Virus record (IMG/VR): IMGVR_UViG_3300048930_000175
Span: 1 to 43,068 of that record
Length of the DNA stretch: 43,068 bases
Origin: a virus
Strand: one strand, 5' to 3'
Shown here: piece by piece, positions 1 through 43,068 of the stretch
How positions within the stretch are numbered: position 1 is the first letter of the stretch
Layout of the letters: every line of letters starts with the position of its first letter
Position numbers and translations under genes: made by a program
The notes under the pieces: generated by a model
Seen by the model: the letters and a program-made list of their open reading frames with translations, nothing else
Database searches by the model: none
What the model was told of the DNA's origin: nothing

Positions 1-127
1 CCCGTGTCGAAGGACATGCCGGTGTCAAGAATCCGGGCTCTGGTGGAGGAGGATCTCAAGCAAGTTGTCACGATCCCGAAGGGTTGGACCCAGGTTCAGG
101 ATGTCGTGGCTCTGGCCAAGGCGATTC
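1..127. repeat. Terminal direct repeat, left copy (contig circularisation overlap)
   Basis: The first 127 bases are identical to 42942-43068. An exact overlap of 127, with a reading frame running through it uninterrupted, is what an assembler leaves when a circular or circularly permuted molecule is opened at an arbitrary point. 127 is also a common maximum k-mer size. The unit genome is therefore 42,941 bp. A true biological terminal repeat of the same length cannot be excluded from sequence alone. Confidence 0.95.
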
Positions 128-2517
128 AGAAGGTCTATGCCCGAGAAGCTGTCGGCGCAGGGGTGATGACAAGAACGAAGAAAGGTATCGAACCTTTTAA
201 GATGGCTGAGCATGGGAGGATCATGAGGTCCCTGACCGAGCAAGGGATCGAGCTGATGCTCTCGAAGGATACGGTTGAGGGGAAGGAGTTCCTGGATCAG
301 ATTTCTAAGCTGAATCCGAAGATGAAGCTGAAAGATCTCCAGTTTGAGATCAGGAAGATTCACGAGGGACTCCAGAGGTCTCATGCCAGGATGCTTGAGG
401 GAGTAAGAAGGATTCCAGTTTTCCCAGATTACGTGACTGTCGGAGGAAAGCTGGTTAAGGTTCTTGAGACTAACCCCATCAGGCTTCTGGAAAAGGCTGC
501 AGACCAGCAAGCTCAGTTCATCGCGACAGTCAAACTGGCTGGACAAGGGATCATCGACAACAAGGGGATTATCACCCTTAAGATCATCGCCAAGGCTCTC
601 GGTGTCAGTCCTACGAATACGAAGGAAGATCTCTTGTTCCGGCTGACAAGAAACGGAGTCCCGGATACTCCGGAGCTTCAGGCGATGACACACAAGCAGC
701 TAAGAAGCCTGGCTAAGTCCCTTGGGATTCCTGCTGCTCCGGATCAGTCGGAGTATATGGAAAAGATTTTCTCCGTTCTTGACTCGAAGGAGATGACCAA
801 GAGAGATCTGAAGGCTCTGCAAAAAGCTGCTCGAAAGGTCGGGGGTATTGATCTCTCGCTGACGGAGGATGATATGGTGAAAGCTTTGCAGGAGAGAGCT
901 TTTACCGTGTATCCGGATAAGCTAGAGGCTCTGAGAAAGCAATACATCTCCGAAGGCGGTCGAGTAGAGGATTTTGATCAGATCGCTAACCTGACTCAGG
1001 GACTTCCGAATTGGAAGTTCTCTCAGTCCCTTGTTGCCAGGTCTCTTAGGTTCGTAGCGTCGATTAGCTCGGCTCTTCAGACATCTACTGCTTCTATCCT
1101 GAACCTGACTCAGACGGCTCATCTGGTTCCGAGCTATACGGGTCATGCGAGATATGCTCAAGCCCTTGCAGATGTGAAGCGAGACTATCAGAACATGAAA
1201 GCTCAAGGCGTGTTGAGTGGAGCTTTCAGGGAGGATGTTTATGAGTACGATCTCGAAGAAGGTCGGACTCTGGAGAGCATTGCTCGGATCTCACGAAACA
1301 TTATGGCTAAGGGAACTGGGCTGAAGTTCTTTTCGGACATGAATAACATCATCTCCGCTCGGGCCTTTAGGCTTTTGGCTGAAGACTGGAAGAAATCAGG
1401 CATCGGTCCTCACGAGCTTGTGATTGCCAAGAGGCTCAGGCTGAGAGAGGAAGAGATTCAGCAGATCCAGGTTGGGCTGATGTCGGATCAGACGATGAAC
1501 AAGATCATCCAGAACGGTGTTGGGGTGACTCAGTTTGTTACTGAGTCCAGACATCGTCAGGGCTGGCTGACCCAGAACCCTTGGGCTCGGATCGCGTTTC
1601 CTCTCCAAAGCTTCTCCACAGGAACCCTGAGAGAGACGATAAGGAACGTGGATGATATCCGACAGGCTGTGAAGTCGGGGAAGATTGAAGACGTTCTCCG
1701 AGCGGGACTCAAGCTCAAGGGGATGATTGTCCGCGGGACCCTGATCGGGATGGGAAACCTGATCTTGAAGGAAGCCCTACTTCGGAGACCAGAAGATGAA
1801 GACAAGAACGAGTTCTGGGAACGAGTGCTTGGAGGGTTTGTGGATTCTCAAACCTTCGGTCCGAGCACGATGTTGGTGAGTGGGTATTTCTGGAACGGAG
1901 GGACGATTGATCAGTCGGTTATCGCTATGTCTCCGTCGATCAAGGCGGCTGCAGACGGCGTGGCTGTGCTGACGAATACGATGTTCCAGATTCTCTCCAA
2001 GGCTGATCCGAGTTTCCGGTCCAAGCTCGTGGGGAGGTATGGCCAGCTCTCACCAGGAAGGCAGATTAAGGAAGTCTCGCTGAGACACATTCCGGCTCTG
2101 AAAGCTCTCTACCGGTGGTATGAGGAGTATGCGTATCCTGAGGCAAAGAGCTTTGACTCAGCGAGGAGTCTCTACTTTCAGTGGAAGAGAGAGAATGATC
2201 CTCAGCCGTCGAGTTCTCAGGGCCAGCTGAACCCAGATTATCTCCGGGTGTTTGAGGCTTTGAGAAGAGGAGACCTGGACCAGGCTAGGGTGAGTGCAGG
2301 GAGGTATTACAAGAGAATGTCTCAAGAACGTGTTCCACTGGACAAGGCTGCGCAGAACTTGAGAGCATCCCTCCTCGCTCGACGCCCGATTCCTGTCAGC
2401 GATGCGAAGTTTGGAAGGTATATCAACTGGCTTCCGAAGGATCGGAGGTCAGAAATCTTCAGGCTGAACCAAAGATACGAGAGCCAGGTGAATCTCGTAG
2501 CCCCAAGGAGCGAATGA
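1..2517 (+). CDS. Giant internal virion protein, C-terminal 838 residues (starts at 39783, crosses the contig join)
   Basis: This is the 3' part of the gene starting at GTG 39783. The frame entering at 42942 continues through CCC at 1-3, so the GTG at 4 is an internal Val, not a start. This part supplies residues 1054-1891. It is mostly charged helical sequence with likely coiled coils, a hydrophobic stretch near 1720-1760, and no catalytic motif I recognise. Podoviruses carry one very large internal or ejection protein that leaves the capsid with the DNA; position at the end of the late operon and size fit that role. It ends with an ATGA overlap onto the next gene. Function of this half is inferred from context only. 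Confidence 0.8.
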   Translation, partial: PVSKDMPVSRIRALVEEDLKQVVTIPKGWTQVQDVVALAKAIQKVYAREAVGAGVMTRTKKGIEPFKMAEHGRIMRSLTEQGIELMLSKDTVEGKEFLDQISKLNPKMKLKDLQFEIRKIHEGLQRSHARMLEGVRRIPVFPDYVTVGGKLVKVLETNPIRLLEKAADQQAQFIATVKLAGQGIIDNKGIITLKIIAKALGVSPTNTKEDLLFRLTRNGVPDTPELQAMTHKQLRSLAKSLGIPAAPDQSEYMEKIFSVLDSKEMTKRDLKALQKAARKVGGIDLSLTEDDMVKALQERAFTVYPDKLEALRKQYISEGGRVEDFDQIANLTQGLPNWKFSQSLVARSLRFVASISSALQTSTASILNLTQTAHLVPSYTGHARYAQALADVKRDYQNMKAQGVLSGAFREDVYEYDLEEGRTLESIARISRNIMAKGTGLKFFSDMNNIISARAFRLLAEDWKKSGIGPHELVIAKRLRLREEEIQQIQVGLMSDQTMNKIIQNGVGVTQFVTESRHRQGWLTQNPWARIAFPLQSFSTGTLRETIRNVDDIRQAVKSGKIEDVLRAGLKLKGMIVRGTLIGMGNLILKEALLRRPEDEDKNEFWERVLGGFVDSQTFGPSTMLVSGYFWNGGTIDQSVIAMSPSIKAAADGVAVLTNTMFQILSKADPSFRSKLVGRYGQLSPGRQIKEVSLRHIPALKALYRWYEEYAYPEAKSFDSARSLYFQWKRENDPQPSSSQGQLNPDYLRVFEALRRGDLDQARVSAGRYYKRMSQERVPLDKAAQNLRASLLARRPIPVSDAKFGRYINWLPKDRRSEIFRLNQRYESQVNLVAPRSE

Positions 2518-3377
2518 TGAAAGTGCAGATTACGCGAGGTGATGAGTGGTTCTCTGGGCTGGCTGAGCAGATCAGGCTAGAGGGGGATCAGATCGTCGAG
2601 TCCGGAGGGGAGATAGAAATCTCCTCCGGACAGACGATTCCGTTGATTGTGTTGAGAAGCGAAGTCCTTCGATCTCCGGTTGGGAGAGAGGACTTCGTGA
2701 CAGTGAGGTGGTTTGACGGGAAGTTCGCTAATCAAACGGCGTTTGTGATCCCGATCTATGGACACATGAATGAAGATCTCGGGTGTCCTGTGTTCTCAGG
2801 ATGCGTGGGAAAGTATACACATCACTTCGAGTTTGATCGGACGTATGAAAGCCCGGATCTTATCGAGGCCTTGATCGAGATGCGATTCAAAGGTCCGGTT
2901 TGTGTTTACTGGATGGGGCTGAGAGAGGGAATGGCAGTATCCAAGATCGTCGTGGGGATGGTGCCTGAGCTTATCTTCCCTCTGCTAGAGGGACTGAGCG
3001 TGAAGATCTCGGATTTTCTGTCATCCCCTCTCTCGGTGGATATGAAAGAATCCAAGGTCCTGGGTGCTGTGGTTTCGAGATACCCTTGGCCTGCAGTAGT
3101 GGAGTGTGATCAGTTCGAGATCTCTGGGCTTTCTCCATCCGTGCTGAAACACTTCTGGACACACGAAGTCCAGAGTCACAGACACTCTTTCTACTCGACA
3201 AATCCTCTCATCGGCATGGCTACAGCATGGAGTTCGGAGAGTTTCTCAGAAGCGAATCGACGAGTGTTGAGGACAATGCGATCTCTTCAAATCCCCCTGA
3301 AGCAATATCGAACGGATCTCGATTTTCGTGCATTGAGGAAAATGGAGTATCTGGAGACGATACTCCAAGGCGTCTAG
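2514..3377 (+). CDS. Divergent PurD/GARS-like (ATP-grasp-related) phage protein, last gene of late block
   Basis: This 287-aa protein starts at ATG 2514 inside an ATGATGA overlap with the giant virion gene (2517 is an alternative start). The middle and C-terminus resemble the C-terminal half of phage PurD-like proteins (phosphoribosylamine-glycine ligase, an ATP-grasp enzyme). Visible matches are a WFDG element near residue 65, a later GPVCVYW stretch where PurD has its GYxGxxDVN segment, and EANRRVLRTM followed by QYRTDL near the end, where PurD has EAxxxAY...QYRTDIG. The canonical glycine-rich GEMGT element is degenerate, so ligase activity is doubtful. It could instead be an unrelated virion protein. 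The match is from memory of the family. Confidence 0.45.
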   Translation: MMKVQITRGDEWFSGLAEQIRLEGDQIVESGGEIEISSGQTIPLIVLRSEVLRSPVGREDFVTVRWFDGKFANQTAFVIPIYGHMNEDLGCPVFSGCVGKYTHHFEFDRTYESPDLIEALIEMRFKGPVCVYWMGLREGMAVSKIVVGMVPELIFPLLEGLSVKISDFLSSPLSVDMKESKVLGAVVSRYPWPAVVECDQFEISGLSPSVLKHFWTHEVQSHRHSFYSTNPLIGMATAWSSESFSEANRRVLRTMRSLQIPLKQYRTDLDFRALRKMEYLETILQGV

Positions 3378-3400
3378 CGTGGAATAGAGAAAACTGAAAT

Positions 3401-3440
3401 GCCCACCGAGCACCCAGCGCAAGCTGGGTGTTTCGGTTTT
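3401..3440. terminator. Bidirectional rho-independent terminator at convergent junction
   Basis: CACCCAGC (3411-3418), GCAA tetraloop, GCTGGGTG (3423-3430) form a perfect 8-bp stem. Outer CCGA/TCGG bases can extend it. The + side ends in TTTCGGTTTT; the - side runs into T-rich sequence complementary to 3391-3404. It sits between the stop of the last rightward gene (3377) and the stop of the last leftward gene (3489), so it can end both blocks. Confidence 0.85.
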
Positions 3441-3488
3441 GGATTCGAGAGATTTGATCTTCGAGGCTGTGGAGATAGTCTTGAAGAG

Positions 3489-4670
3489 TCATTGCTTTAT
3501 CCTCGCGTAGTAGATTGCGGAACCGTTGGAGAACGCACGGACCTGGTTGGAGTGGATCAGGGTGTCAATGATATCGGTCAGGCCTCTGGAGTCTATGCGG
3601 TTGGAGAGAAGACGGAGAAGATCCGAGCGAGAGATTTGCTCGGCTTTGAAGATCTTGTCCCTCACCACGTTCAGCAAAGCTCCCTGATCTGAGGAAGTCA
3701 CAAGCTCAAGAAGCCTGGGCATGTGTTCCTCACTTGCAGTCAGGATGGAGTCAGCTCCAATGAGGTGACGTTCCTCGATCTCAGGAGAGTTCGTGCTCAC
3801 AGCGAAAAGCATCCCGACCTTTAGCAAGTGAACGAATCTTCGAGAAGCATAGCCGGTGAGAAGATGGTTGTTGAAGAAGTCTGACTTTTGCCAGAACTCG
3901 TTATACCGTTCTTCGTAATACTTCCAAGCATCTTTGGATAGAGTCATCTGACCCTGATACGTCGCGGCTTTTGAGAGGGAACGGATGAGCCTTTCTTGGA
4001 TTGCCTTCTTTTCTGGAGAGAACGTCGTGATCGCGACCGGAGGCATCGGGGCCTCGACGAAGACGAAGATGATTCGAGAAGTAAGTCCAGCTCCAACGGC
4101 TTCAGCGGGTACGGCATGACGAAGCCAATCAATAGTCGAGGCGCCGAGGAGACCAAGACAACAGTTAGAAAGCATCGCACGACCTTGGCCTTTGGTATGG
4201 TACTCGAAGTTTGATTTGCAGTCATAGAGTGGAATCAGGAGCGCGGCTAGTCCTGCCTCGTAGGATTTTTTGTTTAGAAAGGTCGCAAGCTCATCAACGA
4301 TTACAAAGCCTTCGGAGACTTCTCGAATGACGGTGGTCGAGGTTCCATCTACCTGATGAAGGGCTTCGATCAGAGCCTCTGGAGTGATCTTCTGTGCGAT
4401 GATGTTCGGTCGAGGTTCGACAGATCGCACGAGTCCCTCAGCCACACCGATAGCTGTGGACTTTCGACACCTTCCCGAGCCTGCTACAAGGACGATGAAG
4501 GTGTTTGGAAACACGGTATAGGTTCCCATGTCGATCCAAATCCTTCTCCCGAGCACACCGGAGATTGCGGAGAGTCCACACCAGAGAGCGAAAAGCTCAG
4601 GAATCTCTGTTCCCTTGTTCAGCTCGACGAAGTCTTTTAGGAAGTTTTCTGATTCTTCTGGCATTTCCAT
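3489..4670 (-). CDS. DUF3987-type phage helicase/primase-like P-loop ATPase
   Basis: This 393-aa protein resembles DUF3987 phage replication proteins, usually treated as a replicative helicase or primase-helicase. The P-loop is atypical: residues 63-71 read AGSGRCRKS, with Arg in place of the Gly before the catalytic Lys. A Walker B VIVDE follows at 123-127. The conserved CCLGLLGAS stretch and the RIIFVF strand fit the family core. The last 70 residues look like a winged helix (DLLRLLSNRI...). It overlaps the 3' end of the polymerase gene by 34 bp and is the last gene of the leftward block, consistent with a co-transcribed replisome pair. A second in-frame Met two codons downstream is an alternative start. 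Confidence 0.75.
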   Translation of the reverse strand: MEMPEESENFLKDFVELNKGTEIPELFALWCGLSAISGVLGRRIWIDMGTYTVFPNTFIVLVAGSGRCRKSTAIGVAEGLVRSVEPRPNIIAQKITPEALIEALHQVDGTSTTVIREVSEGFVIVDELATFLNKKSYEAGLAALLIPLYDCKSNFEYHTKGQGRAMLSNCCLGLLGASTIDWLRHAVPAEAVGAGLTSRIIFVFVEAPMPPVAITTFSPEKKAIQERLIRSLSKAATYQGQMTLSKDAWKYYEERYNEFWQKSDFFNNHLLTGYASRRFVHLLKVGMLFAVSTNSPEIEERHLIGADSILTASEEHMPRLLELVTSSDQGALLNVVRDKIFKAEQISRSDLLRLLSNRIDSRGLTDIIDTLIHSNQVRAFSNGSAIYYARIKQ

Positions 4671-7036
4671 TTCTCATAAGAGACACAATCTAGCCAGTTA
4701 GGACCGAGCTTTAGTTCTACCGGGACGACAAGTGGAACATCAACAAGAGGAAACTTGATCGGGACTTCGGTGTTCTGGATGATGAAGGGAATGACCTCGT
4801 CTACGAGATCTTCATCAACCTCGTAGACAATCTCGTCATGCACCTGCATCAAAGGCCGGGCTCGATCTCCCCAGCGTTCGTGCATGTAGTGATCCGCTCG
4901 GGCGAGAGCAGCGTTGATGATGTCTGCAATGAGAGACTGCGGGAGTGTGGCAATGGCGGAACGGAGAGTGGTTTCGTCCAGTCGGTCGAGGAAGATCCTC
5001 AACCTGCCAAAGGGATTTCGGAGAGACCGAGTGGTCTGGAGTTGTTGGTCGATCTCTCTCCACCAGATCTCAAGTTCCGGGATCGCCGAGCGGTATTTGT
5101 TCAGGGCCATCTTCGCGCGAGGGAGAGGAATCTTGTTGATAATAGAAACCTTCTCTGCTCCGATCTTGTAATTCGCCCCGTGGACACATCGCTTGGCTTC
5201 ATAGCGTTCTTCCTTTGTGATCTCGGATACGGGTTTTTCGTAGATAAGCGAGGCGTTCCACTTATGAACGTCAAACCCTGGAGTGTTGAAGTTCTTGATA
5301 AGCGAGTGTATTCTCGCAAACCACGCTACTGCACGAGCCTCAGCTTGCTCAAGGTCTGTCTTGATCAAGACTTTCCCAGGCCCGGCGATGTACATTCTTC
5401 GGATCTCACGCCCCGTGTCCTCTTGAGACGGGATCTGCTGAAGGTTCCCACCCTCTCCGTCTAGTGTCGTTGCGGAGGAAATACGCCCAGTGGATGCGCC
5501 GGTGATGTTATATTGGGTTCTCATCCTTCCATCTTCAGAAAGCTGAGAGTCAAGGAAGGTTCCGATGAGCTTAGAGACCTTACGATAGTCTAGAAGAAGC
5601 TGGAGAGTGTCTCGATAAGCCGGGCATTTGACCTGAAGTTTCTCAATCGCTTCCTCGTCTGAGGTGATTGCTTTCCTGACTCGGTGGATTTGAGGAGGAA
5701 GTTTGAGATCTTCATATAGGAACTTCTTGACCTGAGTCGGGCTGTTGGGATTCAGGTCTGGATTTCCTGTGGCTTGAGCGAGTTTGATCCGAGTCTTTTC
5801 TAGCTCAGCCTCCATCCGAGCGCGGTATTCTCGACGGTAGTCTTGGTCGATCAGAACACCGCGGTTGCCGCATCTCATTAACGCCACCATCGCTGGCTGG
5901 ACGTGAGACTTGTAGAAATCCCAGACCTTGAGAGACTTACACTCCTCCTCCAACTTCTCTGCACACTCAAACGTCGCCACACAGTCCCAGCAGTTGTAGG
6001 TCCAGGTGTCTTGGTCTGAGGCAGGATCGTAGTCGGAGTAGTAGGGAATCCGGGTGTAGATGGAGGCAAGGAAGTCCAGACCCTTAGGAAGCTCAGAGTA
6101 ACAACAGTGATGCGCGACCATTGTATCCATGAAGAGGTTTGCAAATCTGAAGCCAAAGTTTCTCTCCAGATATGATGTGTCAAAAGGGAAGTTCTGAGCC
6201 ACAAGCTCGATATCCGGGTTTCGGAAGAGCCTGTCCATCGCATCAAGGATTGCGATTTCTTCCTCGTAAGACCAGTGGGAGTTCATCCCTCCTGTGCTCT
6301 GCTCGGGGAAAAACACCACTGAGCTTCCTGGCTGGACAGTGTAACGGTTGGACATGAACGGAATACAGATCGCAGTATCTTTGCTCGGAGCAAAGCCGCA
6401 GCATCGGACGAGTCTCCCGGAGGTTTCGATATCGAAAGCTAGACGCTTGTGAGGGTGAGAGAGAAAGCTCATCACAGCTTCGAAGCTGGGGTTGGTGAGG
6501 AATCTTGGCTTTGGGAGGTTGAGGGTGGGTGAGAGAGATTCAGCTCTGGCTCTCCGGAGATCAAGCTCCGCGATGGCTCGGTGGTTATACACCCGGAGAA
6601 TGAAAGCTGGGTGGTATGTTGCGATAACCTTACCGCACGGACTCTCAAGGATACTTCCCCTCCACTTTTCGATCGAGCGACGTCCTGTAACAGCTCGGAG
6701 AGCTTCTGCCCCAAGGCAGATGATAACATTTGGAGCGAGTCGTTTGAGCTCGGCTTGGAGGTCTTGCCACGCTTGGAGGAGCACTTTTCCTGGAGTGTTT
6801 TTCTTTGAGTCTTCATAGAAAATATCGAACTCGTTTGAGGGAGGGCGGAATTTGATGACGTTTGTGACATAGCACTGGGTCCGAGAGATTCCTGTATTCG
6901 CGAGCATGTCGTCGAGGAGCTTGCCTGAGGAACCGATGAATGGAATCCCAAGGCGTTCTTCCTCTGCACCTGGAGCCTCGCCGACGATGGCGATTTTGGC
7001 TGAGAGCGGACCGACACCTGGGATCATGGTTGGCAT
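4637..7036 (-). CDS. Uracil-DNA glycosylase-like domain fused to family A DNA polymerase
   Basis: 799 aa. Residues 1-165 form a family-4-like uracil-DNA glycosylase fold: GEAPG at 19-23 and HPAFIL at 142-147 match its two active-site motifs. The 3'-5' exonuclease follows, with DIE at 202-204 (ExoI), N282/D286 (ExoII) and YNCWD at 347-351 (ExoIII). Polymerase motif A is DLEQAEAR (561-568), motif B spans R611, K615 and Y623, and motif C is HDE (733-735), so both active sites look intact. The N-terminal CxxC and the KCRPP cysteine typical of Fe-S family-4 enzymes are missing (here KFRPP). UDG-PolA fusions are known in phages such as SPO1. It overlaps the upstream methyltransferase gene by 13 bp. 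Confidence 0.92.
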   Translation of the reverse strand: MPTMIPGVGPLSAKIAIVGEAPGAEEERLGIPFIGSSGKLLDDMLANTGISRTQCYVTNVIKFRPPSNEFDIFYEDSKKNTPGKVLLQAWQDLQAELKRLAPNVIICLGAEALRAVTGRRSIEKWRGSILESPCGKVIATYHPAFILRVYNHRAIAELDLRRARAESLSPTLNLPKPRFLTNPSFEAVMSFLSHPHKRLAFDIETSGRLVRCCGFAPSKDTAICIPFMSNRYTVQPGSSVVFFPEQSTGGMNSHWSYEEEIAILDAMDRLFRNPDIELVAQNFPFDTSYLERNFGFRFANLFMDTMVAHHCCYSELPKGLDFLASIYTRIPYYSDYDPASDQDTWTYNCWDCVATFECAEKLEEECKSLKVWDFYKSHVQPAMVALMRCGNRGVLIDQDYRREYRARMEAELEKTRIKLAQATGNPDLNPNSPTQVKKFLYEDLKLPPQIHRVRKAITSDEEAIEKLQVKCPAYRDTLQLLLDYRKVSKLIGTFLDSQLSEDGRMRTQYNITGASTGRISSATTLDGEGGNLQQIPSQEDTGREIRRMYIAGPGKVLIKTDLEQAEARAVAWFARIHSLIKNFNTPGFDVHKWNASLIYEKPVSEITKEERYEAKRCVHGANYKIGAEKVSIINKIPLPRAKMALNKYRSAIPELEIWWREIDQQLQTTRSLRNPFGRLRIFLDRLDETTLRSAIATLPQSLIADIINAALARADHYMHERWGDRARPLMQVHDEIVYEVDEDLVDEVIPFIIQNTEVPIKFPLVDVPLVVPVELKLGPNWLDCVSYEKWKCQKNQKTS

Positions 7037-7584
7037 AGGTGGGATATCCTTTTAAACCAGCACGAGCCCTTGACACCATCGATCTTTCCGAGCTTTGTGA
7101 ACACTGCTCGGTTGACTCCGATCCGGCCGTAGTCATGACCAGCGATCATGCCTTCGGGTTTGAGGAGAGGAAGATAAAGCTCGATGTCTTTCTTGACTGC
7201 TTCTTCCTCGTGATCTCCGTCGATGAACACGAGATCGATGGTCTCTTGCTCAAAGTGAACAACCGCTTGGTCAGATCGAGCCCGGATGGTGTGGACACAG
7301 GATCTCCAGGGCTGTTCTTTCAGCCAAGCATGGAATCTTTTGCAGATATCCTCATGCCGATAGTAGTCACTCGTGTCCTCATCCGACGGTGCCCATGGGT
7401 CGATACAGTGGATCAGTCCTCTGCGCTCGTAGACTAGAGGCCCAATGAAGGACAAAGACCTTCCGAGAAAGGTCCCGATCTCGATCATTTGTCCTCCGAC
7501 GGGGAGGAACTGCTGGACGGCTTTGAGGTAGAAGTCTCCATCTTGATCGGTGAACCAACCTTCAGGTCTCTGGTGTGGTAGCAT
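7024..7584 (-). CDS. Class I SAM-dependent methyltransferase (Methyltransf_24-like)
   Basis: 186 aa. The SAM-binding motif I is IEIGTFLGRS (near 34-43), followed by an acidic CIDPW strand at about 60-64. The FIDGDH at 120-125 and the PLLKPEGMIAGHDY stretch are characteristic of the Methyltransf_24 group. Many members act on small molecules or sugars, and some are linked to glycan or antibiotic tailoring, so the substrate is not predictable. The 3' end overlaps the polymerase gene by 13 bp. The 5' end is overlapped by a small membrane-protein gene in another frame. A GGAG lies 11 nt upstream of the start. Confidence 0.85.
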   Translation of the reverse strand: MLPHQRPEGWFTDQDGDFYLKAVQQFLPVGGQMIEIGTFLGRSLSFIGPLVYERRGLIHCIDPWAPSDEDTSDYYRHEDICKRFHAWLKEQPWRSCVHTIRARSDQAVVHFEQETIDLVFIDGDHEEEAVKKDIELYLPLLKPEGMIAGHDYGRIGVNRAVFTKLGKIDGVKGSCWFKRISHLCQP

Positions 7585-7682
7585 GTTGACAAAGCTCCAA
7601 AGAGGATCATGATGAAAGAGATCAAGAAAACGAAGAAGAGAACAAAGGCAAACTCAGGATCAGGGAACTTACGCCAGATCAT
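7485..7682 (-). CDS. Small single-pass membrane protein, overlaps the methyltransferase gene
   Basis: 65 aa. ATG at 7682 is preceded by GGAGG at 8-nt spacing, the strongest ribosome-binding site nearby, which decides this start over a Met five codons upstream. Residues 9-31 (FAFVLFFVFLISFIMILFGA) form one hydrophobic helix. The C-terminal tail is hydrophilic and ends in a Ser/Pro-rich run. The gene begins within the end of the ligase gene (14-nt overlap) and shares its last 100 nt, out of frame, with the methyltransferase start. No family is recognised; a lysis or membrane-takeover role is only a guess. Confidence 0.6.
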   Translation of the reverse strand: MIWRKFPDPEFAFVLFFVFLISFIMILFGALSTCYHTRDLKVGSPIKMETSTSKPSSSSSPSEDK

Positions 7683-8481
7683 TCGAGAGTCCTCCATAGA
7701 CAGGAAATCGAGGAATGTTGTTCGCCGTGAACTCTTGGAACAAGACCTTGATCTGCCGGCCGGTGAAGAGCCTCTCGCGGACATAGGACCAGTCACGCTC
7801 GGAGTCACTGAACCCGGTTCCGACTTCGCAGGTCCAGGATTCTCCGGACTCGATGGACTGGACGATCAGGGTCCCCATTCTTCCCTCGTGTTTTCCCTTT
7901 CCCTGAGTCCATCCCGTGATCACGGCACGAGAAGAACGTCCGGGCTTGAGTTTGAGAAGGTCCTTGGTTCTCTTGGTTTGGTAAAAGCTTTCCGGGTTCC
8001 GAATCATCGCTCCCTCGAAGCCTTGAGAGATAAACTCTCCAGAGAGTTTCCATATCTCAGCTTCAGAGTGAACCCAGAAATACTGGACAAAGGTGAGGAT
8101 TGGAGAAGCTGTGGAGGGAATGGCGCCCTCAAGAGCATAGAGTCGATCTCTTGTCGGGAGCATGGCAAAGCTATCGAAGATCCAATACTGCAGCTCGGTT
8201 TCACAGGTGTTCTTGGATCTCCGAACGAGGCCATTGATTTGCTCAAAGGTCAGAGACGGGTGGTAGATTTCTCCGTCTAGCATGTCAAGACCTGTGGACT
8301 CAAGGGCTCGGACAATATGCTCGATGTTATAGATTCTCTTCCCATTCCGGGTGATGGGAGAACCTACGTGACGTTGCCAGACCATCCGAACCCCGTCGAT
8401 CTTTGGCTGGACGATCACGGGGTATTTGATCTTCTGCTTGTGGTCCATGAACTTATGAGCCAGCATACAGATCTCAGACAT
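7669..8481 (-). CDS. ATP-dependent DNA ligase
   Basis: 270 aa, the length of a minimal phage ligase with an adenylation domain plus OB fold. The nucleotide-binding motif I is KIDG (K27 is the adenylated lysine), motif III is DGEIY at 69-73, motif IV is FEGAMIR near 155-161, and motif V is LLKLKP at 175-180. The C-terminal 90 residues fit the OB domain. The enzyme would seal nicks left by replication or repair. This fits its place between the ParB-methyltransferase and polymerase genes and the uracil-excision domain of the polymerase. It overlaps the upstream 68-aa gene by 8 bp. Confidence 0.92.
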   Translation of the reverse strand: MSEICMLAHKFMDHKQKIKYPVIVQPKIDGVRMVWQRHVGSPITRNGKRIYNIEHIVRALESTGLDMLDGEIYHPSLTFEQINGLVRRSKNTCETELQYWIFDSFAMLPTRDRLYALEGAIPSTASPILTFVQYFWVHSEAEIWKLSGEFISQGFEGAMIRNPESFYQTKRTKDLLKLKPGRSSRAVITGWTQGKGKHEGRMGTLIVQSIESGESWTCEVGTGFSDSERDWSYVRERLFTGRQIKVLFQEFTANNIPRFPVYGGLSNDLA

Positions 8482-8680
8482 TTGACTTCCCTTCCTTGTC
8501 TCTTAGCGACTTGAGAAGTTCATTTGACATCTTCACACCTGCAATGTCTACGTTTGGAAGTTGGTGGTGGAGACCGTTGAGGTATCCTTGTTCATATGAT
8601 TCCCTCGACCATCTCCGGGCTTGGGTGTGGATACAGATGGCGGTGATGAAGGTTGCGATAAGAAGAATCCACATGATCAT
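8474..8680 (-). CDS. Small N-terminally anchored membrane protein
   Basis: 68 aa. Residues 2-18 (MWILLIATFITAICIH) form a single N-terminal membrane helix, followed by a charged cytoplasmic-type tail (RRWSRESYEQGYLNG). The start overlaps the stop of the ParB-methyltransferase gene as ATGA, and the 3' end overlaps the ligase start by 8 bp, so it is translationally coupled within the replication operon. No homologous family is recognised. Confidence 0.75.
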   Translation of the reverse strand: MIMWILLIATFITAICIHTQARRWSRESYEQGYLNGLHHQLPNVDIAGVKMSNELLKSLRDKEGKSNV

Positions 8681-10047
8681 TCGCCTTTCAAACTCTCATC
8701 AGGTTTTTGGTCATCGCCCTTCCTTGACAAAAGCGCCTGAGCACGGAAGAAGTTATCCTGATCAAGCTCAAACCCAAGGGCCTTACGTCCAAAGTCCCGA
8801 GCGACCTTGATGGTCTTCCCGCTTCCAGCGAAGGGGTCGAGGATCATGTCATTCAGGGTCGAGCTTTGTTTGAGGAAAAGCTTGATCAGATCTCCCGGTT
8901 TCTCAAAGGGGTGCATTCTCTCACCGACAGGGACTGGAGGGAATTGGAGGATATTCCGGATACCCTCAGCCAGGCGCCTGACCACCGGACCTGGCTTGCG
9001 GCCGAAGAGAATGGGTTCGTAGGAGGAAGTGTAGTTATACCCTCCGAACTGAGAAACCGGACGTCCTTTGTCCCAGATCAGGGGCGCCGGATGAGTCTCA
9101 AACCCGGCCTGAGAAAGGGTGGAGATGATGTGAGGATAGAGATCAAAGGCGAAGAACATGTAGAAGTGTGACCCAGGTTTCAGGACTCGATAGAGCTGAG
9201 GAACCAACTCGTTCAGGAGACCCTTCACAGCATCTTGGTTCAGGTTATCCGATGGCTTGAGCATGGCGGTATACGTCGCACGTTCTCCACCACCTGTGCC
9301 TTCAGCCAAGGCGATCTCGGGATTTCCGAACGGAGGATCGGTGATGATGAGGTCAACGGAGTTATCAGGAACCTGCTTGATCAACTCTCGACAATCCCCG
9401 TGTTTGATATCTGCACTTACGAACAGATTCCCTCCCTTAGCCAAGCGCTCAAGTCTCTCCGCTTCCTGGCGCTTTTCGATCACCCGCTTAGCTGCCTTGA
9501 GAGGGAGGTCTTTTACTGCGTCCTTCAGGTCCGGTCGTTCTTTCAAAGTCTTCGCGAGGTTGATCTTCTCACTCACCGTACCCTTAGACTGCCCCACCAG
9601 GTCGGCGGTTTTCTCAATCGTCCACCCGTCGGTTTCTTTTCCCTGAGACCCCGAGCCCTTGATCTCTCGCTTTATCTCGTCGATCTGAGAGATCAGTTCG
9701 CATTCCTCTTGCCATGAGAGGGCTTGACGCCTGAGATTTTCCTCAAGCTCGATTTCTTTCTGCTGAAGCCCGGAGAGGTTGTCGAAGATCGTGATCGGAA
9801 CTTCCTTCCGACCGAGGGCAAAGAGCGCTCGGTATCTGCGTTCACCTGCGATGAGCTTATACTTCCCTCCAGGAAGGGGAGAACAGACAAGAGGATGAAG
9901 AAGCCTCTTGCCAATGCTCTCGACGTGGGACTTCATGTCTCCAAAGTCCTTTCGAGCGCGGTTCTGGTCAATGACAATAGACTCAATCGGAACCATCATC
10001 CACTTGCCATAGACATCTGACACCTGGGTCTCTGCTAGGTCGGTCAT
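8677..10047 (-). CDS. ParB-like nuclease/DNA-binding domain fused to beta-class DNA methyltransferase
   Basis: 456 aa. Residues 17-110 are a ParB/Srx-like N-terminal domain with the GERRYRA motif at 68-74. An HTH follows (about 140-166, TIEKTADLVGQSKGTVSEK), as in ParB/Spo0J. From about 205 the protein is an amino-methyltransferase: catalytic DPPF at 237-240 precedes the SAM-binding DPFAGSGKT at 404-412, the beta-class order of N6-adenine/N4-cytosine enzymes. Such fusions occur in phages and may methylate phage DNA against restriction. No cognate endonuclease gene is seen. A hairpin with a T-run lies between this gene and the next one upstream. Confidence 0.88.
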   Translation of the reverse strand: MTDLAETQVSDVYGKWMMVPIESIVIDQNRARKDFGDMKSHVESIGKRLLHPLVCSPLPGGKYKLIAGERRYRALFALGRKEVPITIFDNLSGLQQKEIELEENLRRQALSWQEECELISQIDEIKREIKGSGSQGKETDGWTIEKTADLVGQSKGTVSEKINLAKTLKERPDLKDAVKDLPLKAAKRVIEKRQEAERLERLAKGGNLFVSADIKHGDCRELIKQVPDNSVDLIITDPPFGNPEIALAEGTGGGERATYTAMLKPSDNLNQDAVKGLLNELVPQLYRVLKPGSHFYMFFAFDLYPHIISTLSQAGFETHPAPLIWDKGRPVSQFGGYNYTSSYEPILFGRKPGPVVRRLAEGIRNILQFPPVPVGERMHPFEKPGDLIKLFLKQSSTLNDMILDPFAGSGKTIKVARDFGRKALGFELDQDNFFRAQALLSRKGDDQKPDESLKGE

Positions 10048-10078
10048 GGAAACTCTCCTGAGTTAGAGAAGACTCGGA

Positions 10079-10113
10079 CAAAAGCCCCTGGACAGGTTTC
10101 CCGGTCCAAGGGC
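10079..10113 (-). terminator. Leftward terminator or attenuator between ssDNA-binding and ParB-methyltransferase genes
   Basis: On the - strand GCCCTTGGAC and GTCCAGGGGC pair over 10 bp (one G-U) around a 10-nt loop and are followed by TTTTG. It lies after the stop of the 140-aa gene (10143) and before the start at 10047. It could reduce read-through into the distal replication genes. Confidence 0.6.
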
Positions 10114-10142
10114 GTTGGTATCACCCAAAGGTCAGAAAGAGA

Positions 10143-10565
10143 TCAAGCGGTCAGCGGATCGGGGATGTAGCTCTTGACCGAGCTGGACTGCTGCTCGACA
10201 CCGGAGTCATCCTTGTACGTCCGCGTGGTGATCATGGCCTTGACCCGCTTGCCGATCAGCTGAGTCAGGTCCAGACCTTCCGCCCCAGGCCGCACGCCAG
10301 CAGAGAGAGCGAGCTGCTTGAGTCGGACGAGACCAAACTGGTTCCCGGTCACGATGTAGTCCGTGACCTGACGGCCCTTTTCGTTAGGATCGACATCATC
10401 CACCACGGCGAGAGTGATCACGGCCATGGTCTTCGTGCCGTCCTTGGTGAGTTGGATGAAGCCCTTCTTCTCATCCGGAGGCTGGACTTCGAGCATTCGC
10501 TCACCTTCGCGGAGGGGAAGAATCTTGTCCGGGACTTCGTTGAAGTTGACAGAGATAGTGCTCAT
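10143..10565 (-). CDS. Probable ssDNA-binding protein (DUF669-like) beside Sak4
   Basis: 140 aa, predominantly beta-strand-like, with no catalytic motif. It begins MSTISVNFNEVPD and contains the GKRVKAMITTRTYKDDSG strand pair seen in DUF669-type proteins, which commonly sit next to Sak4-like recombinases in phages and serve as their single-stranded DNA-binding partner. Here the Sak4-like ATPase is 38 nt upstream in the same operon. The N-terminal strand followed by 'LPLREGERMLEVQPPDEKKGF' is also typical. Assignment rests mainly on gene context and composition. Confidence 0.6.
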   Translation of the reverse strand: MSTISVNFNEVPDKILPLREGERMLEVQPPDEKKGFIQLTKDGTKTMAVITLAVVDDVDPNEKGRQVTDYIVTGNQFGLVRLKQLALSAGVRPGAEGLDLTQLIGKRVKAMITTRTYKDDSGVEQQSSSVKSYIPDPLTA

Positions 10566-10603
10566 GAGAGTTCCTTTGAGGAAAAGAGTTTAGCAGAGTA
10601 GAG

Positions 10604-11395
10604 TTAGCTCTGCTTAGGGGAAGGAGAAGCAACAAGCTTCTGACCTTGGGGTGATTTGAAGTTTTCCCAGTCAAAGCCGATGAGTTCAAGAATCTTCGGA
10701 AGTCCGAAGTCTTGAGGGGTGTTGTCCTTGAGCGATCCTCTGGACCGGGCGGTCACAGCAGCGGAGGACTGAGCTTGGAGAACAAACTGGTTGGAGGTTC
10801 CTTGGCCGGGGATGATCTTCGTGTAGAGGACTTCGTCGAAGAAGGACGTGATCTTCGCTGGAAGGTTCTTTCCCTGGACCGCGACCTCACGAACGTCTTC
10901 CTTATCAATCGTATCTCGCTGGTCATGGGCGCAGAGAACGACGACGATAGGGAGGAATCTCAGGGAGAGCATGACCTGTTGGATTTGGATAAATGCCATG
11001 CCATAGTGCTGGATCTGGGGAGGGTTACCTGCACCACCTGCTCCGAGAACGTTTCGCATTGCGAAGTCTGCGAGACAGGTCAAGTTGTCGAGGATCAGAG
11101 CTTTGAAAGGGTAAGTCCCGTTTCGGCATTGGGTCACGATGCTGTCGATTGAGAGCTTGGCTTTGGAGAAAGCCACAGCTCTTTGAGGGTCGTCCTCAAG
11201 ACACTGGATGACGTCTACCTTCATCCGATGCTCGGTGAACTTATCCTTGTGTGTCACACCCGAGCGCAGACCACCGTCCATGTCGATAACCTGAGCATGT
11301 TCTCCGAGGGTCAGGGAAAGCAAGGTCTTCCCGGTTCCTGGACGGCCATAGAGGAGAATGTGTGGAGGAGAGTTTTTGATATCAGAGACTTTCAT
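10604..11395 (-). CDS. Sak4-like RecA-fold recombination ATPase (AAA_24)
   Basis: 263 aa, the usual size of Sak4 annealing proteins. Walker A is GRPGTGKT (17-24) and Walker B is LILDN (100-104). The VIDMDGGLRSG strand after the P-loop and the VVLCAHDQRD sensor strand fit AAA_24 phage ATPases. It would promote single-strand annealing during replication or repair, working with the adjacent ssDNA-binding protein and the Cas4-type nuclease two genes upstream. It overlaps the ArsR-like gene by 14 bp. Confidence 0.82.
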   Translation of the reverse strand: MKVSDIKNSPPHILLYGRPGTGKTLLSLTLGEHAQVIDMDGGLRSGVTHKDKFTEHRMKVDVIQCLEDDPQRAVAFSKAKLSIDSIVTQCRNGTYPFKALILDNLTCLADFAMRNVLGAGGAGNPPQIQHYGMAFIQIQQVMLSLRFLPIVVVLCAHDQRDTIDKEDVREVAVQGKNLPAKITSFFDEVLYTKIIPGQGTSNQFVLQAQSSAAVTARSRGSLKDNTPQDFGLPKILELIGFDWENFKSPQGQKLVASPSPKQS

Positions 11396-11690
11396 ACGTC
11401 AGCGTTCCAGTGAAAAAGGTGGAGAGAGTAGAGAGAAGTTCCTTAGATGCGAGTTCGTTCAGGGTGAAGATTGCATACTTCCCGCTTTGGGTTCGGGTGA
11501 GAAGCTCGGCTTGGGCCAAGATTGTTAAGTGATGCGACGCGACTCCTGGCTTGATCTTCAGTGTCTCAGCGACTTGTTGGGTTGTGGCTCCAAGGCCTTG
11601 GATTTGAGAACACCGGGAGATCAGCGCGACGATTCTTAAGCGGCTCTCATCTGACAAAGCCTCAAGCTGTCGGAGGAGGAGTGGGGACAT
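11382..11690 (-). CDS. ArsR-like winged-helix transcriptional regulator
   Basis: 102 aa with start at 11690, chosen because AAGGA sits 8 nt upstream. An in-frame Met at 11873 would add 61 Ser/Arg-rich residues lying wholly within the nuclease gene. Residues 8-25 (QLEALSDESRLRIVALIS) match the ArsR first helix. TTQQVAETLKIKPGVASHHLTIL (36-58) is the helix-turn-helix, and residues 62-78 the wing. The metal-binding cysteine box is absent, so it is probably a plain phage regulator. It overlaps the nuclease gene by 29 bp and Sak4 by 14 bp. Confidence 0.78.
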   Translation of the reverse strand: MSPLLLRQLEALSDESRLRIVALISRCSQIQGLGATTQQVAETLKIKPGVASHHLTILAQAELLTRTQSGKYAIFTLNELASKELLSTLSTFFTGTLTYESL

Positions 11691-12630
11691 TGGAGAGTTC
11701 CTTTTGTTCGATTGGTTTTCCCTCGATAGTAGGTTTGGCGAGAACAAAGACCTTTTCTTCGGAGATCTCGTACTGACCGGAGAGTCGGGTCCAGTCAGGA
11801 ACAGAGCAAAGATCTGCGTAGTCACACATGTAGCCGGGTGATCCGAATCCCGGATACGGTGTGCAGGCTGCACGGTTTTTTGGAAAGTGCTTTCGCTCCT
11901 CGAAGGATTTCAGCTGAGCGTATTGCCACTGGATCCACTGGATCGTGTCTTCGAGGAAGGTGTCGTTTACGAAGACGGGGTATGACATAGAGTTGACTGT
12001 AGTCTTTGCAACAAGAAGCCCTTCGATAATCACACCCCGAGCACGCTTGTTGTAGAGAGAGGAAAGGGCAAGAGTATAGATTCCCACCTGCGGGTCTGCA
12101 TCGAACGAGGTCAGGAACCGGGTAGACATCTCCGATCCGGTCTTATACTCCACTCCCCAAAGCTCGTCGGGGATATCGCGATGATTCGCCGCACCGTCGA
12201 TTCTCCCGACAACAGGGATATCCAGACCGACGTCTATTGCGAATGCGATCTCGTTGTCAGACGTCGGGTCTTCGATCTGGAGGTTTGTCGGCGGGGGTTT
12301 GATCAGGGTATAGATACTCCGATGGCCTTCGTGAGTCGCCATGAAGTTCATGAGCATGAGCTTCGCTCGGCGAGAGTTTCGCTTGTCATCTCCGAGCGAG
12401 TCTCGGTCTTGCCAGATAGAGAGAAAGGCGTCCATGGCTTTTTGGAGATCGCCTGTGTAGGTGTGAGGAATGGCACAGTGGATAGCCTCACCAAACTTCA
12501 GAGCGGGATGCTCTGGGGTTCTCAGCCGGCAGCCTTGTTGGTAAAACCACTTTCGAGGACACCGAGCGAGAGTAGAGAGAGATGTCGGAGAAAGCCACTT
12601 CTTCGATCTGTAAAACTCAAAGCCTTCCAT
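11662..12630 (-). CDS. PD-(D/E)XK nuclease, Cas4/AddB type with probable Fe-S cluster
   Basis: 322 aa. The core motif is D145 (VVGRIDG) and E161-x-K163 (WGVEYKTG). C24 in an ARCPRKWFYQ context, with C256, C269 and C275 near the C-terminus, forms the cysteine set that holds a 4Fe-4S cluster in Cas4/AddB exonucleases. It would process DNA ends for the Sak4 annealing system downstream. The start codon overlaps the stop of the sigma-like gene (TAATG), so translation is coupled. Confidence 0.85.
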   Translation of the reverse strand: MEGFEFYRSKKWLSPTSLSTLARCPRKWFYQQGCRLRTPEHPALKFGEAIHCAIPHTYTGDLQKAMDAFLSIWQDRDSLGDDKRNSRRAKLMLMNFMATHEGHRSIYTLIKPPPTNLQIEDPTSDNEIAFAIDVGLDIPVVGRIDGAANHRDIPDELWGVEYKTGSEMSTRFLTSFDADPQVGIYTLALSSLYNKRARGVIIEGLLVAKTTVNSMSYPVFVNDTFLEDTIQWIQWQYAQLKSFEERKHFPKNRAACTPYPGFGSPGYMCDYADLCSVPDWTRLSGQYEISEEKVFVLAKPTIEGKPIEQKELSNVPTPPPTA

Positions 12631-13136
12631 TAGCGGGCTCCTTCGGGAGTAGGGTGATGGACCTTGATCTGAGAAATTATCTTCCTCAGACGTTCGTTGA
12701 TAATGGTCTTGGGGATAGAGGTGATTTCTTGGATTTCTCTTGACGAGAGATCACGGTAGAACTTGTAGTAGACGAGCAGCCTGTCCTCAGGAGAGAGGTT
12801 GCTGTTCATCATGAGCTTGTTTACCTGCTCAAGGGTCGAAGGGTCGGAGGTGGAGAGGGAAGAAGGTCGGATGACTGTCACCTGGACTTCTTCCTCGTTG
12901 ATGACTTCTAGTGACCGGACTCGACGTTGGATTCTGGTCTGACGCCGGATAGCGTCCACACACCTGGCGTGGACCGGAACCCATGTCACCGGGAGGTCTT
13001 TCATCCAGAGCTCAGTCCAGATATCCAGAGCAAGTTGTTCTTTGTCTATCGCAGACATGGGAACGATGATGTTTACTATCCTCTGGATTCTTTTCAACTG
13101 GGCTTGGATTTCTTCTTCCGTGAAGTTCTGAGGCAT
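12630..13136 (-). CDS. ECF-sigma-like protein
   Basis: 168 aa from ATG 13136 (GGAG 6 nt upstream). A longer frame to 13241 would read into the tRNA-like element and is rejected. Residues 30-66 (DKEQLALDIWTELW...DAIRRQ) resemble sigma region 2, and LSPEDRLLVYYKFYRDLSSREIQEITSIPKT onward (114-158) resembles region 4 with its HTH. It lacks the usual strong -10 recognition residues I would expect. It may redirect host RNA polymerase to phage promoters, which fits a phage with no RNA polymerase of its own. Confidence 0.6.
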   Translation of the reverse strand: MPQNFTEEEIQAQLKRIQRIVNIIVPMSAIDKEQLALDIWTELWMKDLPVTWVPVHARCVDAIRRQTRIQRRVRSLEVINEEEVQVTVIRPSSLSTSDPSTLEQVNKLMMNSNLSPEDRLLVYYKFYRDLSSREIQEITSIPKTIINERLRKIISQIKVHHPTPEGAR

Positions 13137-13178
13137 ACGCGGCTCCTGAGTAGAGTAGAGAAAATGTTCTGTCCAAAA

Positions 13179-13303
13179 GAGCCGGGTGGGAATCGAACCC
13201 ACAACCTTCCTATCTATGCCGGGCGTGGCTGGCCGTGTCACAGCCCTTTGGACTCGCTGATCGGCATATCAAGGACGATCTGCCAGTTGACCTCTACCGG
13301 CTC
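13179..13303 (-). ncRNA. tRNA-like element 1 with an extended helix in place of the anticodon arm
   Basis: Read leftward: GAGCCGG (13303-13297) pairs perfectly with CCGGCTC (13185-13179). The T-arm GTGGG-TTCGATT-CCCAC (13202-13186) is canonical. A D-arm-like GGTC-AACTGGCA-GATC lies at 13292-13277, including the GG that docks to the T-loop. Instead of a 17-nt anticodon arm there are about 70 nt: TCCT/AGGA and ATGCCG (13267-13262)/CGGCAT (13221-13216) build an irregular helix. No 7-nt loop with U33 can be placed with confidence. CCA is not encoded. It could be a tRNA with an unusual intron, a decayed tRNA, or a distinct tRNA-like RNA. Confidence 0.55.
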
Positions 13304-13321
13304 TCCGCTCGCGTGAGGAAA

Positions 13322-13510
13322 TTAGTCCTCTTCAGGATCTTCGAGGTTCAGGATTCTCTTCACATCGTCTCGATCCATCGCGTCGAGAAGGTCTTCGAGT
13401 TCAGCCGGGCGGAGCAGATCAAGAAGGTCTTGAGGATGACACTCAATCTCTACCCTTCCAACAGTCCTTCCACTCTCACCGATCATGTCAAAACTTAGCT
13501 TGATGGACAT
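13322..13510 (-). CDS. Small acidic protein of unknown function
   Basis: 62 aa. The start at 13510 is supported by GGAGA 6 nt upstream. The sequence has two halves: a beta-like MSIKLSFDMIGESGR segment and an acidic helical tail (LLDLLRPAELEDLLDAMDRDD...LEDPEED). It lies directly upstream of tRNA-like element 1 in the leftward operon. I recognise no family. Confidence 0.75.
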   Translation of the reverse strand: MSIKLSFDMIGESGRTVGRVEIECHPQDLLDLLRPAELEDLLDAMDRDDVKRILNLEDPEED

Positions 13511-13519
13511 AACGATCTC

Positions 13520-13780
13520 CTAGAAACCTAGGGCTTTCCGGATCTCAGGACTCAGGCTATCGAGCCTGGCCTGGACATCCGGGGGAATCACGGTCTTTCT
13601 CGTCCGGGGTTTTCGAACCTTGGGGATGGATGGGTCTTTTGGAGCTTTTTCTTTCTTCTTCCTTGCGTTTTGGAGGACTTCCATTCTCCTGGCCCGTAGT
13701 TCTCTGAGCCAGTTGGGGAAGAGAGCTTGGCGCTCGGAGAACGCAAGTTGTCCAGGGACAAGGGTTCGAGGAAGGGACAT
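13520..13780 (-). CDS. Small basic, lysine/arginine-rich protein of unknown function
   Basis: 86 aa with start at 13780 (MSLPRT). AAGGA with 8-nt spacing supports it over a Met at 13789 that would overlap the previous stop. The centre is strongly basic (ARKKKEKAPKDPS...RKPRTRKT) and the C-terminus is a short helical segment (VQARLDSLSPEIRKALGF), a composition that could bind nucleic acid. It follows the 81-aa gene with a 1-nt gap, so the two are coupled. Confidence 0.7.
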   Translation of the reverse strand: MSLPRTLVPGQLAFSERQALFPNWLRELRARRMEVLQNARKKKEKAPKDPSIPKVRKPRTRKTVIPPDVQARLDSLSPEIRKALGF

Positions 13781-13781
13781 C

Positions 13782-14027
13782 TCAAACATCCTTCAGGATA
13801 GCAAGAAACTGTCGAGACGGGCGGAAGAAGATCACGGAGAATCCTGGGTGAGAGATGCTGAGATCCCTTGCTCGGGAGATCGCATCTTCGAGGGATTTTT
13901 CTTCCTGAGAGTGGATAAAGCTCGGAGTTCCTCGGGGATCGTGGATAAGATACACAAACCCAATCTGTATCTCCTCTCGCAGGCCTTGGGCTTCATCCAG
14001 CGACGCTTGTATCAGCTCGGTTTTCAT
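13782..14027 (-). CDS. Small protein of unknown function
   Basis: 81 aa starting at ATG 14027 (MKTELIQASLDEAQG). The open frame extends upstream to 14468 but that part crosses tRNA-like element 2 and a hairpin and lies antisense-like over another gene's frame, so the inner Met is chosen. An amphipathic N-terminal helix precedes beta segments (IGFVYLIHDPRG, FSVIFFRPS). No family recognised. It lies between tRNA-like element 2 and the basic-protein gene. Confidence 0.65.
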   Translation of the reverse strand: MKTELIQASLDEAQGLREEIQIGFVYLIHDPRGTPSFIHSQEEKSLEDAISRARDLSISHPGFSVIFFRPSRQFLAILKDV

Positions 14028-14039
14028 GGCTTTCTCCAA

Positions 14040-14216
14040 AACACCGGCAGGATTCGAACCTGCAGTGGACTGCTGTTCAGTTCCCCGATATTTATAGCCA
14101 CTCACGAACTTAGTCCTGTTGAGGACTCTAGATATCCACCAACTATCTTCCGTGAGCCGTTGTCCTTTTGGCCTCGGGGTGAGCGGGCCTGCGTCTACCA
14201 ATTCCGCCACGGTGTC
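14040..14216 (-). ncRNA. tRNA-like element 2 (tRNA-Leu-like D-arm and variable arm) with long structured insertion
   Basis: Read leftward: GACACCG (14216-14210) pairs with CGGTGTT (14046-14040). GCGGAATTGGTAGACGC (14207-14191) is a textbook class-II (Leu-type) D-arm. The T-arm GCAGG-TTCGAAT-CCTGC (14063-14047) is canonical, and a variable-arm hairpin precedes it. A normal tRNA-Leu is about 87 nt; this is 177 nt. The middle folds as CCCCGA/TCGGGG (14179-14174 with 14088-14083), GGCCA/TGGCT, CTCACG/CGTGAG and AGTCCT/AGGACT. No standard anticodon loop is evident. It is too short for a normal group I intron. CCA is not encoded. Confidence 0.6.
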
Positions 14217-14221
14217 ATAAA

Positions 14222-14259
14222 CCCCTCGGGAGAGGAGGGGAAGTCTCCTTCCCGAGGGG
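14222..14259 (-). terminator. Strong hairpin between the 118-aa gene and tRNA-like element 2
   Basis: CCCCTCGGGA (14222-14231) and TCCCGAGGGG (14250-14259) form a perfect 10-bp stem, and AGGAG/CTCCT extends it inside. On the - strand it is followed by only a short TTTA, so it may be a weak terminator, an mRNA-stabilising 3' hairpin, or a processing signal ahead of tRNA-like element 2. Confidence 0.6.
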
Positions 14260-14280
14260 ATCGAGGGGGCTTGGGAAGGG

Positions 14281-14637
14281 TTACTCGTTGTCGTCGTCGT
14301 CTTCCTTGGGCAGACGAGCCTCGTATTCCTTGACGATCTGGTCCGAATACTTCTTGACCAGCTCGCCCAGGCGGACCATGTCGCCGCTCGCAGCGGCGAA
14401 CTCTTCGCTGGTGATCTTGGACATGGCCATGACGCGGATCTGTTCCTTCGTCGGCATGCCCACCGCACCAGCGCGGGTGAGGTTCATGGCGTTGGTCTTG
14501 GTCTGGGAGTTGATCAGGTCGAGAATCTTCTCCTCGCTCTGGTCCTGAACCGCTTCGGCCACACTGTCATACTTCTTGTAAGTGGCCTGACCGACGACCT
14601 TGGACTTGGACTTGACATCAGCGGTGCAAAATTGCAT
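14281..14637 (-). CDS. Hypothetical protein with acidic C-terminal tail
   Basis: 118 aa, MQFCTADVKSKSKVVGQ..., largely helical, ending in PKEDDDDNE. Its codon use is more GC-rich than the adjacent 14727-14957 gene. A GGAA-containing site precedes the start. The acidic tail is typical of small phage proteins that bind basic partners or single-stranded DNA-binding proteins, but no family is recognised. A strong hairpin follows its stop. Confidence 0.7.
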   Translation of the reverse strand: MQFCTADVKSKSKVVGQATYKKYDSVAEAVQDQSEEKILDLINSQTKTNAMNLTRAGAVGMPTKEQIRVMAMSKITSEEFAAASGDMVRLGELVKKYSDQIVKEYEARLPKEDDDDNE

Positions 14638-14726
14638 GGGAAGGTTCCTGAGTTAAAAGGGTTTAATGGAAAGGGAAAAAGAGAATCGAAACACTTGGAC
14701 ACAAGGGTCGTGAGGTGAGGTATAGG

Positions 14727-14957
14727 CTAGTCCATCCGAAGCTCCTTTCTTCGTTGGAGAGCATCTTCTACGAAGTCTTTGATCTCGTTCAAAAACATCG
14801 ACCGTGGGAAGGTTCCTCTGGAGTCCTCGGAGAAGGAGATGATCCTGGGTGTCGTGGTAGAAAGCATCACCTTTACCACGTTTGTTCCGAGAAGCGAGGC
14901 CCAGCGGTATTCTACTGAGTCCGGGAAGATGCGGATTGTGCAGTCGGAAGGTTTCAT
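14727..14957 (-). CDS. Hypothetical protein
   Basis: 76 aa if the Met at 14957 (MKPSDCTIRIFPDSVEYR) is the start. An upstream Met at 15014 would add 19 residues of low-complexity Arg/Thr/Ser sequence. The product alternates beta-like strands (TIRIFPDS, VVKVMLSTT, RIISFSED) and ends in a charged helix (NEIKDFVEDALQRRKEL). No family recognised. Ribosome-binding site is weak, so the start is uncertain. Confidence 0.5.
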   Translation of the reverse strand: MKPSDCTIRIFPDSVEYRWASLLGTNVVKVMLSTTTPRIISFSEDSRGTFPRSMFLNEIKDFVEDALQRRKELRMD

Positions 14958-15077
14958 TGGTGAGGTCCGGCAGACTGTAGTCGACCTATCGCGGGGCGTT
15001 GGCCGGGAGATCATGGAACCGGCCTGAGGCCAGAGCCTATGATAGTTTGGCTGGCGGAAGATCAGGGTTAGGGTAGG

Positions 15078-15371
15078 TCATGCCTTGCTCTCCTGCTCCG
15101 CCAGCACGAAGGCGATGGCGAGGGCGTGAGGGGCGGACTTGTGTGTCGCGAGCCCGTGCCCGCGATCAATCTTCACCGATGCCAGGACCGTCCCCGATTT
15201 CCCTGCACTCAGCGTCCACGCGCACGGCGTCCGCTTGCGAATAATGCGCATCATCAGCGCGTGCATTCCGTCGGAAGTGAGCCATCCGCCGTCGCCGCCG
15301 ACCAGCCTAACGAGGATGTCATCAATCTTGCACTCGTCCATCGCCTCCAACTGCTCTCGTGTGTAGGTCAT
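15078..15371 (-). CDS. Small accessory protein, possibly phage ABA-sandwich-like
   Basis: 97 aa starting at MTYTREQLEAMDECK (15371), with GGAG 8 nt upstream and an ATGA overlap with the previous stop. A longer frame would extend into the upstream gene. The N-terminal helix followed by a strand-rich centre (WTLSAGKSGTVLASVKI) and a C-terminal APHALAIAFVLAE helix recalls phage ABA-sandwich domain proteins of unknown function. It belongs to a GC-rich island unlike the flanking operon. Confidence 0.65.
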   Translation of the reverse strand: MTYTREQLEAMDECKIDDILVRLVGGDGGWLTSDGMHALMMRIIRKRTPCAWTLSAGKSGTVLASVKIDRGHGLATHKSAPHALAIAFVLAEQESKA

Positions 15372-15652
15372 GGCTGGGACTCCTTTCGGTCGTGCATCGA
15401 GAACATCGCCACGCTTAGCCCGATACGTGCGGCGGGAATTATCCACCGGAGCATTTCTTTGCGGTGCTGACCTGACGCACGGTTGAGCATGTCGGCTGCG
15501 TCCGTGTTTGGCATGTTGACCAGCCGATTCAACACGGTCAGGAAGTCGCGACCTTCCTTTGTGCTCATGAGCGTGGCCAACTCACCAGCGAACGCGGCGA
15601 GGTTCTGGTCTGTGACGGCTTCGGCTCGTGTTCTGGCTGATTCAAGGCTCAT
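15368..15652 (-). CDS. Hypothetical protein of the GC-rich accessory island
   Basis: 94 aa, almost entirely alpha-helical (SARTRAEAVTDQNLAAFAGELATLMSTK...). The C-terminal RWIIPAARIGLSVAMFS is mildly hydrophobic. Stop and start overlaps (ATGA) link it to both neighbours, so it is one of a tightly coupled run of genes. No family recognised. Confidence 0.65.
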   Translation of the reverse strand: MSLESARTRAEAVTDQNLAAFAGELATLMSTKEGRDFLTVLNRLVNMPNTDAADMLNRASGQHRKEMLRWIIPAARIGLSVAMFSMHDRKESQP

Positions 15653-15846
15653 GTACGGTCCTCCTGCTGCTTCGCGGGGTGGGCGGCGAGGTAGGCGTCG
15701 ATGTCGTCGGATGTTGCAGCCAGTTTGCAGGGCGATCCGGCGTCAAAAGCATCCTTGACCCGATCCAGCAGCTTTCTCGCCTCGTCCAGTTCGGCGTAAG
15801 CCTTATCCAGCAAGTCCTGAAGTCGGCTCGATTCAATGCTGCTCAT
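15649..15846 (-). CDS. Small coiled-coil protein
   Basis: 65 aa. Residues 3-35 (IESSRLQDLLDKAYAELDEARKLLDRVKDAF) have a clear heptad-like helix, and the tail is hydrophilic. GGAG 8 nt before ATG 15846 supports the start. The 3' end overlaps the next gene by ATGA. Function unknown. Confidence 0.7.
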   Translation of the reverse strand: MSSIESSRLQDLLDKAYAELDEARKLLDRVKDAFDAGSPCKLAATSDDIDAYLAAHPAKQQEDRT

Positions 15847-15859
15847 GGGGTGGCTCCTG

Positions 15860-15949
15860 TTAAATCTTCGGCATGTTTCGAAAAATAGTGACGACTATCA
15901 CAGTAAAGCATATGACGCAGGTACAGGCGACGATTGCTTGATCACCCAC
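15860..15949 (-). CDS. 29-aa single-pass membrane micro-protein
   Basis: GTG start at 15949 has AAGGAGG 6 nt upstream and overlaps the 3' end of the 188-aa gene. The product MGDQAIVACTCVICFTVIVV... is one hydrophobic helix with three Cys and a short basic tail. It is shorter than normal ORF cut-offs. The ribosome-binding site is the main evidence that it is translated. Confidence 0.45.
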   Translation of the reverse strand: MGDQAIVACTCVICFTVIVVTIFRNMPKI

Positions 15950-16508
15950 GCCCCACCTCCTTCGCCGCGAGGGCGGCAGCTTCTTTGGTCGAGTAGCATC
16001 TATTGAGGTCAACACTGAGTCTCCCAGGTCGCCATGCGTGCCAGTAGCCTCGGGCGGTTCCGTTTTCCCCGTATCCGACCTGTAGAGGCGTGTGCTCTCC
16101 TGGTATCCAGACTGTGTCGCGGAGAAATACCTTTACCCTGTCTCGGGTTTCAGGCAGCTTGTCCGCGATGATCCGCAGCTGGTCACGCTCGGCAAGGTAG
16201 GTATCCCTCAGCCTCGCAGCCTTCTCGCTGACGAGTGGATCAAGCGCGACATGTATGTCCCACATGACGGCCTCTTGAATGAGTTGCTCCGGCGTGGCGT
16301 CGTTGCGGAATGTGTTGTTCGTGATCGCGTAGTCCTCTACTGCGTTCTTGTAAGCGGCAAGGGCCTGGACCTGCCCCTCCAACTCCTCTACCTTCGCGTC
16401 GGCGGCGGCTGCGATGAGTCGCGAGGCCGGAAGCGCTGCATAGTCGTGCCCCAGCATTCGGATGGTGACCGCATCAATCTGGTCCACAAATGTCTTGCTC
16501 TCGCTCAT
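15942..16508 (-). CDS. Hypothetical protein of the GC-rich accessory island
   Basis: 188 aa. The first half is helical with an alanine-rich EELEGQVQALAAYKNAVEDY coiled-coil segment. The C-terminal quarter (GYWHAWRPGRLSVDLNRCYSTKEAAALAAKEV) has a strand-turn-helix that recalls small phage ABA-sandwich-type modules. It starts 1 nt after the stop of the upstream gene. Function unknown. Confidence 0.7.
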   Translation of the reverse strand: MSESKTFVDQIDAVTIRMLGHDYAALPASRLIAAAADAKVEELEGQVQALAAYKNAVEDYAITNNTFRNDATPEQLIQEAVMWDIHVALDPLVSEKAARLRDTYLAERDQLRIIADKLPETRDRVKVFLRDTVWIPGEHTPLQVGYGENGTARGYWHAWRPGRLSVDLNRCYSTKEAAALAAKEVGRG

Positions 16509-16509
16509 C

Positions 16510-16737
16510 TCACTTCGCTCCTTCTGCGGCCATGCGTTCAGCCGCTTCGGCCATGCGCTCGAACACGTCAGCGTTTCTTGCCAGAATGTCGAGTTGCCGG
16601 TCCCATCGTTCCTTGTTCTCGTTGGCGGTTTCTTGAGCCGCCTTGCGGAACGTCTTGCCGATGAGCCACGCGCCGATCATCAGCCCGATGACCAGCCCAA
16701 TCCCAGCACCGATTCCGAACATGATTCCAAACATCAT
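16510..16737 (-). CDS. Small membrane protein with glycine-rich helix and coiled-coil tail
   Basis: 75 aa starting at 16737 (MMFGIMFGIGAGIGLVIG). A longer frame from 16806 is out of place because a separate 39-aa gene fills that stretch. Residues 1-28 form a glycine-rich membrane helix, and the rest is a charged coiled coil (ETANENKERWDRQLDILARNADVFERMAEAAERM). GGAAAG precedes the start, which overlaps the upstream TGA. Membrane topology suggests an inner-membrane anchor; role unknown. Confidence 0.65.
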   Translation of the reverse strand: MMFGIMFGIGAGIGLVIGLMIGAWLIGKTFRKAAQETANENKERWDRQLDILARNADVFERMAEAAERMAAEGAK

Positions 16738-16856
16738 CACTCTTTCCCTTCTGCGGCCTTGGCCGCTGTCGTGTCCACGTACCACACCCACGGGTTGCTC
16801 GCCCACGGCTCCTGCGTGTGCCTCGTCTCGCTCACGGTGTCGGTCTGGTCAGTCAC
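16737..16856 (-). CDS. 39-aa conserved-looking phage micro-protein
   Basis: GTG start at 16856 overlaps the TGA stop of the upstream gene as GTGA, with AAGGAAG about 8 nt upstream. It encodes MTDQTDTVSETRHTQEPWAS..., with a tryptophan-rich PWASNPWVWYVDTT centre. Its TGA stop overlaps the next start. The three-way coupling argues that it is a real gene. Function unknown. Confidence 0.6.
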   Translation of the reverse strand: MTDQTDTVSETRHTQEPWASNPWVWYVDTTAAKAAEGKE

Positions 16857-17209
16857 GGTTGGGCTTCCTTTCCTTCAAGAATGTCCAAAGCACTCTGAGG
16901 CCAGTAAGTTTCGGCATCCCAATCGGGCCTCTCGCTGGACATGACAAAACACTCGATTATCTCTCCATCCAGATTAAGCTCCGGAACAGCCCAGGTGGAT
17001 TGAAGAAAGGTGTACGTGTTCTCCCTCGGAACAGGCTGACCTTCAGCGAAGATCGGCCCGCGTGTCCATTTCCAGTCATCTCTCAACCCAGCCATCGCAA
17101 GCTTTGGCTTCTTGTCTCGGATGAGCTTCGCGGCTTTGTGCCAGTCGAAGACCATTGGAGGTTTGTGACGATTTGCTTCTCTCATTGCGAATGCAGAACT
17201 GGAGTCCAT
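16853..17209 (-). CDS. Hypothetical phage protein of a recurrent accessory family
   Basis: 118 aa. Recognisable segments are DWHKAAKLIRDKKPKLAMAG, WKWTRGPIF, TYTFLQSTWAVPEL and ALDILEGKE. I remember this pattern from phage and island proteins of unknown function. The 5' portion has base use like the flanking operon, while the gene immediately downstream is GC-rich, so an island edge lies near its 3' end. No function can be proposed. Confidence 0.7.
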   Translation of the reverse strand: MDSSSAFAMREANRHKPPMVFDWHKAAKLIRDKKPKLAMAGLRDDWKWTRGPIFAEGQPVPRENTYTFLQSTWAVPELNLDGEIIECFVMSSERPDWDAETYWPQSALDILEGKEAQP

Positions 17210-17259
17210 GTGAAAGGCTTTCGTAATAAAAGGTTTATGATAGTTCTTCCACCGAACCT

Positions 17260-17706
17260 TCAGGTGGTTTGGAACTCAGGTTGGGCGATCTGAGAAAAGT
17301 CCAGCTTTCTGATCGCTAGATGCCACGTGGGATCGAGAGGCTCTTTTGGTGGTTCGATCCCCTGAGCCCGAAGAACCATCCTCAGCGTTGCACTGAAGAT
17401 GGATACAGCTTCTTCGTAGCTCATCTTTCTCGGGATCATATCCGAGTGTATGCCTCTCGGATTGGAGATCATGACATACTGACCCAGCGTAGCCTGCTTA
17501 CAGGCTTCGAAATAGAACGTGAATGCCTTATCCGAGTCTTGGAACGAAGTGACATGAGCCACTCCGTCCTTGACCAAGGTCACCTCCCACGGAGTCTTTG
17601 GTCTTCGGTCTTTGGAGAGATACTCCCTGAGCAACACCGGGTTCAGGTCCGGGAAGCTTTGGAGGATATCTTCCTCCTGTCTGGAGAAGTCTTGATGTTC
17701 GATCAC
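17260..17706 (-). CDS. Hypothetical protein
   Basis: 148 aa, mixed alpha/beta: an N-terminal helical segment (EEDILQSFPDLNPVLLREYLSK), beta strands (WEVTLVKDGVAHVTSF, YVMISNPRG) and a helical C-terminus. The start forms an ATGA overlap with the upstream 118-aa gene. I see no motif that gives a function. Confidence 0.75.
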   Translation of the reverse strand: MIEHQDFSRQEEDILQSFPDLNPVLLREYLSKDRRPKTPWEVTLVKDGVAHVTSFQDSDKAFTFYFEACKQATLGQYVMISNPRGIHSDMIPRKMSYEEAVSIFSATLRMVLRAQGIEPPKEPLDPTWHLAIRKLDFSQIAQPEFQTT

Positions 17707-18059
17707 TTCCCTGTCTCCTTTTTCTTTTCACTTGCAGAGAGGATAGAGTCCATGAGAGATGGGGAGATAGCCTTGGGTGGAGGTGGGAGGAGATCAGGCC
17801 CGGTTGGATGTGGGAGCGGGAGAACCTCGCTCTGGTCCTCTCCCGCTTCGAGCAGGGCTTTTTGGAGCCGGGTTCCCCGAGACTGGAGCGAGGTCCAGTA
17901 CCCGAGAAGAGAGCCATAGAGCTTCTTGAGGATTACGTTCCTGAGAATCATCCCATCCACCTTACACCGTGACGTCCCTGCGTACAGGGGCTTTCCCTTC
18001 CACCTGATCTGGACTTGCCACTTCTGAGTCCGTTTGTGGTAGAAAAGACAGAACGGCAA
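17703..18059 (-). CDS. Hypothetical protein with TTG start
   Basis: 118 aa. The codon at 18059 is TTG, and AAGGAG with 8-nt spacing upstream supports it. The N-terminus reads MPFCLFYHKRTQKWQVQIRWKGKPLYAG, resembling a small beta module of the type found at integrase arm-binding ends. There is no integrase catalytic domain; the C-terminal half is proline-rich (LPLPHPTGPDLLPPPPK). Function unknown; coupled to the next gene by ATGA. Confidence 0.65.
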   Translation of the reverse strand: MPFCLFYHKRTQKWQVQIRWKGKPLYAGTSRCKVDGMILRNVILKKLYGSLLGYWTSLQSRGTRLQKALLEAGEDQSEVLPLPHPTGPDLLPPPPKAISPSLMDSILSASEKKKETGK

Positions 18060-18062
18060 GGC

Positions 18063-18437
18063 TTAGTCTCCTTTTACAGTATTCTTGAGCTTCAGGTCTC
18101 TCGCCGTGAGAATGACCTTCGTCAGCACAATCTCCGAGAACCTGAGCATCCCGAGCACACTCGTTGCCATGTGGTAAGGAAGCTGGATCACTACCGGAAC
18201 CTGAGCCTGGTTGTTCTCCAGTCCCTCAGCCATCGTCTCGATGAAGTTCGGAATCTCATCCCCCTTCCCCGGACTTCCAGCGATCGAGAGAAACGTATGC
18301 ACCGCCAGAATCCGAGTCTTGAGATCAAGATCCCAATCCATGGCCATACAGATCTCCACCGTCAGCTTCTTCAGCTTCTCCGGCATCCCTTCCAAAGCTT
18401 CCTCAATCCGGTCACGCTCGAAAAGATCACCCGACAT
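18063..18437 (-). CDS. Hypothetical helical protein
   Basis: 124 aa, mostly alpha-helical (DRIEEALEGMPEKLKKLTVEICMAMDWDLD...). Its stop lies 4 nt before the TTG start of the next gene. No family recognised. Confidence 0.7.
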   Translation of the reverse strand: MSGDLFERDRIEEALEGMPEKLKKLTVEICMAMDWDLDLKTRILAVHTFLSIAGSPGKGDEIPNFIETMAEGLENNQAQVPVVIQLPYHMATSVLGMLRFSEIVLTKVILTARDLKLKNTVKGD

Positions 18438-18525
18438 TCTAATCCCTTTCTAGAGAACCCTTGTTACACGAGCGACAAAGGCCTGAGCCAGGTTTCCCTG
18501 ACCCAAGCCAGAAGGAGAACCGAGA

Positions 18526-18681
18526 TCACTTCCCGGAAGCCTGACGCCTCTTTCCTCTCTCCGTCCGGGGCTTAGGCCCGTTGGAGACACCGGACTTGAA
18601 TCCTCCAAACTTCCCTGACCCAAGGGATACAAACCTCGGGTCAGCCTGACGATACGCCCTTGACTTCTGTTTCTCGTTCAC
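18526..18681 (-). CDS. 51-aa highly basic protein
   Basis: GTG at 18681 has AAGGAG 8 nt upstream. The product starts MNEKQKSRAYRQADPRF and is rich in Lys/Arg/Gly throughout, ending TERGKRRQASGK. The composition suggests nucleic-acid binding. An overlapping frame at 18450-18632 lacks a comparable ribosome-binding site and is rejected. No gene is seen between 18438 and 18525. Confidence 0.6.
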   Translation of the reverse strand: MNEKQKSRAYRQADPRFVSLGSGKFGGFKSGVSNGPKPRTERGKRRQASGK

Positions 18682-18720
18682 GTTCGGACTCCTTGAAAGG
18701 ACCATGAGAACCCACCTGAC

Positions 18721-18927
18721 TCACTTCACCTTGACCAGCTTCCCATCACGCATCTCGCCCTGAGCATACCACGTGTGGGGCTTAGGATAGTGCGGTCCCT
18801 CTAGAATCACCATCCCGTTTGACAGAACCTCTCCCAACCCCGGCTGGAAGACTTCGACCTTCTCTCCACGGGCCAGTCTCTCCTTGAGTTCCTTCTTCGT
18901 CCGACAGTTTGGATTCACGTATGCCAT
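18721..18927 (-). CDS. Small hypothetical protein
   Basis: 68 aa, MAYVNPNCRTKKELKERLARGEKVEVFQPGLG..., ending GKLVKVK. AAGGA precedes the start at 18927. The fold looks like a short helix followed by beta strands. I recognise it only as a type of small phage protein; no function is known to me. Confidence 0.75.
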   Translation of the reverse strand: MAYVNPNCRTKKELKERLARGEKVEVFQPGLGEVLSNGMVILEGPHYPKPHTWYAQGEMRDGKLVKVK

Positions 18928-18942
18928 GAGACAATCCTTTCC

Positions 18943-19176
18943 TCAAGAAACCCCTAGTTCCCTCATCACACCTGACACCACGAACATCAGCCAATTGGGA
19001 AATCTCTCCTGTCCTTCCTCATCCCGGTCCCAGAGAAAGAACTCATCACAAAGTATCCTGCACACTTCCCAGTGAATGTTCTGATGATCCTTCCTCTCAA
19101 GGTTCACCACCTCTGCACAGGCCTTTCTCTCCACCCGTTCCATCTGAACCCCGAGATACTGATACTCGCTTGACAT
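18943..19176 (-). CDS. Small hypothetical protein
   Basis: 77 aa beginning MSSEYQYLGVQMERVERKACAEV. GGAAAAG precedes ATG 19176. It contains several Trp and Cys residues (IHWEVCRILCDEFFLWDRD) and a mildly hydrophobic C-terminus. Function unknown; it is the second gene after the CTAG-rich control region. Confidence 0.7.
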   Translation of the reverse strand: MSSEYQYLGVQMERVERKACAEVVNLERKDHQNIHWEVCRILCDEFFLWDRDEEGQERFPNWLMFVVSGVMRELGVS

Positions 19177-19191
19177 GATCTTTTCCTTTGT

Positions 19192-19383
19192 TCAAAAAGT
19201 TACACTAACCCCAACCATGTGGGTAATGTCAATCACCCCGACCGGAATCGGCTTTGGAAGGTTGCAGATTCTTAACACAGTAACCCCACCATACCTCTCC
19301 GCCACTTCCTTGTCTGATGTATGAAAGTAAATCACTCCCCTGTCTCGATCTATCTCTAGCTCACCCTGAATCTTCGTAGTCAT
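19192..19383 (-). CDS. Small hypothetical protein, first gene leftward of the CTAG-rich region
   Basis: 63 aa with start at 19383 (MTTKIQGELEIDRDRG), chosen because GGAG lies 6 nt upstream in a purine-rich leader. An in-frame Met at 19428 would add a Lys/Arg-rich segment made from the leader itself. Beta-rich product (GVIYFHTSDKEVAERYGGVTVLRI). Function unknown. Confidence 0.7.
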   Translation of the reverse strand: MTTKIQGELEIDRDRGVIYFHTSDKEVAERYGGVTVLRICNLPKPIPVGVIDITHMVGVSVTF

Positions 19384-19441
19384 TTTTTCTCCTTTTTTTC
19401 TCCTTTTCTTTCTCTTGATCTGTCCCATTCTCAGGCCCGGT

Positions 19442-19630
19442 GACTAGCGTTCTAGCGTTCTAGCCCGGACAGACTGACTAGTCTCTTCAATCCCCTACGT
19501 TCCAACGACAAGAGATTGATTTGATGATATATTTTTTTTTTTTTTTTTCTCATCTAAAGAACAACCGGCAATTGAAAAGACTAGTCACTCTGTTTGGCCT
19601 AGAAACGCTAGAAACGCTAGATAGCTAGTC
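19442..19630. repeat. Large imperfect inverted repeat flanking an AT-rich centre
   Basis: The left arm (19442-19491) contains GACTAG, two copies of CTAGCGTT, and GACTAGTCT...TCAAT. The right arm (19571-19630) read in reverse gives the same order: GACTAG, two copies of CTAGCGTTT, and GACTAGTCT...TCAAT. The right arm has a few extra bases. The 79-bp spacer carries GATGATATA and T17. Long arms with direct repeats inside each arm are typical of origin or plasmid-like iteron structures. Confidence 0.8.
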
Positions 19631-19700
19631 GTATAGGTCCGACTAGCTACCCAGCCAACCAAACGCGTCATGTCCCTATCATGCCCTACCCTCTGACCCA

Positions 19701-19743
19701 GAAAGAAAAAAGGCAAGGTAGGGAGAAAATCCCCTACCCTGCC
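19701..19743 (-). terminator. Strong leftward rho-independent terminator after the 157-aa early gene
   Basis: On the - strand GGCAGGGTAGGG (19743-19732) pairs with CCCTACCTTGCC (19723-19712) around an 8-nt loop, then runs into TTTTTTCTTTC (19711-19701). It lies 14 nt past the stop of the 19758-20231 gene. It would insulate that gene from the rest of the leftward block. Confidence 0.88.
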
Positions 19744-19757
19744 TAGAGGGTGTCTGC

Positions 19758-20231
19758 TCAATCCTCGATCTTCAGAGCGGTCCTGATCTCGCTCTCGTGA
19801 TCGGTCCAGATCTTGTCGAGAACGGTCTTAAGACTCTTGTCCATGAGTCCCTTCATAATACTCGCCTTGATCTCCTCCGTACCATGCTGCAATCCCCAGA
19901 GCTGGGCATGATCCCGCATCCGAGCGGGAGTCAGAGTCTTCGCCTGCCGACCTTCCGTTCGGGCAGTCAGGTTAAGCCCGATGTTGATGTGACGGATGGT
20001 TCCTGATCCCCAATTCTCTCTGGTCGAATCCTCTGCCCGTTCCTCTGGAGCTTTGCCCAGATCATCCGCAGCCAAGCCGAGAATATCGGCAAGGCAGGTG
20101 ACGATCCGGGTTTCCACATTGAACATCTTCCCGTTCTTGCGATCATCAATCGTGATCGTCCGATACTTGGGAGAGGGAAGCTCCATATCCATCCCGAGCC
20201 CATGCTTTGCGAGCAAATCTCCAATCGTCAT
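19758..20231 (-). CDS. Hypothetical protein, single-gene leftward transcription unit
   Basis: 157 aa, MTIGDLLAKHGLGMDMELPSP..., alpha/beta with a charged C-terminal helix (DKSLKTVLDKIWTDHESEIRTALKIED). It is the first leftward gene after the divergent region and is closed off by its own terminator, so it can be expressed separately, as expected of an immediate-early or regulatory protein. No DNA-binding motif is evident. GGAG precedes the start. Function unknown. Confidence 0.75.
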   Translation of the reverse strand: MTIGDLLAKHGLGMDMELPSPKYRTITIDDRKNGKMFNVETRIVTCLADILGLAADDLGKAPEERAEDSTRENWGSGTIRHINIGLNLTARTEGRQAKTLTPARMRDHAQLWGLQHGTEEIKASIMKGLMDKSLKTVLDKIWTDHESEIRTALKIED

Positions 20232-20886
20232 GTTCCGATCTCCTTCATTGAAACCTGTTCATTCCTTCGTCGTTCGCACCATACGACCGACATGCCATAA
20301 GAGTAGCAACCTGCGTACCACAAAACGCGAAACGTTAAAATTTTTATAACTCCATATCCGACAAGGGTTTAGGATACCCTTCCAAAACCCTTCCAAAACC
20401 TCACAAAACCCTAACGCCATAAACCCTTATCCTACCACGACTTACGAACCCTAGAACCATTCTAATTCCCATATCTGGGAACCGAACGGATACCTTACAT
20501 TCCGTAACTCTCTATCCGCCATAGACTTATATCATTCCCAAATCCAGAATCCCTTTCTCAATTCTGGGAACGTCCGCAGACCGCTCTAAATGCAACTGAG
20601 ACTCTGTCTCAACCCGCTCTCGGCCGGACCTGCTTGACCCTGAGAATCAATCTCAACGACTCCCTGAGCCTAGATTCAAATGATTCTAAGACTCAATCAC
20701 ACCCACCCCACCCATCCCCCCTGCCGGGAGGCAGGGAAAGCGTAAACTGCACTTCTCAAAATATTCTAAGTTTTGAGATATCCCAACGAAACTCGAGTTG
20801 TGGGTATCCGAACCCACAGGAATGGACGACAGGAGATGGGAGGGAGATCAGAGGGAGAGACACCTCCGGGCCTGAGGGACTTTGAT
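20232..20886. promoter_or_regulatory. Divergent intergenic control region with many short dyads
   Basis: No credible gene in 655 bp. Visible elements are: repeated AAAACCC(T) motifs (20384, 20395, 20405, 20421); TTCCCA/TGGGAA and CCAGAAT/ATTCTGG hairpins (about 20460-20570); two 15-bp dyads with TGAGA...TCTCA at 20597-20611 and 20641-20655; a CCTGCC-GGGA-GGCAGG hairpin (20720-20735); and TCTCAAAA/TTTTGAGA (20754-20778). Leftward early and rightward late promoters must lie here, but I could not pick a convincing -35/-10 pair. Confidence 0.6.
20597..20655. promoter_or_regulatory. Pair of operator-like dyads
   Basis: TGAGACTCTGTCTCA (20597-20611) and TGAGAATCAATCTCA (20641-20655) share TGAGA-N5-TCTCA half-sites. 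Their centres are 44 bp apart, about four helical turns, as for a dimeric repressor or activator binding one DNA face. A third related inverted motif with reversed arms lies at 20754-20778. Confidence 0.55.
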
Positions 20887-21342
20887 ATGCCGCATGAGAT
20901 TGAGAGACTGCTTCCGAGGCATTATAAGATCATCGAGCTTGCTTCTGAGGGACATTCGAGGAAGGATATTGCTCAGGTTCTTCAGATGACCCCAGAGGCG
21001 ATTGGGCAGATTCTGAACTCTCCTCTTGTCCAGAATCAACTCGCTGAGATCCGGGCCAAGCGAGAAAAGATCCGGGACGAGAACCTGGCTCGTGGGGTTC
21101 ATAAGGCTCAGCAGATTCTTGAGGATGCGAGTTCTCAAGCCGCACAGACTCACGTGGAGCTTCTCGGACATGAGGATGCCAGGATTCGTCAGGTGTCTGC
21201 GAATGCGATCCTGGATCGGGTGCTCGAAAACAAGTCTAACCAAAACACTGTGGTCGTGATCGAGGCTGAGAAACTCCAGGTCCTCCAGATCGCTCTCCAG
21301 GAAAGCGATTCCTTCAGGAACCCAAGTGTCACAACCCCTTGA
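20887..21342 (+). CDS. Terminase small subunit (probable)
   Basis: 151 aa starting at ATG 20887 (MPHEIERLLPRHY). GAGG lies upstream; an earlier Met at 20773 would read through the dyad region. Residues 17-45 (ELASEGHSRKDIAQVLQMTPEAIGQILNS) form a helix-turn-helix like those that recognise packaging sites. The central helices resemble an oligomerisation domain. Its 3' end overlaps the large-subunit gene by 17 bp, the usual TerS-TerL arrangement. Confidence 0.78.
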   Translation: MPHEIERLLPRHYKIIELASEGHSRKDIAQVLQMTPEAIGQILNSPLVQNQLAEIRAKREKIRDENLARGVHKAQQILEDASSQAAQTHVELLGHEDARIRQVSANAILDRVLENKSNQNTVVVIEAEKLQVLQIALQESDSFRNPSVTTP

Positions 21343-22924
21343 TCCATCTTCGCTCTCCGAGCTCTCGCCTGACCTTATCTCGAAAATCCGAGATCGGGCC
21401 AGGTGGGATTTGTTCTTCTTCGCCAAGGCAATCCTCGGGTTTGATTGGCTTGAGCCTCAGATCCACGGACCAATCTGTCAGACCCTAGAATCCTATGAGA
21501 GTCTTACCCGGGTGAGAATCCTTCTCCCTCGTGGCTGGTTGAAGACAACCCTCTGCTCGATCTCCTATCCTATCTGGCGAGCGATTAGAGAACCCAATGT
21601 CCGGATTCTCCTTGCCCAGAATACCTTTACCAATGCCACCGCGAAGCTTCAGGTTATCCGCTCGATCTTCGAGCAAAATGGCCTTTTCCGTGCGGTGTTT
21701 CCGGATCTTCTCCCGGATAAATCCTGCACGTGGAAATCTGACTCTCTGTGTGTCAAGCGAAAGGGAACCTTCCCGGAATCAACCTTTGAAGCCGCAGGCA
21801 TCCGGACCCAGGTGACTTCTCGTCACTACGATCTCATCATCGAAGACGACACAGTGGCTCCGGATCTGTCCGACCTGAAGCAGGAAAACCTTTGTCCGAC
21901 AAAGGAAGACATCGAACAGGCCATCGGCTGGCATCGGTTGGTCCCTCCTCTTCTCATCAACCCTTCCGAATCCCAGGTTCTTGTGGTCGGAACTCGGTGG
22001 TTTGAGAAGGATCTCCTCTCTTGGATATCCGAAAACGAGCCTTACTACTCCTCCATCGAGAGAGCCTGTCGCGAGACCAACGGGAAAGCAGATGAGAACG
22101 GGGAGCTGACATATCCTCGGAGGTTTAATGAAAAGGTTCTTTCTGAACTCCGGGCTTCTATGGGCCCGTACATGTTCTCCTGTCTCTATCTGAATCTTCC
22201 TGTCAGATCGTCTGACATGATCTTCCAGCTCGACTGGTTTCAATACTTTGAAACCGAACCTCAGGACCTGATCTGTTACACCACCGTCGATCCGGCTGGT
22301 GATCCTGAAGACACGATGGGTGAGCCCGACTGGAACGTGGTCCTAACCTGTGGGAAAAACCTTCGCACAGGTCGGGTGTATGTTCTTGAGTATACTCGGG
22401 GAAAGTTCTCTCCGGGCGAGCTTATCTCAACCGTGTTCAACCACGTAAAGCGTTATAAACCCGTAAAGGTCGGGATCGAAACAACCCAGTATCAAAAGTC
22501 TCTGCTTTACTGGATCCGTGAGAGAATGCGGAAAGAAGGCACTTGGTTTCTTGTCGAGCCTCTCACCCACACTCGGAAGACCAAAAACGCTCGAATCCTC
22601 GGACTCCAGCCTACGATCTCCTCAGGCATGCTTCTCTTCCGAAAGTCCCAGATGCCTCTGGTAAACGAGCTTCTGGCCTTTCCCCTTGGCTCTAACGACG
22701 ACCTTGCCGATGCTCTTGCCATGCAGCTTGAGCTCTGGCAGGTTACTGTTTCTTTGGATGAAGAAAAACAAAAGGAATACGCGAATGATCCTTTCTCGCT
22801 TCAAGGAGCGATACAGTCAATCCGTAGACGTCATACTGAAAAGTATCAAGGCGTCATGGATCAGCTTCGCCCGCATGTTATTTCGTCTAGCGAAGTCTCA
22901 CGGAGCTTCGGTCGAAGCTTCTAG
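21326..22924 (+). CDS. terL: Terminase large subunit
   Basis: 532 aa. ATPase: the Walker A variant LLPRGWLKTT lies at 66-75 and Walker B LIIEDD at 170-175. The nuclease (RNase H fold) has D322 in VDPAGD, E385 in GIETTQ and DD458-459 in NDDLADALA, giving the full acidic triad. Length matches phage TerL of the PRGxxKT group. It powers DNA packaging through the portal. It overlaps terS by 17 bp. The last 30 residues are Ser/Arg-rich. Confidence 0.95.
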   Translation: MSQPLDPSSLSELSPDLISKIRDRARWDLFFFAKAILGFDWLEPQIHGPICQTLESYESLTRVRILLPRGWLKTTLCSISYPIWRAIREPNVRILLAQNTFTNATAKLQVIRSIFEQNGLFRAVFPDLLPDKSCTWKSDSLCVKRKGTFPESTFEAAGIRTQVTSRHYDLIIEDDTVAPDLSDLKQENLCPTKEDIEQAIGWHRLVPPLLINPSESQVLVVGTRWFEKDLLSWISENEPYYSSIERACRETNGKADENGELTYPRRFNEKVLSELRASMGPYMFSCLYLNLPVRSSDMIFQLDWFQYFETEPQDLICYTTVDPAGDPEDTMGEPDWNVVLTCGKNLRTGRVYVLEYTRGKFSPGELISTVFNHVKRYKPVKVGIETTQYQKSLLYWIRERMRKEGTWFLVEPLTHTRKTKNARILGLQPTISSGMLLFRKSQMPLVNELLAFPLGSNDDLADALAMQLELWQVTVSLDEEKQKEYANDPFSLQGAIQSIRRRHTEKYQGVMDQLRPHVISSSEVSRSFGRSF

Positions 22925-22952
22925 TTCTCACCCTTTTCAAGGAGATCGTGCC

Positions 22953-23201
22953 ATGCCTCAGCGAGTTGCTATCGTAGTCGCCCGGTGGAACGAACCGGAC
23001 TCTGGAAACCTCGGGGCTCGTGACACCGCGGTTCGAGAAGCCGTGGCCACGCTGGTCAAGGCCTCGGACCAGGTTACTGTCAAGGCGTTGAGTTTCTCAG
23101 ACCCTCTGCGTGCGGATAACTTTAGTGATGGCGTGGAGAATGCCATCGTCGAGAAGCTCAACGAGTTCGGAGAAGCCTCGCGTGATGCCCGACAGGGTTA
23201 A
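22953..23201 (+). CDS. Small hypothetical protein downstream of terminase
   Basis: 82 aa from ATG 22953 (MPQRVAIVVARWNEPDSG), with AAGGAGAT upstream. A longer frame in the same phase overlaps terL and is rejected. Helix-rich with an alanine-rich centre (AVREAVATLVKASDQVTVKALSF). Function unknown; it precedes two membrane-protein genes and may belong to the same functional group. Confidence 0.7.
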   Translation: MPQRVAIVVARWNEPDSGNLGARDTAVREAVATLVKASDQVTVKALSFSDPLRADNFSDGVENAIVEKLNEFGEASRDARQG

Positions 23202-23328
23202 TCTCGTTTCTCGGATTCTCCTCATCGTCTCCGGCCTAGCGGCTGGAGCGATGTTTGTCCTGATCTTGATCTGGTTCCTTGGGGTGATGACCAGACACTT
23301 TGAAACTCTTTTTTCTCTTCGGGGATGA
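23185..23328 (+). CDS. 47-aa single-pass membrane protein, holin candidate
   Basis: MPDRVNLVSRILLIVSG... has one strong membrane helix at about residues 8-34, followed by a basic/aromatic tail (TRHFETLFSLRG). It overlaps the upstream gene by 17 bp and the next by ATGA. Size, single helix and pairing with a second membrane protein fit a pinholin or holin. A lysis role is inferred only from topology and neighbourhood. Confidence 0.55.
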   Translation: MPDRVNLVSRILLIVSGLAAGAMFVLILIWFLGVMTRHFETLFSLRG

Positions 23329-23675
23329 ATGACATGCCTCTAAAGGTCCAGGCTTGGATGTTTAAACATATTGCTTTCTCTCAGATCATGAGCGTGGTTT
23401 CTCTGGTAATCTTCTGGAGCGTGACTCCGATCCTAGCTCAGAGTGTCCAGTCTCCGATGACAGTCCCGCAGGAGACTATCACAATCTCTTTACCAATCTA
23501 CATAATCTCTCTCCTGTCCACCGCCGCGTTTACCTGGACCGTGGCGAAGTACCAGTCCTCTCGTGACCAGCAGGTTCAAGAGCTCCGTCAACAAGTCCAG
23601 ATGCTTACGCAGATTCTTAAAAGCCACGCCCCAGACAAACTTGACGACATCCTTACCCAAGGATTCAAGAAATGA
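23325..23675 (+). CDS. Two-helix membrane protein with coiled-coil tail, holin/antiholin candidate
   Basis: 116 aa. Membrane helix 1 is about 18-38 (FSQIMSVVSLVIFWSVTPIL), helix 2 about 52-72 (TISLPIYIISLLSTAAFTW), and the tail is a coiled coil (SSRDQQVQELRQQVQMLTQI). Start at 23325 overlaps the previous stop; a second Met at 23334 is possible. It fits a class II holin, but no endolysin lies beside it. Confidence 0.6.
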   Translation: MNDMPLKVQAWMFKHIAFSQIMSVVSLVIFWSVTPILAQSVQSPMTVPQETITISLPIYIISLLSTAAFTWTVAKYQSSRDQQVQELRQQVQMLTQILKSHAPDKLDDILTQGFKK

Positions 23676-25201
23676 CAACCGAGTTCTTTGCAAACAACCC
23701 GGTCACCACCCTCGGAGCAGAGCTTGCGAGTGATGGGATGACTATCACCCTCGTGAGTGGATCTAGCTTCTCTCTCGGCCGGCACAGGGTCATGTGCGAG
23801 ACGGAGATCATGATCATCACCTCCCGGTCGGGTAATACCCTGACGGTTGAGGAACGCGGGGCTGAAGGAACCTCTGCTGCAGTTCATCCGAGTGGATCGA
23901 CGATTGCTCAGATCCCTACGGCTGGAAGCCTGAACTCCATCCGCCAGACCCTGGACTCTCTTGTCGCCTCAGCCGGCGGGACCAACGGTGTCTGGCTGGT
24001 GTCAGGGGGTGAGATCACTCGGGGAACAGGAGATTTGGATCTAGACGTGGCCTCGGGTACCGTGGATTTCCTCGGGACTCTGGTGGACTTTGATGCAGAT
24101 ACCGTGACTCTCACCACCGGAGATGCTACTCATGGGAGGTTTGATGTTATCTATGTGGATAACACCGGGACCATCGGGGTTCTGGAAGGAACTCCTGCGG
24201 CTGATCCGATCATCCCTCAGCTCGACCCGACTACTCAGTGCCGTCTTGGAGAACGCCTGGTTCCAGCAGATACCACAGATCTCGATGATGTCGTAGAGAC
24301 TGAGGTGATCTACGACGAAGGCTCGGAGTGGCCTGAGACCACGAACAATGGAAACGGTACGGTCACCGGAGAGTCCACAGACGACGCGAAGAGCGGGACG
24401 AAGAGTGTAAAGTTCGCTGCTTGCTCGAATACATCTAATCGGGTGGATTTCATTGCTTCTGCGAACTTTAGTCTCTCCGGGTTTACTAACCTGGTCTTCT
24501 GGATCAAGCCGACGGTTTCATCCAACTGGAACACCATGAATCTCCATCTCTCCTTCCGGAACTCGTCCGGGAGTTTGATGGGGAATGTGGTGATTATCCA
24601 GAACGGAACCCGAGGGTTCGACGCAAGTTCGAACACCTGGCAGAAGATCACGATTGCTATCGATGCCTTCGGGGTGACAAACCAAACGGTCAGGCGACTT
24701 CGTTTGATCACCAACGGCTCAGCTGTCGTGACTTTTTATGTCGACCTCTTTAAGCTAGAAGGTGGAGTCACGGCGAACCCTCAGGGCTATCTGACCGCCG
24801 TTCAGGACGATACCAGTCCGGTTTTGGGCGGGACTCTGGACGCAGATAATCGAGCGATTACTAAGGTCAAGACAGTCTCCTTCAACGGAGAGGTTGATAA
24901 CGGAAACTCCAGCACAGCGGATACTATCGACTGGACGGCGGGCCAGAAGCAGAAGTCGACGTTGACGGGAGTCTGCACCTACACGTTCACCGCGCCGAGT
25001 GGTCCCTGCAACCTGCTCTTGAAACTCGTCCAGGGCGGCTCGGGCAGCTACACCGTCACCTGGCCGGCGTCCGTCAAGTGGCCGGGCGGCACCGCCCCCA
25101 CCCTCTCGACCGCCGTCGGCGCGGTCGACATCGTCACCTTCTACTACGACGGCACCAACTACCACGGCGTCGCCTCGTTGGCGTTCGCCGTGCCAGCATA
25201 G
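23672..25201 (+). CDS. Tail fibre / receptor-binding protein with mosaic C-terminus
   Basis: 509 aa, Thr/Ser/Gly/Asp-rich and almost free of long helices. The N-terminal VTTLGAELASDGMTITL and LTVEERGAEGTSAAVH segments are typical of phage fibre base or adaptor domains. The centre looks like a carbohydrate-binding beta-sandwich. The C-terminal 85 residues (TVTWPASVKWPGGTAPTLST...FYYDGTNYHGVASL) form a tip domain widespread in phage fibres. Base use changes sharply at about 24940: 46 of 60 bases at 25081-25140 are G/C against 27 of 60 at 24421-24480. The tip therefore looks newly acquired. Confidence 0.75.
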   Translation: MTTEFFANNPVTTLGAELASDGMTITLVSGSSFSLGRHRVMCETEIMIITSRSGNTLTVEERGAEGTSAAVHPSGSTIAQIPTAGSLNSIRQTLDSLVASAGGTNGVWLVSGGEITRGTGDLDLDVASGTVDFLGTLVDFDADTVTLTTGDATHGRFDVIYVDNTGTIGVLEGTPAADPIIPQLDPTTQCRLGERLVPADTTDLDDVVETEVIYDEGSEWPETTNNGNGTVTGESTDDAKSGTKSVKFAACSNTSNRVDFIASANFSLSGFTNLVFWIKPTVSSNWNTMNLHLSFRNSSGSLMGNVVIIQNGTRGFDASSNTWQKITIAIDAFGVTNQTVRRLRLITNGSAVVTFYVDLFKLEGGVTANPQGYLTAVQDDTSPVLGGTLDADNRAITKVKTVSFNGEVDNGNSSTADTIDWTAGQKQKSTLTGVCTYTFTAPSGPCNLLLKLVQGGSGSYTVTWPASVKWPGGTAPTLSTAVGAVDIVTFYYDGTNYHGVASLAFAVPA

Positions 25202-25221
25202 AAAATCAAGGAAGCGAGAAC

Positions 25222-25677
25222 ATGAACTACCAATGGGTCCACGACGAAATCCAGTCTCGTCATCTCGACTGGAACGACAGCAACGCCGCCATCGCGGCTG
25301 AGTTGAACGCGATCACGACGACCGGCACGCCCCGCCTGCTGACCAGCGCCCAGCTCATGAATTGGGCCGTGAAGCGTGGCGTGTTCCCCAAGGTGCAGGC
25401 CGCGCTGAAGAACGCCGAGACGCCCGCCCCGGTGCTGCGCATCGCCGAGATCGCCGAGGTCATGGTCAACAATGGCGACAAGTCTTTCGACGCTGGCGAC
25501 GCCGACCACCTCGCGATGATCGACGCCATGATCGCGGCTGGACTGGCGACGGCTGACGACAAGACCGCGCTGCTGGCCTACGCCGCGACCACCATCACCA
25601 TCTCCCAGGCCGAGCCCACGGTGGGCAGGCCGATCACCGCCGACGACGTGCGCATCGCGCGCAAGCGCCGCGCCTGA
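25222..25677 (+). CDS. Hypothetical protein in GC-rich receptor cassette
   Basis: 151 aa from ATG 25222 (MNYQWVHDEIQSRHLDW), with AAGGAAG upstream. Helical and alanine-rich (DSNAAIAAELNAITT, LTSAQLMNWAVKRGVFPKVQAAL). The C-terminus ends in a basic VRIARKRRA. Similar 150-aa proteins commonly follow fibre genes in phages and may be chaperones or structural proteins, but this is context only. Strong G/C third-position bias unlike the flanking late genes. Confidence 0.7.
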   Translation: MNYQWVHDEIQSRHLDWNDSNAAIAAELNAITTTGTPRLLTSAQLMNWAVKRGVFPKVQAALKNAETPAPVLRIAEIAEVMVNNGDKSFDAGDADHLAMIDAMIAAGLATADDKTALLAYAATTITISQAEPTVGRPITADDVRIARKRRA

Positions 25678-25702
25678 CCCGCACCCGACAGGAGTCCACG
25701 AC

Positions 25703-26110
25703 ATGGCCATCACGACCGAATCCGCGCAGGTCCAATGGAGCGCGGCGAATAGCGTCAGCGTCGCGGCCAGCGGCACGCAGACCAGCGACGCCGTGAGCAT
25801 TCCCGACACCGCATTCGCGGGCGAAATCACGCTCAAGGCCGACAACGACGACACGCCCAGCAGCGGCGACACCATCACGTTCAAGATCCTCTACACCTGT
25901 GGCGACCCGGACGGCACGAGCAGCGACGAGTACGACACCGACGACAACGCGCCGGTGGCGGCCGTGCTCGACACGAACGTCGATGAGCCCGCCGTCATCA
26001 CGATCAAGCTGGCCAACATCGCGGCCAAGGGCTTCAAGGTGTACGCGAAGAACAACAACGCCTCTCACGCCATCACCGTGAGCGCCGAAGCCCGCTTTAA
26101 GAAGGGCTGA
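25703..26110 (+). CDS. Hypothetical beta-sandwich protein in receptor cassette
   Basis: 135 aa, MAITTESAQVQWSAANSVSVAASGTQTSDAVS..., all-beta in character, with Thr/Ser/Asp-rich loops and no cysteine pair beyond a single YTC. Looks like a small virion surface or tail protein. A GGAG-type site precedes the start. GC-rich codon use continues from the upstream gene. Confidence 0.7.
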   Translation: MAITTESAQVQWSAANSVSVAASGTQTSDAVSIPDTAFAGEITLKADNDDTPSSGDTITFKILYTCGDPDGTSSDEYDTDDNAPVAAVLDTNVDEPAVITIKLANIAAKGFKVYAKNNNASHAITVSAEARFKKG

Positions 26111-26113
26111 CAC

Positions 26114-27001
26114 ATGACCACGATCGCGATACAACGCGGCGGGGGGCTGGTGCTGGCGCGGCGAATCCCCGCCGGCTCCTACCTCACGCGCACGGCGACG
26201 CCGATCACCGGCTACCCGTTCACGCTGGTGGCGCGGTTCCTGCCCGCATCGACGGCGTGTACGGGCGTGATCGTCGGCCTTGACCAGCCGTTCAGCGGCT
26301 CCGCGAAAGTGAATGCGGGCCTGTACGTTCGCGGTGACCGAACCGACTTCGCGGGCGATCCCGTGCTCGCCGACATTCGAGACTACACCTCTGGCACCAA
26401 GGCCAGAATCGGCGGCAGCACGAACGCCTTCCGCGTCGGCCAGTGGAACGCGGCGATTGCCGAGTTCACCTCTGGCAATGCGACCATCTGGCTCAACGGT
26501 GGGGCGGCGGGCACGAACAACATCCTCAGCACCGGCTCGACGCCGTCGGCCAGCGGCTTCACGGAAATCAACATCTGTCGCGAGTCGTACAACAGTCCAG
26601 TCGTGTACGTCAACGAAACCGTCCTCGTGGCCGACGTTGCTGTTTTCAGCCGCGTGCTGACTGAGCGGGAGCGGGCCTACTTCATGGCGGGCGGCAGCGC
26701 GGCCAACCTGCGGCCGGTCGCTCACTGGTGGGGCAAGGGCCACGACCGCGACCTGATTGGCGGCTATGACCTGACGCCCTCGGGCCTCACGGACAAGGAC
26801 TGGTCCAACGCCTTCGTCGCGCCCGCCGAGGACGACGTGATCGAAGTCGCCGACGAGGACCCCGAGCCCACGACTGGCGGTGGTGGCGACAACGCCATCT
26901 TCTTCGGCTGTAATTTCCGGCGTTCTCACAGCATCCTCGTCCCAGACATGCGTTTGATCCACCCGAGGAAGAAGCTCATTGTTCCAGGACTTTCTCTATG
27001 A
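26114..27001 (+). CDS. LamG/concanavalin-like jellyroll virion protein
   Basis: 295 aa. Residues 30-195 fit a LamG-type jellyroll: FTLVARFLPAS strand, a GQWNAAIAEFTSGNATIWLNG hairpin, and VLVADVAVFSRVLTERE, the characteristic closing strand followed by a helix. It probably binds cell-surface glycan as part of the tail or capsid surface. A Gly-rich linker (TTGGGGDNA) leads to a short C-terminal segment (IFFGCNFRRSHS...). The GC-rich base use ends near 26910, so its last 30 codons match the flanking DNA. Confidence 0.7.
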   Translation: MTTIAIQRGGGLVLARRIPAGSYLTRTATPITGYPFTLVARFLPASTACTGVIVGLDQPFSGSAKVNAGLYVRGDRTDFAGDPVLADIRDYTSGTKARIGGSTNAFRVGQWNAAIAEFTSGNATIWLNGGAAGTNNILSTGSTPSASGFTEINICRESYNSPVVYVNETVLVADVAVFSRVLTERERAYFMAGGSAANLRPVAHWWGKGHDRDLIGGYDLTPSGLTDKDWSNAFVAPAEDDVIEVADEDPEPTTGGGGDNAIFFGCNFRRSHSILVPDMRLIHPRKKLIVPGLSL

Positions 27002-27564
27002 AACCCTTCTCTAGCATCTTGCTTGTCGTGATCATGCTCTACTTCCTCGGATTCCTCCCTGGCTGTGCTGCAGGGATGGGATGTCAGGGAGAGTCTAAGT
27101 CCTGGAGCCGGGAGAGGACGAAAGTCACTTCCCCCGATGGTGCAAAGGTAGAGCAAGATATCGAGAAAAAGTCCGAAGCTAAGACTCCATCCAACCCGGT
27201 TGAGCCTGCTTCGACTGATCTCGGAGATAAAGGTCCGAAGGGCTCATCTGGAAAGACATCCGAAAAAGACCAAGCACTGGAAATGATCTCCTGGATGCCA
27301 ATCGCAGGTGTGGCTTTGATTGCTTTTGGGGTCTTTACCTTGGTCGGAAAGTTCTGGCTTCCTTTCCTCGCTGCACTTCCTCTTGGTGCATCTTGGGGAT
27401 TCATCGCTTTCGGGGCAGGGCTGACTGTTATTCCTATCCTTCTCGATAGGTACAGCCTGGCCTTTCTTCTCTCTGGCCTTGCTTTGACTGCTCTTTTCGT
27501 TACCTGGGTCGTTGGAGGTCTAGACAACGTAAAAAACCTGCTCCTGAACAAGGAGAAGAAATAA
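26998..27564 (+). CDS. Lipoprotein with several membrane helices
   Basis: 188 aa. A type II signal peptide ends in a LPGC lipobox (C23). A long hydrophilic Lys/Ser/Pro-rich segment (30-92) follows, then three membrane helices at about 97-117, 121-147 and 152-173, and a basic tail. The combination of lipidation and multiple helices is unusual for a spanin; superinfection exclusion or lysis is possible. The ATG overlaps the previous stop as ATGA. Confidence 0.7.
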   Translation: MKPFSSILLVVIMLYFLGFLPGCAAGMGCQGESKSWSRERTKVTSPDGAKVEQDIEKKSEAKTPSNPVEPASTDLGDKGPKGSSGKTSEKDQALEMISWMPIAGVALIAFGVFTLVGKFWLPFLAALPLGASWGFIAFGAGLTVIPILLDRYSLAFLLSGLALTALFVTWVVGGLDNVKNLLLNKEKK

Positions 27565-27565
27565 A

Positions 27566-27688
27566 ATGTTCACTGCTCTAATCGGAACAGAGTCATCTTA
27601 TCTGGGCGGGATTGTTCTCGCTTATCACACTCTTGGTTCTTCTGGCTCAGGCCTGCGAAACCTGAACCTTCTAGGAGTCGGGCTATGA
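27566..27688 (+). CDS. 40-aa micro-protein
   Basis: MFTALIGTESSYLGGIVLAY... starts 1 nt after the lipoprotein stop, with AAGGAG upstream, and its TGA overlaps the next ATG. It has a weakly hydrophobic centre and a Gly/Leu-rich end. Only tight packing and the ribosome-binding site support it. Confidence 0.5.
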   Translation: MFTALIGTESSYLGGIVLAYHTLGSSGSGLRNLNLLGVGL

Positions 27689-28005
27689 AATCTACTATTG
27701 CTATCAAGCGCGCGAAGATCGACGCAGCGACGAGTGGAGATAATACGCTGGTTGCAGCTGTGAGTGGAAAGAAGATCCGAGTGATCTCTCTCTTCCTCGT
27801 GGCCTCAGATGTGGTGAATGTGAGGTTCGAGAGTGGAGCCGGTGGAACTGCTCTCACCGGAGCAATGAACCTTGTTGCAAACGGAGGTTTCTCGCTTCCC
27901 TACAATCCCCTGGGATGGTTTGAAACCGCCTCCGGTGCTTTGCTCAATCTCGAGCTTTCCGGTGCTGTCTCCGTTGATGGTGCTCTTACTTATGAAGAGG
28001 TCTGA
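27685..28005 (+). CDS. Small conserved phage structural protein
   Basis: 106 aa. The pattern DAATSGDNTLVAAVSGKKIRVISL, VRFESGAGGTALTG, NGGFSLPYNPLGWFET and LLNLELSGAVSV is a beta-sandwich I recognise as frequent in phage structural regions, probably a virion decoration or tail-surface protein. It directly precedes the portal gene. Confidence 0.7.
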   Translation: MKSTIAIKRAKIDAATSGDNTLVAAVSGKKIRVISLFLVASDVVNVRFESGAGGTALTGAMNLVANGGFSLPYNPLGWFETASGALLNLELSGAVSVDGALTYEEV

Positions 28006-28007
28006 AC

Positions 28008-29732
28008 ATGAAAGACCTATCTGTAGAAGACTGGATCGACGAGCTTGAGGAAGGTCTCAAGTTTCGGAGAGAGTTCGGGCTCGAAGAGCACTGGGCTGAG
28101 GTAGAGGCTTTGTTCTATCATGTTCATCCCTCGAACGCTCAGGAAGGTCCGAACCTTATCGCATCGACGGGAGATGCCTTGATCTCCCAGCTTGCTGTTC
28201 CAGCCCCGAGGATTGGGATTCAGGCGAAGAGAGTCGAGCTTCTCGAAGCTGCGAGGATTCTGGAGAGTTTGGATAACACCCTGATCACCGAGCTTGGCCT
28301 TCCAGAGGAAATCGAGGACATTATCCTCCACGCGTATCTCTGGGGGACTGGGATTCTCAAGCTTGGCTACGACTCCGAGTGGGGATGGGACCCGGGGTTG
28401 GACATCGGTTCATCCAAGAAACCCATGGGAGCGTCGCTTTCTCAGTTCTCGAAGAAAGGTACTCGGATTGAGTACAACTCCCGTGTCCGACCGGGAATGC
28501 CTTGGGCGAGTGCAGTGCTTCCGCATGATATCGTCGTTCCTTATGGAACCCGGAAGCTTTCCAGTGCTCCGTGGATTGCTCATAGGGTGATCAGACACAT
28601 CGATCATCTCAAGAGCGATCCGAAGTACGAGAACAAGGGAAGGCTCGAGCCTACGCTTTCGATGGAGGATTTTACGAAGTCTTATTCCCAGGTTTCTCAG
28701 AAGCATCACATCCACCAGTATCAGACCCGGATGGATCGAGCCTTTGGTGGTGCAGAGTTTTGTGAGCTTTGGGAGATTCATGATCGTCGGACTGAGCGAA
28801 TCCAGGTCGTGGCTACGGGGCATGACAGGTTTTTGCGAAACCAGGATGATATCCTCCAACAGGATGGACTTCCTTTTGTCTCGCTTTCTTTCGTTCCCAG
28901 AGCAAGATCGTTCTGGACGACTTCTGATGCCGTGTATCTCCGTGCTGCTCAGGCAGAGATTGTGGATATCTCTCTCCAGGCTCAGAAACAACGTCGAGCG
29001 AGTGTGATGAAGTTCCTCTATGGTGAGGACGCGATTGATTCTGAGGAGCTTGAGAAACTTCTCTCTGGAGACGTCGGTGTCGCAGCCAAGGTCAAAGGGG
29101 GTCGGGCGCTGAGCGAAGCTATTATGCCCATGACTCCATCCAACCTGAACAACCAGCTTCAGATGGATTCCGAATACGTCCGTCGAAACTCCCGAGAGCT
29201 TGTTGGGTTCTCACGGAACCAGCTTGGAGAGTTCGAGGCCTCAGGCCGGCGAACGGCACGAGAAGCAATGATTGTGGAAAACGGGTCTATGAGGCGAATG
29301 GGCCGGAGAGAACTCATGCTCTCCCGGACCTATATCGACGCCTTTCGGAAGATCAACCCGATGATCTTCGACTTCTGGACCACCCCGAGGTGGACACAGA
29401 TTCTCGGCCAGGGTGGGACGATGGAGTGGGTTCAGTTCAACGGGCCTGAGCTCAAGGGTTCGTATAACTATGAGATCACGTTCATGTCCGACGATATCCG
29501 GACCCCTGGTCAGCGAAGGGCTCAGGCGGCCCAGTTGCTCCAGATGCTTGCTCAGGATCCCACCGTGGACCAGTACCAGCTTCGACGGTACTTCCTCCAA
29601 GCCATGAACGACCCCGAGATGCGACAGTTAATTAGCCAGCCTGGAAACGGGCAGGGAGATCAGAATGCCAACTTACAGCTTCCGGTGTCTGATATGTCAC
29701 AAGGTCGAGGATCGGGTGCTCAGAATGGCTGA
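28008..29732 (+). CDS. Portal protein (head-tail connector), podovirus type
   Basis: 574 aa. The N-terminal helical clip (EELEEGLKFRREFGLEEHWAEVEALFYHVHP), the HAYLWGTGILKLGYDSEW segment and the C-terminal helical barrel region (GRREL...IDAFRKINPMIFDFWTTPRW) match large podoviral portals. The position between terminase/fibre genes and scaffold/capsid genes agrees. It forms the dodecameric ring through which DNA passes. The C-terminus is Gln/Gly-rich. It overlaps the zinc-ribbon gene by 68 nt. Confidence 0.85.
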   Translation: MKDLSVEDWIDELEEGLKFRREFGLEEHWAEVEALFYHVHPSNAQEGPNLIASTGDALISQLAVPAPRIGIQAKRVELLEAARILESLDNTLITELGLPEEIEDIILHAYLWGTGILKLGYDSEWGWDPGLDIGSSKKPMGASLSQFSKKGTRIEYNSRVRPGMPWASAVLPHDIVVPYGTRKLSSAPWIAHRVIRHIDHLKSDPKYENKGRLEPTLSMEDFTKSYSQVSQKHHIHQYQTRMDRAFGGAEFCELWEIHDRRTERIQVVATGHDRFLRNQDDILQQDGLPFVSLSFVPRARSFWTTSDAVYLRAAQAEIVDISLQAQKQRRASVMKFLYGEDAIDSEELEKLLSGDVGVAAKVKGGRALSEAIMPMTPSNLNNQLQMDSEYVRRNSRELVGFSRNQLGEFEASGRRTAREAMIVENGSMRRMGRRELMLSRTYIDAFRKINPMIFDFWTTPRWTQILGQGGTMEWVQFNGPELKGSYNYEITFMSDDIRTPGQRRAQAAQLLQMLAQDPTVDQYQLRRYFLQAMNDPEMRQLISQPGNGQGDQNANLQLPVSDMSQGRGSGAQNG

Positions 29733-29931
29733 GTCAGGGAGAGACCAGACCTGTGAGAAGTGTGGGAGTTTGATGGAGAAAGTCCCGACTCTTCCGTATC
29801 TTAAGATCTGGAAGCCTATCACCCTTGAGCACATCAACGTCGAGGGAGAAGGCCCGTTGACGTTTGAAAAGGAAAAAGACCTTCGAGATTACTGCAACAA
29901 ACACAAACTCGAGTCAGGAGCACTGCTGTGA
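29665..29931 (+). CDS. FmdB-type zinc-ribbon protein
   Basis: 88 aa. MPTYSFRCLIC (C8, C11) and QTCEKCG (C30, C33) form a treble-clef/zinc ribbon like FmdB-family regulators, which begin MPxYxFRC. The C-terminal half is charged. Such ribbons often sit beside phage portals; role unknown, possibly an assembly or transcription factor. It begins inside the portal gene (68-nt overlap) and its stop overlaps the next GTG. Confidence 0.78.
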   Translation: MPTYSFRCLICHKVEDRVLRMAESGRDQTCEKCGSLMEKVPTLPYLKIWKPITLEHINVEGEGPLTFEKEKDLRDYCNKHKLESGALL

Positions 29932-30119
29932 AACTCACCATCGAGCGAAATCCCCAAGGTCAGTGGATCGGAGCTTTTGATACCTCTAAAAGCTCTCGTC
30001 CTCTGACCAGAAGGGACTTAAAGCAGATCACGCGAACTGTTACCGTTGAAGCACGCAAAATCTTTGCAAAGCAAACGGCTGAGTATCGGAAAGCTCAGCT
30101 CACTCCAGCGAAAGGTTAA
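29928..30119 (+). CDS. 63-aa basic protein, GTG start
   Basis: GTG at 29928 overlaps the zinc-ribbon stop as GTGA. MKLTIERNPQGQWIGAFDTSKSSRPLT is strand-like, followed by a basic helix (RRDLKQITRTVTVEARKIFAKQT). Function unknown; co-translated with the zinc ribbon and scaffold. Confidence 0.7.
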   Translation: MKLTIERNPQGQWIGAFDTSKSSRPLTRRDLKQITRTVTVEARKIFAKQTAEYRKAQLTPAKG

Positions 30120-30122
30120 GAG

Positions 30123-30863
30123 ATGACAGCTGAACATGAAGACGGATTGCTTGATCGTCCTGAGATTCCAGATGGAGATGAGGAAGAAACCTCTACTCCT
30201 CCAGATGGAAACTCCCAGCTTGCGAAGAAGCTGGAAGAACTCACTACCAGTGTTCGTCAGGACGCGAGTTCTGCTGTCACTCTGGCTAAGCTGGTGGCAG
30301 ATCCGGACATTCGCCGGATTCTCGAAGCTCGTCAGGCTGGGAAGAAGATCAAGGTCTTGGATGGGGATGAAGATCCTGTCACCAAGACTCCTGAGCCAAC
30401 GAAGGATTTGGAAGAGATGACCAACCAGGAGCTCATGGCTCATCTGGCGAATACTCTCCAGAGCCAGGTTAATTCTCAAATCCAAAAGGCTCTTGAACCT
30501 GTGGTCTCTCAGCTGAGTCAGGTAGGTCAGGTCATGCAGTCTCAAAAGGCGAAAGAGGTTGCAACGGAGGTTGATCAGGTCCGGCAGAAGTATGAGGACT
30601 TCGATGACTTCAAGCCTGACATGCTCAAGCTCAATCAGTCGAATCCTGACCTTTCTGTTGAGGAGCTTTATCTTATCGCCAAGCGACGGAAGGGTGGTCC
30701 TTCTGTCAACTCTCGTACACAAACCGAGCGTCCGACAACTGTGACCCGAACTCGGGTTGCTGGAAAGCCGAAGCCTGGAGTTGGGGTGACTGGTCGAAAT
30801 GCCTTTAACTCGCTCTTGGCTGACGCTCTTGAACGTCTTCCGATTTCTGGAATGGATGACTAA
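30123..30863 (+). CDS. Capsid scaffolding/assembly protein (probable)
   Basis: 246 aa immediately upstream of the major capsid gene. The N-terminal 40 residues are very acidic and Pro/Thr-rich, the middle has long helices (NQELMAHLANTLQSQVNSQIQKALEPVVSQLSQVGQVMQSQ) and the C-terminus is basic. This order, with no catalytic motif, is the usual profile of scaffold proteins. Confidence 0.75.
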   Translation: MTAEHEDGLLDRPEIPDGDEEETSTPPDGNSQLAKKLEELTTSVRQDASSAVTLAKLVADPDIRRILEARQAGKKIKVLDGDEDPVTKTPEPTKDLEEMTNQELMAHLANTLQSQVNSQIQKALEPVVSQLSQVGQVMQSQKAKEVATEVDQVRQKYEDFDDFKPDMLKLNQSNPDLSVEELYLIAKRRKGGPSVNSRTQTERPTTVTRTRVAGKPKPGVGVTGRNAFNSLLADALERLPISGMDD

Positions 30864-30874
30864 GGAGATCCCAA

Positions 30875-31846
30875 ATGCCTACGACTCTGCCTTCTCTTAC
30901 CCGGTCGATTGATGACTACTTCGTGTCGACATGGTATGAGATCCGTCCCCAGGCGATTGATCAGATTCTCGATGCGATCGTTATGTGGGCGGCTCTGAAA
31001 GACTTCGGGTGCATGACCACCCAGGTTGGTGGGGAGTACATCACCCGTACTGTCCGTTACGGCGAAGCTACGACCAAGGCCGTGCAGAAGGGAGATATCC
31101 TCAACGATGGTGAGCCCGAGCTTGAGACCATGGCTCGGTGGACCTGGCGGTATCTGACCTCGCACATTCAGCGTTCGGCGATTGATGACCAGAAGAACAA
31201 CGGGAAGAACAAGATCAAGTCTCTTGTTGCTACTCGTCTCCAGGCCGCGAAGGAAGCTATGGAGCAGGATTACGAAGCCAAGCTGCTTCAGGCTGAGGTC
31301 ACTGGAGAGACTGGAAAGGAAATCCAGGGATTTAATGATATCGTTCCGGCGTATGCGAATCGGGCGACGGGGACCTACGGCGCTATCGACCGCTCGAACT
31401 CTTGGTGGCAGCCGAAGTACAAGCAGCTCACGGCTCCGTATGATGTGAACTTGATCACGGACATGAAGAATTTGTATAACACGGTTCACAACAACCAGAG
31501 TCCGCCGAATCTGATCATCACCGATCAGACTCTGTTCGAGCTCTATGAAGACTTCGCTCTGGATGCTTCGCAGATCGTGAAGTCCAACGGGAACAAGCTG
31601 GCAGATCTTGGCTTTGAAGTCCTGATGTTCAAGGGCAAGCCGATGATCTGGACCCCGAACATCACCGCGAACAACATGCTCTTTATGAACATGAAGTACG
31701 TCGAGCTGGTGTATGATCCCCAGATGTGGTTTGACATGACCGAATGGAAGACCATCCCCAAGCAGCTTGAGCGCATTGCTCACATCATCTCTGCTTGCAA
31801 CCTGATCTCGTCCCAGCTCCGTCGTCATGGTCGGCTCTACGCTTAA
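30875..31846 (+). CDS. Major capsid protein (HK97-fold, probable)
   Basis: 323 aa following the scaffold gene, with a GGAG site upstream. N-terminal helical arm, a long-helix segment (KNKIKSLVATRLQAAKEAMEQDYEAKLL), a YDVNLITDMKNLYNT helix and a C-terminal ELVYDPQMWFDMTEWKTIPKQLERIAHI region are typical of HK97-like capsid proteins. No protease gene is adjacent. A full-length antisense frame across it is ignored as a codon-bias by-product. Confidence 0.82.
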   Translation: MPTTLPSLTRSIDDYFVSTWYEIRPQAIDQILDAIVMWAALKDFGCMTTQVGGEYITRTVRYGEATTKAVQKGDILNDGEPELETMARWTWRYLTSHIQRSAIDDQKNNGKNKIKSLVATRLQAAKEAMEQDYEAKLLQAEVTGETGKEIQGFNDIVPAYANRATGTYGAIDRSNSWWQPKYKQLTAPYDVNLITDMKNLYNTVHNNQSPPNLIITDQTLFELYEDFALDASQIVKSNGNKLADLGFEVLMFKGKPMIWTPNITANNMLFMNMKYVELVYDPQMWFDMTEWKTIPKQLERIAHIISACNLISSQLRRHGRLYA

Positions 31847-31889
31847 AGCGTTTTAACTCCAAGGAAAGCTCTCAGAAAGGACCCAAGCA

Positions 31890-32393
31890 ATGACGGATAA
31901 GATGATCTTCGTGACGCAGACCGTCACACAGACTTCTACGACTGACCTCGAAGGCGTTGGATGCCTTCGGTGGATCGGTGACAAGTGCTATCGTTGGGTG
32001 AAGAACAACTCCGGTGGTGCGCTGGCGATCGGTGAGCTGGTGTGCCATGATGAAGCTCTGTCTGATCCCTCGGACATCTTCGAGAGTGTCAAGGATCCCG
32101 CGACTGCTCGCCTGATGCTTCTGGCGGGTATTGTTGTCGCCACGACTGTGGCTGATGGTTCGTACTGCTGGATTCAGGTTCTCGGCTACTGCGAGAGCGT
32201 GATTCTGACGAATGCTACCAACGTCACCGTGACCGTTGGTGCGTTCATCAAGCCTGTGAACAGTGCGAATTACGGCACTCTCGATGCCGCTACTCAGCCT
32301 CTGTATCGGCGGAATCTCCAGACCCTGGAAGCTTACGCAACTCACACCACGCCCTCCACGGCGTATAAGAAGTGCATTGTGAATTGCGTGTAA
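31890..32393 (+). CDS. Head decoration/stabilisation-like protein
   Basis: 167 aa, beta-rich. The KNNSGGALAIGELVCHDEA, ARLMLLAGIVVATTVADGSYCWIQVLGYCESV and VGAFIKP segments are typical of small capsid-associated proteins encoded right after major capsid genes. A strong terminator follows its stop, so it ends the capsid transcription unit. Confidence 0.65.
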   Translation: MTDKMIFVTQTVTQTSTTDLEGVGCLRWIGDKCYRWVKNNSGGALAIGELVCHDEALSDPSDIFESVKDPATARLMLLAGIVVATTVADGSYCWIQVLGYCESVILTNATNVTVTVGAFIKPVNSANYGTLDAATQPLYRRNLQTLEAYATHTTPSTAYKKCIVNCV

Positions 32394-32411
32394 TCTGGTG
32401 AGGCAACGGCA

Positions 32412-32445
32412 GGTCAGGAGGGGTGACACCCTCCTGGCCTTTTTT
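32412..32445 (+). terminator. Strong rightward rho-independent terminator after capsid genes
   Basis: GGTCAGGAGGG (32412-32422) pairs with CCCTCCTGGCC (32429-32439; one G-U) around GTGACA and runs into T6. It would stop most transcription after the abundantly needed capsid genes and lower expression of the tail genes downstream. Confidence 0.9.
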
Positions 32446-32460
32446 CTCTAAGGACTTTTC

Positions 32461-33102
32461 ATGCGAAGCATTACGATCTCCATCGCGTCTGTAGACTCGA
32501 TTCCTAGCGAAGCTTTAGGGAGTCATCTAGCTACTTGTGTAGAAGCTGGAAGGATTTTTGAGAAGGTTCAGATCTCTACGCCGATAAACGTCTTGCCTCA
32601 CTCGAATGCTCGGGTGTTGAGCATGAAGCAAGCGCTTGAGGCAGGGAGTGATTACATTCTCTATATTGATGACGATACCCTCATGCCCTACGGCGGTCTT
32701 GGGATGCTTCTTGAGACGCTTGAAAAACACAAGGCTCAGGCTGTGAGCGGGCACTACTATCGACGAGGGTATCCTTACACCTGTGTCTGGAGCGTGGTGA
32801 GGGATGACTTTATCTCTCAAGCCGATGCGAAGGCAGGGATTCATCGAATCGACACCTCTGGGCTAGGGTGTGCTCTCATCGACGTGAACTTCGTGGCGGA
32901 GAAGATGACTCCTCCGCTCTTCCAGATGACGGAAATGGCTTCGGGGAACCTGATTGCAACAGACGATGTTACCTTCTTTACTAAGCTAAAGGCTTCTGGG
33001 GGAGTGCTTCTTGGTGACGCTCGGGTGAGGTGTACTCACCTAGGAGAGCGTGTGGAAATCAACGACCAGAGTGTGCTTAGGCTTCGTCAGAACTGTCTCT
33101 AA
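32461..33102 (+). CDS. GT-A-fold glycosyltransferase (family-2-like)
   Basis: 213 aa. A strand-helix start (ITISIASVDSIPSEALGSHL) leads to YILYIDDDTLMPYGGLGMLL, where D70-D72 form the metal/nucleotide-sugar-binding DxD element. The later ATDDVTFFTKLKASGG (about 170-186) fits the acceptor-side acidic motif. It probably adds a sugar, either to a virion or host-surface component or to modified DNA. It lies alone between the capsid terminator and the neck genes. Confidence 0.8.
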   Translation: MRSITISIASVDSIPSEALGSHLATCVEAGRIFEKVQISTPINVLPHSNARVLSMKQALEAGSDYILYIDDDTLMPYGGLGMLLETLEKHKAQAVSGHYYRRGYPYTCVWSVVRDDFISQADAKAGIHRIDTSGLGCALIDVNFVAEKMTPPLFQMTEMASGNLIATDDVTFFTKLKASGGVLLGDARVRCTHLGERVEINDQSVLRLRQNCL

Positions 33103-33141
33103 GATAGTTCTACCCATGAACTTTCTGAGGAAAGGGATCAT

Positions 33142-33390
33142 ATGGCTCTTGTTGACTACCCGTTTGGTGGTGGAATCACCCACAAGATGGCTGTTAAGAT
33201 GGGAAACAAGCGAGCTTTTCGAGATCTCCGGAAGTCCCGTCGCATCGGCACCAAGGCTGGGGCGCCGACGGATGATGTCGACCTGGCTGCAGCGAATGGG
33301 GATTTGCTCTGGGATTCGACGAACTCGGATATCTACCGAGCTTCGAATGTCGCTGCTTCTACTACCACTTGGACGAAGATCGTGGACTAA
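33142..33390 (+). CDS. Small hypothetical structural protein
   Basis: 82 aa, MALVDYPFGGGITHKMAVKMGNKRAFRDLRKSRR..., basic N-terminus followed by a fibre-like Ser/Thr/Asp-rich end (LLWDSTNSDIYRASNVAASTTTWTKIVD). GAGGAAAGG lies upstream. Probably a minor virion protein; function unknown. Confidence 0.65.
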   Translation: MALVDYPFGGGITHKMAVKMGNKRAFRDLRKSRRIGTKAGAPTDDVDLAAANGDLLWDSTNSDIYRASNVAASTTTWTKIVD

Positions 33391-33399
33391 GGAGGCTTT

Positions 33400-34068
33400 A
33401 TGACTCTTTCCGAGCTTCGTCAGGCAGTTATCGACTCCTGCGGGAGGACGGATAAGGATGATGTGATTGATCGAGGGATTAACCTTGGGCTGAGGAAGCT
33501 CGGGATGCTTCATCCCTTTTCGAGTTTTTTGATTCAGGACGACATCGCCCTTGCGACGGATGAGCTTTCTGTGGACCTTCCGGCTGAGGCTTATAAGGTC
33601 TGGGAGGTTAGGCTCATCGACGGAACGTCGTCTTATCCGCTCACGCAGAAAACGAAGATCTGGATTACCGAGCGCTGGCCGAATATCGAGGATGATAATC
33701 CCTGTAAGCCGGATTGTTTCTATGTTGAGAATGGAACAATCTATCTGAATACGGTGTCGGATGGGGATTATGACCTCCGGGTTACATACCTCAAGTTGGC
33801 AGAAGACTTTGCTGATGACGCTACGGAAAATCCGATTCCTGGGTCAGACCTTGCTCTGATCAACTGGGCGACTTCTTACGTCTTCCGGACACTGGAACAG
33901 TTTGACAACGCTCGGGAATGGGAAGCTCAGTTTCTTCGAGAGGCGAGTGATCTCATCCGGGCTGACAAACGAAACAACATTCTCTTTGCTCACTCAGGGT
34001 TTTCTGCTGAGTCTTCCCGGCCTGGACCGAATCCGTGGGAAGATCCCTTTGTTCGAAGGAGTACCTAA
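33400..34068 (+). CDS. Head-tail adaptor / neck protein (probable)
   Basis: 222 aa. It begins MTLSELRQAVIDSCGRTD with a helical, then beta, then helical arrangement. The DLALINWATSYVFRTLEQFDNAREWEAQFLREASDLIRADKR C-terminal helices match podoviral adaptor proteins that join the portal to the tail. It lies between the capsid genes and the tail nozzle gene, as expected. Confidence 0.65.
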   Translation: MTLSELRQAVIDSCGRTDKDDVIDRGINLGLRKLGMLHPFSSFLIQDDIALATDELSVDLPAEAYKVWEVRLIDGTSSYPLTQKTKIWITERWPNIEDDNPCKPDCFYVENGTIYLNTVSDGDYDLRVTYLKLAEDFADDATENPIPGSDLALINWATSYVFRTLEQFDNAREWEAQFLREASDLIRADKRNNILFAHSGFSAESSRPGPNPWEDPFVRRST

Positions 34069-35061
34069 ATGCCTTCTAGTGGTGATGGAACCGGGTGGGA
34101 TGAAACACTTCCCACGAATAGCGAGTATGTGAAAGACGGGCCGTTGGAGATTCGGGATCTCAGGAAAGGAACCCGCATCCGGCTGGCTAAGGAACACGTG
34201 CTTCCGGCGAGTAGCTCAGCGGGTGGTGAGCACAAGGCTGGGAGTGCTGTGGCGTATTATCAGTCCAGCGCTCCAACCCAACGGCCTGATGCTTCTACGT
34301 CACTCTCTGCTGCTGACAACGGTCGGTTGTTTGTGGATTCGGATGACAAAAAGCTTTATGTCTATGTCCACGGAACTGGCTTCGTTCAGATCGTCGGAGA
34401 TCTGGCAAGCGGGCAGGTGACGGAAGCAAAGATTGCAACGGGAGCGGTGACAGAAACGAAGATCGGCACTGGTGCAGTTACAACAAACAAGATCGATGCT
34501 GGGGCTGTGACGAATGTTAAGCTCAGCGCAAACTCTATCGGGACCAGTAACATCGTTGCTCTGGCTGTCACCGAGGCCAAGCTTGCTGCGGCTGTGACTG
34601 CTCAGCTTCTCAAGGCCAATAACTTTGCTGTTGTGGCAGATCAGAAGACTTCTGGCACAAATGGGCAGACAGTTACTTCTGGTGGTTGGAGAAAGCTGGA
34701 TCTGAATACTGAAGTCACGGATACAGGAAACCTGGTCTCTCTGTCGTCCAATGTGATGACCCTTGAGATTGGAGGTTATCTTGTCCTGGCTCTTTGTCCT
34801 GTCCGAGGGAGCTCAGGTCAGGTTGCTCAGACCCGGCTTTACAACAACACCACTGCAGCGGTTGCGATCACGGGCCAGTCTGTGTCCACACCTGCTAGTG
34901 CAAACTCGACTGGGATGAGTGTCTTGGTCGGATACGTCTGGTGTCCATCTGCCTATGCCTTTGAGCTTCAAATGCAATCCAGTGCTAACGTGAACACTGG
35001 CGGAGCAGGGTCTTACGGGACAGAGGTCTATACCCAGGTCTTTATCATCAAGGTTAGCTGA
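34069..35061 (+). CDS. Tail fibre or virion protein with GAVT-type repeats and C1q-like head
   Basis: 330 aa. Residues 115-180 contain repeated GxVTxxKI units (SGQVTEAKIATGAVTETKI, GAVTTNKIDAGAVTNVKL), a stalk motif of trimeric fibres. The C-terminal 130 residues are a beta-sandwich resembling C1q/TNF-like tip domains. The start directly follows the previous stop (TAAATG). It is a second receptor-binding candidate besides 23672-25201. Confidence 0.7.
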   Translation: MPSSGDGTGWDETLPTNSEYVKDGPLEIRDLRKGTRIRLAKEHVLPASSSAGGEHKAGSAVAYYQSSAPTQRPDASTSLSAADNGRLFVDSDDKKLYVYVHGTGFVQIVGDLASGQVTEAKIATGAVTETKIGTGAVTTNKIDAGAVTNVKLSANSIGTSNIVALAVTEAKLAAAVTAQLLKANNFAVVADQKTSGTNGQTVTSGGWRKLDLNTEVTDTGNLVSLSSNVMTLEIGGYLVLALCPVRGSSGQVAQTRLYNNTTAAVAITGQSVSTPASANSTGMSVLVGYVWCPSAYAFELQMQSSANVNTGGAGSYGTEVYTQVFIIKVS

Positions 35062-35062
35062 T

Positions 35063-37060
35063 ATGAAGACAAGAGCTTTCGTCCCGCATGACTCGATCTT
35101 CCCGTTTCTTGGGGTGGATTATCTTAGCCCGTCGTCTCTCAAAGACCCTAGGTTTTCTCCAGAGGTCTCAAACATTGCTCTGTCCAAGGGAGCTCTGGGA
35201 AAGCGGGGAGGGTATACCAGTCTCGGAACCGGACTCTCTGGAATCGTCAAGGCTCTTGCGGAGTTTGAACGAGCGGACGGGACGAAGATTCTTGTGTGTA
35301 TCACGTCCACTGGAGTCTTTAAGTACGAGAGTGCAGGAGAGACGTGGGATGATTTGACTGGACTAGAGACGATTGCAGATATCAACACCGCATGGCCTTT
35401 GGAGGATATCCGTCTTCTCGACGACATGCCAATTGGAAACGGGGTTGATCCGCCTCCGGTTGACACAGCTTCGATGCTTCATACCATCGGAGACACCGGG
35501 ACTGGTCCGATTTATCAGCTCTCGTCTACGTTCAGTCCGGCAAAGGACTGGACTGGGTACAGCTATATCGAGTTCTGGTTCCGGTCTTCCATCGCTCTGG
35601 ATGCAGGTGATCTGAGTGTTGGAATCTCTGAGACTACGGACATGGCTGCTGCGACGCTTTTTGACCTGCCTGCTATCACCGCAGAGACATGGACCTATGT
35701 CCGGATCGCAGCGGATATGTCTGCACTGAATGCTGTTCTCAACTGGGGGCTTGTCCTGAACGTGGATAAGGGAGGGTTTTACTTCAACCTCCATAACATC
35801 TACCTCGGAACGTTTGAAGGAAGTGACACAGAAGACGTCGACTGGATTGTCTCCACAGACTCAGCAGGGACGTTTTTGATCTTCACAAACAACACCGATC
35901 CTCCGAAGATGTGGGATGGGTCAACTGCGACGATTGAGGATCTTCCTGTTGACATCGCAAATTTCGAGACCTGTAAGTGCCTCGGGCAGATCAATGGATA
36001 TCTGTTTCTCGGAAACGTGACAATCAACGGAGCGAATGGCCCCAAGGGTGTCGTGTGGTCGAATGTCGGAGACTTTACCGACTGGACCACAGGAACCTCC
36101 GGTTCTGCACTGGTCCCGAGTATCAGGGGCGAGATTCTTCGCATCCTTCCCTTGGCTGATCGGCTGGTGATCTACGGAGATCGGAGTATCTCCCAGATCA
36201 TCTACGTCGGAGGCTCAGTCACCTTTGCGTTTGAGACGGTGGTGACGGATTCCTCTCTCGTCTCCCCTCGTGCAGTCGTGAACCTAGGACCAGTTCATCT
36301 ACTCATGGGAAAGGGAAATGTCTTTTTCTACGACGGCGGCCGTCAGCTGACAAAGGTCGGAGATCGGATTTTCAGAAAATACCGGCAGGATTTTTCTCTC
36401 GAAAACCTCTCCAAAGCCTTCGCGCATGTGGACTTTCAGGCTGAGATGGTGTATCTCATCCTCCCCACAAGTGCGACGAGTTGTGAGATCTTTGTCGGTG
36501 AGTTCGACCACAACGCTCTGGCGGATGTGAGATGGACCATCTACACCTTCGCAGATGTGCCGAGTGCGATGGGAGAATACTCCGCCCAAGACACCATTGC
36601 GTGGGATTCGACTACTCTTGTCGGGTTCAACTGGCCCGGAGCGACTTGGGCATGGAATGAAACATCGTCTGGAGGAGACTACCCGCTGACGGTGTTTGGG
36701 TCAGGGTCGGATGTGTTTCTTCTCTCGTCAGCTGCGTCGAGTGACAACGGAGAGGACATAGAGTCTTTCTGGGACTCTGTGGATTTCACGGTTCCTGGGG
36801 CTCATCGCTCGTTTAAGTCTCGCTGGCAGGAGATTGAACTTGAGCTCAGGGGGACGTCGGTTGATGTTCAGTATTCCACAGACGGGGGGCTGACGTTCAC
36901 TGATATCGAAACCCTGACACTCACCCCAACCTTTGACACCTATCGGGTGTTTTTTGACACGGTATCAGATCGGATGCGGATCAGGCTTCGTTCTGATGGA
37001 ACAGACACCTTTGAACTCCAATGGCTTCGAGTCTGGTATCGTCCAGGAGCAGCTAGATGA
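35063..37060 (+). CDS. Tail tubular/nozzle-like protein (podovirus gp10/stabilisation type)
   Basis: 665 aa, all-beta, with repeated strand-turn units and many Trp/Asp. The opening VDYLSPSSLKDPRFSPEVSNIALSKGALGKRGGY is the characteristic start of podoviral nozzle/stabilisation proteins, which carry a beta-propeller. Later ADRLVIYGDRSISQI and VNLGPVHLLMGKGNVFFYDGGRQ are also typical. It would cap the tail tube before ejection. Confidence 0.7.
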   Translation: MKTRAFVPHDSIFPFLGVDYLSPSSLKDPRFSPEVSNIALSKGALGKRGGYTSLGTGLSGIVKALAEFERADGTKILVCITSTGVFKYESAGETWDDLTGLETIADINTAWPLEDIRLLDDMPIGNGVDPPPVDTASMLHTIGDTGTGPIYQLSSTFSPAKDWTGYSYIEFWFRSSIALDAGDLSVGISETTDMAAATLFDLPAITAETWTYVRIAADMSALNAVLNWGLVLNVDKGGFYFNLHNIYLGTFEGSDTEDVDWIVSTDSAGTFLIFTNNTDPPKMWDGSTATIEDLPVDIANFETCKCLGQINGYLFLGNVTINGANGPKGVVWSNVGDFTDWTTGTSGSALVPSIRGEILRILPLADRLVIYGDRSISQIIYVGGSVTFAFETVVTDSSLVSPRAVVNLGPVHLLMGKGNVFFYDGGRQLTKVGDRIFRKYRQDFSLENLSKAFAHVDFQAEMVYLILPTSATSCEIFVGEFDHNALADVRWTIYTFADVPSAMGEYSAQDTIAWDSTTLVGFNWPGATWAWNETSSGGDYPLTVFGSGSDVFLLSSAASSDNGEDIESFWDSVDFTVPGAHRSFKSRWQEIELELRGTSVDVQYSTDGGLTFTDIETLTLTPTFDTYRVFFDTVSDRMRIRLRSDGTDTFELQWLRVWYRPGAAR

Positions 37061-37341
37061 GTCTCTCACAGATCCTAATCTCTGAGCCTAAGCCGCTTCC
37101 TCCGAGAGGGAGTCCGGAGGTATATACCTACCTCAACTCCCTGCACTCATACCTGAACCGGATTTTCTCCCGGTTCACCGAAGACCAGCTAAAGACAGAA
37201 GTCCTTCCTCAAGGGGTTTCTGGGAACATCCTCTACCATAACGGCACGTCCTGGATCGTCTTGGCTCCACCGAGCCTTGATGGAACTTACTCTCTCGAAC
37301 TTACCAAGTCTGGGTCTACGATCATCCTGGCTTGGGCTTAA
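37057..37341 (+). CDS. Small hypothetical virion protein
   Basis: 94 aa beginning MSLSQILISEPKPLPPRGSPEVYTYL, with an amphipathic helix (YLNSLHSYLNRIFSRF) then a fibre-like strand-rich end (YHNGTSWIVLAPPS...). It overlaps the nozzle gene by ATGA. It is probably a minor tail component that contacts fibre or nozzle. Confidence 0.65.
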   Translation: MSLSQILISEPKPLPPRGSPEVYTYLNSLHSYLNRIFSRFTEDQLKTEVLPQGVSGNILYHNGTSWIVLAPPSLDGTYSLELTKSGSTIILAWA

Positions 37342-37352
37342 GGAGATCAAAC

Positions 37353-37991
37353 ATGCAAATCGTACGAGTCCGAAACCCCGAAGGTGTTGATGAGGTGAAG
37401 AAACATTTCCTCGAGGAATCCGACTGGACTCCTGAGCACACAGCTAAGCAACTCAAGGAACTTCTTCTCGCAGACCCGGAAGCGTGTTGTTTCTTGGCTG
37501 CAGTAGAGAAAGAAGAGATTGTCGGGTTCATGATCTCCGTTGCTGCACCGGGGCAGAGTCATGTGTTCGTTCTCCAAGCCTGGGCAGGTCCAGGGTTTCC
37601 GGTCAAGGACAGAGATCGGATGTTTATCCGGACCTGTACCTGGGCTGAGTCCCTTGGACGCAAGGGCTTGCGTATGGAGACCAAACGACCTGAGGCCGCG
37701 TGGGAGCGACGTTGGGGGTTTGTCCATCACTCGACGATCATGAGCTTTGACATTCCAGACGATATGGACTTCTCTTTTCTGAGAGGCAACAACAATGGCC
37801 GGAAACTCGAGTCCGAAGTCAGTCAGCACCCTGAGCGACGCACAGACGAAGATCTCGCGGGAGATCAGGGGATTTCTAGAGGGAAAGATCGGTCAGGCTC
37901 CGGAGACTTACTCCGGGACACTGGTGGCTCCGCTGATTCCTCAGCTTCAGAGCAACTTGAACTCTTTGACTCAGGGGATGTCGATAGCTGA
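37353..37991 (+). CDS. GNAT-like acetyltransferase with a tail overlapping the next gene
   Basis: 212 aa from ATG 37353 (MQIVRVRNPEG), with AAGGAGAT upstream. An upstream Met would overlap the prior gene. Residues 1-135 fit a GNAT fold: EEIVGFMISVAAPGQSHVFVLQAW strands, then RTCTWAESLGRKGLRMET and WERRWGFVHHS. The canonical acetyl-CoA loop (QxxGxG) is not clear, so activity is uncertain. The last 66 residues are a disordered, Ser/Asp/Glu/Arg-rich tail encoded in a 197-nt overlap with the next gene. Confidence 0.6.
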   Translation: MQIVRVRNPEGVDEVKKHFLEESDWTPEHTAKQLKELLLADPEACCFLAAVEKEEIVGFMISVAAPGQSHVFVLQAWAGPGFPVKDRDRMFIRTCTWAESLGRKGLRMETKRPEAAWERRWGFVHHSTIMSFDIPDDMDFSFLRGNNNGRKLESEVSQHPERRTDEDLAGDQGISRGKDRSGSGDLLRDTGGSADSSASEQLELFDSGDVDS

Positions 37992-38640
37992 TCAGCTTGA
38001 TGCGGCGATGAGGAATGCTATCCGAGATGCTCTGGCTGGTCAGCCGTCGTATAAGCTTGACCCTAAGAGCACCTCGGATTACTTTGAAAAGGGTGTCAAG
38101 GCTCCCATGCTCAGGGCATTTGACCAGGACATTGCTCCTCGGCTAAATGACTCCTTTGCTTCGCATGGGGCGTTGTTTAGCTCACGCCGAGCGGATGCCA
38201 CCCGACAGGCTTTGGAAGGTTTGAACACATCCCTTGCTTCTGAGCTTTCAAAAGCTGTTTTCTCCAACCAGCAGCTAGAGGCTCAGCTGATGGAGAGTGC
38301 TAAGAATCGCCAGCTTCAGGGTGTTCAGCTTGGAGCCCAGCAGAGCATGCTCCCTGCTACTCGGGCTAGTGCGTTTTCGCAAGCTCTTGCTCCGTATCAG
38401 GCTCAGCAGCAGAACTTGGCTGATAGCGCATATGAACAGTTCCTGCGGACTCAACCTGAGAACTCTCCATGGCTTCAGCGAGGGATGGAGTATATCGGAA
38501 CTCCAATGACCAGGCAGTATACTCCTCAGCCGAGTCCTTGGGCGACTATCGGAACACAGGCTGTTGGAACTCTAGCTGGTGGACTGGTCAATCCTTTGGC
38601 TGGCATGTTGAGTGGTGCAGTTAGTGGTAGGATTTTCTAA
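37795..38640 (+). CDS. Internal virion protein (gp14-like position)
   Basis: 281 aa. Helical with long Gln/Ala-rich segments (QQLEAQLMESAKNRQLQGVQLGAQQ), and a C-terminal Gly/Ala-rich hydrophobic run (IGTQAVGTLAGGLVNPLAGMLSGAVSG) that could insert in a membrane. The order nozzle, small internal protein, coiled-coil protein, giant protein mirrors the T7-type internal-core cluster that is ejected with DNA. Its first 197 nt are also coding in another frame. Confidence 0.65.
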   Translation: MAGNSSPKSVSTLSDAQTKISREIRGFLEGKIGQAPETYSGTLVAPLIPQLQSNLNSLTQGMSIADQLDAAMRNAIRDALAGQPSYKLDPKSTSDYFEKGVKAPMLRAFDQDIAPRLNDSFASHGALFSSRRADATRQALEGLNTSLASELSKAVFSNQQLEAQLMESAKNRQLQGVQLGAQQSMLPATRASAFSQALAPYQAQQQNLADSAYEQFLRTQPENSPWLQRGMEYIGTPMTRQYTPQPSPWATIGTQAVGTLAGGLVNPLAGMLSGAVSGRIF

Positions 38641-38651
38641 AGGATCTTCAC

Positions 38652-39770
38652 ATGGATCTATCTGACGCTGCTGCGAGTGGGTTTAACACTGGCATTGGCA
38701 TTGCCAGTGAGTGGAAGCGACAGGCTCTTGAAATGGAGCTTGCAGCCCAACGGAATGCTTTTCTGGATCGAGAGCTTCAGCTTTCAGAAGCTAAGTTTCA
38801 AGAAGAGAAATCCGCTCTCGCTCGGGCTCTTGCACAGGATGATGAAGATCGTCCGATGAGGCAGAGAGCCATGAAAGCCGGAGTGGAGGCTCAGGAGATC
38901 AAGAACGAAAGTGCTCGGGATGATCTTGCGTTCCAGAAATCTCCAGCTGGGATGGCTATGAGAGGCCAGCAAGCTAAGCAAGCTGAGGTTGCAACTCAGG
39001 CTTTGTCAGCTGAGGTAGAACAAAGAAAGGCTCAGACAGAAGCTTTGAAGCAAGAAGCTGTTCTGAAGCAAACAAGACTCTCAGAGAGTAGATCTCTTGC
39101 TTTGTCAGATCTAGTAAACAAGAGCCTCCCTCAGCTTGCAACGGCAAGTCCTGAGAAACGAAGAGCGTATCTAGAAGCGTGGAAGCAATCTGGTGGACTC
39201 GGAGAAGATGCAGCTAGGCTTCTTGAGCCTTTCATTGACTTGCAGGTTACTCCGGATACCATGTCTCAGCTAGAGCAAGCTGTTGTTGCTGGAATGACAG
39301 ATGGAAGCATTCCACAAGAGACTGCTCTTCAAGCGTATATCGCTCTGGATGGAATGAAACGAGGAAAGCTGCATCTCCAGACAACCGAAGGAACCTGGGA
39401 TGGAGATAAGTATGTTCCGGGGAAGACTGAGATGATCGGAGGTAATGCTCTTGCGGAGATCATGCGAAGAGTTCAGCTAGGGAAGAAACAGGCCTCAGGA
39501 TCTGCGCCAGGGCTTTCGACAGATGAAGTCTGGTCCCAAGATGCTCAGCGAGATATGCAGATAAAGGAACGGGTTGGGAAGATTCGGCCAGAGAGGCTTT
39601 TGGAAGATCTTCGAGATATCTCGAACGATCTCAGTCTCTCTCCTGAGGAGAAAAAGAAGCTCTTTAGGTACGCCTCTCAGGGACCTTTGGTCTCTCAATG
39701 GCAACAGCACATCAAGCGGAAGAAGAACGAACAAGGCCCTAATCGAACCACAGCTCAGGATCGTTTCTAA
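38652..39770 (+). CDS. Coiled-coil internal virion protein (gp15-like position)
   Basis: 372 aa. Residues 20-145 are a nearly continuous Glu/Gln/Ala/Lys coiled coil (LEMELAAQRNAFLDRELQL..., QAEVATQALSAEVEQRKAQTEALKQEA). The C-terminal half is mixed helical and ends in a basic tail. No enzymatic motif. It lies between two other internal-core candidates. Confidence 0.65.
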   Translation: MDLSDAAASGFNTGIGIASEWKRQALEMELAAQRNAFLDRELQLSEAKFQEEKSALARALAQDDEDRPMRQRAMKAGVEAQEIKNESARDDLAFQKSPAGMAMRGQQAKQAEVATQALSAEVEQRKAQTEALKQEAVLKQTRLSESRSLALSDLVNKSLPQLATASPEKRRAYLEAWKQSGGLGEDAARLLEPFIDLQVTPDTMSQLEQAVVAGMTDGSIPQETALQAYIALDGMKRGKLHLQTTEGTWDGDKYVPGKTEMIGGNALAEIMRRVQLGKKQASGSAPGLSTDEVWSQDAQRDMQIKERVGKIRPERLLEDLRDISNDLSLSPEEKKKLFRYASQGPLVSQWQQHIKRKKNEQGPNRTTAQDRF

Positions 39771-39782
39771 AGGAATCTTTCT

Positions 39783-42700
39783 GTGGAAGACATCCTTCAG
39801 CAAATCAAAGACGCCATCGGGCTTGAGGAAGAACCCAAGAAAAAGCCTGAGGTTTATGGGGATCCTGAGCATGAGAGGTCTCGGGTCTTTGAGGACTCAC
39901 TTCGTCAGGCTTTCCAGGAACCTGGGTTCGTCGAGAGTCCGGGAGCCGTTCAGGCTCAGAAGATTTCAGAGATCTTGAGGCTTCGTGGGAGGAATGCTCA
40001 GGATTTCTCTCAAGAACTCCGGACTATCGAGGCAAAGGATATCGGGCTTCCTAAGCATCTTCTTCGTGCAGGTGCTCGGGGTGCTGCTGCTCCGCTTACT
40101 GGGCTTATTGGAGCGGTTGATCCTACTCTAGGTGAAGAAGTGCAGAAGGGGATTCAGGCAGAATACGCTCCAAGACCTGATCTTGAAGACAGCTTCTTTG
40201 CTACCACCTTACCTGAAGGCGCCGGGTCAATGGTCCCGTTGCTCGTGGCAGGGTATCTCTCAGGTGGTTCTGCTCTCCCCAGTGCTTTCGGAGCCTTGAG
40301 TGGCTTTGGCTCGGCGAAGATCAATGCTCGGAGAAATCGAGCGACGGAGGATCAGGAGTTGGTCTCAGGCCTTGCGGGTCTGGGACTCGGGGCTCTGGAA
40401 GGTCTTCCGATCGGGAATGCTATCACCCGATTCGCCAAGGGTGCCGGCGCTGCAGGTGCAGGGAAGATTCTTTTCAAGGCTCTGACAAACGAGAACAGTC
40501 TTTCTCTCCTCAAGCGAGTGACTTCTCACGGCCTCTCCGAAGCTATCGAAGAAGCTGCACAGGAGTTTGTTCAGGACTTCGGTCAGTCGGCTGTAGACAA
40601 GATGATCGGCCTGTATCACGAAAGTCTCTGGGAGGCTTTCAAGGATGCAGGCAAGTCCGCTGCTGCGGGTGCTATCATCGGCGGCGCTGTCGGTGGGGCA
40701 CTGGGTGCGGATTATCAGCCCAGTCTTCTTGCGGCGTTGTTGGATGATCTAGAGAAAGCTGGACTCTCGACGAAGGATAGAAACACTGTCGTCAACGCGG
40801 TGAGTGACGTTGCTTCGTCGGAGGAGTTTGTTCACGCTGAGCTTGATGAGAACGGAGAAGAGACTCTTGTAGCGGATCTGGATGGCCTGGATCGAGCGGG
40901 GTTTATCAAGGGCTTGATGGAAAGCTACAACCTCGATGCGGAGAAGATCGACATGGTTATGCAAATCGTGGATCGCTTCACGGCGTTCTGGGGGAAGGCG
41001 AATGGTCGGAAGCCGGAGGAGTGGTTCTTGACGATTGCAGATATCCGGAAGTCTACTCAGGCGGCTTTTGAGAAGAGGTTGGAGGAAGAAGGGAAGTCAG
41101 GTCTTCTTGCGATGAAGCAAGAGAATGAAAAGCCGGAGATTCAAGAACTTCGGAAGAAGCTAAACATCGGAGACAAGTCTTCAACATCTATGTTTGTCTT
41201 TGCAAATGGAGATGTTGGAAGTACGAAGAAGATCCGTGGGAAGTATGACATTCACTCCGACGCGGCTGGAGGTTTTGATGCTTTTGAGAACATCCTGAAC
41301 TCAGGTGTAATCAGGCTGAGCACGTCTCCAAACTCCTTCGGGATTGAGGCAAGAAAGCCAATCACCCAAGCTCAGGCTGATGCAATTTTTGATGTCCTCG
41401 GAGATAGACAGCTTTATGTCGATCTCACTGAGTTTGGAGGAAATCCTCTTCTTTCTTTGAAGACTGGAGAGAACCCTTCTGCAGAGGAAGTTTATCAGAC
41501 TCTTGAGAAGGTGAATAAGACTCTTCAGAAAGGTCCTCAGAGACTCTTTCAACAAGGAGGAGAAGAACTCCGGACATTTTGGGAACACATCTCTGAAGGC
41601 AAGTGGAAGGCTGCGGAGAACATTACTGACTTCGAGCGAAAGCTTGGTGAGGCTTTTGATGCAGGGAAGATAAAGGACTTCAAGGCTTTTCAGAAAGCCA
41701 TTGCTATCGCAGCGAAGGGTGGAGATCCTTTTGCTGAAAAAAGCAATGTAACTACTTTCAAGACTGCAAAAGGTTCTACTTACACAGTACATAGTGACGG
41801 GACCACTACGCGAGACAAGGCTGCACGTCCGGAACATGGTAACGACAGCGGCATCAAGCCAAAGTCTGATCGAACGTGGTATGTCACGCCAGAAGAAGCT
41901 GATCTGTTGTCCTACGTGCAGGCACAGGGCACGGATGTTTTTACTATTGAAGAGCTGCCTGCAGAGATTGCTCAGTCACTGAACTTGCCGATCGGAACGC
42001 TCGGGGTCAAAACGGTTTCAAGCAGTTACGATCAAAATCGCGTTGGCAAGTGGATGAAGGGGTTGTATGCAACTCCTAAGACTCAGCCAGCTGTTGGATT
42101 GATTCCAATAGAGAAATGGGGAAACTCTAATGAAATTCATTTTGGCAATAAGATCGTAAGTCTTGGTGATCCTGTTGTAGAAGATAAGAAGGCTGAGAAG
42201 CCAAAGAAATCTTCCAAGCGAGATGTCAAGACTATCGCGCCTGAGGGGAATATCATCAAAGGCGCCGTGGAGTTTGTCTCGGGAGGTCAGGCGATTCTCT
42301 ATGCTTTTGAGAAGGCTGATGTCTCCACCGTCATGCACGAGCTTGCTCACACCTGGCGTCGGCAGATGCCAGAGAAAACCCTAAAGCGTCTTGCTCGGGT
42401 TCTTGGAGTAAAAGACTGGCAAGCTTGGACGAAGGATGAAGAAGAACTCCTTGCTCGGACTTTCGAGCGATGGTTGGCTGAGGGAGAAGTGGATATCGAG
42501 GAACTCAAGCCGGCCTTTCAGTCCTTTAAGGGCTGGTTGGAAAAGATCTATACACAAATCGAGGGGTCAGATATTGACGTCAGGATGACACAAGACATCC
42601 GAAAGTTTTTCTCAAGCCTTTTGAAGAAGCAGATAAAATCAGAAACTCAACCTGACACCAACCCAAAGATCGTTCAGCAAGCAAACTATCTGATGCAAGA

Positions 42701-43068
42701 GGCTCAGGGTCAGAAAGCTCAGGTAACCAAGCCAACGTTTCTTTCCAGGCTTCATGCGCTGGTGGATATCTCTGCATTGGTCAGAGGTCCGACAGGGAAA
42801 AGGCTTGTGGAGCTTGCGGATGAGATTGACTCCCTGAGGAAAACTCTCCGTGCTCTGGCAGAGAATCCAACAGAGGTTGGGAAGAGCTTGACAGATGTTG
42901 CGAAGAGTCTGACATCTGAGCAAAGGGCTTGGCTGGCTGAACCCGTGTCGAAGGACATGCCGGTGTCAAGAATCCGGGCTCTGGTGGAGGAGGATCTCAA
43001 GCAAGTTGTCACGATCCCGAAGGGTTGGACCCAGGTTCAGGATGTCGTGGCTCTGGCCAAGGCGATTC
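39783..43068 (+). CDS. Giant internal virion protein, N-terminal part (zinc metallopeptidase and polyvalent-type domains; continues at position 1)
   Basis: GTG at 39783 has AAAGGA upstream. The frame is open to 42941 and through the join to 2517, giving 1,891 aa. Visible regions: Gly/Ala-rich hydrophobic stretches near 153-176 and 293-310, suited to membrane insertion; a domain near 660-720 with HSDGTTTRDKAARPEHG, as in phage polyvalent/MuF-type proteins; and a zincin motif HELAH at 852-856 (the HExxH zinc site) followed by LLARTFERWLAEG, whose Glu may be the third ligand. It would be ejected into the cell with the DNA, where it may cleave or reshape envelope or host proteins. The peptidase motif is seen; the substrate is unknown. 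Confidence 0.85.
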   Translation, partial: MEDILQQIKDAIGLEEEPKKKPEVYGDPEHERSRVFEDSLRQAFQEPGFVESPGAVQAQKISEILRLRGRNAQDFSQELRTIEAKDIGLPKHLLRAGARGAAAPLTGLIGAVDPTLGEEVQKGIQAEYAPRPDLEDSFFATTLPEGAGSMVPLLVAGYLSGGSALPSAFGALSGFGSAKINARRNRATEDQELVSGLAGLGLGALEGLPIGNAITRFAKGAGAAGAGKILFKALTNENSLSLLKRVTSHGLSEAIEEAAQEFVQDFGQSAVDKMIGLYHESLWEAFKDAGKSAAAGAIIGGAVGGALGADYQPSLLAALLDDLEKAGLSTKDRNTVVNAVSDVASSEEFVHAELDENGEETLVADLDGLDRAGFIKGLMESYNLDAEKIDMVMQIVDRFTAFWGKANGRKPEEWFLTIADIRKSTQAAFEKRLEEEGKSGLLAMKQENEKPEIQELRKKLNIGDKSSTSMFVFANGDVGSTKKIRGKYDIHSDAAGGFDAFENILNSGVIRLSTSPNSFGIEARKPITQAQADAIFDVLGDRQLYVDLTEFGGNPLLSLKTGENPSAEEVYQTLEKVNKTLQKGPQRLFQQGGEELRTFWEHISEGKWKAAENITDFERKLGEAFDAGKIKDFKAFQKAIAIAAKGGDPFAEKSNVTTFKTAKGSTYTVHSDGTTTRDKAARPEHGNDSGIKPKSDRTWYVTPEEADLLSYVQAQGTDVFTIEELPAEIAQSLNLPIGTLGVKTVSSSYDQNRVGKWMKGLYATPKTQPAVGLIPIEKWGNSNEIHFGNKIVSLGDPVVEDKKAEKPKKSSKRDVKTIAPEGNIIKGAVEFVSGGQAILYAFEKADVSTVMHELAHTWRRQMPEKTLKRLARVLGVKDWQAWTKDEEELLARTFERWLAEGEVDIEELKPAFQSFKGWLEKIYTQIEGSDIDVRMTQDIRKFFSSLLKKQIKSETQPDTNPKIVQQANYLMQEAQGQKAQVTKPTFLSRLHALVDISALVRGPTGKRLVELADEIDSLRKTLRALAENPTEVGKSLTDVAKSLTSEQRAWLAEPVSKDMPVSRIRALVEEDLKQVVTIPKGWTQVQDVVALAKAI
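42942..43068. repeat. Terminal direct repeat, right copy
   Basis: Identical to positions 1-127 and in the same coding frame. It is the circularisation overlap of the contig and should be counted once. Confidence 0.95.

Follow-up and report, generated by a model that had tools for sequence, protein, structure and literature searches.

Two intergenic elements of a DNA phage, here termed E1 and E2, possess the ends of a tRNA and carry a long helix where the anticodon arm belongs. For E1 this confirms the original prediction, which had described a tRNA-like RNA of this layout and not a working elongator tRNA, and like RNAs are found in many phages. An element of the E1 kind is likely a real RNA, and since such elements were found across about a hundred viral contigs, and laboratory phages have them too, they may well represent a viral RNA class of wide distribution. 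In this class the tRNA ends are intact, an anticodon loop is missing and the acceptor stems covary, and in its leucine-type family the ends carry tRNA-like signals. The tRNA half, which consists of acceptor, D- and T-arms, is called the handle below and the module in place of the anticodon arm the payload; payloads are exchanged between handles. The expression, processing, abundance, charging, trans-acting role and target of RNAs of the E1 kind are what we infer in the proposal made in the last section.

Anatomy of E1

E1 is 125 nt long and lies at positions 13179..13303 of the window, by which we mean the whole stretch of 43,068 nucleotides that was analysed. It is encoded on the minus strand between two minus-strand genes and is read from 13303 to 13179; all parts named here are on that strand. 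The acceptor stem is formed by GAGCCGG (13297..13303) and CCGGCTC (13179..13185) with 7/7 pairs, N73 is a T, CCA is not encoded, and position -1 is an A, so that T-1 is missing. A linker TAGA, two bases above the normal tRNA spacing, leads to the D-arm GGTC-AACTGGCA-GATC (13277..13292), which is supported by the sequence and by the Rfam alignment, has a GG in its loop and is of the class I and not the leucine type. The T-arm GTGGG-TTCGATT-CCCAC (13186..13202) has a perfect 5-bp stem and is also found in the Rfam tRNA alignment at a relaxed threshold. The variable loop AGGTT connects the replaced arm to the T-arm, and the Levitt pair A15-U48 is a possible pair and intact. Apart from the two extra bases before the D-stem, all three arms stand at cloverleaf spacing, and the acceptor stem, the T-arm, the GG and the two-base offset were all as originally predicted.

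The replaced arm, about 68 nt in total, follows a single G after the D-stem and reads TCCT-TGA-TATGCCG, 40 nt, CGGCATA-GAT-AGGA. It forms a nested 4+7 bp helix and not a pseudoknot, with TCCT (13272..13275) pairing to AGGA (13208..13211) and TATGCCG (13262..13268) to CGGCATA (13215..13221). The outer helix is the one predicted, and the inner helix, given before as ATGCCG/CGGCAT, was one base pair too short. The two are separated by a 3x3 internal loop, TGA/GAT, in which a U.U and tandem G.A/A.G pairs are possible, and by way of these pairs the replaced arm may form one long coaxial helix. An equally good stacked helix arose in 3 of 1000 dinucleotide shuffles, and the folding of the whole element has a z of -2.5 (2/200 shuffles). 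In an unconstrained minimum free energy (MFE) fold the acceptor stem and the long helix are kept, whereas the D-arm re-pairs with the T-arm. The cloverleaf of E1 thus has its support from the motif and not from the MFE.

ARAGORN reports no tRNA and no tmRNA at E1 or elsewhere in the window, so that an ordinary tRNA is lacking from it, and at the gathering threshold E1 matches no tRNA, tmRNA, YrlA or intron family of Rfam. When the threshold is relaxed, the Rfam tRNA model fits E1 with 20.8 bits (E 0.24) against a cutoff of 29 bits and jumps 62 nt at the anticodon arm. A descriptor of tRNA ends, consisting of a 5-bp T-stem with a TTCRANN loop, a 7-bp acceptor stem and a D-stem-loop with GG, matches the window at E1 and E2 alone and is absent from 200 simulated windows (first-order Markov, same length); as it was composed after both elements were known, this gauges their rarity and is not a blind test. 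E1 has no homologue in the viral collection, including an exact scan of the viral contigs for its D-arm.

The predicted want of a credible anticodon loop agrees with these silent gene finders and with a reading of the sequence, in which a 5-bp anticodon stem with a 7-nt YTNNNRN loop is absent. E1 could still be a working tRNA with a small intron in its anticodon arm, since phage tRNAs with such inserts exist. A scan for the class I D-arm found at least 120 viral contigs, and among the matches listed 61 distinct cases are well paired. A YTNNNR loop is properly placed in 27 of these 61, with a full 5-bp stem in 20, which mostly have an insert near position 28/29 and resemble tRNAs with tiny introns. 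The other 34 are without such a loop, and several of them resemble E1 in having a large insert while the outer stem is intact. For E1, a reading of the sequence, not covering every deletion, found no YTNNNRN loop after the D-arm and none correctly spaced from the T-arm, and with no Rfam intron match either, we regard the intron reading as very unlikely. A group I intron is rejected by size as well, as about 68 nt compare with a core of about 200 nt or more. By its anatomy, and not by homology, E1 would be grouped with phage tRNA-like RNAs of mixed kinds.

The insert-bearing tRNAs are of interest by themselves. Phage Asn, Ile, Thr, Cys, Phe and Lys tRNAs (L211, L218, L232, L261, L275, L306, L316 and others) carry 35-57 nt near nucleotide 28/29 of the anticodon stem, and removal of this insert restores a canonical anticodon arm. 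Many inserts have a common hairpin plus ACAGCAA, or GTTACTT at the end. They look like a class of tiny tRNA introns of which we have found no description.

E2 and the genomic setting

E2 (14040..14216, minus strand, intergenic) is 177 nt long, has tRNA-Leu-like ends and is supported by the descriptor, a relaxed Rfam alignment and its fold. From 14216 to 14040 it reads GACACCG TG GCG-GAATTGGTAGA-CGC ... GCAGG-TTCGAAT-CCTGC CGGTGTT. Its D-arm GCG-GAATTGGTAGA-CGC (14191..14207) is of the class II leucine type, and E2 combines it with a 7-bp acceptor stem, the T-arm GCAGG-TTCGAAT-CCTGC (14047..14063) and a variable module in place of the anticodon arm. In the MFE fold this module is a long arm, CCCCGA(GGCC)...(GGCT)...TCGGGG (14083..14179), and a small variable-arm hairpin is also present. 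A pseudoknot alternative is no better than chance, with 28 of 200 shuffles as good. E2, too, has no homologue in the viral collection, including an exact scan of the viral contigs for its 5' end.

The record has a direct terminal repeat at both window ends and is therefore probably a complete genome. The phage proteins include a PolA-type DNA polymerase, a Sak4-like annealing protein, a Cas4-like nuclease, a ParB-methyltransferase, terminase, portal and head proteins. By eye, the N-terminal stretch of the polymerase (4637-7036, minus strand) resembles a uracil-DNA glycosylase, and a ParB-like domain is fused to a DNA methyltransferase at 8677-10047 on the same strand. E1 sits between a 62-aa ORF (13322-13510) and the gene at 12630..13133, all in the same direction. 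This directly downstream gene (minus strand) has a weak match to an RNA polymerase sigma factor (PHROG 1740, E 3e-5) and none in Pfam, and it is followed by a PD-(D/E)XK or Cas4-like exonuclease gene (11662..12630, minus strand; PF12705, E 3.5e-17).

Protein searches with the polymerase and the Cas4-like nuclease found no relatives. The terminase led to a 96 percent identical contig (L006), which begins at window position 14442 and so narrowly misses E2, and to one with 61 percent identity (L007/G002), which is the closest usable relative. In the latter the gene order is kept and both elements are missing, so that E1 and E2 come and go between phages. A planctomycete host, hinted at by the E2-like ends of another contig (L184), found no support in the terminase, whose best full-length matches have only about 30 percent identity.

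The absence of E1 from relatives would also be expected of a decaying tRNA gene, whose anticodon arm was broken by an insertion and which is now drifting. The two-base offset of the D-arm, the T at N73, the missing T-1 and the re-paired D- and T-arms of the MFE fold point in the same direction. We nevertheless consider decay unlikely, as both elements have kept their acceptor, D- and T-stems in full, the inserted region outdoes its shuffles in folding (the 3/1000 mentioned above), dead DNA tends to be lost by phages, and this architecture is found again, with covariation, in many phages. What sets E1 apart from the large family described below is its class I D-arm, its two-base offset, the T at N73, the A at -1 and its nested helix, and E1 could be an idiosyncratic or decaying member of the class.

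Recurrence in other phages and exchange of payloads

As E2 has a leucine D-arm, viral contigs were scanned for such an arm followed by a T-loop 60-90 nt later; in normal leucine tRNAs the two are under 45 nt apart. At least 120 viral contigs have this arrangement, and among the matches listed 105 of 120 form at least 6/7 acceptor and at least 4/5 T-stem pairs, of which the pattern fixes one acceptor base only. The kind of RNA seen as E1 and E2 is thus not a one-off and occurs in about a hundred viral contigs. The common plan consists of tRNA-Leu-like ends, a 7-bp acceptor stem, a 5-bp T-stem and a variable module of 60-90 nt, sometimes a pseudoknot. As the class was sampled by pattern scans, all frequencies are lower bounds and may be biased. 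In the 58 distinct acceptor pairs among the matches listed, 6.1 of 7 pairs are Watson-Crick, as compared with 2.9 when the halves are shuffled. Bases outside the pattern are also conserved among the matches listed, namely T-1 (68/90), A73 (71/90) and C74 (74/90). T-1 is expected for RNase P substrates, and A73 is the discriminator of leucyl-tRNA synthetase (LeuRS), for which, as for some other synthetases, the anticodon is dispensable; the conservation of both fits RNase P cleavage and leucine identity.

At 77 of the 120 loci listed, ARAGORN recognises no tRNA. At least two matches (L055, L120) and one from another pattern (L002) appear to be genuine tRNA-Leu whose anticodon loop holds a hairpin, and in the remaining leucine-pattern matches a leucine anticodon arm is not visible by eye. 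Anticodon-loop hairpins of 20-45 nt, which are too short for a group I intron, occur in the tRNA-Leu of L002:11237-11336, L055:3276-3403, L120:880-1009, L152 and L154. An Rfam scan of sampled elements found no matching family, with the elements of L013 and L050 passing the generic tRNA cutoff. When genomes of bacteria and archaea (257 Gb) were scanned, the leucine-type pattern matched 74 times; many of these matches are tandem or truncated tRNAs and about twenty resemble the viral elements by eye, so that the class appears to be mostly viral. Leucine-type elements that resemble one another, and in which no anticodon arm can be seen, occur in three cyanobacterial genomes (L138, L151, L159). Adjoining genes of family members encode NinG, RecE, RecT, DnaB, a Cas4-like nuclease, terminase and the major head protein.

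Short BLAST matches revealed unannotated elements in isolated phages as well. These are the Bacillus phages SPP1, phi3T, Grass, SBSphiJ, Goe3, BSP10 and BUCT082, the Listeria phages PSA, LP-037, B025 and LP-101, the Lactobacillus phages Lenus and Sha1, as well as Leuconostoc phage Ln-9, Paenibacillus phage Pd_22F, Enterococcus phage 21C1, Brochothrix phage BtpYZU01 and Weissella phage PWc. Their elements mostly have 7/7 acceptor pairs, 6/6 T-stem pairs and the T-loop TGCAAAT, and the one in SPP1 is located between genes 9 and 11. A match in Synechococcus phage S-E7 is an ordinary leucine tRNA. An origin in host housekeeping was rejected, since the Gram-positive D-arm is sporadic: of 398 genomes of the class only six have it, and in five of these six it belongs to an anticodon-less element.

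In the Enterococcus phage 21C1 the element follows directly on a phage tmRNA gene (L337:49-527). This adjacency, the leucine-type D-arm, the A73 and the fact that tmRNA, too, has tRNA ends without an anticodon would suit a leucylated, tmRNA-like RNA, which is charged by LeuRS and delivered to ribosomes or to an enzyme that uses aminoacyl-tRNA. A tag reading frame is not seen, however, E1 lacks leucine-type features and has a T at N73, and N73 varies among the Gram-positive members, so that we think this reading is highly improbable.

Many payloads fit the order P1 5' - P2 5' - P1 3' - P2 3', in which P2 ends about two nucleotides before the T-stem. Among the matches listed, the crossing helices of 16 out of 90 payloads do better than every one of 60 shuffles, where about 1.5 are expected. 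On average the effect is modest (mean z -0.63), and most single payloads do not beat their shuffles. Individually convincing are SPP1 (1/200 shuffles), Grass (2/200) and Goe3 (2/200); SBSphiJ, phi3T, L184 and others are not convincing in this test. Compensatory changes are found in L051/L077/L105 (GTCAAC/GTTGAC, AATAAC/GTTATT, ACCAAC/GTTGGT), in L042/L064 (GTAAC/GTTAC, GCAAC/GTTGC) and in L025/L169/L193 (TAGTG/CACTA, AGGAT/ATCCT, GAGGT/ACCTC). In the last subfamily conserved TGAGAGTCCGGATGCTAAA and TAAGTCC flank the covarying pseudoknot, and L193 keeps a normal-looking 7-nt loop.

Within a host genus, one handle can carry payloads of differing sequence, roughly 35 to 200 nt long. The handle ATACTCG...CGAGTAT is constant in the Listeria phages PSA, LP-101, LP-037 and B025, GTGCTTG...CAAGCAC is common to Lenus and Sha1, and AGTCAGG...CCTGACT occurs in many contigs of metagenomic origin; in each case the payloads differ. 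Conversely, similar payloads stand on different handles in unrelated phages, as in SPP1 and Grass or in phi3T and SBSphiJ/Goe3. A pseudoknot payload of the L026 type even occurs without tRNA ends in Cellulophaga phage phi10:1 (L136:600-720), before a terminator-like hairpin. This free-standing copy and the exchange of handles and payloads argue that the payload may have a function of its own. The exchanged and compensated payloads are left unexplained if E1 and E2 are processing punctuation, that is, RNase P and RNase Z cut sites in a polycistronic mRNA with an irrelevant insert. The location of both elements between co-directional genes and the intergenic position of most family members on the strand of their neighbours would agree with punctuation, which does not require the loss of the anticodon arm, and we judge it to be quite unlikely.

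Possible role and known systems

We see about an even chance that E1 and E2 are non-decoding, phage tRNA-derived non-coding RNAs with a processed handle and a trans-acting payload. The handle would provide processing, stability and an L-shaped elbow. It would be cut from a polycistronic transcript by the RNase P of the host at the 5' end, and by host RNase Z or exonucleases, together with the CCA enzyme, at the 3' end. In place of the former anticodon arm there would be a payload that folds by itself, as a long helix in E1 and E2 and as an H-type pseudoknot in some others. During infection this payload would act in trans on a factor of the host or of the phage, and the most plausible purpose would be to take over the host or to counter its defences.

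E1 and E2 share with tRNAs, of class I for E1 and of the class II leucine type for E2, the acceptor stem, the D-arm with GG, the T-arm and T-loop and likely the 5' and 3' processing, but they lack an anticodon stem-loop, have 50-100 extra nucleotides and remain below the Rfam cutoff. The original prediction was also reminded of tmRNA or viral tRNA-like structures, and from this the tRNA-like architecture stands and both identities fall. Like tmRNA (SsrA), the elements have tRNA ends and a long helix for the anticodon arm, and pseudoknots occur in their wider family. With 125-177 nt as compared to about 350, they have a complete D-stem, no tag ORF and no alanine signature; E1 matches no tmRNA model of ARAGORN or Rfam, and its length leaves no room for both a tag reading frame and pseudoknots. 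The tRNA-like structures of plant RNA viruses are likewise viral folds that imitate tRNA, commonly with pseudoknots, but they form the 3' ends of RNA genomes, whereas E1 and the other phage elements are separate internal loci of DNA phages.

According to Chen et al. 2014, as cited in PMC12282133, YrlA is a bacterial Y RNA with a tRNA-like module. It is likewise a non-coding tRNA mimic of bacteria and phages, but E1 and E2 do not match the YrlA covariance model of Rfam 15. The Ro-binding stem of YrlA is also joined differently from the phage elements. In Listeria phage CKA15, three abundant unannotated RNAs have been proposed to be Y RNAs (PMC12282133). A link to these was not supported, as the descriptor found no tRNA-like element in two stretches of the relative P100, where it recovers most annotated tRNAs and a longer or odder element could escape. 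Literature searches, with subscription papers and most preprints outside their range, found no account of RNAs such as E1 and E2.

A wider reading, which we hold tentatively and place a little short of even probability, is that DNA phages from many bacterial phyla have a class of RNAs so far without a name, in which a host-matched, non-decoding handle carries an exchangeable structured payload as an anti-host or anti-defence effector, and that one phage without ordinary tRNAs has two genes of this class, E1 and E2. If this is true, a whole class of viral RNA has been overlooked, as tRNA finders drop anticodon-less matches and gene finders ignore them. The presence of members in the laboratory phages SPP1, phi3T and SBSphiJ makes their function directly testable. 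In synthetic biology, man-made tRNA scaffolds carry an RNA of interest in the place of the anticodon arm for stability. The phage elements are alike in layout and apparently natural, which is a lead only, and if the reading holds, they would be a natural example of the RNA-stabilising tRNA scaffold of the engineers.

Follow-up and report, generated by a model that had tools for sequence, protein, structure and literature searches.

A tRNA-Leu-like phage element with a folded domain in place of the anticodon arm, and a class of similar elements in other phages

The YrlA RNA (Rfam RF02553) of the Ro60/Rsr system is a stable noncoding RNA with a tRNA-like module, and its Ro60-binding stem is located at the RNA ends. 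tmRNA (Rfam RF00023) has a tRNA-like end domain without an anticodon arm, and a large insert lies between its tRNA halves. Phage T4 produces two stable RNAs, called C and D or species 1 and 2 (rnaC of 139 nt and rnaD of 119 nt), small RNAs encoded beside a tRNA cluster and of unassigned function. The tRNA-like domain has been described for YrlA (PMC7790460), and 3' tRNA-like structures of plant viruses are known to hijack tRNA-binding host factors by mimicry of the tRNA elbow (PMC4810234). Here we describe an element of related design in a 43,068-nt stretch of viral DNA (the window; IMG/VR record IMGVR_UViG_3300048930_000175). The record is that of a 43-kb tailed phage and encodes a DNA polymerase, a Sak4-like protein, a terminase, a portal and head proteins. 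The parts of the element are as follows.

14040 to 14216, minus strand: the whole element, tRNA-Leu-like, 177 nt long, with a replaced anticodon arm
14210 to 14216, minus strand: acceptor stem, 5' strand GACACCG, pairing at 7 of 7 positions (one G-U) with 14046-14040
14191 to 14209, minus strand: linker TG (8-9) and class II Leu-type D-arm GCGGAATTGGTAGACGC
14180 to 14190, minus strand: linker AGGCCCGCTCA from the D-arm to the replaced arm (sequence, predicted fold)
14083 to 14179, minus strand: branched arm replacing the anticodon arm, with the closing helix CCCCGA (14179-14174)/TCGGGG (14088-14083) (predicted fold)
14151 to 14156 with 14101 to 14106, minus strand: inner helix CTCACG/CGTGAG of the branched arm (predicted fold)
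14122 to 14127 with 14112 to 14117, minus strand: inner helix AGTCCT/AGGACT of the branched arm (predicted fold)
14069 to 14081, minus strand: variable-arm-like hairpin ACTG-AACAG-CAGT (predicted fold)
14064, minus strand: U48, Levitt-pair partner of A15
14047 to 14063, minus strand: canonical T-arm GCAGG TTCGAAT CCTGC
14040 to 14046, minus strand: acceptor stem, 3' strand CGGTGTT

The initial annotation had described a textbook class II D-arm, a well-paired acceptor and T-arm, and a length twice the normal one, and all of these were confirmed. The minus strand at 14209-14191 reads TGGCGGAATTGGTAGACGC, which is exactly a bacterial tRNA-Leu D-arm. Its 18-nt core has a single match in the whole window against a chance expectation of 0.00, and this D-arm is invariant in A2. 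The distance from the D-arm to the T-stem is 127 nt, compared with about 33 in a normal tRNA-Leu. The insert begins with AGGCCC GCTCACC and has no 7-nt loop with U33; a folded arm of 86 bases stands where the codon-reading arm would be. The predicted fold has five arms, which are the acceptor, D, branched, small variable-arm-like and T arms. Nested helices had also been proposed for the insertion. The sequence contains all four, and the minimum-energy fold includes most of them; one, GGCCA/TGGCT, partly competes with an extended helix, GGCTCACG/CGTGAGT. The fold energy is only modestly below that of shuffled sequences (z -1.63; 9 of 200 shuffles were equally good), and therefore the case for this element rests on its relatives. 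This particular insert has no homologue, so that its inner fold is predicted only. The element thus shares the D-arm, 7-bp acceptor, T-arm register and U48 of the Leu-type class defined below, as well as the 127-nt insert without a U33 anticodon arm. It departs from most of the class in its discriminator, which is U73 (T at 14039), whereas Leu usually has A73.

Standard RNA finders do not recognize the element. ARAGORN with default settings made no call, and with introns allowed it returned forced 'tRNA-Met' or 'tRNA-Val' calls at exactly 14216-14040. An Rfam search of the window gave no match at the gathering cut-off or at E up to 5, including the YrlA covariance model and, at the element, known intron, riboswitch and ribozyme families. 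tmRNA was rejected because both ARAGORN -m and Rfam were negative at the element. A functional tRNA-Leu was rejected because no anticodon arm bearing a Leu anticodon is present, and a tRNA with a group I or II intron because Rfam gave no match and the insert is too short. For the class as a whole, the tRNA model RF00005 recovers only some of the elements. Each of the known systems shares some features with the element and lacks others. tmRNA resembles it in its overall layout, but the element has a full Leu-type D-arm and an insert too short for a tag frame and pseudoknots. Unlike YrlA, elements of this kind end in an open acceptor stem with A/U73 and carry the extra domain at the anticodon-arm site. 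T4 rnaC, compared by eye, has a similar perfect T-arm at its 3' end (CCGGG TTCGAAT CCCGG). It lacks a D-arm of Leu type, however, and only 5 of 7 positions pair in its putative acceptor. The plant-virus structures share the elbow mimicry, but they are 3' ends of RNA genomes, whereas the elements are intergenic genes of DNA phages. Ordinary phage tRNA-Leu genes have an identical D-arm, U48, T-arm and mostly A73; unlike them, the elements have no anticodon arm, carry a longer replaced domain and are missed by default ARAGORN.

The existence of a class of such elements is well supported by sequence comparison. We scanned IMG/VR for Leu D-arms with an abnormal gap to the next T-arm (105-135 and 62-92 nt), and at least 120 viral contigs were found in each gap range; all counts from the scans are lower bounds from a non-random sample. 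Tandem normal tRNAs were checked with ARAGORN as a source of false positives. Normal tRNAs explained 80 of the 122 long-gap matches, leaving about a third unexplained. A script that additionally demanded a paired T-stem and acceptor defined the Leu-type set, which comprises at least about 120 distinct elements whose inserts measure 50-133 nt; L091, L111, L128, L146 and L213 were false or odd and were left out of later Leu-type counts. When acceptor pairing was not required and the group with the dominant acceptor AGTCAGG was excluded, 63 of 77 elements still paired at 6 or more of 7 acceptor positions, against 5.8 (maximum 14) when acceptor halves were swapped between elements. We also built an alignment of the window element and 48 further elements that have distinct acceptors. 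In this alignment, 99.2% of stem cells were paired (72.5% after shuffling), 204 two-sided changes were counted against 49, and all seven acceptor pairs covaried. Since these 49 elements had been selected for pairing beforehand, the test on the 77 elements is the cleaner one.

Features outside the stems are conserved as well. Position 48 is T in 120 of 123 Leu-type elements and in 63 of 63 normal tRNA-Leu, and A73 is common without being universal (100/123). In contrast, an anticodon arm with 5 bp and a 7-nt loop containing U33 was found in only 4 of 120 Leu-type elements, compared with 54 of the 61 ordinary tRNA-Leu genes of phages. Next to position 48, a helix is present more often than in the control (71/120 versus 39), and the average insert is more structured than its shuffles (mean z -0.96, n=121). 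The elements are intergenic: they overlap a long ORF in 4/77 and 5/79 cases, while control positions overlap in 97/154 and 105/158. No other tRNA is present at 70 of the 123 loci. Across 84,980 genomes of bacteria and archaea, the strict pattern gave 11 stretches, and in one bacterial family 1 of 296 genomes carries an element. The Leu-type element is a phage feature. The cultured Bacteroides fragilis phage BF1-TP2 carries one (1508-1636, acceptor GGTGGTA/TACCATC), labelled there as a hypothetical protein; it overlaps gp8, and this gene call is probably wrong. In another phage contig (L216; 6857-7268 and 8135-8530), two Leu-type elements occur together with GOLLD RNA and a tmRNA gene.

A sister family, the Firmicutes type, shares this design but has the D-loop GGAATAGGTAGACGC, a T-stem of 6 bp and the T-loop TGCAAAT. 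It is carried by named phages of lactic acid bacteria, namely Lactobacillus phage phiJL-1, ATCC 8014-B2, Satyr, R24.2, Ln-9, phiLM33_01, WC29P3 and Hujiaoplasma phage zrk29-2, none of which is annotated with an RNA at the element site. IMG/VR contains at least 107 distinct Firmicutes-type elements with many different acceptors. Six or more of the seven acceptor positions pair in 101 of the 107, against 11.8 (maximum 19) by shuffling; U48 is present in all 107, A73 in 67, and a U33 anticodon arm in 2. In an alignment of 42 of these elements, 98.5% of positions were paired, with 180 two-sided changes against 46.5. The smallest insert, in phage Sha1, is a single hairpin of 31 nt, again without an anticodon arm. 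In Leuconostoc phage Ln-9 and the related LN34, phiLNTR2 and CHB, the flanks are near-identical while the inserts are unrelated (73 and 44 nt), and the D-stem shows a compensatory change from GCG/CGC to GAG/CTC; to judge from the sequences, this looks like replacement of a cassette. In Lactobacillus phage LP65, a Firmicutes-type element at about 1201-1422 has an insert of about 160 nt and overlaps the annotated orf80.

These comparisons bear on two explanations of the unusual length. The first is that the elements are functional tRNAs with a small intron of a new kind, as the initial annotation had considered. ARAGORN accepts the window element only when an intron is allowed, and a few elements (L169, L218 and class I types, see below) keep a stem like 27-31/39-43 and a variable arm around the insert. 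However, the U33 anticodon arm is absent in 116 of 120 Leu-type elements, so that no anticodon arm is left for splicing to restore. Downstream pairing partners of 27-31 occur at a weak excess or none (Leu-type, 43 versus 32; Firmicutes-type, 22 versus 21 expected). With 31-133 nt, the inserts do not reach the length of a group I or II intron, they have no sequence in common, and there is no consistent anticodon. For the Leu type, an intron is thus highly improbable. The second explanation, a decayed tRNA gene or the remnant of an attachment site, is scarcely credible. Phages S-TIP37, S-TIP28 and RHEph01 do have tRNA-Leu pieces, or a copy, beside an integrase gene, and these are likely attachment sites; they lack the paired acceptor and T-arm with an insert, and we regard them as different from the element class. 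No integrase was identified near the window element, and for the class as such, decay is excluded by the compensatory changes seen in every stem. The earlier argument against chance decay is therefore upheld, by hundreds of intergenic phage elements with covarying acceptor stems and without an anticodon arm. So is the suggestion of a new class of phage tRNA-like RNA. The element may or may not be a decoy for tRNA-targeting defences, as had also been suggested; the portion that is cut by anticodon nucleases is missing from it.

The window element lies between two genes of an early operon on the minus strand. Its surroundings are listed here.

13782 to 14027, minus strand: downstream gene, 81 aa, no family match
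14222 to 14259, minus strand: GC-rich hairpin CCCCTCGGG...CCCGAGGGG, with 5 nt between its end and the element
14281 to 14637, minus strand: upstream gene, 118 aa, no family match
13178 to 13306, minus strand: first element, with a perfect 7-bp acceptor GAGCCGG/CCGGCTC

The Shine-Dalgarno sequence GGAG (14037-14034) of the 81-aa gene follows the 3' end of the element by 2 nt. The loop of the upstream hairpin is too long for the terminator scan, and this strong GC hairpin could be a signal for processing or attenuation. Because the Shine-Dalgarno sequence is adjacent, the main rival at this locus is a cis-acting processing mark: RNase P and RNase Z would divide the polycistronic early mRNA and give the next gene a clean Shine-Dalgarno sequence, and the excised RNA would be inert. 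The arrangement of same-strand genes and the hairpin fit this idea, and so does the position of some Firmicutes-type elements, which have a DUF722 late regulator on one side and HNH/terminase genes on the other. A processing mark, however, needs the acceptor and T-arm alone, and the preserved D-arm, U48 and large, structured, exchangeable insert are left unexplained. We therefore consider it unlikely. Elsewhere in the window, 8677-10047 on the minus strand encodes one protein whose N-terminus matches ParB-like nuclease families and whose C-terminus matches DNA methyltransferase families. No close relatives of the source phage were found in IMG/VR by means of its Sak4-like and DNA polymerase proteins, nor with a DNA pattern specific to the element, and the best matches of terminase and polymerase to named phages are about 31-33% identical.

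The first element (13306-13178), on the same strand, has a T-arm (GTGGG TTCGATT CCCAC) in addition to its acceptor. Its D-arm is GGTC-AACTGGCA-GATC, a stem TATGCCG/CGGCATA stands at the anticodon-loop position, and the fold z is -2.1. By its sequence, it looks like the inserted type on a class I chassis. In a control scan with a common class I D-arm, we found inserted tRNAs, of which 67 of 97 had matching acceptors. Specificity for Leu was thus rejected, because class I chassis carry inserts too. Class I elements often keep an anticodon stem that encloses hairpins, and the motif ACAGCAA recurs among them; other class I subgroups share TTACTTC or GGTAAAGGACCG motifs. The Leu type and the class I type may share a way of evolving.

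The class I elements are neighbored by genes for DUF2828 and TROVE (Ro60) proteins, many of them less than 3 kb away. TROVE was present in 8 of 50 class I records and DUF2828 in 24, with either one in 32; the corresponding numbers for control records with an ordinary tRNA-Leu were 2, 0 and 2 of 49. The 24 records also show that the DUF2828 model works, despite finding nothing in the controls. From this excess, the class I RNAs are probably phage Y RNAs, tRNA-mimicking partners of a Ro60-type protein like the bacterial YrlA RNA. Class I genes with a hairpin and ACAGCAA beside DUF2828/TROVE genes occur at L272, L282, L284, L292, L302, L305, L308, L315 and other loci; with their open acceptor stem, they are candidate phage Y RNAs. 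Listeria phage P100 was examined because the reported abundant noncoding RNAs adjoin an Rsr-like gene. A script search of P100 found no element of the class; a ROOL-like RNA lies near tRNA genes at 29073-29624 on the minus strand (86 bits, slightly short of the 99.1 that Rfam requires). This RNA may correspond to the abundant noncoding RNA reported in the related phage CKA15, for which the authors suggested a possible identity as Y RNA (PMC12282133).

Could the window element, too, be a tRNA-mimicking partner of a Ro60-type protein? Leu-type records show no excess of such genes (TROVE 3/50; DUF2828 2/50, one of them over the cut-off), in which they also differ from YrlA. PF05731 and PF11443 are both absent from the window record, which may be partial; this holds for the first element as well, despite its resemblance to the class I type. 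Together with the lack of a YrlA match, this leaves the 14216-14040 element unsupported as a Y RNA, and we regard this role as quite improbable for it.

LeuRS does not read the anticodon. A tRNA-like RNA without an anticodon arm might thus be leucylated by LeuRS, and it might deliver or sequester leucine or the synthetase, in principle in the manner of tmRNA. The frequent A73 and the A15-U48 pair in 120 of 123 Leu-type elements agree with such charging, and LeuRS contacts the tRNA elbow (PMC4810234). On the other hand, the window element has U73, A73 occurs in just 67 of 107 Firmicutes-type elements, and similar insertions are found on class I chassis, for which most of the synthetases do recognize the anticodon. 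For these reasons, leucylation as the function is very unlikely.

We give an even chance to the reading that the 14216-14040 element is one member of a widespread group of tRNA-Leu-derived phage noncoding RNAs, which are processed, stable and non-decoding and present a swappable effector domain on a tRNA scaffold. Throughout the class, the aligned sequences show that the acceptor, D-arm, T-arm and tertiary elbow are kept, that the anticodon arm is lost, and that a variable folded domain of about 50-130 nt replaces the anticodon and variable arms. The retention of U48 and the acceptor, the loss of the anticodon arm and the intergenic position indicate an RNA that is selected as tRNA-shaped and is unable to decode. 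RNase P, RNase Z, the CCA-adding enzyme and LeuRS recognize the elbow and acceptor (PMC4810234). Because the kept parts are those recognized by tRNA enzymes, the simplest account is that host maturation excises and stabilizes the RNA, and that the middle domain would be its active part. In this account of a non-decoding RNA, the element would be transcribed with the minus-strand operon, host RNase P would release it at the 5' end and RNase Z or exonucleases at the 3' end, CCA would possibly be added, and the product would accumulate as a stable RNA. The least certain steps are the last ones. The tRNA part may be a scaffold and docking module that holds the exchangeable effector domain, and this domain may act as an antisense RNA, a sponge or a protein-binding RNA, in trans against the host or competing elements. 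The function of the class is what we infer, and several observations count against this reading: the insert of the window element has no relative, U73 in that element speaks against charging by LeuRS, the directly following Shine-Dalgarno sequence fits a cis role too, and no recurrent neighbor gene names a partner for the Leu type.

These RNAs appear to be uncatalogued although present in hundreds of phages, and we found no description of them in open-access PMC. tRNA finders miss or miscall their genes, so that a frequent type of phage RNA remains unlabelled, even in published cultured phages such as phiJL-1, Ln-9, ATCC 8014-B2, WC29P3 and BF1-TP2. The class I side finding links phage DUF2828/TROVE proteins to concrete candidate Y RNAs. 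The elements also give an experimental handle on non-decoding tRNA-like RNAs of phages, a question dating from T4 RNA C and D. It is possible, though the chances are somewhat against it, that phages of several host groups (Bacteroidota, Bacillota and others) encode an unrecognized class of RNA effectors, in which a tRNA-Leu chassis without an anticodon arm carries exchangeable domains and would ride on host tRNA maturation, with the host, host defences or rival phages as its targets.
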